This document shows positions 1-34,807 of a stretch of DNA of 34,807 nucleotides, piece by piece (the first letter of the stretch is position 1; every line of letters begins with the position of its first letter). This stretch comes from a virus, in the IMG/VR virus record IMGVR_UViG_3300046005_000679, positions 1-34,807 of that record; one strand, 5' to 3'. A program made the translations under genes and the position numbers. The notes under the pieces were generated by a model. The model made no database searches and had not been told where the DNA came from. It worked only from the letters and a program-made list of their open reading frames with translations.

Positions 1-2
1 AT

Positions 3-266
3 TCCATGCTCAAAAATCTTGAACCGGGATATTGGTTTTACAATGAAGAAAAAGCACCTATTTTTGGTACTGATAGGCAACTAGGTTTTTATGCTCAAAA
101 TGTAAACGCTGCCATTGGCCCAGAAGCGGCACCCGCACCTGAAGAAGGAAAACCTTGGGGCTACTATGATCGTTCTGTGTTGGCAGTAACTGTTCTGTCT
201 TTGCAAAAAGCACTCGCAACAATAGAAGAATTAACAGCAAGACTAACAGCACTAGAGGCTAAATAA
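3..266 (+). CDS. Tail fibre C-terminal fragment with S74-type chaperone end (5' end missing)
   Basis: Open from the left edge in the frame starting at base 3, 87 codons to TAA. The residues include a D-R-Q-L-G-F-Y-A-Q-N-V motif and end in a helical coiled-coil tail (TIEELTARLTALEAK). This matches the end of the intramolecular chaperone (peptidase S74) found at the C-terminus of many trimeric phage fibres. In that family the chaperone drives trimer folding and then cleaves itself off. The expected catalytic Ser/Lys part lies upstream and is not in the window. It is probably the end of the fibre gene that leaves the right edge (33302 onward), but a direct join is out of frame, so this is inferred. 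Confidence 0.8.
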   Translation, partial: SMLKNLEPGYWFYNEEKAPIFGTDRQLGFYAQNVNAAIGPEAAPAPEEGKPWGYYDRSVLAVTVLSLQKALATIEELTARLTALEAK

Positions 267-267
267 A

Positions 268-597
268 ATGATTACAAACACTTGGAACATCGTAGCGATG
301 AACTGCAAACCTGATGTCAACGGTATGCTTGATTATGTGGTAACGAGCCACTGGACTCTCAGCGCAACAGACGGCACTTACACAGGCTCAGTGTACGGCA
401 CAGCGTCATTTGAAGTTGATCCTGATAAACCTGACTACACACCTTATGTAGACTTAACTTTGGATGAAGTTATTGCTTGGACACAAGCATCATTGGGCGC
501 AGAACAAGTTGCCTCTTATGAAAAGTCTGTTGCTGACCAAATTAAAGCACAAATTAACCCGACTATCGTCACTCCACCTCTACCTTGGATTGTATAA
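268..597 (+). CDS. Small conserved phage protein downstream of the fibre
   Basis: 109 aa, starting one base after the fibre stop. It begins with a short beta-type segment (TNTWNIVAMNC) and contains a Thr/Gly-rich strand region, a P-Y-x-D-L-T-L-D-E-V motif and a C-terminal helix ending in V-x-P-P-L-P-W. This layout recalls small proteins of unknown function that sit after fibre genes in environmental phages (DUF7936-like, from memory only). No catalytic motif, signal peptide or membrane segment is visible. Its position between fibre and lysis genes suggests a virion or fibre-accessory role, but the function is unknown. Confidence 0.75.
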   Translation: MITNTWNIVAMNCKPDVNGMLDYVVTSHWTLSATDGTYTGSVYGTASFEVDPDKPDYTPYVDLTLDEVIAWTQASLGAEQVASYEKSVADQIKAQINPTIVTPPLPWIV

Positions 598-599
598 AA

Positions 600-755
600 A
601 TGATTGATTTAAACTTAAGCGTACAAGAAATTAACCTTATCCTACAAGCACTGGGTCAAGCACCTTATGCGCAAGTAGCAGAGTTAGTTGAGAAGATTAA
701 GGTACAAGCTGTACCTCAAGTTGAGGCGTTACCAAAAGAAGAAGTAGTAGAATGA
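600..755 (+). CDS. Small helical phage protein, unknown function
   Basis: 51 aa from an ATG three bases after the previous stop. It reads MIDLNLSVQEINLILQALG..., one predicted helix with regular hydrophobic spacing, then a polar Gln/Val/Pro/Glu-rich tail. The pattern N-L-[ST]-V-x-E-[IV]-N-x-I-L-x-A-L-G is typical of a small protein seen beside fibre and lysis genes in other phages. Its TGA overlaps the next start as ATGA, implying translational coupling to the holin-like gene. Function unknown. Confidence 0.7.
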   Translation: MIDLNLSVQEINLILQALGQAPYAQVAELVEKIKVQAVPQVEALPKEEVVE

Positions 756-913
756 AAATAGAATGGTCTGAAGCCTCTACTAAACGAGGTATCATATGGG
801 TTGCAACTGCTGTAATAGGAAGTGTATTTGTTTTCCTAGGTAAACCTGTAGACCAATTATTACTACTCGCTGGCGGGGTTGCTGGTGGCTTAGGTGTGAT
901 ACTAAAAGACTAA
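752..913 (+). CDS. Putative holin (two short membrane segments)
   Basis: 53 aa with a charged N-terminus (MKIEWSEASTKRG). Two hydrophobic stretches follow (about residues 14-28 and 33-50, the second rich in Leu, Gly and Val), and it ends in a charged K-D. Size and topology fit a class II-type holin, which forms lesions in the inner membrane to release or trigger the endolysin. It overlaps the gene before it (ATGA) and the Rz-like gene after it (TAATG), so it lies directly in front of the spanins. The call rests on topology and neighbours, since holins share little sequence. Confidence 0.6.
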   Translation: MKIEWSEASTKRGIIWVATAVIGSVFVFLGKPVDQLLLLAGGVAGGLGVILKD

Positions 914-1392
914 TGCCATACTTATTCGTTGGTATTATTATTGCGAGTTTTGCCTCTGGATATGGTTTTGCTTATAAAGTATCACAAGCAGAAATTAGAG
1001 AGATGGCAGAGAGCATCTCTACTATGAACCGAGAAGCTGACATACAACTAGCGACTCTAACTGAAGAAGCGGATAAGGCCCATACAGAAGCCTTGAAGCT
1101 TAATAAAGAACTGGAGGACGCTAATGTCTCAGCAATCAATGCAATTAATAGTCAGCACGATAGTTTTAAGTCTGTGCGCATGTACGACAACAGCAGGAAA
1201 AGTAGTAGTTGCACCGCAACAAAAGGTGATAGTACCAACCCCACTGCTGGAGCCACTGAAGATAGACACGAACTTTCAGACGAACTTACAAGCTTTCTCA
1301 AGTCTGAAGCCTACCGAGCAGACGAAATAAGTGCGTATGCTATACTATGCCAAAAGTTTGTGGTGGATAATAATTGTGGGATAACTAAATAA
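913..1392 (+). CDS. Rz-like inner-membrane spanin (i-spanin)
   Basis: 159 aa. It has one N-terminal membrane anchor (about residues 3-21, YLFVGIIIASFASGYGFAY), then a long charged helical region (about 25-75) suited to a periplasmic coiled coil. The C-terminal part carries several cysteines. Spanins link the inner and outer membranes and fuse them after the wall is degraded. The decisive evidence is the Rz1-like lipoprotein gene nested in another frame inside it (1124-1330), an arrangement characteristic of Rz/Rz1. It follows the holin candidate with overlapping stop and start. Confidence 0.75.
   Translation: MPYLFVGIIIASFASGYGFAYKVSQAEIREMAESISTMNREADIQLATLTEEADKAHTEALKLNKELEDANVSAINAINSQHDSFKSVRMYDNSRKSSSCTATKGDSTNPTAGATEDRHELSDELTSFLKSEAYRADEISAYAILCQKFVVDNNCGITK
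1124..1330 (+). CDS. Rz1-like outer-membrane lipoprotein spanin, nested in Rz gene
   Basis: 68 aa in the +1 frame, wholly inside the Rz-like gene. The N-terminus is a lipoprotein signal (MSQQSMQLIVSTIVLSLCAC) with lipobox L-C-A-C and acylated Cys at residue 20. The +2 residue is Thr, compatible with outer-membrane sorting. The mature protein is short, with scattered prolines as in other o-spanins. A strong Shine-Dalgarno GGAGG at 1113-1117 lies six bases before the ATG, although this is inside the Rz reading frame. That supports real translation rather than a shadow frame. Confidence 0.8.
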   Translation: MSQQSMQLIVSTIVLSLCACTTTAGKVVVAPQQKVIVPTPLLEPLKIDTNFQTNLQAFSSLKPTEQTK

Positions 1393-2003
1393 TGTTTGGG
1401 CTAACTGCTTTTGCACAATCTCCACTTGCTGATTTTGAGCATAATACAACATCGTATGGAAATTATTTATACGCAGGATTAGACGCTAATATTCTTAATA
1501 ATAGAAGCATAACTGCATTAAATGGCGTTTATGATTACATAGGTAATAACGCAAGTTTACTTGTTAATAGAAACTTAACAGCAACCAGCGCAGTAAATAG
1601 GACGATTGCTTTTTCAGAATTACCTTTTGCTGGACTTGATTTAGTAACACAAAATAAATCCTATACATACATAGGATTAACATCAGATTTGCTTGTTACT
1701 AGAAATCTAGTTGCTCTGAATGGAGTTTACACCTATACAGGCATGAACGCTGTTTTCTCTCAAACATTGACAGCATTAAATGGTGTTTATAGTTGCACAG
1801 GCAATAATGCAAGTTTGCTTAAAACTTATAAAGTATATGCCATTAACGGTGAATATGGATATGTAGGCTTTACATCAAGAAGAAAGATATTTATTGGTAA
1901 CTGGGAGATAGGAGAGGATTTTGTTGATGTATGGACTTGTCAGGACGATAATACTTCATCAGTATGGACAAAACAAACACCACCAACTGCAACTTGGAAT
2001 TAA
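1392..2003 (+). CDS. Virion-associated protein with tandem beta repeats
   Basis: 203 aa made mostly of imperfect repeats of about 20-25 residues, each centred on [AT]-L-N-G-V-Y-x-Y/C-x-G-x-N-A. Clear copies lie near residues 42-60, 108-122 and 127-143, with degenerate ones between. The repeated Y-x-[YV]-x-G-x-x-A-x-L pattern is common in phage structural proteins and suggests a beta-solenoid or sandwich array. The C-terminal 35 residues (W-rich, ending TPPTATWN) differ and may be a cap. ATG overlaps the Rz stop (TAATG). Likely a virion protein; exact role unknown. Confidence 0.65.
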   Translation: MFGLTAFAQSPLADFEHNTTSYGNYLYAGLDANILNNRSITALNGVYDYIGNNASLLVNRNLTATSAVNRTIAFSELPFAGLDLVTQNKSYTYIGLTSDLLVTRNLVALNGVYTYTGMNAVFSQTLTALNGVYSCTGNNASLLKTYKVYAINGEYGYVGFTSRRKIFIGNWEIGEDFVDVWTCQDDNTSSVWTKQTPPTATWN

Positions 2004-2006
2004 AAA

Positions 2007-2627
2007 ATGAATTATGCAGATATTGTAAGTTTAACGCTTGGTTATGCTGATAGGCAAGATACAGAGGTGACATCTCGCATTGATCTATTTATGCGTGTTA
2101 CTGAGGCTCGTATTAATAGGCTTCTTATGACGCTTGATATGTCATGCAGAGCTACAACACCAATGAGCAGCACAACTGAATATTATTCATTGCCAATCAA
2201 CTATTCTGTTATGCGATCTATTAAGGTTATTAATAATAATAACTCAAAAAGTAGAGTAACTTTGTTGCAAGTCAATCCAGAACAGATGGCGAACATTATT
2301 AACAATGGTGAAACACAATTTCCATGCTATACCGTTATTTCTGGAGATATTCATGTACAACCTTTTTATGATAATACTCATTCACTAGAGATTGATTACT
2401 TTCAAACATTGCCACCATTATCAACTAGCATAACAACCAACTGGCTTTCTGACTCCAATCCAGATACTTATATTTTTGGATTATTAGTTGAGATTAATAG
2501 CTTCATAAAAGATGCAAACTCAGCCACTATGTGGGATGCTAGATTTAATCAAGCATTAAGTGAAATAACAAACAATGATTCCAAGTCTACTTGGTCAGGT
2601 ACTTCTTTAACTACTTTCCCAGGGTAA
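2007..2627 (+). CDS. Head-tail adaptor protein (SU10-adaptor-like)
   Basis: 206 aa. It has an N-terminal helical region, then LPINYSVMRSIKV and a Y-T-V-I-S-G-D-I-H-V-Q-P-F strand block. Next come D-Y-F-Q-T-L-P-P-L and a C-terminal helix (YIFGLLVEINSFIKDANSA). This order of 'L-P-x-[DN]-Y', 'Y-x-[IV]-x-G', 'L-x-Y-[FY]-x-x-x-P-P-L', 'N-W-L...Y-[IL]-[FY]-x-x-L-x-E' and a terminal helix is typical of SU10-type adaptors. These form the ring under the portal in short-tailed phages. It is separated from portal and capsid by the lysis and fibre genes, unlike most phages. Confidence 0.75.
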   Translation: MNYADIVSLTLGYADRQDTEVTSRIDLFMRVTEARINRLLMTLDMSCRATTPMSSTTEYYSLPINYSVMRSIKVINNNNSKSRVTLLQVNPEQMANIINNGETQFPCYTVISGDIHVQPFYDNTHSLEIDYFQTLPPLSTSITTNWLSDSNPDTYIFGLLVEINSFIKDANSATMWDARFNQALSEITNNDSKSTWSGTSLTTFPG

Positions 2628-2632
2628 TTATT

Positions 2633-3646
2633 ATGGGTTTAGAAACAGGCTCAACCATATCAAGTTTTATTACATCAAACCCAACAAGCTCTGATCCAGT
2701 CAATCAAGGTGATGACCATATAAGATTAATAAAGTCAGTGCTACAGGCACAGTTTCCTGGCTCTACTAGCACTGGTTTTAATACAGCAATTACAGCAACA
2801 GAGGCTGAGTTAAATTCACTTCACAATAGTGGTATTGGAAACCTTGTTGCTAATGTACATGCAGATGGTTCTGGAAATGTTGGTATTGGCACAGCTAGTC
2901 CTGCTCAGAAACTACATGTAGTTGGAAATAGTTATGTATCAGGAACAACATTACTTGCAGACGCAGGGTTTATGTTTAACTCTGATGCAGGACAAGACAC
3001 AGGAATTTCATGGGCATCTGATGGTGTAATGAATGTTAGATGTAATGGTGCTACTGTAGGGCAGTTTAATAACACTGGTTTTACAGGAAACTCAGCAACA
3101 GCTATTAATGCTACCAATGCCGTTAATGCTACTACCTCTGCAACTTGCACAGGCAACTCAGCAACGGCTACTTATGCGCCTTTAATATCAGGAACAGCAC
3201 AAACAGCGTCAGGTGCAACGGTATCATTTACAGGTATTCCTAGTTGGGCAAAAAGAATAACCGTTCTACTTGTGGGTGTTACTACAGTAAGTTCTGGCAT
3301 ACCGGCTATTAGGGCAGGAGCAGGGAGTTATGAGGCTACAGGTTATCTTGGAGCAACTGTAAAAGTAGGATCAGTTAACACAACAGATGGTGGTGCAAGT
3401 GCAACAACTTCATGGGATATAGTTAATAGTGCTTCTTCTACTTATATTTATACTGGTCAACTTGTAATAACAAAATTTTCTGGAAATCAATATATTATTT
3501 CTGGACTTTTACAGTACAACACTAGCACTGGATTAATAGTTAATGGTGTTAAAACTTTTTCTGGGCCAATAACTCAGCTGCAACTACGGATGCAAACAGG
3601 AACTGACACCTTTAATGGTGGAACTATGAATATTATGTGGGAATAA
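2633..3646 (+). CDS. Tail fibre protein, small fibre with one GNVGIGT motif
   Basis: 337 aa. The ATG at 2633 is preferred over an upstream in-frame non-ATG start because the protein then begins MGLETGSTISSFITSNP, a familiar fibre N-terminus. Motif D-x-x-x-Q-G-D-D-H-I-R-L-I-K follows near residues 22-36, as in virion-binding domains of phage fibres. A G-N-V-G-I-G-T-A-S-P-x-x-K-L-H-V repeat lies near residue 82-100, a low-complexity Asn/Ala/Thr shaft follows, and the last 140 residues are a beta-rich tip. No S74 chaperone is visible. The motif is shared with the larger fibre at the right edge, but this copy uses AT-rich codons. Confidence 0.75.
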   Translation: MGLETGSTISSFITSNPTSSDPVNQGDDHIRLIKSVLQAQFPGSTSTGFNTAITATEAELNSLHNSGIGNLVANVHADGSGNVGIGTASPAQKLHVVGNSYVSGTTLLADAGFMFNSDAGQDTGISWASDGVMNVRCNGATVGQFNNTGFTGNSATAINATNAVNATTSATCTGNSATATYAPLISGTAQTASGATVSFTGIPSWAKRITVLLVGVTTVSSGIPAIRAGAGSYEATGYLGATVKVGSVNTTDGGASATTSWDIVNSASSTYIYTGQLVITKFSGNQYIISGLLQYNTSTGLIVNGVKTFSGPITQLQLRMQTGTDTFNGGTMNIMWE

Positions 3647-3651
3647 TTCTC

Positions 3652-5214
3652 ATGCCATTATTAAAGATTAATAATTTAGGATTACAAAATGTTAATTTTG
3701 ATTTAGAACCTTGTGATCTTCCTCCTGAAGTATTTACTTACGGGACAAATTACAGGCTTTTAAATAACAAGATTAAATCATCAAACATGTCTAAAACATT
3801 GGCTACACCACCAGCCAATTTTAAGGCAGGTTTAATCATGTCAGTCAATGTGGCAAGCGGTAATTTTTATGTATTATTGGGACAGTCAGCAGCATGGGTA
3901 TATAACGGTTCAGCATGGACAGCGATAACTTCTGCAACTGGCTATCCTGGTATTAGTACAGATGGAGAGTTGTATTGGCAGGGATGTATGCTTGGAAGTA
4001 TTCCGATTGTTAATAATAGACAGCATTATCCAGAATATTGGTCTCCACAACAAACAGCACAGATACTTAAACCTCTTAATTTTGATCCAACTCATACATG
4101 GCAAGCAAAAGGTTACAGCGCAAATGTTATAAGATCGCATAAAGACTTTTTATTTGCTCTTAATCTGTCAGAAGGAGGAACAACACTTCCATCAACTTAC
4201 CGCTGGAGCAATCCTGCTGATGTAAATGGTCTACCTTATACTTGGGACGAGTCAGACTTATCTGCCATAGCTGGGAAAGCATCTGTTGGTGGCGACATGG
4301 GCGCACTGGTAGATGGTAAAACATTAAGAGATAGTTTTATTCTTTATTCAGAAAGAGGAATTAACATATTAAATTATGTTGGTGGAGAGTTTATTTGGCA
4401 ACGTCAAGTATTAACGACTAATCATGGATTGTTGGCTAAAAACTGTGTAGCAGAAGCCAATGGATCACATTACTTTTTATCTGATGGCGATATATTATCT
4501 AATGATGGAAACTCTATACAGTCTATTTTAAATAAACAGTTAAAAACACGATTAACTAACAACATTGATACAACTTATTTTGCTAATTCATTTGCTTTAA
4601 CCAATCCTATTACCAAAGAGATATGGTTTTGTATTCCAGAAGTAGGAAATAAATTACCTAATATTGCGTTTATATTTAATTATGTAGATGGTACTACTTC
4701 AATTCGTAATATACCAAACACAACAACAGGTCTTACGTTCGGTGTGAATCTTTCTGTTCCTTTGCTATGGAATAATATTTCAGATACATGGGATACGTCA
4801 TCAAGGGTTTGGACATATGATTCAACATCAGTATTTTCTAAGACTGTTGTCAGTACAAATAACGTCAACAGTGCGATTGTTTCATTAGAACTAGACGACA
4901 ACACTACTGTTCAAAATACGTTGCTAGAAAGGCTTAGTTTTGCCTTAGAAGGGCAGGAAGTGGTAACAACAACACAAAGTGTATACCCACACTTAACATC
5001 CAACGAATCTGTTAGCATACAGTTAGGCTCACAAGACTTTGTAGGTGGTGCAGTACGTTGGAAACCTGAAGTATTATTCAATCCTAAGACCATGCGTAAA
5101 GTGGATATTAGAACGACTGGAAAACTACTGTCATGGCGCATAAAGTCAACGGGTTTACTGCCATTTACTTTAAGTGGTTTGGATATAGAATATGTAATTA
5201 ATGGGCTTAGATAA
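3652..5214 (+). CDS. Tail nozzle / DNA-stabilisation-like protein
   Basis: 520 aa from the ATG at 3652 (an ATG 15 bases upstream would overlap the fibre stop). It is beta-rich throughout, with recurring W-containing blade-like segments and a central R-W-S-N-P-A-D-V-N-G...T-W-D-E-S region. A D-S-F-I-L-Y-S-E-R-G-I block and Y-F-L-S-D-G-D-I follow. This pattern is seen in beta-propeller tail nozzle or stabilisation proteins of P22-like phages (gp10 class), which close the portal channel. Placement after the adaptor candidate and one fibre agrees. Assignment is by architecture and memory of the family, not alignment. Confidence 0.6.
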   Translation: MPLLKINNLGLQNVNFDLEPCDLPPEVFTYGTNYRLLNNKIKSSNMSKTLATPPANFKAGLIMSVNVASGNFYVLLGQSAAWVYNGSAWTAITSATGYPGISTDGELYWQGCMLGSIPIVNNRQHYPEYWSPQQTAQILKPLNFDPTHTWQAKGYSANVIRSHKDFLFALNLSEGGTTLPSTYRWSNPADVNGLPYTWDESDLSAIAGKASVGGDMGALVDGKTLRDSFILYSERGINILNYVGGEFIWQRQVLTTNHGLLAKNCVAEANGSHYFLSDGDILSNDGNSIQSILNKQLKTRLTNNIDTTYFANSFALTNPITKEIWFCIPEVGNKLPNIAFIFNYVDGTTSIRNIPNTTTGLTFGVNLSVPLLWNNISDTWDTSSRVWTYDSTSVFSKTVVSTNNVNSAIVSLELDDNTTVQNTLLERLSFALEGQEVVTTTQSVYPHLTSNESVSIQLGSQDFVGGAVRWKPEVLFNPKTMRKVDIRTTGKLLSWRIKSTGLLPFTLSGLDIEYVINGLR

Positions 5215-5606
5215 TGGATAGCACATTAATAGCTCAACTGCTTGGTCAGATTGATAAACCTACAGCAGAAAATCCTGATTATGGGCTTGATAGTTATCTT
5301 AAAAAGTATGGTGTGCCTCCTCCATATAAATCAATACAAGATTATTTAGATAATGGTGGTCATTTAAAAGATGAGTTTAAACTACCTAACCACATAACAT
5401 TCAGTACATTTAGCCCTTATTCTGCACCTGATATGCAGGGTGGTAATTGGTTAAAAGGTGGCATGGATAGATGGAGTTTTGAACCATCACAATTTAATTT
5501 ACAAAATACGCCAATAAAAGATTTGATTACCTATTTTAATACTAAGGAAAAGAAAGGTACGTTCTTACATGCACCAAATGGTAAATATTATGAAGGTAGT
5601 AAATAA
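5214..5606 (+). CDS. Conserved phage protein, probably virion-associated
   Basis: 130 aa, start overlapping the nozzle stop by one base (TAATG). It is rich in Pro, Tyr, Gly and Asn, with no membrane segment or signal peptide. The N-terminal 25 residues look helical, and the middle contains L-P-N-H-I-T-F-S-T-F-S-P-Y-S. The end (F-L-H-A-P-N-G-K-Y-Y-E-G-S-K) is basic and aromatic. I do not recognise a family. Its tight packing between nozzle and receptor-binding genes suggests a tail accessory or chaperone role. Confidence 0.6.
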   Translation: MDSTLIAQLLGQIDKPTAENPDYGLDSYLKKYGVPPPYKSIQDYLDNGGHLKDEFKLPNHITFSTFSPYSAPDMQGGNWLKGGMDRWSFEPSQFNLQNTPIKDLITYFNTKEKKGTFLHAPNGKYYEGSK

Positions 5607-6310
5607 TGGAACAACCTCCTTTTACAACAACACCAGAACTTAAAGAGTATCTAGTCAGACAACTTACTGCTGTTAATTATAAAGCTGATGACTTAGGGAA
5701 TCTTAATATATTAACAGCATTACCAGCAAAACCGCATGTAGGTAAAATTTATTATTTTGCTAATGCAATACTGCCAGATATTACTTATGAAGGAGCATGG
5801 GTATACACGTCTTACGGCTGGACATCATTATCATCAATGTCATCTGCTCCTTATGGTGCATTTTCAGATACTTTAACTCATACAGTTACTGCAAATACTG
5901 CTAATCTAATGACATTTAATACTACTGATTATAGTAGTAATGTTAGTATAGTAAGCAGTTCAAGAATAACTGCTGCTTATGCAGGGTTATATAACATACA
6001 ATTCAGTACGCAGCTTCAAAATGTTGATAATGCTCCACAAGATGTTTTTATCTGGTTAAGAATAAATGGAGTTGATGTTGTTGGTTCAACAGGTCTTATT
6101 GGACTGCCAGCTCGTAAATCTGTAGGTGATCCATTTCATGATATTAAAGGTTGGAACTTCTTTTTAAGATTAAATGCAGGACAATATGTTGAAATTGTAT
6201 GGTCTACAACAAGTGCAAACGTAACTATACAATCTTATATTGCAAGTTCAACACCAACTAAACCATCAACTGCATCTAATGTAGTAACAATGACTTATGT
6301 AGCACAATGA
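5606..6310 (+). CDS. Tail protein with C1q/TNF-like C-terminal domain (receptor-binding candidate)
   Basis: 234 aa. Residues 1-75 hold a short helical lead and a W-V-Y-T-S-Y-G-W-T-S motif typical of baseplate or collar attachment regions. From about residue 85 onward there is a jelly-roll-like domain. Successive strands include Y-G-A-F-S-D, the Y-A-G-L-Y-N-I-Q-F-S-T-Q-L-Q core, V-F-I-W-L-R-I-N-G and the L-R-L-N-A-G-Q-Y-V-E-I-V-W strand. This order matches the C1q/TNF-like trimeric fold used at tips of many phage tail proteins for binding cell-surface sugars or proteins. Start overlaps the previous stop (TAATG). Confidence 0.65.
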   Translation: MEQPPFTTTPELKEYLVRQLTAVNYKADDLGNLNILTALPAKPHVGKIYYFANAILPDITYEGAWVYTSYGWTSLSSMSSAPYGAFSDTLTHTVTANTANLMTFNTTDYSSNVSIVSSSRITAAYAGLYNIQFSTQLQNVDNAPQDVFIWLRINGVDVVGSTGLIGLPARKSVGDPFHDIKGWNFFLRLNAGQYVEIVWSTTSANVTIQSYIASSTPTKPSTASNVVTMTYVAQ

Positions 6311-6738
6311 ATAATTACAATATAGTAGCATTACCACCAACATTAGTAGAAGTATTGTGGGAAAAGATTGTTCCACATCTTAAAAAGGCTATTGAAATAT
6401 CAAACGGTGAGCTTACTGAGGAAGGAATAAAAAGAGTCCTATTGTCAGGAAACAATATGGCACTTCTTATTTGTCGTAATGAACACATTGTTGCAGTTCA
6501 TACTTTAGAAGTAAGAGAACTTTCAGAAGGATTGCGTGTCCTCCATATTAACGCCATTGGTGGTGAGGAAATGGGTGCATGGTTTGAACAATATGTGCTT
6601 GTAATGAGAGCTATAGCAAAAGACTTAAACTGCACAGAAGTCAGAGGTTGTGCAGTTAGAAATGGTTGGTTAAGGTATCTTAAAGGATTAGGATTTGAAA
6701 AAATATCATCAACAGTTAGATTAAAACTAGGGGAATAA
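6307..6738 (+). CDS. GNAT-like acetyltransferase-fold protein
   Basis: 143 aa. Start overlaps the previous stop as ATGA. Helix-strand alternation fits a compact GNAT fold: M-A-L-L-I-C-R-N and I-V-A-V-H-T-L-E-V strands, then L-H-I-N-A-I-G-G and a helix leading to a terminal V-R-G-C-A-V-R-N-G-W-x-R-Y-L-K-G-L-G-F block. Similar GNAT-like proteins sit beside tail genes in several phages. The usual acetyl-CoA R/Q-x-x-G-x-G/A loop is not obvious, so enzymatic activity is uncertain and it may be a structural relative. Confidence 0.6.
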   Translation: MNNYNIVALPPTLVEVLWEKIVPHLKKAIEISNGELTEEGIKRVLLSGNNMALLICRNEHIVAVHTLEVRELSEGLRVLHINAIGGEEMGAWFEQYVLVMRAIAKDLNCTEVRGCAVRNGWLRYLKGLGFEKISSTVRLKLGE

Positions 6739-6739
6739 C

Positions 6740-6901
6740 ATGTCTGTAAAAATATATAAAAACTCATTTAAACTAAATGAAGCATGGGGTGATGGACGTA
6801 GAGCAGCTCAAACAGGCTTGCTTGTCGGTACTAATCCATTTGATGCAAGTGTTCCTGCTTACCAAGCATGGATAGACGGCTTCAACAACACTTTCGCATA
6901 A
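6740..6901 (+). CDS. Ribosome-modulation-factor-like small protein
   Basis: 53 aa. The residues E-A-W-G-D-G-R-R-A-A-Q-T-G, N-P-F-D and P-A-Y-Q-A-W-I-D-G-F follow the spacing of RMF-type proteins: paired aromatic/Gly residues, a central N/C-P-[YF] and a terminal W-x-x-G-[FW]. Bacterial RMF dimerises ribosomes and shuts down translation in stationary phase. Phages often carry short RMF-like proteins of unproved function. It sits one base after the GNAT-like gene and is followed by a strong AAGGAG site for the next gene. Confidence 0.55.
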   Translation: MSVKIYKNSFKLNEAWGDGRRAAQTGLLVGTNPFDASVPAYQAWIDGFNNTFA

Positions 6902-6911
6902 GGAGAAGGTC

Positions 6912-7754
6912 ATGTCAGGTGGTGGAAGCTATAATCAAAGCAACGCAAACAACCAAAGTCAGTTTCAACAAAAAATACCTAAGTGGCAATCTGACGCGCT
7001 TACTAAGATGTACAATGCAGCAGCAGGTACTTATGGTAATGTTGGAAATACCATTAATCAACAAATGGGTGGAGCGCAAGATTACATTAACCAAACAAAC
7101 CAAGCTGCAATGCCAGCATGGCAAAACCAGTTAGGTGGTGGTGTATATCAAAATATGGATAATGCCAATAGACTTTCTGAGTCATTACAGCAATCGTTAA
7201 ATGCTCCAACTAACACACAAAGCATCTATTCCCAGATGATGGGTGGACAGGGTAATACCTATGCTGATGCAATGAAAGCTGGTTATGCTGCTGATGCCAA
7301 TAGAGCAACTGCAAATATGCTTTCTAATCTTGATGCAAGAGCAGCAGCTTCTGGAATGTCTGGTGGGTCAAGACATGGAACAGCAACTTCTCAAGGCATG
7401 TATGACATTAATAGTAATCTGCAAAAGAATTTAGCAGATGTTGGTTATAATACTTTTGATAAAGACTTGCAAAACAAACTTAACATTGCACAACAGGCAG
7501 ATCAAGGAACACTTGCTAGACAGCAACTAATGTCAAACATGTTAGGTCAACAGCAAGGCGTTTCTACTGGTGCTTTAGGTATGGGACAGAATATGCAAAA
7601 TCTTGGTATGGGTTCTTTTGCTCCTGGCATGATGCCGTGGCAAAACATTAGTAACTATGCAAATGCTTTAGGATCACCAACAGTGCTTAATTCAGGTAGC
7701 AGTTCTGGGAACAGTAATGCTATGGGTATGAGTGGCGGTGGAGGTGCTAAGTAA
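6912..7754 (+). CDS. Gln/Asn/Gly-rich virion protein, ejection-protein candidate
   Basis: 280 aa with strong AAGGAG upstream. Composition is dominated by Gln, Asn, Gly, Ala and Met. It starts M-S-G-G-G-S and ends M-S-G-G-G-G-A-K, and the middle carries amphipathic helices (ANRATANMLSNLDARAAASG). Similar proteins lie first in the ejection cluster of many short-tailed phages, where they travel in the capsid and enter the cell ahead of the DNA. No enzymatic motif is visible. Stop overlaps the next start (TAATG). Confidence 0.6.
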   Translation: MSGGGSYNQSNANNQSQFQQKIPKWQSDALTKMYNAAAGTYGNVGNTINQQMGGAQDYINQTNQAAMPAWQNQLGGGVYQNMDNANRLSESLQQSLNAPTNTQSIYSQMMGGQGNTYADAMKAGYAADANRATANMLSNLDARAAASGMSGGSRHGTATSQGMYDINSNLQKNLADVGYNTFDKDLQNKLNIAQQADQGTLARQQLMSNMLGQQQGVSTGALGMGQNMQNLGMGSFAPGMMPWQNISNYANALGSPTVLNSGSSSGNSNAMGMSGGGGAK

Positions 7755-8248
7755 TGGGTAGTTTATTGGAGTTATTAAGTGGCGGTGGAAGTCTTGTTGA
7801 TTTACTAAGAAAGAATCCTATGGGAGGTTCTGGCAATGCCATGTCTGGACAGGTTGCAGGTGCTGTATTGCCACAAAGTTCATTAAATCAAGCATTAACA
7901 GGATCACCTACAACTACTAATCCTATGATGTCATCAACAATAGGATCAACAGCAACCATTCCTGCACAAAAACAAAGTAATCGTAGTTGGGAGAAATGGG
8001 CGCAACCACAAGATGTTTCTGCTGGATTAGTTGCAGGACAAGCCAACGATCCGATGTATAATCAAATGATGCAACAGGTTATGCAACAACAACAGCCTCA
8101 ACAACAAAGACAACCAATGACTTCTGTTGGTGTAGCGCAGCTTCCACAGACAGGTATTCCACAAGCTACTATGCCTCAAATGCCTGGTGCTATTCATCCA
8201 AACGAAGATATGATGTCATTATTTAGAAGATTAATGGGAGGTGCGTAG
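7754..8248 (+). CDS. Low-complexity Gln/Met-rich virion protein
   Basis: 164 aa, start overlapping the previous stop. The N-terminus is a helix plus Gly/Ser stretch (GSLLELLSGGGSLVDLLRKN). The centre is Gln-rich (MMQQVMQQQQPQQQRQP). The end includes P-N-E-D-M-M-S-L-F-R-R-L-M. No known domain. Packing between two ejection-type genes suggests a small internal virion or chaperone protein. Confidence 0.55.
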   Translation: MGSLLELLSGGGSLVDLLRKNPMGGSGNAMSGQVAGAVLPQSSLNQALTGSPTTTNPMMSSTIGSTATIPAQKQSNRSWEKWAQPQDVSAGLVAGQANDPMYNQMMQQVMQQQQPQQQRQPMTSVGVAQLPQTGIPQATMPQMPGAIHPNEDMMSLFRRLMGGA

Positions 8249-9423
8249 TGGCATTTAATATTGTTGATATGTTAAGAGGTGATATTGTCCAGCGACAACA
8301 ACCTCAACAAAATTCAAGCTCAGGTCTTGGTGAGATGCTTTCATATCTAATGCAAAGTAACAACCAACCTGTTGCAAAAGTTCCTGAACAAGCTCAATAC
8401 TGGAATCCTCCGAGTTTAAGTGAGATTGCTCAAGTTTCTGCTAATAGAAGACAAGAAAATCAACAAGAAGATTCATTTGCAAAGTTGCGTGAATTGATTG
8501 GAACTAAAGGAACTGCTGGTAATAATATTCCAATACCATTTAGGGGTGCAGTAATGCCAACTAAAGGAACAGGATTAATGGGTGGACAAATAACCATGCC
8601 AGAATTTGCTATTGGTCTTGCTGGTCTTCCTGATAAGGCTTTAGCATCTCAAGGTTTTGATATGATGACTAACTTGTCAAAACCAACTCCTCAACCTGCT
8701 CTACATTCTATGGGTGTTCCTAATAAACCTGGTTATAAAGTTAATTTCTATCTTGATGCTAATAACCAACCTGTACCAGTTGGCGAACCGTACAAAGCAG
8801 ATGGAGGAATTAATATTAATACTGGTGCTGCAGGTGCTATGGGTAATATATTAACACCAGCGCAAAACAAAGAAATTGGTCTTAATGAAAAAGATGTTGC
8901 ACAAGTTAATCCACAAGGAGCTATTAGTGTTATTAGCAAAGCACCTGCACCAGTTGAATTAAAAGATTGGCAAAGAAAAGATTTAGACTTTGTTACAAGA
9001 ATGATGCAAGCAGATAAGGTTTTATCTGAAGTTGGGACTAAATATGATCCATCTTATGTAAAAGGTGCTAGATATTTAGAGAATACACCAATCTTAGGTG
9101 ACATAGCTAATGCTGCTATAAGTGAAAATGACCAACGTGTTTTACAGGCTCAACGTCAATTCCTTAATTCTGTATTAAGACCTGAGTCTGGTGCTGTTAT
9201 TGGTGATGTTGAATTTGCAAGTGGAGTAAAACAATATTTTCCACAGCCAAATGAATCAAAAAAGATACAGGAACAAAAAGCTAATGCAAGAAGAACTGCA
9301 ATAGAAGGTTTAAAACTTGGAATACCTCCAGAGTTTTTACCTAAAACAGATTATGGATCATATTCTCCATCAACAGGAGGTGGTTTAAAATCTGCTGAAC
9401 AATACTTAATGGAGAATCAATAA
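8248..9423 (+). CDS. Virion/ejection-type protein with RESGAxI-like motif (GTG start)
   Basis: 391 aa from a GTG that overlaps the previous TAG by one base; no nearby ATG gives a better start. The first 240 residues are low-complexity and Pro/Gln/Asn-rich. The last 130 are helical and hold the block Q-R-Q-F-L-N-S-V-L-R-P-E-S-G-A-V-I-G-D-V-E-F followed by K-Q-Y-F-P-Q-P-N and A-N-A-R-R-T-A-I-E. That block recurs in virion or DNA-transfer proteins of many tailed phages, but its biochemical role is not established. Cluster position supports an ejection role. Confidence 0.6.
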   Translation: MAFNIVDMLRGDIVQRQQPQQNSSSGLGEMLSYLMQSNNQPVAKVPEQAQYWNPPSLSEIAQVSANRRQENQQEDSFAKLRELIGTKGTAGNNIPIPFRGAVMPTKGTGLMGGQITMPEFAIGLAGLPDKALASQGFDMMTNLSKPTPQPALHSMGVPNKPGYKVNFYLDANNQPVPVGEPYKADGGININTGAAGAMGNILTPAQNKEIGLNEKDVAQVNPQGAISVISKAPAPVELKDWQRKDLDFVTRMMQADKVLSEVGTKYDPSYVKGARYLENTPILGDIANAAISENDQRVLQAQRQFLNSVLRPESGAVIGDVEFASGVKQYFPQPNESKKIQEQKANARRTAIEGLKLGIPPEFLPKTDYGSYSPSTGGGLKSAEQYLMENQ

Positions 9424-11132
9424 TGAGTTCCTATGGTGATTTACAAAAAGCATTTTATCTAGCGCAACAAAGAGGCGATACAGAGCATGCCACAAAGTTT
9501 GCAAAAGAATTAGCTGCACAAGGAACTGATTATAGTGGAAAGCAAGTTGAAGAAGCCAGCCTACAGGCTGGTGATACATTAGGCGGTAATGTTTGGAATG
9601 GCAAAGGTTGGGTATCTCCTGATAAGTATGATCTGCCGTTAAAACCTACCATGCAAGAAAACAAACCACAATCATGGTTAAAGGTAGCAACAAGAGGCGT
9701 TTCCAATCTTCCATCATCTACTGTTGGCGTAGCTGGTGACGTTGTGTCTAGCGTTTTACATCCTGTTGATACAGCACAAGGTGTTTTAGATTTAGGCAAT
9801 GCTGTGCTTCAGAAAGTGCTTCCTGATGCTATTGTTCAAATGATGCCAGAAAGCACACGCAATAATCCTGCTAAATTAAACGCTGTCGTTGATTTTTATA
9901 AATCACGCTATGGTAATGTGGAAAACTTTAAAGAAGCTTTAGCATCTGATCCTGCAAGCGTATTAGGTGATTTTTCAACAGTGCTAACAGGTGGTGGTTC
10001 TTTAGCTTCAAAAATTCCAGCGTTGACTAAAGTTGGTAATATTGTAGCAGGCGCAGGACGCATTGTTGATCCTTTATCTATTGCTGTTAATGCAACTCCT
10101 TCGTTTGGTAGAGGTCTTGCAAATGTGATTGGTGGAGTTGGAACACATACAGGCGGAGAAAGTTTAAAAACAGCAGCTAGAGCAGGAACTGAAGGTGGAA
10201 AGATGGCTGAAACATTCTTAGGAAACATGCGGGGCAATGTTCCTATGCAGGATGTTTTAGATATGGCAAAACAAAATGTTGCTGATATGGGTGCTACAAA
10301 AGCACAAGCATATCAACAAGGAATAGCTGGTATATCTAATGATAAATCAATATTAGATTTTAATAAGATAGACAATACTTTAGCAAATACATATGACAAG
10401 GTAACATTCAAAGGAAAACCAAAGAATGATGTTGCATTTACTGCTTTTAGTAAAATAGCTGATGAAATTAATAACTGGAAAAATTTAGATCCTGCTGAAT
10501 ATCATACGCCAATAGGTCTTGATTCGCTTAAGCAAAGAATAGGTGGAATACAAGAGTCTATTCCATACGAAGAAAAGACTGCAAGAATGGTAGCTAAAAA
10601 TCTTTATGATTCAGTAAAGAATGAAATATCTAATCAAGCACCAACCTATTCAAAAGTGATGAAGGATTATTCACAGGCATCTGATTTAATCAATGAAATA
10701 GACCGTACATTCTCATTAAAACAGTCTGGCAATCCAGATACAGCGATGCGTAAACTACAGTCTTTAATGCGTAATAATGTTAATACAAATTATGGAAATA
10801 GACTTGATCTGTTTAAAACTTTAGAAGATCAAGGAAGGAATGAACTTACTTCTGCAATAGCAGGTCAAGCACTTAACTCATGGACTCCAAGAGGTCTTGC
10901 AAATGCTGGATTAACAGGTATAGGAAGTTATGCGGTTGGTGGCGCACCATTGGCTGTACCTATGCTTATGGCACAATCACCTAGATTAATGGGTGAAGCA
11001 GCTTATGGTGTTGGTTTATTATCAAAACCTGTAACAAAAACATCTAAAAAGTTAAAAGGTATGTTTGATTATTTAAATATTGATCCAACACTTACTGGAA
11101 ATTTATTATACCAAGCCAGGGAGGATCGTTGA
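9423..11132 (+). CDS. Large internal virion / DNA ejection protein candidate
   Basis: 569 aa, start overlapping the previous TAA. It is Ala/Gly/Leu-rich and mainly helical. Several weakly hydrophobic segments occur: about 95-125 (VSNLPSSTVGVAGDVVSSVL), 185-245 and 490-530 (LANAGLTGIGSYAVGGAPLA). This suits a protein that inserts into or crosses membranes during DNA delivery. A charged helical middle (about 270-470) separates them. No lysozyme or transglycosylase motif was found. It is the largest member of the five-gene cluster before the terminator, as in P22-like ejection modules. Confidence 0.55.
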   Translation: MSSYGDLQKAFYLAQQRGDTEHATKFAKELAAQGTDYSGKQVEEASLQAGDTLGGNVWNGKGWVSPDKYDLPLKPTMQENKPQSWLKVATRGVSNLPSSTVGVAGDVVSSVLHPVDTAQGVLDLGNAVLQKVLPDAIVQMMPESTRNNPAKLNAVVDFYKSRYGNVENFKEALASDPASVLGDFSTVLTGGGSLASKIPALTKVGNIVAGAGRIVDPLSIAVNATPSFGRGLANVIGGVGTHTGGESLKTAARAGTEGGKMAETFLGNMRGNVPMQDVLDMAKQNVADMGATKAQAYQQGIAGISNDKSILDFNKIDNTLANTYDKVTFKGKPKNDVAFTAFSKIADEINNWKNLDPAEYHTPIGLDSLKQRIGGIQESIPYEEKTARMVAKNLYDSVKNEISNQAPTYSKVMKDYSQASDLINEIDRTFSLKQSGNPDTAMRKLQSLMRNNVNTNYGNRLDLFKTLEDQGRNELTSAIAGQALNSWTPRGLANAGLTGIGSYAVGGAPLAVPMLMAQSPRLMGEAAYGVGLLSKPVTKTSKKLKGMFDYLNIDPTLTGNLLYQAREDR

Positions 11133-12298
11133 TGACATTAGAAGAAATTGTTAATGGTTTAAAATCTGCTGGTCAAGATTACAGTCAGTTATTTAATAAC
11201 AATCCTAGATATACTGGAGTAGCATCTAATGTTACTAAAGGTCTTGAAAACCTTGTACCACCACAGTTTACTAATACACAAGATGCTAAAAGCCAAGAAT
11301 ACAGTAAGAAGTTAGCTGATTGGGCGTTGGGTAATGGTATGGGCATGGCTGGTATGGCGTTGGCTATAAAAAATACAAGAATGGGGGATATTGGTTTTGA
11401 TCCAAGATTTGATAAGCGCATAAGAGAACAGGAGAAATTAAAAAATTTACAAACAACTGTAGATGTTCCTGATATAGAAATACCAAAGGTATCATTGGTT
11501 GACTATGAAGGATACCCTTTTATTACGTCAATGTCAGATAGAACTAATGTTGGTCAATTGCAATATATAAATGGAGTTCCTGTAGGAACTAATTTGCAAG
11601 GTGGACAAGATTATATGTTTAATAATCCTGGTCAAGTTTGGGCTTCTGCAAAATCTCCATCCAATGCTTTAGTAAAACAAGCAAACTATTTAAAACAAAT
11701 TACAGGAAAAGATCCTTTATATATGCCATGGCGAATGGCTCCAACAGGAGGTGATTTTGCAAATATGACGGGAGAAACAATGCTCCGTTATATGAGTAAT
11801 AATATGAGCAAGACAGCGCAAAGAGGAGTAAATAAGCAAATAAAAGATTTTATACCTAAGTTTTCAGGAGTTGGATCAGAAGAAGGATTAAATCAATTTA
11901 GAACTGCACCAGATAAAACTCGTAAAGCACTTAAAAGGATGCTTGATAAAAATTACCGTGATGCAGGTGGACTAAGCATAGGTGAAGCTAGACTTGCTGT
12001 TTCTGATCCATATCAATTAACATTACCAGATGGTGAGTTGCAAAATATGGGAATGATTTTTTCTGGAAATAAATTAGTTTCAAGATCAGGTCATAATGCT
12101 TATCCTTATGGCGTACCTGGAGAAGGAATAGGAAAGCTAGATAAAAATATTAATGCTTTTGAATTATTAACAAATGCTGCTGAGTATAGAGGAATTAAAG
12201 ACCTTAAAAATCCATCTCAGCAAGATATTCGTGCATTGCAAATGAAGCCTTATGGCGGAATATTAACAAATGAAATTTTAAAGAAACTTGGATATTAA
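11132..12298 (+). CDS. Virion-associated protein, last gene of the late unit
   Basis: 388 aa. The ATG at 11132 is chosen over the TTG one codon upstream because AGGGAGG at 11118-11124 is seven bases before it. Its A is shared with the previous TGA. A conserved-looking core (about residues 120-215) contains D-Y-E-G-Y-P-F-I-T-S-M-S-D, N-L-Q-G-G-Q-D-Y-M-F and P-L-Y-M-P-W-R-M-A-P. This block appears, from memory, in uncharacterised domains of phage and prophage virion polyproteins. Function unknown. Its stop overlaps the convergent gene 12295-12480 by four bases. Confidence 0.6.
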   Translation: MTLEEIVNGLKSAGQDYSQLFNNNPRYTGVASNVTKGLENLVPPQFTNTQDAKSQEYSKKLADWALGNGMGMAGMALAIKNTRMGDIGFDPRFDKRIREQEKLKNLQTTVDVPDIEIPKVSLVDYEGYPFITSMSDRTNVGQLQYINGVPVGTNLQGGQDYMFNNPGQVWASAKSPSNALVKQANYLKQITGKDPLYMPWRMAPTGGDFANMTGETMLRYMSNNMSKTAQRGVNKQIKDFIPKFSGVGSEEGLNQFRTAPDKTRKALKRMLDKNYRDAGGLSIGEARLAVSDPYQLTLPDGELQNMGMIFSGNKLVSRSGHNAYPYGVPGEGIGKLDKNINAFELLTNAAEYRGIKDLKNPSQQDIRALQMKPYGGILTNEILKKLGY

Positions 12299-12480
12299 TA
12301 TAGGTATTCATCCTTAAATTTATCAGCAAGTTTTTTATTATATTTTTCTGTTATGAATGCTTTTACTTTTTCTTGTGTAGTTGTTTTTATGTCAAAAACA
12401 ACACAATGTGTTTCATATAAATTAAGTGCTTCCATCATTTTTTTTGGAATTTTTACGTCACAGTTAATTGTTGGTTTCAT
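12295..12480 (-). CDS. Small hypothetical protein, last gene of left operon
   Basis: 61 aa, Lys-rich (MKPTINCDVKIPKKMMEALN...). An antiparallel helix-strand layout is likely and there is no membrane segment. It is convergent with and overlaps the end of the late unit by four bases. The plus-strand terminator at 12502-12530 lies beyond its start, so late transcripts run antisense over the whole gene. No family recognised. Confidence 0.5.
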   Translation of the reverse strand: MKPTINCDVKIPKKMMEALNLYETHCVVFDIKTTTQEKVKAFITEKYNKKLADKFKDEYLY

Positions 12481-12501
12481 TAGTTTGCGCTCTGTAGCTT
12501 T

Positions 12502-12530
12502 GGGAGTTGTTTAACCAACTCCCTTTTTTT
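12502..12530 (+). terminator. Strong rho-independent terminator for the rightward late unit
   Basis: Perfect 8-bp stem GGGAGTTG / CAACTCCC at 12502-12509 and 12516-12523 with a 6-base loop, followed by seven T (12524-12530) on the plus strand. Read leftward the stem is followed by AAAGC, so it should not stop the minus-strand operon. It lies 204 bases past the last late gene. Confidence 0.9.
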
Positions 12531-12780
12531 ATTTACGAACAAATTGACCATCAAGCAAAATCATTTGTGTTTGATAAGCGTTGTTTCTTTCTTGACGTAT
12601 TTGTCTATCTTGATTAAGTTCATTTATATAAGCATTATAATTAGCATCTTGACGCTGTTGACGTAATTCGTTTGTTATTTGACTTGTACGTGCTTGTGCT
12701 GCCAAATCATAACCAGCATCATCATCGCAAGCTAAAACAATAATTGGTATTAATAGCAATATTAAAAATAAATTTTTCAT
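12529..12780 (-). CDS. Small lipoprotein with Asp at +2
   Basis: 83 aa. Signal peptide MKNLFLILLLIPIIVLAC has lipobox V-L-A-C with the acylated Cys at residue 18, followed by D-D-D. In enterobacteria Asp at +2 retains lipoproteins in the inner membrane, so an inner-membrane, periplasm-facing location is inferred. The mature part is a Gln/Arg/Asn-rich amphipathic helix (LAAQARTSQITNELRQQRQD). It is in the early-oriented operon, not with the spanins, and may act at the envelope, for example in superinfection exclusion. Its stop falls in the T-run of the opposing terminator. Confidence 0.65.
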   Translation of the reverse strand: MKNLFLILLLIPIIVLACDDDAGYDLAAQARTSQITNELRQQRQDANYNAYINELNQDRQIRQERNNAYQTQMILLDGQFVRK

Positions 12781-12878
12781 TTCTTTTCCTCTTTCTTTTT
12801 ATCACCAAATATCTTATCCCAGTTTTCTTCAAACTTTTTCCTATCATTTATAGGACGTTGCGCTGAACCTTTACTCAT
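12777..12878 (-). CDS. 33-aa basic phage protein
   Basis: Starts MSKGSAQRPINDRKKF and ends in a Lys/Glu tail. The pattern M-S-K-G-S-x-x-R-P...N-W-D-x-I-F-G recurs as a tiny conserved protein in many phages of Gram-negative hosts. A GGAGG site lies just upstream of the ATG, and the TGA overlaps the lipoprotein start as ATGA. Function unknown. Confidence 0.65.
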   Translation of the reverse strand: MSKGSAQRPINDRKKFEENWDKIFGDKKKEEKK

Positions 12879-13018
12879 TGTTTTTCCTCCAGTTGTTTTT
12901 CCGCCCATTTAACACCATCTTCAAAACCTTCTTCCCATTCTGCTGAGTAGTATTCCTCACTAAATAATGATGAACGTATTGAGTCAATGTATTCTTCTAT
13001 TTCTTTTTCACTAATCAT
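12875..13018 (-). CDS. 47-aa acidic protein with GVKWAEK motif
   Basis: Reads MISEKEIEEYIDSIRSS... and ends F-E-D-G-V-K-W-A-E-K-Q-L-E-E-K-Q. The G-V-K-W-A-E-K motif is shared with the end of the 14370-14669 protein, so these genes appear to exchange a C-terminal module. Both ends overlap neighbours as ATGA, indicating coupled translation. No function known. Confidence 0.6.
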   Translation of the reverse strand: MISEKEIEEYIDSIRSSLFSEEYYSAEWEEGFEDGVKWAEKQLEEKQ

Positions 13019-13542
13019 TTCTTCTCCCTCTCTGCCAACATCAAGTCTGCCGTGTCATAAGCCCAAAACGGGTGTAATTCTCTTTTAGCTGTCACATATG
13101 CTTCAGAAGCTTGTTCAGCAGTGTCAAAATATCCTAAGTGTTTATGTTTTCTATTGACCATTATTTGCGCCACCCATTTTCTATGTTGCTTATGCCATGT
13201 AACACCACGAAATCCAGATGTATTATTCGTTTGTGGACTTGATTGATTTTGGTGATTCTCTTGAGAAGTAGCTAATCTTAAATTAACTATACGGTTATCC
13301 GTTTTAATCTCATTGATATGATCGATATCTTTTTCTGGAAAATTACCATGAACATATAACCATGCTAACCTATGAGCTTGATATCGTTTATTATCAAGCA
13401 TAATTTGACTATGTCCCTTTGAATCTTTACATCCAGCAACAGATCCTTTTTTTGCAACTCCCCTACTTTTAAGGTTTGTGAAAATACCAGTATCAGGGTC
13501 GTAATGTAATGATTCTTTTAATCGTGCGCTTTCAACGCTCAT
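13015..13542 (-). CDS. HNH homing-type endonuclease with AP2 DNA-binding domain
   Basis: 175 aa. The HNH part (about residues 55-105) has Y-Q-A-H-R-L-A-W-L-Y, D-I-D-H-I-N and N-L-R-L-A-T-S-Q-E-N. The C-terminal AP2-like part (about 110-160) has G-F-R-G-V-T-W-H-K-Q-H-R-K-W-V-A-Q-I and L-G-Y-F-D-T-A-E-Q-A-S-E-A-Y. Such free-standing nucleases cut unoccupied alleles and spread by repair. It overlaps its neighbours by four bases on each side, which is unusually tight for a mobile gene and suggests long residence in the operon. Confidence 0.9.
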   Translation of the reverse strand: MSVESARLKESLHYDPDTGIFTNLKSRGVAKKGSVAGCKDSKGHSQIMLDNKRYQAHRLAWLYVHGNFPEKDIDHINEIKTDNRIVNLRLATSQENHQNQSSPQTNNTSGFRGVTWHKQHRKWVAQIMVNRKHKHLGYFDTAEQASEAYVTAKRELHPFWAYDTADLMLAEREKK

Positions 13543-13679
13543 TTCTCTCTCCAGTACATGCTGTGCATTGCTTTAGTAACCCTTTGGTCACGTGTAATAT
13601 ACTCAAACTTATGATTATTACATGATCTTCTAGCATCTAAAAACCATGCTAGACGACACCATTTATTTTTAATTTTCAT
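13539..13679 (-). CDS. 46-aa basic protein, unknown
   Basis: MKIKNKWCRLAWFLDARRSC..., with two Cys, many Arg/Lys and aromatic residues, ending M-Y-W-R-E-K. Its start overlaps the previous gene's stop and its TGA overlaps the HNH-AP2 start as ATGA. The net positive charge could indicate nucleic-acid binding, but no motif supports a function. Confidence 0.55.
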   Translation of the reverse strand: MKIKNKWCRLAWFLDARRSCNNHKFEYITRDQRVTKAMHSMYWREK

Positions 13680-14370
13680 CATCTACTCCAATACCGTGTG
13701 CTTTTTCTATTGCTCTGGCAAAGTTACGAACCATAAAAGTTTTACCAGCATATTTATCCCCCCATAAATCTGCTATTACATCATCACTCAAAGGCTCACG
13801 TTTTTGCGGTGCTGTGTATAAAGGTCTTAAGTTAAATGGTTGCTTTATCTCACCTTTAAATGGTTTTTCACTCCCACAATATGCTTGTGTTGACTCAAGG
13901 TCATTCTCGTACCACTCATACATCCAAGCCACAGGCTCTACCTTATCGGTAACATCAACAATATGCTCACGATTACTTTTAACCTTATCTATTAAACCTG
14001 CTACCGTAACATCTGACACAGGTGACTCTACAGCCAGCTTCATCCGTTCTAAATCAAAGTTGACAGGCTCTTGCTCAGGTTGGGCGAGTAGTTCTTGAAT
14101 TTTATCTTCCGCTTCAAGCAGTAGATTGGTTAATCTTTCATTGTCTTTCAACCAGTCTTGTTTGGCTTCTGCAGCCTCTACTAGTGTCCTATTTGATGAC
14201 TCAAGCCCAACCATTAATCCTTCGTTAAACCTATTTTTCTCAATCACCTTGAATATTTGATCTTGTTCAGGTTGGGCGAGTAGTTCTTTTAGTTCGTAAA
14301 TAAAATGGGCAGGTATCCTAGACTCACTATGGCTTGATATTCTTCTTAACAACTCTCTTTCTTTATTCAT
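13669..14370 (-). CDS. Modular phage protein with LLAQPEQ repeats
   Basis: 233 aa from the ATG at 14370 (UGAUG overlap with the upstream gene). N-terminal N-K-E-R-E-L-L is followed by two copies of E-L-L-A-Q-P-E-Q near residues 30 and 93 bracketing a coiled-coil-like region. Then come E-P-V-A-W-M-Y-E-W-Y, R-P-L-Y-T-A-P-Q-K and a terminal A-R-A-I-E-K-A-H-G-I-G. These blocks are typical of mosaic, Ead-like accessory proteins of phages. It is a partial paralogue of the next upstream gene: same start block, same repeat, same A-H-G-I-G end. Function unknown. Confidence 0.65.
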   Translation of the reverse strand: MNKERELLRRISSHSESRIPAHFIYELKELLAQPEQDQIFKVIEKNRFNEGLMVGLESSNRTLVEAAEAKQDWLKDNERLTNLLLEAEDKIQELLAQPEQEPVNFDLERMKLAVESPVSDVTVAGLIDKVKSNREHIVDVTDKVEPVAWMYEWYENDLESTQAYCGSEKPFKGEIKQPFNLRPLYTAPQKREPLSDDVIADLWGDKYAGKTFMVRNFARAIEKAHGIGVDDEN

Positions 14371-14587
14371 CAATTTTCCCCAATACCGTGTGCTTTTTCA
14401 GCCCACTTAACACCGTTTACAAAAGCATCTCTCGTAACATTAAGCATTGATTGATTACCCTCGCTTATTTGTTGTCGTGTTAATGGCGGACGTTTTGAAG
14501 CTTTTTTACCTTGTTCGTACCCCAGCCGATGCCACCTCGCAATCCTATCCTCAACAGCCTCTTGCTCAGGTTGGTTAAGTAGCTTTT
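14070..14587. repeat. Three dispersed copies of a 27-bp coding repeat (QPEQ repeat)
   Basis: Near-identical 27-bp units lie at 14070-14096, 14262-14288 and 14561-14587. The first two differ at one base, and the third diverges in its second half. All are in the same minus-strand sense and encode L-L-A/N-Q-P-E-Q. A second shared block of about 19 bp encoding K-A-H-G-I-G recurs near 13689 and 14381. Confidence 0.85.
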
Positions 14588-14669
14588 GAATTGCGACTAT
14601 CAAGTGCATATCCTGAACATAAGCAAAATTTTCAACAACCTGTTTCAATAGCTCTCTTTCAATAGTCAT
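14370..14669 (-). CDS. Modular phage protein, paralogue of 13669-14370
   Basis: 99 aa: T-I-E-R-E-L-L-K at the start, Q-K-L-L-N-Q-P-E-Q near residue 28-36, a basic middle (GYEQGKKASKRPPLTRQQ) and end F-V-N-G-V-K-W-A-E-K-A-H-G-I-G-E-N. It shares N- and C-terminal modules with the neighbouring gene and the G-V-K-W-A-E-K piece with the gene at 12875-13018. Overlaps the preceding stop by 11 bases. Unknown function. Confidence 0.6.
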   Translation of the reverse strand: MTIERELLKQVVENFAYVQDMHLIVAIQKLLNQPEQEAVEDRIARWHRLGYEQGKKASKRPPLTRQQISEGNQSMLNVTRDAFVNGVKWAEKAHGIGEN

Positions 14670-14862
14670 AATAATTTCCTCGAAAATCTATAAAAAAACT
14701 GCAATCCATTTCTTTTAATTCCTTCATTGCATCCATGTGCCACATATAATCTTTGGTATCAACTTCAATGGTTAGGTAGCGTTGGCAATCTTGTTTTTTA
14801 TCGCAGTTGCTACCAAGACAGCGTGCTGTTTCATCAGATAGTGGGTGTTTTATTTTAGTCAT
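14659..14862 (-). CDS. Cys-containing small phage protein
   Basis: 67 aa from ATG at 14862 (a GTG lies one codon upstream). Cys at about residues 15, 20, 26 and 54, with C-L-G-S-N-C-D-K-K-Q-D-C-Q-R-Y, suggest possible metal binding. The C-terminus is acidic and aromatic (DFRGNYYDY). Overlaps neighbours on both sides. Small proteins with this Cys pattern occur in other phage early regions; no role is established. Confidence 0.55.
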   Translation of the reverse strand: MTKIKHPLSDETARCLGSNCDKKQDCQRYLTIEVDTKDYMWHMDAMKELKEMDCSFFIDFRGNYYDY

Positions 14863-15100
14863 CACACACCTCTACACTAATATGATCCCCAACCCTCGGA
14901 GGGTTTTCCCCTGTTGCTTTAAGCCAGTAATCAAGAAGATTAATTGCTTCTAACCACCCTGCTGGTGGGCATTTAGATTCTTGTTTAACGGTTGACAGCG
15001 TACTCATTGATGTGCCTGTCTTTCTGGCTATGTCTGCCAGGCTATAACCTTTTACATGTAGCACTTGGAGCATCAATGCAAAATCAATATCCCTATCCAT
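14855..15100 (-). CDS. HTH DNA-binding protein (XRE/Cro-like)
   Basis: 81 aa. Residues 17-45 form a helix-turn-helix: G-Y-S-L-A-D-I-A-R-K-T-G-T-S-M-S-T-L-S, then P-P-A-G-W-L-E-A-I-N-L-L-D-Y-W, the helix that usually packs behind an XRE domain. Size is that of a short Cro-type regulator or adaptor. It is deep in the left operon rather than at the divergent promoters, so it may control internal signals such as the terminator at 15684-15712. Target unknown. Confidence 0.65.
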   Translation of the reverse strand: MDRDIDFALMLQVLHVKGYSLADIARKTGTSMSTLSTVKQESKCPPAGWLEAINLLDYWLKATGENPPRVGDHISVEVCDD

Positions 15101-15560
15101 TGTTAATCCTCATGTCCATTTGTTTGCGTCTTAGTTCATTACAAAACAATTCTACTTTTTTATTTTTGTGCATAAACTCCACTATCTGTGCAGCCATGCC
15201 AGTAATCTTAATTGGCTTGCCTTTGCCAATAAACGCTGATGCTTCACGAACGTAGGGTAGCCATTCCATAATTGCCGCTCTGTTATAAAGAACAGTACCG
15301 TCAAAATGCACACCAGTATGTTTTGGAGCGCAGTATTTCTTATCCTTAAGTATTTTTTCAAGGGTTAACATCTTAACGCCAACCAGTTTAGCCATTTCTC
15401 TTTTGGTCATGTTTGACGATACATTTATAACTGGCATATTGGGCATTTTTGACCTCAATGTTTTTGCTCTTGCACGAGCATTTATTGATAACTTGTTTTC
15501 TTGTCTGTAACGCTGGTTATGTTCCCTCCTTTTTATAATCCGTTCCTGCTCCGTCATCAT
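15093..15560 (-). CDS. Basic protein with predicted HTH
   Basis: 155 aa. The ATG at 15560 overlaps the upstream small gene's TGA as ATGA, which decides the start. The N-terminal 45 residues are strongly basic (IIKRREHNQRYRQENK). M-T-K-R-E-M-A-K-L-V-G-V-K-M-L-T-L-E-K-I-L near residues 50-72 fits an HTH, followed by a second part ending C-N-E-L-R-R-K-Q. It is likely a DNA-binding regulator, since it lies beside another HTH gene, but the family is not recognised. Confidence 0.55.
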   Translation of the reverse strand: MMTEQERIIKRREHNQRYRQENKLSINARARAKTLRSKMPNMPVINVSSNMTKREMAKLVGVKMLTLEKILKDKKYCAPKHTGVHFDGTVLYNRAAIMEWLPYVREASAFIGKGKPIKITGMAAQIVEFMHKNKKVELFCNELRRKQMDMRINNG

Positions 15561-15670
15561 AAACAAATGCCTTCTATCACCAACAAAATAAATGCAACTG
15601 TCATTGCAATCAATAATATCTTTTGGTGTTTTGTAAATGGTATTAATGGTGGGTTCTTGTAATCTTTCAT
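15557..15670 (-). CDS. 37-aa single-membrane-segment protein
   Basis: MKDYKNPPLIPFTKHQKI followed by a hydrophobic stretch L-L-I-A-M-T-V-A-F-I-L-L-V-I. TAGGA lies about ten bases before the ATG and the TGA couples to the next gene as ATGA. It begins 13 bases downstream of a terminator hairpin, so its expression likely depends on read-through. Function unknown. Confidence 0.55.
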   Translation of the reverse strand: MKDYKNPPLIPFTKHQKILLIAMTVAFILLVIEGICL

Positions 15671-15683
15671 AATCTTTTATCCT

Positions 15684-15712
15684 AAAAAAAAAGCCAGCTT
15701 TTTACGGCTGGC
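15684..15712 (-). terminator. Internal rho-independent terminator of the left operon
   Basis: Read leftward: GCCAGC, 8-base loop, GCTGGC, then nine T. The plus orientation has no T-run. It splits the left operon between the 15729-16001 gene and the downstream small-gene block. No clear promoter fits between it and the next start, so it probably works as an attenuator. Confidence 0.85.
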
Positions 15713-15728
15713 GAGTGGTTGCCTCCCT

Positions 15729-16001
15729 TCAAAAAGTTATTAGTTGTAATGCTTTCCAGTTCATGGCGTTTTGGACTAGCACATTAATATCTGTGTACTT
15801 GGTGGATAATGTAGCATTTTCTAATAGCTGAAAGAAATCTGATCCGTCTGTTTCTATTATGTCAGCGTTAATTAAAGCTTGCAGATAATCTACAAATGAT
15901 TGGGCTACTAGACTGCCACCAAATGCTTGGTCTGTTAGCATATCATCAATTACGCTATCAAACTCCATGCTTGCTTCTTCACGCTCGTCATAGGCAAACA
16001 T
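15729..16001 (-). CDS. Acidic small protein, unknown
   Basis: 90 aa, strongly acidic, with M-F-A-Y-D-E-R-E-E-A-S-M-E-F-D at the start and a mainly helical prediction. The start overlaps the previous stop (TAATG). No Cys, signal peptide or membrane segment. It ends just before the internal terminator, so it belongs to the promoter-proximal set. An acidic DNA-mimic role is possible but unsupported. Confidence 0.55.
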   Translation of the reverse strand: MFAYDEREEASMEFDSVIDDMLTDQAFGGSLVAQSFVDYLQALINADIIETDGSDFFQLLENATLSTKYTDINVLVQNAMNWKALQLITF

Positions 16002-16216
16002 TAGAACTCTCCTTTACTTACAAAGCTAGGCACGTTGGTTGGTAGCTCCAACACCTGGTAGATACGCTCACCTTTAGGGCTGTTGTCGATAATAAACATG
16101 CCAGAGCCAGTCTTGTGTATTTGTACGGCATGGCTTTCTTTTGTATATGTTGCGCCAATAAAGCCACCTAATGTAAAGGCTGATAAGATTAATATAATTG
16201 CTGTTTTATTGTTCAT
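16001..16216 (-). CDS. Small membrane-anchored protein
   Basis: 71 aa with N-terminal hydrophobic segment (TAIILILSAFTLGGFIGATY, about residues 5-24) then a 45-residue polar domain (M-F-I-I-D-N-S-P-K-G-E-R-I-Y-Q-V-L). There is no lipobox; it is an anchor or uncleaved signal, and the tail would face the periplasm. It is preceded by a hairpin leader module described separately. Function unknown. Confidence 0.6.
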   Translation of the reverse strand: MNNKTAIILILSAFTLGGFIGATYTKESHAVQIHKTGSGMFIIDNSPKGERIYQVLELPTNVPSFVSKGEF

Positions 16217-16217
16217 G

Positions 16218-16262
16218 GTTTTTACCTTTTATAGTTGTAGTTAATGCCTCGTCCTTGAGGCG
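16218..16262 (-). promoter_or_regulatory. Leader module copy 2 (hairpin with CAAGGA loop)
   Basis: Read leftward: GCCTC-AAGGAC-GAGGC hairpin (16246-16261), then ATTAACTACAACTATAAA, AGGTAAA and the ATG at 16216. The same order is found before the 20263-20583 gene. It is not a terminator because no T-run follows. Confidence 0.5.
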
Positions 16263-16277
16263 GTGGTTTAAATTTAT

Positions 16278-16490
16278 TTAATATCCAGGACAATCTGCTT
16301 GAGTTGCTTCATAAGCATATTCAAAATGATCTTGATCTTCTTCCGACCATTCTTCTTCTGTTAAATTAGCGTACTTAGCTTTTAATTCATTTATTATTGC
16401 CCATGCTCTGCTTTGTCTTGACTCAGGATAATAAGTTTCTGAATCAACCATGTCTTTTAACCAAGTTGTTGCTTCATCTTCAGTATTCAT
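16278..16490 (-). CDS. Acidic small protein, unknown
   Basis: 70 aa, very acidic and aromatic, with E-E-E-W-S-E-E-D-Q-D-H-F-E-Y-A-Y and a final C-P-G-Y. Likely all-helical. A run of purines (AGGGGAATAAA) precedes the ATG. No family recognised. Its promoter-proximal place and charge would fit an anti-host or DNA-mimic protein, but that is speculation. Confidence 0.5.
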   Translation of the reverse strand: MNTEDEATTWLKDMVDSETYYPESRQSRAWAIINELKAKYANLTEEEWSEEDQDHFEYAYEATQADCPGY

Positions 16491-16541
16491 TTTATTCCCC
16501 TTTATTTTTATTTATTTGTTTGTAGGGTTAAATAATAATAT

Positions 16542-16964
16542 TTATTTTACAGAATGTAAAGATTCTTTATCTTTCCACAAATTAAATGCTGTGTACGCTC
16601 CAACATAACCAAGCGCAATACAGACGAAAGCTCCCTGTTTCTGGGCTTCCAAGAGGTATTCTTGCTGTCCATCCTGCCATTTTGACTTGGTGTGGTCTTG
16701 ACGTTTTAGTTCACAGATGAACGCAACGCTTGCCGGAATAATAATATCAGGCGCACCTTTTGTCATCCCCTCGCTCTTCTGTTTGGTTGCCTGGTAGAAT
16801 GTACGCAACCCTTCATTCCTAATGTGCGTTGCAATCAAACCATAGCTGTCTGGGTGTTCCCTGCGTAGTTTTGCAAAAAAGGTTACTGCTTCAGCAGATT
16901 CACTAGGACATTCCCCTCGAAAATCTATGTTGCCAAATACTTGTATGTCATTGTGGAACTTCAT
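16542..16964 (-). CDS. VRR-NUC domain nuclease
   Basis: 140 aa from the ATG at 16964, chosen because GGAG lies about six bases upstream; a longer in-frame extension would be out of step with the overlapping helicase gene. Motifs of the PD-(D/E)xK VRR-NUC fold: G-A-P-D near residue 70-73, F-I-C-E-L-K at 82-87 (E-x-K) and Q near 100 followed by a helix and G-A-F-V-C-I. Such nucleases act on branched or flap DNA. The gene overlaps the SF2 helicase end by 17 bases; the pair is a common phage replication/recombination couple. Confidence 0.85.
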   Translation of the reverse strand: MKFHNDIQVFGNIDFRGECPSESAEAVTFFAKLRREHPDSYGLIATHIRNEGLRTFYQATKQKSEGMTKGAPDIIIPASVAFICELKRQDHTKSKWQDGQQEYLLEAQKQGAFVCIALGYVGAYTAFNLWKDKESLHSVK

Positions 16965-18726
16965 CGGCACTCCTGTTGTAGTCGTATATTTTAAAGAAAT
17001 CACCACTCTTTTTATATGTGATGGTATTTGGCGTTGTAAAGCCTCCATCAGTAAATGCCATAAAAGCATCGTAGTGCTTCTGCATCTTCATGGTAAACCA
17101 TACTGGAAACGATCTATACTCGGTTACAAAATCAACCCGTAAACATTCATTTCCTGCCTTGCTTAGTGTGGGTGTTGCACGCATTGCAACAACCTTATCA
17201 GTCTGTATTTGTGTTGGGTCTTTCTTTTTCATTTGGAAGTCAGCCACCAGGCGATCATTAGGGTTTATTAATTCGTTCTTACAACATGAGCAGTATCTTG
17301 CAGTTATATCATTCTCAGATTCGCATACCTCGCATAGTTTATGCGTATAACGATAAGCGCATTGACTATACTTTCCTTTTATAAGTGTATAACCTTGACA
17401 TCTCCTTCCCCAATGAGCTGGCATAGCTCCGTATTCTGTTTCTATCTCATTGCCTTCTAAATCTATAAAATAACCATGTTTATTTATACTAAATTTTTCA
17501 TCATTCTTTTTAGCAGAAAATTGATTAACGCATTTACATTCAGGACATTCAGAAATAACTGGCGACAATTCTCCTTCAGATTTAAAAACAGATTTAATCT
17601 CTGGATTAAACAAATCTCCATCTGGAAAGTGCATATCAATGTTTTGAGCGTAATCCAAAATCAAAGCATCTTTTTTACCTTCATGTATTCTTACTGATCT
17701 ACCTATAATTTGCCCAAGAAGCGCACTAGACTCTGTTTTTCTTAGTAAAGCTATAACATCTACCGAGGTACAATCAAAGCCAGTTGTCAACGTATCAACA
17801 GACACTAAATATTTAATTTTTTGTGCTTTAAAGTCTAAAATTATTTGTTCACGTTCTTTTTTATTTGTCTTGCCTGTAATCATTGCAGATATTACTGGTG
17901 GCAATGATGCAAGTATCTCTTCACAATGCTTTATTGTTGCACCAAAAAACATAATGCTTTTTCTGTTTACAGATTGAGTTACAACATCAGAAACAATTAA
18001 CGATGTTTTTCTGCCGTGACCAACAAAAGCAGCATCAATTGTTTTATCATCAAATTTACCAAAGCTATTTAGCTTTAATCCTGAAGTATCATAAGATGCT
18101 GAATTAATCTCCCCAATAACAGGTTTTGTAATATAACCATGCTCCAATAAATATCTTCCAGATATTTGACAAACAAGTTTATAAAAATAAGGGTTTTTAG
18201 CAATCGCTTCTGGTATTGGTTTATCGTTTAAATCAAGTTTATAAATATATCCAAGTCCTAACTTAAAAGGTGTGCTGGTTAATCCAATAACCCTTAAATT
18301 AGGATTATGTTTTTTTATAGAATCAATAATATTAAATATGGTTGGTGTTAATGATTCGTGAGCCTCATCAAGTATGATTGCACCAAATTGATTACCAAAC
18401 CGATGTATTTTATTAACTACTGTTTTTGGAGTCCCATACACTACATTATGTTTTATACATTTAGTTCCAAGTGATGCGCTAAATATTGAACATTCATTAC
18501 CAGTGGCTAAGTATTTTTCTATGTTTTGCTGGCAAAGCTCACGAGAAGGTTGCAAACATAAAACTTTCTTACCACTAAACTCATGTATTTTTCTAGCAAG
18601 TTCAGCAACTATTAATGATTTTCCTGCTGCCGTAAATGCTTCAATCAAACAAGGTTCAGTTGATATTTTTATATGCTCAAAAGCATCATCTACGGCTTTA
18701 TTTTGGTAATCTCTTAGCTTAAGCAT
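16948..18726 (-). CDS. SF2 DEAH-box helicase with C-terminal zinc fingers
   Basis: 592 aa. Motifs in order: Walker A F-T-A-A-G-K-S (31-37), DEAH (120-123), T-S-T-P-F (150-154), T-T-G-F-D (314-318) and motif VI Q-I-I-G-R-S-V-R (339-346). A region with C-P-E-C (394-397) and a later C-E-V-C ... C-S-C-C group suggests one or two zinc-binding ribbons. It resembles the RadD/UvsW-like phage helicases that unwind forks or branched DNA. Coupled to the VRR-NUC gene after it and to the HNH gene before it (8-bp overlap). Confidence 0.9.
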   Translation of the reverse strand: MLKLRDYQNKAVDDAFEHIKISTEPCLIEAFTAAGKSLIVAELARKIHEFSGKKVLCLQPSRELCQQNIEKYLATGNECSIFSASLGTKCIKHNVVYGTPKTVVNKIHRFGNQFGAIILDEAHESLTPTIFNIIDSIKKHNPNLRVIGLTSTPFKLGLGYIYKLDLNDKPIPEAIAKNPYFYKLVCQISGRYLLEHGYITKPVIGEINSASYDTSGLKLNSFGKFDDKTIDAAFVGHGRKTSLIVSDVVTQSVNRKSIMFFGATIKHCEEILASLPPVISAMITGKTNKKEREQIILDFKAQKIKYLVSVDTLTTGFDCTSVDVIALLRKTESSALLGQIIGRSVRIHEGKKDALILDYAQNIDMHFPDGDLFNPEIKSVFKSEGELSPVISECPECKCVNQFSAKKNDEKFSINKHGYFIDLEGNEIETEYGAMPAHWGRRCQGYTLIKGKYSQCAYRYTHKLCEVCESENDITARYCSCCKNELINPNDRLVADFQMKKKDPTQIQTDKVVAMRATPTLSKAGNECLRVDFVTEYRSFPVWFTMKMQKHYDAFMAFTDGGFTTPNTITYKKSGDFFKIYDYNRSADEVPQ

Positions 18727-19300
18727 TTTGATAAGTTTCTTTTCTTATAATGCGACTAATAGTTGCTTGAGAAACCCCAAATAAATTTGCAAGTTTTGAT
18801 CCAGATAAATTAATTGATCTTATTTGTTTTGCTTGTTCATTTGTTAATTTAGAACTATTTGCATATTCTCCAGTTCCTTTATGCGACCTGCCTTTATTAA
18901 CCATATCTGCCATATTATCTTTATGCGTTCCAATAAATAAATGATCTGGATTTACGCATAATGGCGTATCACATTTATGACAGACATACATTCCTGATTT
19001 AATTTCCCCATGTATCATCATGTAAGAAAACCTGTGCGCTCCAATGTCTTTTTTGCCTTTACTTATTCTTGGATATAAAACACCTTTGCTATTTGCTCTT
19101 GTGCTTCCTTCCCACATCCAACAACCATTTTCTTTAACAATATATTTTTTATGGAATCTTTCTGTAATATTTCCTGTATCTTTTATTCTATTTCCATAGT
19201 TATTAACATCACCATTTTTTAAAAGCCTTCTATAGTGCATATCACAATATTTCTTACATACAGCTTTTCTTTCACAGTTATTAAAATTACATTTATTCAT
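18719..19300 (-). CDS. HNH homing-type endonuclease with C-terminal HTH
   Basis: 193 aa. The ATG at 19300 is preferred because GGAG sits seven bases upstream; further in-frame starts exist up to 19351. The N-terminal zinc-type piece has C-N-F-N-N-C and C-K-K-Y-C. The HNH core includes C-W-M-W-E-G, G-A-H-R-F-S-Y and C-H-K-C-D-T-P-L-C-V-N-P-D-H-L. The final HTH (A-N-L-F-G-V-S-Q-A-T-I-S-R-I) gives site recognition. Its own -10-like TATAAT lies upstream within an inverted repeat. Inserted between exonuclease and helicase genes. Confidence 0.9.
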   Translation of the reverse strand: MNKCNFNNCERKAVCKKYCDMHYRRLLKNGDVNNYGNRIKDTGNITERFHKKYIVKENGCWMWEGSTRANSKGVLYPRISKGKKDIGAHRFSYMMIHGEIKSGMYVCHKCDTPLCVNPDHLFIGTHKDNMADMVNKGRSHKGTGEYANSSKLTNEQAKQIRSINLSGSKLANLFGVSQATISRIIRKETYQNA

Positions 19301-19310
19301 ATTATTCTCC

Positions 19311-19352
19311 ATTGTGTCGTTTAGTCCATTATATAGGAATAACTGACACAAT
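19311..19352. repeat. Inverted repeat around a -10-like box upstream of HNH gene
   Basis: Perfect 8-bp arms ATTGTGTC (19311-19318) and GACACAAT (19345-19352) separated by 26 bases. The interval contains a leftward TATAAT (19328-19333) with no good -35. It may be an operator-controlled promoter for the HNH gene or an insertion boundary. Confidence 0.55.
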
Positions 19353-19399
19353 TAAATATATATTTGCATCATGCGCTTGTTGTTGGTAGGGACGGAGTT

Positions 19400-20260
19400 T
19401 CACGTTAAACGCCAATAACTACTGGGAGCAGACTGGTATTTAGTAAGGTCTGCATCAGGCAATAGCTCTTTTATCGCTTTAGCGTAGGATATAGCTCCAT
19501 CACGGTGTACTTGTGTTAGCTTGTGTCCAGCAATCTCACTATCTTTATCACCAGCAAGGGAAACTATTTCAGCCAATATATCTTTGCGTGTTGCCTCCAG
19601 CTTCTTAATTTCTTCTGTAGCGGCAAGGTATAACTCCAGCATTGCTTCACATTGCAACTGTTGGCGCTTGTCTTGCAGATACTTTAAGCAGGATGGCGCT
19701 TCACGCTCCACAAGATACTTATCATAAAATTCTCGCAATTCCGGTAAGTATTTATCAATAGCTAAAGGATTAAACCAAACTGTTTCTAGCATCTCTCCAT
19801 GTGCAGACCATTGATAGAAATGACACCATTCCCTGCCAGTTACTAACAACTGTATTTGTATCTGCAACCAGTAATGGGTTTGGTAGTCTATAGACTTAAA
19901 CTCTGGTGGGTTTTTATCTCTTAAACTGTATGGACATTTGATCTCAATTAAACCATTATCATTAATCAAACCATCAGGACTAGCTCCTAGCCAATCCTCA
20001 TAATTGTGGAAACCTGTTAGCTCAACCTTTTTATTGTGCTTTAACTGGTAATCAGCTAATGCAATAGATTCATTATCATTACCATAATTTGTAGCTACAT
20101 TTCCCTTAAACTCAGATGGATAACCATGATATTCACGCACCATGTTACGCATAACATCTTCTGGCTTCATAAAAGGCGACATGCTTAGTATTGCACCAAC
20201 ACTTGAGCCTGTTACACGGTTCTTCCTGGCGGCAAACCATTCTTCTGTGCGTTGTTCCAT
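19400..20260 (-). CDS. YqaJ / lambda-type exonuclease
   Basis: 286 aa. Residues R-V-T-G-S-S (15-20), G-N-D-N-E-S (60-65), S-P-D-G (94-97) and L-I-E-I-K-C-P (104-110) give the expected E64, D96, E106-x-K108 active site of YqaJ/lambda exonucleases. Q-I-Q-I-Q-L follows in the right place. The enzyme digests one strand from duplex ends, leaving ssDNA for annealing. GGAG lies eight bases before the ATG. It works with the SSB and Sak4 genes upstream as the recombination module. Confidence 0.9.
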   Translation of the reverse strand: MEQRTEEWFAARKNRVTGSSVGAILSMSPFMKPEDVMRNMVREYHGYPSEFKGNVATNYGNDNESIALADYQLKHNKKVELTGFHNYEDWLGASPDGLINDNGLIEIKCPYSLRDKNPPEFKSIDYQTHYWLQIQIQLLVTGREWCHFYQWSAHGEMLETVWFNPLAIDKYLPELREFYDKYLVEREAPSCLKYLQDKRQQLQCEAMLELYLAATEEIKKLEATRKDILAEIVSLAGDKDSEIAGHKLTQVHRDGAISYAKAIKELLPDADLTKYQSAPSSYWRLT

Positions 20261-20262
20261 TG

Positions 20263-20583
20263 TTATTGCTCCGTATTCTTGTTAAAAATAGAGAGTAAAA
20301 CCTCATCATTCCTCCATTTGTCAGTATTAAGCAAAAGATTGGCAATATATTGAATGTCTTTTTGAATTGATGAAACTGGTTTTTCTCTTTGTCTTCCAAT
20401 TTGTAAACCAGTTGCTTCTTTTATTCCCTGAATATTTGCCACAGTAACTTCATAACCACATAATGCAACCATTGCATTTGCTATAATTTTATACTCAACA
20501 TCTTTGTATAGCTCAATATTTGCTTCAATGTTTTTTGAAATTTCCCATACTTGTTTCTGGGTTAATCTGTTTAACGTAGTCAT
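20263..20583 (-). CDS. Small protein of the recombination operon, unknown
   Basis: 106 aa, mostly helical, starting MTTLNRLTQKQVWEISKNIE. It ends three bases before the exonuclease start. A region V-T-V-A-N-I-Q-G-I-K-E-A-T-G-L-Q-I could be an HTH, but the support is weak. Preceded by the hairpin leader module. Its position between SSB and exonuclease suggests a replication or recombination accessory. Confidence 0.55.
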   Translation of the reverse strand: MTTLNRLTQKQVWEISKNIEANIELYKDVEYKIIANAMVALCGYEVTVANIQGIKEATGLQIGRQREKPVSSIQKDIQYIANLLLNTDKWRNDEVLLSIFNKNTEQ

Positions 20584-20630
20584 TTTATTTACCTTATATT
20601 TATAGTTAAGTTATGCACATCCTTGTGCAT
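20584..20630 (-). promoter_or_regulatory. Leader module copy 1 (hairpin with AAGGA loop)
   Basis: Read leftward: perfect 7-bp stem ATGCACA / TGTGCAT (20613-20630) with loop AGGA. Then come AACTTAACTATAAATA, AAGGTAAA and the ATG at 20583. Near-identical order to the element before the 16001-16216 gene. No T-run, so not a terminator. Confidence 0.5.
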
Positions 20631-20639
20631 GGGGTTTAT

Positions 20640-21152
20640 TTACCAGGGTACGTCAGCGTGTAGACCTTCATCAACTACAACTGGCTCTGGTGTTTGTACG
20701 GCTGTTGTTTTACTGCGTGGTGCTACAGATGCAACCCAGTTACCTGTACGATCATTCATCTCCCATATCATTACTTTAATAAGCATTGGTTTATGCAGTA
20801 ATGCTTTTGCCATTGCCGTATCGTTTGGCGTTTCATCATTTAATGCTAACTTACCACCACAATTTGCATCAATAGCCATTAACATTTTTTTGGCTTTGTC
20901 TGCTTTCTTAGTATCAACATCAAAAACCCTAACCTTTTGGAACACTTTACGGCCTTTATAAATAGCTGGCTCTGCTATTACCCAACGTAGGCTGATGTAT
21001 TCATCACCTTGATATTCAGCAAGGCCTGCTTCATCAATCATTGCTAGGCAAGTTGTGTTATCAGGTATGTTTTCAATAGTACCGCCACCAGAAGTAAATT
21101 CACCAGTTGTAGTAATTGCATTGTTGTCGCTTGTAGTCCAAAAATTTGCCAT
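20640..21152 (-). CDS. DUF669-type single-stranded DNA-binding protein
   Basis: 170 aa. The beta-rich core includes T-C-L-A-M-I-D-E-A, I-S-L-R-W-V-I, Y-K-G-R-K-V-F-Q-K-V-R-V and the K-P-M-L-I-K-V block, as in phage DUF669 SSB-like proteins. It ends in D-E-G-L-H-A-D-V-P-W, an acidic aromatic tail like those that recruit partners. Family members bind ssDNA and pair with Sak4. The gene begins four bases after the Sak4 stop. Confidence 0.8.
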   Translation of the reverse strand: MANFWTTSDNNAITTTGEFTSGGGTIENIPDNTTCLAMIDEAGLAEYQGDEYISLRWVIAEPAIYKGRKVFQKVRVFDVDTKKADKAKKMLMAIDANCGGKLALNDETPNDTAMAKALLHKPMLIKVMIWEMNDRTGNWVASVAPRSKTTAVQTPEPVVVDEGLHADVPW

Positions 21153-21156
21153 GCTG

Positions 21157-21915
21157 TTATGCTCCGATTGAAGGGATTAAGTTTAAAAGTGGGTTTGTGC
21201 CGTTTACAACTAATAAGTCATCACTAATACCGTAACGGTTTTTACTAACATTTGCAGCGGAGGCGTATGTTACCAGTATTCTTGTGCCATCGCTTATGGC
21301 TTTTTTACGATCCCCATCACCAAAGGTGTGTGTTTCTAATTTTAAATAGCCAACCAGGTCAACATTATCTGTATAATGCGACACGCTCTTTTTCTGCATA
21401 CGAATGTTGTAGCGTGTATAAGGGTCTTGGTCAGGAAGTTCTATTGTTTCTGTTTCACTATGTGCTATAAAAACAATGTTCATGCCTTTGGCTTCATTCA
21501 AGATGCCAGAAGCTTTACGAACTCTGCCATGATAAGAACTTAATGCTTGAAAACCAGCTCCGTATCCACCTAATGCTTGTGCTATGGTGCGTGGTTTTTT
21601 AGGGTCAGTATCGACTATGTGATTCATAAATAGATTGTCTAACTGCGTAACGCTGTCTATTACCAAAGTTTTATAATCATGCTGATCTTTTATAAGAGCG
21701 GTTAGTTGCTCCCATAATTGGTCAACAGTATTAAGAATGGGGAAAGCATCAGGTCTTGAAGCAACAGGTATGGCTTGTAAACCATCTTCAGCTCTGATAA
21801 ATATAGGTTTTGGAAATGTGGCAGCTAAACTTGTTTTTCCAAGTCCAGCATCACCTGTTATAGTGCAAATGATCGAACGATCATCTGGTTTAGCAATAGA
21901 GCTTAGTACGCTCAT
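21157..21915 (-). CDS. Sak4-type RecA-fold single-strand annealing protein
   Basis: 252 aa. Walker A G-D-A-G-L-G-K-T-S (21-29) and Walker B T-L-V-I-D-S (83-88) frame a RecA-like core, with A-H-S-E-T-E as a later motif. The size and lack of extra domains match Sak4 proteins, which anneal complementary strands with an SSB partner. First gene of the left operon, with AAGGAG upstream and about 42 leader bases from the inferred leftward start. Forms the recombination set with the SSB and exonuclease. Confidence 0.85.
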   Translation of the reverse strand: MSVLSSIAKPDDRSIICTITGDAGLGKTSLAATFPKPIFIRAEDGLQAIPVASRPDAFPILNTVDQLWEQLTALIKDQHDYKTLVIDSVTQLDNLFMNHIVDTDPKKPRTIAQALGGYGAGFQALSSYHGRVRKASGILNEAKGMNIVFIAHSETETIELPDQDPYTRYNIRMQKKSVSHYTDNVDLVGYLKLETHTFGDGDRKKAISDGTRILVTYASAANVSKNRYGISDDLLVVNGTNPLLNLIPSIGA

Positions 21916-21957
21916 GGTGTTTCTCCTTACGGTTAAAAATCTTTTTCTCTAATTCCG

Positions 21958-21986
21958 TTGCACATTTTACTTAAATAATTTAGAAT
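21958..21986 (+). promoter_or_regulatory. Rightward promoter
   Basis: Plus strand: -35 TTGCAC (21958-21963), 17-base spacer, -10 TAGAAT (21981-21986). Start expected near 21993, with AAAGGGA before the ATG at 22032. The flanking arms GTTGCA (21957) and TGCAAC (21987-21992) form an inverted repeat that could be an operator. Confidence 0.75.
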
Positions 21987-21991
21987 TGCAA
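21964..21991 (-). promoter_or_regulatory. Leftward early promoter
   Basis: Minus strand: -35 TTGCAA (21991-21986), 16-base spacer, -10 TAAAAT (21969-21964). Start expected near 21957, about 42 bases before the Sak4 gene. It shares its DNA with the rightward promoter. Confidence 0.75.
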
Positions 21992-22031
21992 CACCTAAAA
22001 CAAAATAATTTTTAACAAAGGGAAAAAAATA

Positions 22032-22202
22032 ATGTTCACACCAGAAGAAATAATTAATAAACTGCAACCTTTAAACTTAACTTATTTATCAAAGAATACT
22101 GGCATTAAATATAATGTATTGTGGAAGTTTGCCAATAATAAATTGAAGATCATTCCCTATGATTTAATTAAAAGACTGAGTGACTATTTCAATGTTGCCT
22201 GA
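22032..22202 (+). CDS. Cro-like HTH regulator
   Basis: 56 aa. The first helix segment T-P-E-E-I-I-N-K-L precedes an HTH at about residues 17-37 (TYLSKNTGIKYNVLWKFANN), then a basic helix. It is the first rightward gene after the divergent promoters, the classical place for a Cro or repressor. It overlaps the primase-helicase start by 11 bases. It likely binds the GTTGCA arms, though this is not shown by the sequence. Confidence 0.75.
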   Translation: MFTPEEIINKLQPLNLTYLSKNTGIKYNVLWKFANNKLKIIPYDLIKRLSDYFNVA

Positions 22203-24066
22203 GTTATGTGATGCAATAAGGTCAGTTGGTTATGAACCACCATCTAATATAGCTATTGGTAAAGTTACAAGATTTTCAACCAACGGCAGGCGTAATGATC
22301 GCTCTGGTTGGGTGCATGTTTTTGATGATGCAAAAGGAGCTGTGTTTGGTTGTTGGCGCAGTGGAGAGCAACACCAATGGCATGAGAAACGTGATTATGT
22401 TCCAGACATACATGAGCAGGAGGCTATGCGTCAACAGTTTGAAGAAGCTAAACGAAAAGCAATAGCTGAACGTGATGCGTCTTATTATGTAGCAGCAAAG
22501 GAAGCGCAGGTTTTATTTGATAATGCTGTTCCAGTTGTAAGTCATGATTATCTTACTAACAAAGGAATACGTCCAAATATGGCTCGTATGTTTGGCGGAA
22601 AGTTAATCATACCTGTATATGGTGCAGATGGAGAAATTCAGTCTGTACAATCAATATTTAGTGACGGTGCTAAAAGGTTTCATTCTGGTGGAAAGATGCT
22701 TGGAGGTCATTGCTGGATAGGAGATCCTTCTGAGTCTGAAACTTTATTGATAGCAGAAGGATTTGCAACAGCAGATAGTTTAAACCAAGCTACAAAACTT
22801 GCTGTCTGTATAGCATTTAACGCTGGAAATCTTAAGCCAGTAACACAAATGATTGCAAGCCAGTACATTGGTAAGAAAATAGTTATTTGTGCAGACAATG
22901 ACAGTTCTGGTATTGGCATGAGCAAAGCAAAAGAATGTGGAGTTGATATTGTATTGCCAACTATTGATGGTGACTTCAACGATATGATGTCAGAACTAGG
23001 CATTGATGCAGTTAGGGAAATCATTTTTGGTAAAGTAAAACCAGAGGAGTTATTTGTTACCATCGAAGATATGATGGCAAGTATTAGTAAGCCTGACTGG
23101 TTAATAAAGGGAATACTTGAGCGTGGCTCAATGAATCTTCTTTTTGGTGAGTCAGGTGCAGGTAAAAGTCTTTTTGCTATGGATTGGGCGTTTTGTGCTG
23201 CAACAGGTAGAAACTGGCATGGTCATAAGATAAAAGAAGAATTAAAAACTTTAATTATTATGGGTGAAGGTTTGCGTGGTGCTTCAATGCGTTTTAAAGC
23301 ATTATCACAAAAATATGGAGAACCGCCAAAGAATATTAGATTAAGCAGACGATCCATTAATCTATTAGATAGTAAAGAAGCTGATGAAATATTAAAAATA
23401 GTAGCAGAGTTAGATTTTAAACCTGATATTATTATTATTGATACGTTGCACAGGAATATGGTTGGAGATGAAAACAGCTCTGAAGATATGGCATTGTATT
23501 TTAAGTCTATAGAATTACTTGCCAGACGTTTAGATGCTGCGATTGTAACAGTTCACCATAGTGGACATGGCGATAAAGGAAGGTCAAGAGGTTCATCATC
23601 TATAAAAGCAGCTATGGACGCAGAGTTTTGTGTCACTAAGAATGGAGATGCAATTACTTTTAGTTGCACCAAGTCAAAAGACTTTGGATTTGGCACTGAT
23701 ATGAGTTTTATTATTAAAGAAGTAGAGTTAGAAGGTGAGGTATTTTATGATGAAGATGATGATAAGCAAGTCACCAGTGTTTATTTAGAGTATCAAGGTG
23801 TAGCTACTAAAGAAAAAGTATTGTCAAAAAAGTTACAAAAAGCTATGGACAGTTTAGTTTTAGCATCAGAAACTATTGGAAAAGAGCGTCCAGAACTGTC
23901 CATTTTAGGTTCTGGACACGTAATTGTAAGTCTGTCCGAATGGAAGCCATTTTTTAATGAACATAAAGAGCTTGCTGAAAGAAGGCAAAACTTTTCAGAG
24001 TGCAGAAAAGAGTTGTTAAAACAAGAACTTATAGCTGTTGATGGAGATTATAGTTGGATATTATAA
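22192..24066 (+). CDS. Primase-helicase (TOPRIM plus RecA-fold AAA domain)
   Basis: 624 aa from ATG at 22192 (an in-frame GTG lies four codons upstream). The N-terminal half has a TOPRIM-like E in L-L-I-A-E-G-F (about 183-189) and I-C-A-D-N-D (about 232-237). The C-terminal RepA/AAA_25-type helicase has Walker A G-E-S-G-A-G-K-S (about 318-325), Walker B I-I-I-I-D-T (about 413-418) and V-T-V-H-H-S-G (about 452). It primes and unwinds phage DNA. The gene ends right at the TGTCC/GGACA cluster that follows. Confidence 0.85.
   Translation: MLPELCDAIRSVGYEPPSNIAIGKVTRFSTNGRRNDRSGWVHVFDDAKGAVFGCWRSGEQHQWHEKRDYVPDIHEQEAMRQQFEEAKRKAIAERDASYYVAAKEAQVLFDNAVPVVSHDYLTNKGIRPNMARMFGGKLIIPVYGADGEIQSVQSIFSDGAKRFHSGGKMLGGHCWIGDPSESETLLIAEGFATADSLNQATKLAVCIAFNAGNLKPVTQMIASQYIGKKIVICADNDSSGIGMSKAKECGVDIVLPTIDGDFNDMMSELGIDAVREIIFGKVKPEELFVTIEDMMASISKPDWLIKGILERGSMNLLFGESGAGKSLFAMDWAFCAATGRNWHGHKIKEELKTLIIMGEGLRGASMRFKALSQKYGEPPKNIRLSRRSINLLDSKEADEILKIVAELDFKPDIIIIDTLHRNMVGDENSSEDMALYFKSIELLARRLDAAIVTVHHSGHGDKGRSRGSSSIKAAMDAEFCVTKNGDAITFSCTKSKDFGFGTDMSFIIKEVELEGEVFYDEDDDKQVTSVYLEYQGVATKEKVLSKKLQKAMDSLVLASETIGKERPELSILGSGHVIVSLSEWKPFFNEHKELAERRQNFSECRKELLKQELIAVDGDYSWIL
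23888..23917. repeat. Inverted repeat inside the primase gene
   Basis: Perfect 9-bp arms GTCCAGAAC (23888-23896) and GTTCTGGAC (23909-23917) with a 12-base loop that contains TGTCC. It belongs to the same family of sites as the cluster after the gene. Confidence 0.8.
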
Positions 24067-24068
24067 TC

Positions 24069-24181
24069 TGTCCAAGTGTCCAAATTGGACATTATTGGAC
24101 ATGTTGTACAGGATTAATAAAAGTGTCCGTCCTGTCCGAGTGTCCTTTAGGACACGGACAGGTGGACAGAAATCTCGGACA
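24069..24181. other. Candidate replication origin: TGTCC/GGACA palindrome cluster
   Basis: Eleven copies of TGTCC or GGACA in 113 bp: TGTCC at 24069, 24077, 24124, 24133 and 24141; GGACA at 24087, 24097, 24150, 24156, 24164 and 24177. TGTCCAA-A-TTGGACA (24077-24091) is a near-perfect palindrome. A long hairpin follows at 24131-24162. An AT-rich stretch (24102-24123) separates the two halves. It is noncoding and directly follows the primase-helicase gene. An operator array for gene control is the alternative. Confidence 0.6.
24131..24162. repeat. Hairpin with 2-base bulge, TTTA loop
   Basis: CCTGTCC-GA-GTGTCC, loop TTTA, GGACAC-GGACAGG: 13 base pairs with a 2-nt bulge on one side. It has no T-run on either strand, so it is not a terminator. 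It could extrude as a cruciform or serve as a single-strand initiation structure. Confidence 0.8.
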
Positions 24182-24190
24182 AGGAGTTGG

Positions 24191-24328
24191 ATGGAAGAAG
24201 TTTTAGAGCTTATAAAAGAGGTTGAAGAAGTTTTTGGAACAGTACAAGCAAAAGCAATTAAGATTGATGACAAGGTAGTTTTACATGAAGGTAGATTTCA
24301 ACAAGAACGTGAAGGATTGGAGTTATGA
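24191..24328 (+). CDS. 45-aa acidic/basic helical protein
   Basis: ATG at 24191 with AAGGAG six bases upstream. A longer upstream frame would read through the palindrome cluster and is rejected. MEEVLELIKEVEEVFGTV... is a strong amphipathic helix, followed by a charged second half. Stop overlaps the next start as ATGA. Function unknown. Confidence 0.6.
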   Translation: MEEVLELIKEVEEVFGTVQAKAIKIDDKVVLHEGRFQQEREGLEL

Positions 24329-24429
24329 AGAAAGATTACGCAATGTCGTGGTATTTATTACCGTTTGTATTGGTGGTATATTTTTTTATATTGTTGGTGG
24401 GCATTGTTAAGCTGGTGTTTAAAAGATGA
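24325..24429 (+). CDS. 34-aa membrane protein
   Basis: MKKDYAMSWY followed by about 20 hydrophobic residues (LLPFVLVVYFFILLVGIVKL) and a basic end. Overlaps neighbours on both sides by four bases. Function unknown; might be an early membrane effector. Confidence 0.55.
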   Translation: MKKDYAMSWYLLPFVLVVYFFILLVGIVKLVFKR

Positions 24430-24479
24430 TTGCAATTTTATATGGTTTATATTTAATAATTAGGAGAAATGATGGATGA
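24426..24479 (+). CDS. 17-aa hydrophobic microprotein (weak)
   Basis: ATG overlaps the previous TGA as ATGA. Reads MIAILYGLYLIIRRNDG. It may exist only to couple translation, because its end overlaps the start of the next gene. Confidence 0.25.
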   Translation: MIAILYGLYLIIRRNDG

Positions 24480-24609
24480 TGTTGAATACTTTTATTATAT
24501 GGCAGATAAGATGAACAAAATGCCAACTGAAGCGCAATTAAAGGCGTTTTTAGAAGCTCTTAATACTATGAGCAGGATAAAAGCTTTTGTACTTGTGATG
24601 AGGTTGTAA
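24472..24609 (+). CDS. 45-aa helical protein
   Basis: ATG at 24472 lies five bases after AGGAG; another in-frame ATG is at 24469. MDDVEYFYYMADKMNKM... is helical and Met-rich with a hydrophobic C-terminus (AFVLVMRL). Stop overlaps the next ATG (TAATG). Unknown function. Confidence 0.55.
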   Translation: MDDVEYFYYMADKMNKMPTEAQLKAFLEALNTMSRIKAFVLVMRL

Positions 24610-24836
24610 TGAAGCACAATCATTATTTTAAAGATGTACGGCATATTGACGGCATTGACGTTTATCGGGTGTTGGAATTGTTTAATGTAACAGACCCTTG
24701 TCTGCAACATGCGGTAAAAAAGTTGTTGTGTGCAGGGAAAAGAGGTGCAAAGGATGAAGAGCAAGATGTTCAAGAGGCAATGGATACGTTGGAGCGTTAT
24801 CAGGATATGAAGGTGGAGGAAGATCTGCATGATTAA
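24609..24836 (+). CDS. Conserved phage protein (HYFKDV family)
   Basis: 75 aa: H-N-H-Y-F-K-D-V, V-Y-R-V-L-E-L-F-N-V-T-D-P-C-L-Q-H-A-V-K-K-L-L and a final acidic helix. This is a familiar early-region phage protein, usually near replication genes; function not established. Overlaps the next gene by eight bases. Confidence 0.75.
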   Translation: MKHNHYFKDVRHIDGIDVYRVLELFNVTDPCLQHAVKKLLCAGKRGAKDEEQDVQEAMDTLERYQDMKVEEDLHD

Positions 24837-24957
24837 ACGGACAAAGATTTGCAAACATAAGTACCAGGCAACTTATGTTTCATGGCGCAAGAAAGTTTGT
24901 GTTGATTGCAATAAAGAGTTTCCATTGTATGATTTAAAGATTGAACACCAAAGGTAA
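24829..24957 (+). CDS. 42-aa putative zinc-binding protein
   Basis: Residues C-K-H (8-10) and C-V-D-C (24-27) give three Cys and one or two His spaced as in a small zinc ribbon, with many Lys/Arg. Probably a nucleic-acid-binding microprotein. Overlaps the previous gene's end. Confidence 0.55.
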   Translation: MIKRTKICKHKYQATYVSWRKKVCVDCNKEFPLYDLKIEHQR

Positions 24958-24962
24958 TAATA

Positions 24963-25046
24963 ATGGCGTTAAAGGTTAGCAACAAGAACAGAAAGAAATT
25001 AATAATGTTCAAGGCAAATGAAAAAAGTTATGAAACCAAAGATTAA
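24963..25046 (+). CDS. 27-aa basic microprotein (uncertain)
   Basis: MALKVSNKNRKKLIMFKANE... is Lys/Asn-rich. It starts six bases after the previous stop, with no strong ribosome site, and it overlaps the broken gene at 25030. Real translation is uncertain. Confidence 0.3.
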   Translation: MALKVSNKNRKKLIMFKANEKSYETKD

Positions 25047-25146
25047 GTGAGTTGGAAATTACTGGAGGTGTTATAGTGCAGACAGAATTGCTTATGGTGA
25101 GTCACCAAAGGTGGCGTTTATTAATTGGAAATCGCAGTATTTTTAA
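25030..25146 (+). pseudogene. Small conserved gene interrupted by an in-frame TGA
   Basis: ATG AAA CCA AAG ATT AAG, then TGA (25048-25050), then an open frame to TAA at 25144. Downstream residues G-N-Y-W-R-C-Y-S, Y-G-E-S-P-K-V-A-F-I-N-W-K-S match a common short phage protein pattern: K-P-[KR]-I at the start, W-x-C, G-x-[ST]-P-x-x-A-[YF]-x-x-W. No start codon follows the TGA in a useful position. Either decayed, or translated by read-through, or a base-call error. Confidence 0.5.
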
Positions 25147-25193
25147 TAACTAATTTTAAGATAAGGAGTTGTCTAAAAAAGACAAAATTAGAT

Positions 25194-25490
25194 ATGGCAA
25201 CATTAGGAAAAGCAGGTGGAGAAAAAACAGGTGGTCGTCAAAAGGGCGTACAAAATGTTGCAACTGTACAAGCAAGACAAGCTATTGCAGATTTTGTTGA
25301 TGGAAATGCTCACAGATTAACAGGATGGCTTGACCAAGTTGCTGAAACAAATCCAGAGCGTGCGTTTCAGTTATTTCAAAGTGTTATTGAATATCATGTT
25401 CCAAAGTTAGCAAGAAGTGACAATACTGTAACTGGCGCAGATGGTGGAGCAATAGTCCACAGGATAGAGGTTTCATTTGGCGACGATTAA
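25194..25490 (+). CDS. terS: Terminase small subunit
   Basis: 98 aa from ATG at 25194; an upstream AAGGAG (25163-25168) is too far to be its site, so the start is not firm. G-G-R-Q-K-G-V-Q-N near the start and helices A-R-Q-A-I-A-D-F-V and R-A-F-Q-L-F-Q-S-V-I-E-Y-H-V-P-K-L-A-R fit small terminase proteins, which recognise the packaging site. It directly precedes and overlaps terL by 14 bases. Confidence 0.7.
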   Translation: MATLGKAGGEKTGGRQKGVQNVATVQARQAIADFVDGNAHRLTGWLDQVAETNPERAFQLFQSVIEYHVPKLARSDNTVTGADGGAIVHRIEVSFGDD

Positions 25491-26742
25491 GGCAAAGTTT
25501 CCTCCAAGTCTTAAAGATATATTTAAGCCAAAACGATATAAAGTCATTTATGGTGGACGTGGCTCAGGAAAAAGTTGGAGTGTTGCAAGAGCATTAATCA
25601 TTAAGTCTGTTAATGAACCGATAAGAGTTCTTTGCGCTCGTGAAACACAGAAGTCCATACAAGAATCAGTACATAAGTTGCTTAAGGATCAGATTGATAT
25701 ACTTGGTTTACAGCATATGTTTACAGTGCTTGAAACAAAGATAATCGGGATTAATGGTTCTGAGTTTAGTTTTGCAGGTATTCGTCAACAAGGAATTACA
25801 AACCTAAAGTCTTTTGAAGGTGTTGATATATGTTGGGTTGAAGAAGCTCAGGTTTGTACTAAGAAATCATGGGATGTTTTAATACCAACTATTAGAAAAC
25901 CAAATAGTGAAATATGGATAACATTCAATCCAGAACTAGACACTGATGAAACGTATGTTAGATTTGTATTGACAGATAATGAAGAAGCTGTTGTTATAAA
26001 ATGCAACTATTCTGATAATCCTTGGTTTCCAGAGGAACTTGAAAAGGAAAGAATAAACTGGTTAAAACGTGATCCTGAAGGATATAAAACAGTTTGGGAT
26101 GGAGAATGTCGTCCTGCTGTTGAAGGTGCTATTTACGTTAATGAGATAACTAAACTTCATCTTGAAAAAAGACTAGGCAATGCTCCATACGATCCATTAT
26201 TGAAAGTTCATACAGTATGGGATTTAGGTTGGAACGATTCTATGTCTATAATGATGGTGCAGAGATCAGGTTCTGGTGAAGTTAGGATTATCGACTATAT
26301 TGAAGATTCACATCGTACTTTAGATAGTTACATTGCTGAATTGAATACAAAAGGTTACAATTATGGCACGGACTATATTCCTCATGATGGTCGCAGTCGT
26401 GACTTTAAATCAGGAAGGTCTACAGAAGAAATATTAATGGCATTAGGAAGAAGTGTTAATGTTTTAGGACGTGAGGACATCGAGGAAGGAATCAAGATGG
26501 CAAGGATGATGTTTGGTAGAGTTTGGATTGATAAGAAAGCGTCAGAGTTACTGAATCAAATCAAACGCTATAGAAGAACACAAAATCAAAGCACTGGTAC
26601 GTTTGGCGCACCGCTTCATGATGATTCATCTCACGGAGCTGATTGTTTTAGGTATCTTGCGATGGCAGAACAGAATATGACTAATGACTCTTGGAGTTCT
26701 GGAGCATTAGATTATTCATATATACAACGTGGTGTAATTTAA
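25477..26742 (+). CDS. terL: Terminase large subunit (TTG start)
   Basis: 421 aa from TTG at 25477, chosen because AGAGG sits six bases upstream and no ATG exists before the motor motifs. Walker A G-G-R-G-S-G-K-S (26-33) and Walker B V-D-I-C-W-V-E-E (116-123) form the packaging ATPase. Acidic residues in V-W-D-L-G-W-N-D, D-Y-I-E-D and H-G-A-D-C-F form the RNase-H-like nuclease. Length fits PBSX-type large terminases. Overlap with terS suggests coupled translation. Confidence 0.92.
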   Translation: MATIKAKFPPSLKDIFKPKRYKVIYGGRGSGKSWSVARALIIKSVNEPIRVLCARETQKSIQESVHKLLKDQIDILGLQHMFTVLETKIIGINGSEFSFAGIRQQGITNLKSFEGVDICWVEEAQVCTKKSWDVLIPTIRKPNSEIWITFNPELDTDETYVRFVLTDNEEAVVIKCNYSDNPWFPEELEKERINWLKRDPEGYKTVWDGECRPAVEGAIYVNEITKLHLEKRLGNAPYDPLLKVHTVWDLGWNDSMSIMMVQRSGSGEVRIIDYIEDSHRTLDSYIAELNTKGYNYGTDYIPHDGRSRDFKSGRSTEEILMALGRSVNVLGREDIEEGIKMARMMFGRVWIDKKASELLNQIKRYRRTQNQSTGTFGAPLHDDSSHGADCFRYLAMAEQNMTNDSWSSGALDYSYIQRGVI

Positions 26743-26758
26743 TAAAAGAGGATTAAAA

Positions 26759-26824
26759 ATGGCTAAGTCTAAATCAAAAAAAGCTCCATCTCCAATGATG
26801 CCTGGTAAGAAAAAAGGCTGCTAA
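26759..26824 (+). CDS. 21-aa basic protein between terL and portal
   Basis: MAKSKSKKAPSPMMPGKKKGC, with AGAGGA upstream and a stop one base before the portal start. Tiny Lys/Pro-rich proteins at this place recur in related phage gene orders. May be a packaging or assembly accessory, or a translation-coupling peptide. Confidence 0.55.
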   Translation: MAKSKSKKAPSPMMPGKKKGC

Positions 26825-26825
26825 G

Positions 26826-28982
26826 ATGGCAAAAATGACTGATTCAGAAATATTGGCAATTATCCAAAATGAAATGGCTAATGCTGATATTACGACAACT
26901 TCATCTCCTTCACTGCAAGAACCGCTTAGATATTATCTTGGGCTTCCATTAGGCAATGAACAGGAAGGGCGTAGCTCATTGGTATCAACAGATGTTGCTG
27001 ATGCTATTGAGTGGATAATGCCTCAGATTATGAAATCATTTACTCAAAATAATGAGGTGGTGGTTTTTGATCCTGTCAATGAAGGAGATGAATTACAGGC
27101 GCAAATTGAATCAGAATATGTATATGATGTATTGATGAAGCAAAATGATGGGTTTACTTTAATCCATCAATTTGTGAAAGATGCACTTATGCAACGCAAT
27201 GGAATGTTAAAAGTTTATTATGAAGATGATGAAAAGATAACCACATACAACTATTCAGGATTAACAGAAGATCAGTTAGCTGTTGCTCTGTTGGATGAAG
27301 ATAGTGAGATATTGGAATTAACTGAAGATGAAAGTCAATCAGAAAATCCATTAGAACAAGAGCCTACAACATACAGTGCAAAAATTAAGGTCACTGAGAA
27401 ATGTGGAAAGATTTGTATTGATCCTGTTGCTCCTGAAGAATTTAGAGTCAACACGCAACATAACAATATCAGTTTAGCTAATGCTAGATTTACATGTCAC
27501 ATTGTAAACAAGACACTTTCTGACCTAAGAGAAGAAGGTTATAAAGATGAAGACATTGAAGACTTAGTTAGCTCTGATTTGCTTAGGTCTGCATATAGAT
27601 TTAACTATCAGAATGAACCAACACAAGTTCCATCAGTATTAAGTTCAGATGATGCTAACAGATTAGTAGAGGTTACTGAGTGTTATTTAAAACTTGATGT
27701 AAATGGTGATGGAATAGCTGAATTAATGAAAGTAACAGTTGCAGGAGTTGAAACTCCAACTGTTATTTTAAGCATGGAAGAAATAGATAGTTTACCTTGG
27801 ATTAGCACCACAGCGATATTAATGTCACACAAGTTCCAAGGATTATCAATCTATGACCGCCTGAAGTCTATCCAAGACAATAAGACCGCAATTATCCGTA
27901 ATATTATGGATAACATGTACTTGCAAAACAATCAGCGCAATGTTGTTCTTGAAGGTCAAGTAAATCTTGATGACCTATTAGTATCAAGACCTGGTGGATT
28001 AATCCGAGTAAAAAGAACTGATGCAATAATGCCGTTGCAAACACCTGCTATTGGTGATGCAGCATTTAGTATGATGCAGTATCTTGATGAAGTAAAAGCA
28101 GGAAGAACTGGCGTATCAGCAGACGGAACAGCAAGCCCAGAAAATATTGGCAATGCAGTTGGCTCACAAGGTGTTGAGCGAATGATGAACGCCAAAGAAG
28201 AATTAGTTGGTCTAATTATTCGTGTTATCTGTGAAACTGGTATCAAACCTCTTTGTAATAAGATTCGTGATCTTGTTACCATGCACGTTGATACTATAGA
28301 AGATTTTAAGTTTCGTGGTCAATGGGTCAAAGTTAATCCATCTGAGTGGGAAGAAAGAACAAGAAGTTCAGTGAGAGTTGGAACTGGAACTGGTGATACT
28401 AGAGCAAAGCTTGCAGCCATACAACAGGTTCAGTTACTGCAAGAAAAGATTATGAGTATGCCAAATCAAACGCTTACTAATCCTAACAAGATATATGCCA
28501 CTATAGATGACTTCTGTAAGTTCTCAGGACTAGACTCGGCTAATAAATATTTTGTTGATCCAGCAAGTCCAGAAGGTCAGCAAGCAGCACAACAATCACA
28601 GCAAACACAACAGCAACAACAGCAAGAATCGCAACAAGCACAACTTGAACAGATGCGTATGCAAGCAGAGCTGGCTAAATCAGCAACTACTACAGCAGAA
28701 GCGCAGATGCAGAATGTAGCTATCAAAGGTCAGGTTGAGTTAGGTAAACATCAACGTGAAATGGAAAAACAATCATTTCAGATTCAGTTGGAGCAGTTAA
28801 AGGCTGAATTAGACAAAGCTAAGGCTGTTCAAATAGCTGAAAAAGATTTAGAAGATATAAAGTTTAAGTATGACCAGTTGTATGCTCAAACAGCACTTAA
28901 ATTAACAGAGTTGGAATCATCATCAAATACATCTCAAGATGTTAATTATGAGCAGAACAGGAACAATATGTATGACGGTTGA
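26826..28982 (+). CDS. Portal protein (P22-portal-like)
   Basis: 718 aa. The N-terminal block R-S-S-L-V-S-T-D-V-A-D-A-I-E-W-I-M-P, the V-K-D-A-L-M-Q-R-N-G-M-L-K-V-Y and R-N-I-M-D-N-M-Y-L-Q-N-N-Q-R blocks are typical of P22-type portals. The last 150 residues are Gln-rich and coiled-coil (barrel-like). It forms the dodecameric DNA channel at the capsid vertex. Start ATG is coupled to the 21-aa gene; a second in-frame ATG lies three codons later. Confidence 0.85.
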   Translation: MAKMTDSEILAIIQNEMANADITTTSSPSLQEPLRYYLGLPLGNEQEGRSSLVSTDVADAIEWIMPQIMKSFTQNNEVVVFDPVNEGDELQAQIESEYVYDVLMKQNDGFTLIHQFVKDALMQRNGMLKVYYEDDEKITTYNYSGLTEDQLAVALLDEDSEILELTEDESQSENPLEQEPTTYSAKIKVTEKCGKICIDPVAPEEFRVNTQHNNISLANARFTCHIVNKTLSDLREEGYKDEDIEDLVSSDLLRSAYRFNYQNEPTQVPSVLSSDDANRLVEVTECYLKLDVNGDGIAELMKVTVAGVETPTVILSMEEIDSLPWISTTAILMSHKFQGLSIYDRLKSIQDNKTAIIRNIMDNMYLQNNQRNVVLEGQVNLDDLLVSRPGGLIRVKRTDAIMPLQTPAIGDAAFSMMQYLDEVKAGRTGVSADGTASPENIGNAVGSQGVERMMNAKEELVGLIIRVICETGIKPLCNKIRDLVTMHVDTIEDFKFRGQWVKVNPSEWEERTRSSVRVGTGTGDTRAKLAAIQQVQLLQEKIMSMPNQTLTNPNKIYATIDDFCKFSGLDSANKYFVDPASPEGQQAAQQSQQTQQQQQQESQQAQLEQMRMQAELAKSATTTAEAQMQNVAIKGQVELGKHQREMEKQSFQIQLEQLKAELDKAKAVQIAEKDLEDIKFKYDQLYAQTALKLTELESSSNTSQDVNYEQNRNNMYDG

Positions 28983-29208
28983 AGATGAGATAGAGTTAGG
29001 TAATAGAGCAAACAGAGCTTACTCAAATTACTTGGCTGATTATATTATTAAGAAAAATGCAGACTTATATAGGCAATTTTTGTTTACAGATGATATAGAA
29101 AGTTTAAAATTAATAAAGGCTCAACAAAAGGCATTACAAATTATTGAGAATGATATAACTTCAGATATAGAAACTGGGCGATTAGCTCAACTACAAAAAG
29201 GAAATTAA
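28972..29208 (+). CDS. Small helical head-region protein
   Basis: 78 aa from ATG at 28972 (also possible at 28948). All-helical and charged: MTVEDEIELGNRANRAYSNY... with N-D-I-T-S-D-I-E-T-G near the end. Overlaps the portal stop by 11 bases. Its place between portal and scaffold suggests a head assembly role; unknown. Confidence 0.6.
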   Translation: MTVEDEIELGNRANRAYSNYLADYIIKKNADLYRQFLFTDDIESLKLIKAQQKALQIIENDITSDIETGRLAQLQKGN

Positions 29209-29210
29209 AA

Positions 29211-30296
29211 ATGTCAGACCAAGCTACTACTTCAACGGCTGAACTTTCGAGTGAAGCTGGAAGCGTAAATATGGTAGATCAAATTGCTAACCTGTTATCA
29301 GGTGAACCAGAAAAAGAATCTGTTAAGAAACCAGAAATTGAAGAATCAGAGGAGGATGATACCCAACCAGACGATTCTACCCAAGAGATGGAAGATGCAG
29401 ATAATGAGGAAACAGATGACGTTGAAGAAACTGATTCTGACGAAGATGTCACTTGGGCAAATACCCTTGGCATTGACGAAAAAAATGTAGTCCTTGATGA
29501 AGAAGGTAACTTAGCTGGAATCAATGTAAAGGTTGATGGAAAGGTAAGTACAGTTGGAGTTAAAGACTTGATTGCTGGATACCAAAGCAATAAGAGCAAT
29601 ACTAATAAATCAAAACAACTTGCTGATGAAAGGCGAGATTTTGATAGCATTAAGAACGCTGTTGCTGGTGAGTATATTGGAAAGATTGAAACAGTTAATA
29701 AGCTAACACAGCATCTTAAAGATACCTTGATGGGTAGTTATAAAGATGTTGATTGGAATAGACTCAGAGTTGATAATCCTGGTGAATATGCAGCTATGGT
29801 TCAAGATTTCAATTTACGAAACAGTGAAATTGAACAAATTTCAAATGCCGTAACTAATGAAATGCAGGGCATTGGTCAGCAAATGACCGCAGAACAACAG
29901 GCAATGCAACAAGAGTATATTAAGGCTCAAGCTGATAAAGTTTTAGAAAAAAATCCTTCATGGGCAAAGCCTGAAGTATTCAAAAAGGCTTTAGTAGAGA
30001 TGACTGATTTTGTAGCAGGTGCTTATGGTTTTACACAAGAAGAGTTTGGTGGAATACAAGATGCTAGGATGCTTGAGGTTATCAAAGATGCCATGAGGTA
30101 TCGTTCAAGCATAAAGAATGTTAAGACCAAACTTGATGTGAACTTACCAAAGTATCAAAAGAGTACAGGCAAGACAACCAAATCAGTTACTAAACTTGAT
30201 AAACTAACAAAGATTGCAAAATCTTCTAATGGTTATCAAAAACGTAACGCTGAAACTGATGCCGTAGCAGAGTTGCTCGGTGGATTATATAATTAA
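29211..30296 (+). CDS. Scaffolding protein
   Basis: 361 aa. Residues 40-80 are extremely acidic (E-E-S-E-E-D-D-T, D-S-D-E-D-V-T-W), followed by a helical middle (Q-Q-M-T-A-E-Q-Q-A-M-Q-Q-E-Y). The Lys-rich end (K-T-T-K-S-V-T-K-L-D-K-L-T-K) can bind the acidic capsid inner face. Such charge layout between portal and capsid genes is the hallmark of tailed-phage scaffolds. No protease motif seen. Confidence 0.8.
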   Translation: MSDQATTSTAELSSEAGSVNMVDQIANLLSGEPEKESVKKPEIEESEEDDTQPDDSTQEMEDADNEETDDVEETDSDEDVTWANTLGIDEKNVVLDEEGNLAGINVKVDGKVSTVGVKDLIAGYQSNKSNTNKSKQLADERRDFDSIKNAVAGEYIGKIETVNKLTQHLKDTLMGSYKDVDWNRLRVDNPGEYAAMVQDFNLRNSEIEQISNAVTNEMQGIGQQMTAEQQAMQQEYIKAQADKVLEKNPSWAKPEVFKKALVEMTDFVAGAYGFTQEEFGGIQDARMLEVIKDAMRYRSSIKNVKTKLDVNLPKYQKSTGKTTKSVTKLDKLTKIAKSSNGYQKRNAETDAVAELLGGLYN

Positions 30297-30316
30297 TTTT
30301 TTAAAAGGGTATCGAA

Positions 30317-31378
30317 ATGAGTACAGCTAACTTAGATGCAGCAACACTTAAAGGTGTTGTCCGTGGCGGTTTAATCCGTGAAGATGTAATGAGCCAAATC
30401 TGGGATATTTCTAAAATCCCATTACCATTTACTGATGCGATTGGCACTGAAACTTCAGGCAATCCATACAAAGAGTGGACAACTGATGCACTTGCTGCAC
30501 CAAACTTAACTAACGCTGTTATTGACGGCTCAGATGCTTCAGGTAACAACACTGTTACAGGTTTGAGAGTTGGTAATCATCATCAAATCTCTACTAAAGT
30601 AGTTCGTACCTCTTTCAGAGCAGATTCTTCTGATGTGATTGGTCGTACTAAAGAATTGTCTTATCAAATGATGCGTAGACAACAAGAGTTGCGTCGTGAT
30701 GTTGAAGCTATTGCATTGACTAACCAAGCTTCTTTTGCTGATACTGGCTCTGCTGCTGGTAACGCTGGTGGTTTGCCATCTTGGTTGACTACCAACTTCT
30801 CAGCTGGTGCAACTGGCGCAATCGGTGGCTTCCAATCTTCAGGTGTAACTCTAAAACGTACTTATGGTACTGCCAGAGCGTTGACTGAAACTCTTGTGCG
30901 TGATGCAGTTCAATCTGTTTACTCACAAGGTGGTGATCCAACTATCATGATGTCAGTTCCTGGTGTTATTCGTAGATTCAGCGAGTATTTATTTACTTCA
31001 TCTGCTCGTGTAGCAACATTGATGTCAGATCAAGGTAAATCTGCTTCTGCTGCAACTGCAATGGGTGCTGTAAACGTATTTGTAACTGACTTTGGTACTT
31101 TGAAATTAGTTCCAAACCGTTTACAAATTCCTTACACTGGCACAGCTGGCTCTACAACTGGTGTTTATGCTTCTTCTGGCGTATCTGCTGACGTATTTAT
31201 CCTTGATCCTTCATACTTGGCTATGTCTTATTTAAAAGGCTACAGAACTGAAGAATTAGCTAAAACTGGTCTTGCAGAAAACCGTCAAATGTCTGTTGAC
31301 TGGACATTGATATGCAACACTGAGAAGTCACATGCGATCATTGGTGATATTACCATTGCATCTGCTGTAACTGCTTAA
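30317..31378 (+). CDS. Major capsid protein (SU10/DUF5309-like)
   Basis: 353 aa. Begins M-S-T-A-N-L; I-P-L-P-F-T-D-A-I-G-T, Y-K-E-W-T-T-D and R-R-D-V-E-A-I-A-L-T-N-Q near residue 130 are typical of the DUF5309 (SU10-type) HK97-fold capsids. The C-terminal D-W-T-L-I-C-N-T-E-K-S-H-A-I-I-G-D-I fits the same family. Codons are more C-ending than in neighbours, consistent with very high expression. A terminator just downstream would limit transcription of later genes. Confidence 0.85.
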   Translation: MSTANLDAATLKGVVRGGLIREDVMSQIWDISKIPLPFTDAIGTETSGNPYKEWTTDALAAPNLTNAVIDGSDASGNNTVTGLRVGNHHQISTKVVRTSFRADSSDVIGRTKELSYQMMRRQQELRRDVEAIALTNQASFADTGSAAGNAGGLPSWLTTNFSAGATGAIGGFQSSGVTLKRTYGTARALTETLVRDAVQSVYSQGGDPTIMMSVPGVIRRFSEYLFTSSARVATLMSDQGKSASAATAMGAVNVFVTDFGTLKLVPNRLQIPYTGTAGSTTGVYASSGVSADVFILDPSYLAMSYLKGYRTEELAKTGLAENRQMSVDWTLICNTEKSHAIIGDITIASAVTA

Positions 31379-31385
31379 TATTGAT

Positions 31386-31415
31386 AGCCCACTGTAATAG
31401 GTGGGCTTTCTTTTA
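31386..31415 (+). terminator. Terminator after capsid gene
   Basis: Perfect 7-bp stem AGCCCAC / GTGGGCT (31386-31392, 31401-31407) with 8-base loop and a T-rich tail TTCTTTT. The interrupted T-run suggests a partial terminator that lowers downstream expression relative to capsid. Confidence 0.75.
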
Positions 31416-31429
31416 TCTGAGGAATAAAC

Positions 31430-31600
31430 ATGGCTACAACAAAAGAAGTAGTAAAAGAAGTAAAACCAAAAACAGTCAAAGTTAAAAACATTTGGACTGA
31501 TCCAATTAGTTTTGAAAGTGGTGTTATTGCACCAAACGCTGAAGGTGAAGTATCTTTAGCAGAAGCAGAAGCATTATCAGAATTTGTACAAAAGGTGTAA
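31430..31600 (+). CDS. 56-aa head-region protein
   Basis: Lys/Val-rich start (MATTKEVVKEVKPKTVKVKN), then I-W-T-D-P-I-S-F-E-S-G-V-I-A-P and a helical end (L-A-E-A-E-A-L-S-E-F-V-Q-K-V). The short beta-helix layout is typical of small genes after capsid. First gene after the terminator; GAGGA lies before the ATG. Role unknown, maybe a head completion or decoration protein. Confidence 0.6.
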   Translation: MATTKEVVKEVKPKTVKVKNIWTDPISFESGVIAPNAEGEVSLAEAEALSEFVQKV

Positions 31601-31603
31601 GCA

Positions 31604-31927
31604 ATGGATAGTGTAATTAAAAGTGACATGCACTATGATGCTCAAAGCAATACAGTTACTCATGTTACAACACAGCCTACTGAAAAGATTATCCTTGAGC
31701 GCAATTCTGAGTTAAGAAAAAACCAAGGTGCTATTCATGATTTAGGTAAACAAAGTGGCGAATCTTTTGGTCGTATGGTAGCATCTATACCATTCATTAT
31801 GTTTGAGAAAGCATTAAGAGATGGATACGATCTTAACAGCCCAGACAGCCAAATTGCAGGTCAAGAGATGAATAGATTTCTAAAGTCAACAGAAGGCAAG
31901 ATGTGCCTAGTTCAAGGTAAGCACTGA
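31604..31927 (+). CDS. Conserved phage protein, unknown
   Basis: 107 aa. Central E-R-N-S-E-L-R-K-N-Q-G and S-F-G-R-M-V-A-S-I-P blocks, then D-L-N-S-P-D-S and a final S-T-E-G-K-M-C-L-V-Q-G-K-H. These repeat a pattern of small conserved head/tail-region phage proteins. No catalytic motif. Overlaps the next start (TGATG). Confidence 0.6.
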   Translation: MDSVIKSDMHYDAQSNTVTHVTTQPTEKIILERNSELRKNQGAIHDLGKQSGESFGRMVASIPFIMFEKALRDGYDLNSPDSQIAGQEMNRFLKSTEGKMCLVQGKH

Positions 31928-32199
31928 TGGCTAAGTTCCTTGATTTTGCAAGAAACGTATGGATAGGAAGTAAAAATCCAGATGAAGGAAGATTAAGTTT
32001 AAAAGGATTGGGAAAGCCTCAAATAGTTACACCATTATTAATTGGTATGACATTGGCGCAAGCTACTAATGCTTTATTGTCTGCTAGTTTGAAATTAGGA
32101 ACAGTTACATTAACAACAGGATTAGTAACAGCTCAAAGTGTAGCTGCATACACTAATGTATCACCTGGTACTATTGTTAATATTACATTAACTTCATGA
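31927..32199 (+). CDS. Small protein with PASTA-like domain
   Basis: 90 aa. Residues 30-90 follow the PASTA plan: I-V-T-P-L-L-I-G-M-T-L-A-Q-A-T-N-A-L, then L-K-L-G-T-V-T, then V-T-A-Q-S-V-A-A-Y-T-N-V-S-P-G-T-I-V-N-I-T. In bacteria PASTA domains bind peptidoglycan or support surface assemblies. The first 29 residues are a basic lead (FLDFARNVWIGSKNPDEG). It lies three genes after capsid and close to the endolysin; it may be a decoration or wall-contact protein. Confidence 0.55.
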   Translation: MAKFLDFARNVWIGSKNPDEGRLSLKGLGKPQIVTPLLIGMTLAQATNALLSASLKLGTVTLTTGLVTAQSVAAYTNVSPGTIVNITLTS

Positions 32200-32435
32200 G
32201 TTCTTATATGTCTGACATTAATTGTAGAGTTGCCAAAGTAGAACAGCAAATAGAAGCATTGCTTAATGACATACATCATGACCGTGAGGAATCACGTAGA
32301 CGATCTGATAGAATATTTTTAATATTAGATGAACTTCAAAAAACTACTCATAACAACAAGGGATTTTTTGGCGGAGTAGTGTTTAGTGTTTCAGCTATTT
32401 TTGCTTTTATTGTATATTTAACGAGCAAGAATTAA
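32196..32435 (+). CDS. Coiled-coil plus C-terminal membrane protein
   Basis: 79 aa (alternative ATG at 32208). Residues 8-50 form a charged coiled coil (VEQQIEALLNDIHHDREE), followed by a membrane segment G-F-F-G-G-V-V-F-S-V-S-A-I-F-A-F-I-V-Y. A single C-terminal anchor directly before the endolysin fits a holin or lysis-timing protein. It is a second holin candidate besides 752-913. Overlaps neighbours by four and one bases. Confidence 0.6.
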   Translation: MSSYMSDINCRVAKVEQQIEALLNDIHHDREESRRRSDRIFLILDELQKTTHNNKGFFGGVVFSVSAIFAFIVYLTSKN

Positions 32436-32866
32436 TGAGCGCATTAGAGATATTAATCAAGCTAATTAAAGATAGTGAAGGTTGCAAATTAAAATCTTAT
32501 AAATGCCCAGCAGGTATTTGGACTATAGGATATGGTCAGACAAAAGGAATTAAAGAAGGAATGGTATGGACACAACAACAAGCTGATGAAGATATAATTA
32601 AAACCGCATTACAGGCTTTTAATGAAGCGATTAAGTCTTCACCAATACTATCAACTGCTAACATGGAGAAACAAGCTGCAATAGCAGATTTTGTTTATAA
32701 TCTAGGCATAACGAATTACAATAAATCAACATTAAAACTAAGGGTTGATAAAGGTAACTGGGTTTCTGCATCAACAGAGATCAAGAAATGGAATAAGAGT
32801 AATGGAACTATTCTTAATGGTTTAGTTAAAAGAAGGCAATTAGAAGCTGACTTATTATTGATGTAA
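32435..32866 (+). CDS. Endolysin, GH24 muramidase (T4-lysozyme family)
   Basis: 143 aa, cytosolic with no signal. E15 and T30 align with catalytic E11 and T26 of T4 lysozyme. The position of D20 is Cys24, in the block K-C-P-A-G-I-W-T-I-G-Y-G. A Cys there is common in a subset of phage GH24 enzymes and a Cys substitution in T4 lysozyme is reported to keep activity. It cuts the glycan strands of the wall and needs a holin for release. Overlaps the TM gene stop by one base. Confidence 0.85.
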   Translation: MSALEILIKLIKDSEGCKLKSYKCPAGIWTIGYGQTKGIKEGMVWTQQQADEDIIKTALQAFNEAIKSSPILSTANMEKQAAIADFVYNLGITNYNKSTLKLRVDKGNWVSASTEIKKWNKSNGTILNGLVKRRQLEADLLLM

Positions 32867-32875
32867 GGAATTATA

Positions 32876-33292
32876 ATGGCTATATCGGTTTACACAAAAT
32901 ATACTGCTGGAGTTGAGTCACTGGTAGAAGGAACAAATGCAGGAACAGATGTTTGGAAGGTAGCATTAGCAAATACTATCAACATTTCTGATACAACATT
33001 TGTAGCTGGAACAACAGACTTAGTTACTGCTGGAGGCTATACAGCTGGTGGTAATACTTGTGCTACAACATCATCATCTCAGTCTGGTGGAATATTTAAA
33101 CTTGTGCTTGCAAGTCCAGCTATTTGGACAGCAACAGGCGCAGGATTTACTTATCGCTATGCGATTCTCTATAATTCAACACTGAATATTCCAATAGGTT
33201 TTTGGGATTATGGCTCAAGCCAACTTATTTCAGCTTCTGAAACAGTGCAGATCGTACTTGATTCGGTCAATGGCGTGTTTCAAATAACTTAA
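32876..33292 (+). CDS. Conserved beta-rich virion protein
   Basis: 138 aa. Repeated strands, with L-V-T-A-G-G-Y-T-A-G-G, A-T-G-A-G-F-T-Y-R-Y-A-I-L-Y-N and P-I-G-F-W-D-Y-G-S-S-Q. This F-x-Y-R-Y-A-[IV]-L-Y-[ND] and G-[FY]-W-D-Y-G pattern is frequent next to tail-fibre genes of diverse phages. It probably decorates or attaches a fibre. Shares an identical 18-bp stop/ribosome-site/start cassette with the next gene. Confidence 0.7.
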   Translation: MAISVYTKYTAGVESLVEGTNAGTDVWKVALANTINISDTTFVAGTTDLVTAGGYTAGGNTCATTSSSQSGGIFKLVLASPAIWTATGAGFTYRYAILYNSTLNIPIGFWDYGSSQLISASETVQIVLDSVNGVFQIT

Positions 33293-33301
33293 GGAATTAT
33301 A

Positions 33302-34807
33302 ATGGCTCTTGCATTAAAAGATCGTGTTAAAGAAACAACTATTGTTGTAGGCACAGGAACAGCTACTTTATTAGGCTCTAGCATTGGATTTCAACCTTTT
33401 TCAGTTGTTGGCAACGGCAACACAACATATTACTGCATTGCAGATCAGTTTGGTTCTAACTGGGAAGTTGGTATTGGAACGTATACAGCTTCTGGAAATA
33501 CGCTTGCTCGTACCACAGTTTTATCTTCTTCCAATGCTGATGCGTTAGTAGCATTTACTGCTGGTATTAAAGACGTATTTGTAACCTACCCTTCTTCAAA
33601 AGGCTTGTGGAAAGATGCTTCCGGTAACGCTATAGGGTTAGGAACCCCTGCTTCAGGTGTAGTTACTAATTTGACTGGTACTGCGTCAATCAATATTAAC
33701 GGAACAGTTGGCGCTACTACTGCAACTACAGGGGCCTTTACTACCTTAGCCTACACAGGCACACTCACAGGCTCCACAGGTGTACTGAACATTGGCTCAG
33801 GTCAAGTCTATAAAGATGCGTCAGGCAACGTGGGGATTGGGACTAGCTCGCCAACAGGGAAATTAGATATAGGAAGCACTAGCAGTGTAGGGTCATTAAG
33901 CCCATTAACCTTTAGTGGTTTAAATTCAGCCTCTGCAAAAACAAATTACGTTCAATTTGTTCCTTCTATTGCGTTTAACGTAGCTGGAGTTGAAGCAGGT
34001 GGGTTTATATTAAAAACACTTCAAAATGGAGCGTATAAAGATAGTATCGTAGCTGCTGCGGCTTTAGTAAATAATATGAACTATTTAGCCTTTAGCACCA
34101 CTAATGAGGCTATGCGCATCGACTCCTCCGGCAAGGTAGGTATCAACGTAGTTCCTGTTGCTGGAACTAACGCAAAATTACAAATAACAGGGCTTGCAAC
34201 AAATGCCACAACACTTGCTACAGCATATTCAAATGCGTCTTTGGTTGTAATTCCAAAATCCACTTCAGGGTATTCACTTGCCATTGCTTCAGGAACTGGT
34301 GATCTCCCACAGTTGCAAGTTAGCGCAAATGGCGCAGCTTCTGGGGATTTATTGATCCAACCTTATGGCGGCAACGTGGGGATTGGTACTGGGACGAGTA
34401 GTCCAAGTGGTAGATTGCATGTAAGTGGAGGATATGCAGGTTTTCAATATAACTCTAGTGGAACTTATCCTTCTTACAATACATGGTTTAGCGCCATAGG
34501 GCATAATTTTCAAAGTGGCGCTAGTTATATGGATTTTTGGAACACTGTTGGGTCAGGATTTCAATGGCATATACAATCAGGCGCATCTACTCAAACACCA
34601 GTAATGACCATCGACTCCTCCGGCAACGTGGGGATTGGTACTACTTCGCCATCAGCAAAACTTCATGTTGGTAGCTCGAATTCGTTGAGTATTCTTGCCC
34701 AACACCCCGGCAACAATTCGTTTGGTACAGTCATTCAAGCCACCACCACTGGCGGCACAGATGACCCCATGATTTCCCTTGAAAACTACAATGCTGGGTC
34801 TCCAGTA
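33302..34807 (+). CDS. Tail fibre, 5' part (runs off the right edge)
   Basis: 502 codons open to the window end. The N-terminal 110 residues (ALKDRVKETTIVVGTGTATL) are a virion-attachment type seen in phage fibres. Three G-N-V-G-I-G-T motifs follow near residues 176-184, 358-366 and 441-449, plus an M-R-I-D-S-S-G-K-V-G-I variant near 275. These are beta-repeat shaft units. The motif DNA is more GC-rich and C/G-ending than the rest. The S74 C-terminus expected for such fibres is at the left edge (3-266). Confidence 0.85.
   Translation, partial: MALALKDRVKETTIVVGTGTATLLGSSIGFQPFSVVGNGNTTYYCIADQFGSNWEVGIGTYTASGNTLARTTVLSSSNADALVAFTAGIKDVFVTYPSSKGLWKDASGNAIGLGTPASGVVTNLTGTASININGTVGATTATTGAFTTLAYTGTLTGSTGVLNIGSGQVYKDASGNVGIGTSSPTGKLDIGSTSSVGSLSPLTFSGLNSASAKTNYVQFVPSIAFNVAGVEAGGFILKTLQNGAYKDSIVAAAALVNNMNYLAFSTTNEAMRIDSSGKVGINVVPVAGTNAKLQITGLATNATTLATAYSNASLVVIPKSTSGYSLAIASGTGDLPQLQVSANGAASGDLLIQPYGGNVGIGTGTSSPSGRLHVSGGYAGFQYNSSGTYPSYNTWFSAIGHNFQSGASYMDFWNTVGSGFQWHIQSGASTQTPVMTIDSSGNVGIGTTSPSAKLHVGSSNSLSILAQHPGNNSFGTVIQATTTGGTDDPMISLENYNAGSPV
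33824..34642 (+). repeat. Fibre shaft DNA repeats (GGCAACGTGGGGATTGG)
   Basis: The 17-mer GGCAACGTGGGGATTGG occurs at 33824-33840, 34370-34386 and 34622-34638, twice continuing identically into TACT. A preceding ATCGACTCCTCCGGCAA block occurs near 34118 and 34610. The repeats encode the GNVGIGT shaft motif, and such near-identical units could break an assembly here. Confidence 0.85.

Follow-up and report, generated by a model that had tools for sequence, protein, structure and literature searches.

A lineage-specific inverted-repeat array behind a phage TOPRIM-RepA-type primase-helicase gene: a probable replication origin exchanged with a winged-helix domain

Introduction

In SaPIs and PICIs the origin of replication lies directly 3' of the rep gene and the C-terminal domain of Rep binds its iterons (PMC6092414, PMC7581432). 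In the rep-ori units of SaPIbov1 and EcCICFT073, the origin follows the initiator-helicase gene and holds short iterons in two sets that flank an AT-rich stretch. The phage locus presented here is built alike, but the AT-rich stretch is not common to all its relatives. It differs in its RepA/AAA_25-type helicase with a fused TOPRIM domain and in its occurrence on tailed-phage contigs, whereas the SaPI Reps are of the DUF927 or D5/Primase_Cterm types with AEP primases (PMC7581432). A conserved hairpin, noted in this phage family, may be a further difference from SaPI origins.

Protein alpha of P4 combines a TOPRIM primase, a helicase and a winged-helix origin-binding domain in one polypeptide, the same set as here (PMC4234260). 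Directly behind alpha lies crr with ten type 1 repeats, spaced 9 bp apart. The alpha helicase belongs to SF3, a different family from RepA/AAA_25. P4 has a distant ori besides crr, while our 34.8-kb window (the whole stretch of viral DNA analysed, a contig that may be incomplete) has one cluster only; crr moreover consists of two 120-bp direct repeats, in which no hairpin with a TWWA loop was seen by eye. A sequence-only reading of the window had not recognised its array as a known type of origin; it does resemble crr and the SaPI/PICI origins (PMC6092414, PMC7581432).

Three other systems share some traits with the locus. The oriV of the IncQ replicon RSF1010 (RepA, RepB', RepC) has iterons bound by RepC and short stem-loops, ssiA and ssiB, that are primase start sites (PMC4234260). 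Its RepA helicase is homologous to ours (1g8y, E 4e-4), but RSF1010 uses three proteins with separate RepC and RepB', where the phage enzyme has TOPRIM and winged-helix domains fused to the helicase. In the PLEs of Vibrio cholerae, the initiator RepA has a DNA-binding domain that covaries with the origin; the two move as one module, and swaps have been tested (PMC8263062). That initiator is of the RepA_N type, without a predicted helicase or primase (PMC7145576); its binding domain is N-terminal and far fewer types are known. Finally, Sulfolobus pRN1 encodes a primase-helicase with a C-terminal winged helix, followed directly 3' of the gene by an essential stem-loop whose structure is kept while its sequence varies (PMC4234260). 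Contrary to the phage locus, pRN1 has an archaeo-eukaryotic primase, an SF3 helicase, a stem-loop of about 100 nt and no iterons.

On comparative sequence evidence, we propose that the phage array is an origin of replication, recognised by the winged helix in the phage's own primase-helicase and possibly equipped with a priming hairpin, a reading to which we assign a probability of roughly 85%.

Results

The gene in front of the array and its last domain are placed as follows.

22180-24066, plus strand: primase-helicase gene, 628 aa; TOPRIM at residues 189-274, AAA_25/RepA-type helicase at 292-464, winged helix from about 547
23818-24063, plus strand: exchangeable C-terminal winged helix, proposed iteron-binding domain (from an AlphaFold2 model, VIA-align and a sharp loss of homology between types)

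The Pfam models matched by the protein are limited to AAA_25 (6e-33), Toprim (Toprim_3, 8e-8) and general ATPase; neither DUF927 nor D5/Primase_Cterm is among them. A family profile built from 12 relatives has a single match in the PDB, the RSF1010 RepA helicase 1g8y, over 58 residues. AlphaFold gives the whole protein a low confidence (pLDDT 50), except for parts of the C-terminal half. The last ~80 residues, modelled with AlphaFold2 from 21 relatives, reach pLDDT 75 and follow the order helix-strand-helix-helix-strand-strand. Their best VIA-align Z scores are with the winged helices of Cdc6 (9.1) and ORC1 (8.9) and with CAP (8.1). Despite these modest values, the models have this part of the protein as a winged helix; as Foldseek with the domain model returned nothing at E <= 0.001, and sequence comparison linked it credibly to no winged helix of known structure, the origin-binding domain of P4 included, the predicted fold rests on model topology and VIA-align. 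Among the loci read there was no sign of a free-standing copy of the domain, for instance in an origin-directed nuclease, and queries of types A, C and M (see below for types) led to this primase family. The window carries its own terminase large subunit and portal, which sets it apart from satellite islands.

Behind the gene, the array consists of these elements.

24069-24101, no strand: iteron set 1, with TGTCC at 24069 and 24077 and GGACA at 24087 and 24097, as inverted pairs
24102-24123, no strand: AT-rich spacer separating the iteron sets, a possible melting region judging by its sequence
24124-24181, no strand: iteron set 2, seven copies at 24124, 24133, 24141, 24150, 24156, 24164 and 24177
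24131-24162, plus strand: hairpin of 13 pairs with a TTTA loop, its 5' arm bulged by 2 nt; it keeps its position among relatives while the stem changes by compensation
23847-23937, no strand: four in-gene copies of TGTCC/GGACA in the winged-helix coding region

Our count bears out the 11 copies of TGTCC/GGACA reported from the sequence alone within 113 bp (24069-24181); the first lies 2 nt past the stop codon. No other 5-mer forms so dense a cluster per ~113-bp stretch anywhere in the window, and in 150 first-order Markov simulations of the same size no 5-mer with at least three letters exceeded 8, against 11 in the real sequence. TGTCC as a whole is at background (49 observed versus 45 expected across the 34.8 kb), so the enrichment is local. 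The palindrome TGTCCAA-A-TTGGACA at 24077-24091, with its 7-bp arms, and the bulged TTTA hairpin are both as first described. Folded as single-stranded DNA, positions 24064-24182 reach -28 kcal/mol (z -6.9), a value equalled by none of 200 shuffles.

GC skew, suggested earlier as a check around 24.1 kb, is uninformative and lends no support to an origin: its sign flips near 22 kb, where transcription diverges, and not at 24.1 kb, following gene direction. A known RNA was rejected, as Rfam gave only two matches, both far under the gathering score.

Another proposed check concerned the DNA behind homologous TOPRIM/AAA_25 genes. From IMG/VR and genomes we obtained 81 usable loci, the window among them, at 36-100% identity, and in 81 of 81 an array of short inverted repeats starts at the stop codon. 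Their common layout has the short inverted iterons in two sets, nearly always with a hairpin some 80 nt past the stop, and extends as far as Methylotuvimicrobium, whose homologue is 36% identical. What varies is the repeat itself, which by lineage reads TGTCC, ATCATCCATCC, ATATACCTACC, TATACATACATAC, TCATACATACA, CCCACCC, ATACCATT, ACCTCAC, GCGTAC, TTCCCG, GTTACG or others. Cultured phages with diverged homologues have similar arrays, with GGTTCA in Alteromonas PB15, GGTACA in Idiomarinaceae 1N2-2 and GGGGACA in Salicola CGphi29; the same design recurs with CTGGAA in Roseobacter CRP-406, CTACAAA in Roseobacter CRP-811 and GCGTGACA in Rhizobium 16-3, and the uncultured ct3Oc712 has GGGACA behind its homologous gene. 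Behind the more distant homologues of Mycobacterium phages Wanda and Coffee, Nocardia KYD2, Caulobacter GB2A and ct76p945, no such array was seen.

The exactly spaced TGTCC pattern of iteron set 1 was found in 15 viral contigs, and in 14 it lies at this primase family. The fifteenth, a high-GC contig, has a GGGGACA-rich array away from the primase, which we judged unrelated. Repeat clusters were noted on two contigs: L149, a high-GC contig of 64 kb with no such primase seen, has TGTCCCC/GGGGACA packed into two dense clusters some 160 bp from each other (6720-6960 in reverse-complement coordinates), and L091 has 11 copies of ATTGGC/AGCCAA at 1905-2060, away from its primase array, perhaps as a tandem repeat.

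Clustering of the C-terminal domains yields 15 groups, here called types, each with its own repeat. In 223 pairs of loci whose helicase cores are at least 95% identical but whose C-termini are less than 50% identical, the similarity of array 5-mers is at most 0.24; in 57 pairs with cores below 80% and C-termini at least 65% identical, it averages 0.74, with a minimum of 0.54. One locus (L034) is close to L040 and L042 over its N-terminal 540 residues, yet has a type-A C-terminus and the TGTCC array. On the helicase-core tree, at least 29 changes of type are required, against 14 on the C-terminal tree, the minimum for 15 types. The iterons track only the C-terminal ~80 residues, and neither the rest of the enzyme nor the Cro-like HTH protein encoded upstream. 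The correspondence of domain and motif is not one to one: AT-rich motifs such as TATACATA recur in similar form in a few C-terminal clusters that have little identity to one another, with array similarity up to 0.76.

The motif of a locus also extends into its gene. In several types, the own-type motif is enriched in the 3' coding region of the primase-helicase gene. In the window, the four in-gene copies and the 9-bp inverted repeat reported earlier are accompanied by a 10-bp inverted repeat (23845-23854/23894-23903) missing from that description; three of the four copies are kept in register across all type-A relatives. The spacer is 89% AT at +50 to +59 in the window and type A, and is not AT-rich in every type, type N being an example.

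DNA identity between near-identical phages of different type (window-L019, L034-L040, L034-L042 and L040-L042) falls from ~90% to 36-50% from about -250 to +120 relative to the stop codon and is back at 96-100% at about +150. These edges delimit the exchanged block.

23815-24190, plus strand: inferred exchange cassette, the winged-helix coding region plus the iteron array, from the drop in DNA identity between types

We infer that domain and array are exchanged together among related phages, as a cassette of ~400 bp. Linked neighbours can travel together without functional coupling, a point that we count against the origin reading; the downstream gene, as near to the array as the winged helix is, does not track type, which argues against simple hitch-hiking of neighbouring DNA. 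The frame directly behind the array (24191-24328, plus strand, 45 aa) is common to phages of different origin types. Further on, a 75-aa frame (24609-24836, plus strand) resembles larger phage protein families, phrog_2452 among others, in their C-terminal third alone, as if truncated.

The comparative evidence thus strongly favours the link between origin and primase-helicase made by the sequence-only reading. The steric argument of that reading, that copies 8-9 bp apart are too close for a large duplex-binding protein to occupy at once, is weak given that the alpha-binding repeats of P4 are likewise 9 bp apart.

Covariation reveals a specificity of binding, not its consequence. The winged helix might sit on the array and autoregulate expression of the primase, or partition or package the genome, the origin being elsewhere; P4, after all, has both ori and crr, with only crr behind alpha. 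We consider this unlikely, since the array is behind the gene and not in front of it, the 34.8-kb window lacks a second TGTCC cluster, and the array in the same position in SaPIs/PICIs is a tested origin (PMC6092414).

It is less probable still that the array is an operator for transcription control, read by the Cro-like HTH protein or another regulator. The small HTH gene (22032-22202, plus strand) overlaps the primase start and is kept in most relatives, independent of origin type. Operators can be inverted repeats, and the minus strand has a promoter-like match (11/12) that touches the first TGTCC. This match, however, needs bases that vary between types, and such matches are no more frequent in the region than in shuffled sequence. 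Three different arrays, furthermore, go with a 100% identical HTH protein: those of the window (type A), of L019-L021 and L038 (type B) and of L022 (type C). Within type A the protein goes down to ~45% identity with TGTCC unchanged. It is therefore not what the array follows, and we rejected it as the array binder.

The hairpin stands about 80 nt past the stop in nearly every type. Its loop is AT-rich, most often TTTA, TTAA or TATA, and the 5' arm as a rule has a short bulge or asymmetry. The inner stem varies under the same winged helix: GTGTCC, ACACTC and ACCCCC in type A, CACTCCC and CACTCTC in type N, ACTGTTA and CACCTCT in type O, with complementary arms in every case. In a set of 36 distinct hairpins, 95% of the inner positions are paired, and sliding one arm brings this down to 50% or less; the 95% is an upper figure and the contrast is overstated, because the apex finder maximises pairing and in a few hairpins chose another palindrome. 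The fixed position and the stem changes within types are independent of this choice. Compensatory changes at a fixed site fit selection on pairing and not on duplex sequence, as would be expected of a cruciform or of a single-stranded hairpin. Folding as a single strand, proposed earlier from the spacing of the copies, therefore gains support from another side, that of the stem changes.

The least credible explanation makes this stem-loop immediately behind a gene an intrinsic terminator for the primase transcript, with the TGTCC copies as by-products of its stem. It was rejected: no T run follows the hairpin and a scan for terminators detects none at this place, same-type iterons are also present beyond the stem and within the coding region, and the inner stem can do without an iteron (CCCCC-TTAA-GGGGG in L008).

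Discussion

We now propose how replication could start at this locus. The winged helix would bind TGTCC/GGACA half-sites in duplex DNA and thereby gather several copies of the enzyme. The RepA-type helicase part would then melt the AT-rich spacer and load. On the exposed strand the hairpin could form, marking the site of the first primer for the TOPRIM part or for another primase; we propose ssiA and ssiB of RSF1010 as the model for this candidate priming hairpin. Binding by the winged helix, opening and loading by the helicase and priming nearby are suggested by analogy with SaPIs/PICIs, P4 and RSF1010. With specificity housed in one block of ~400 bp, a phage would switch its origin type by recombining the winged-helix domain together with its iterons.

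More tentatively, and at somewhat less than even odds, the locus may be a one-protein, RSF1010-like replicon of tailed phages, in which the winged helix holds the iterons, the primase starts on a dedicated DNA hairpin and specificity resides in an often-exchanged cassette of ~400 bp. Perhaps a rare origin type is advantageous against rival phages, satellites or origin-directed nucleases, and exchange is frequent for this reason.

The exchange of initiator-origin modules as a unit was already known from PLEs (PMC8263062), and so were stem-loops behind primase-helicase genes from pRN plasmids (PMC4234260). As far as the open-licence literature shows, the TOPRIM-RepA fusion with a C-terminal winged helix in tailed phages is new, as are a hairpin conserved within an iteron array and specificity exchange in such numbers and at such a rate.

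Some 15 small DNA-binding domains, each naturally paired with its iterons and set on helicases that hardly vary, would make a lock-and-key collection for the start of replication, enough for working out a recognition code and for building replicons that do not interfere. They also make it testable why phages switch origin type yet keep the other parts of the replicase, be it to avoid competing replicons or origin-directed nucleases, which are known for PLEs (PMC8263062).

Some minor observations concern other parts of the window. One of the weak Rfam matches, to RsmY at 24750-24880 on the plus strand (23.6 bits against a gathering score of 57), is probably due to chance. A cluster of CAGCAA in the 3' part of the portal gene (28561-28680) is probably a repetitive coding stretch. 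On the minus strand, two HNH endonuclease genes (13015-13542 and 18719-19351, one of them HNH-AP2) lie among the early genes and may encode homing endonucleases.
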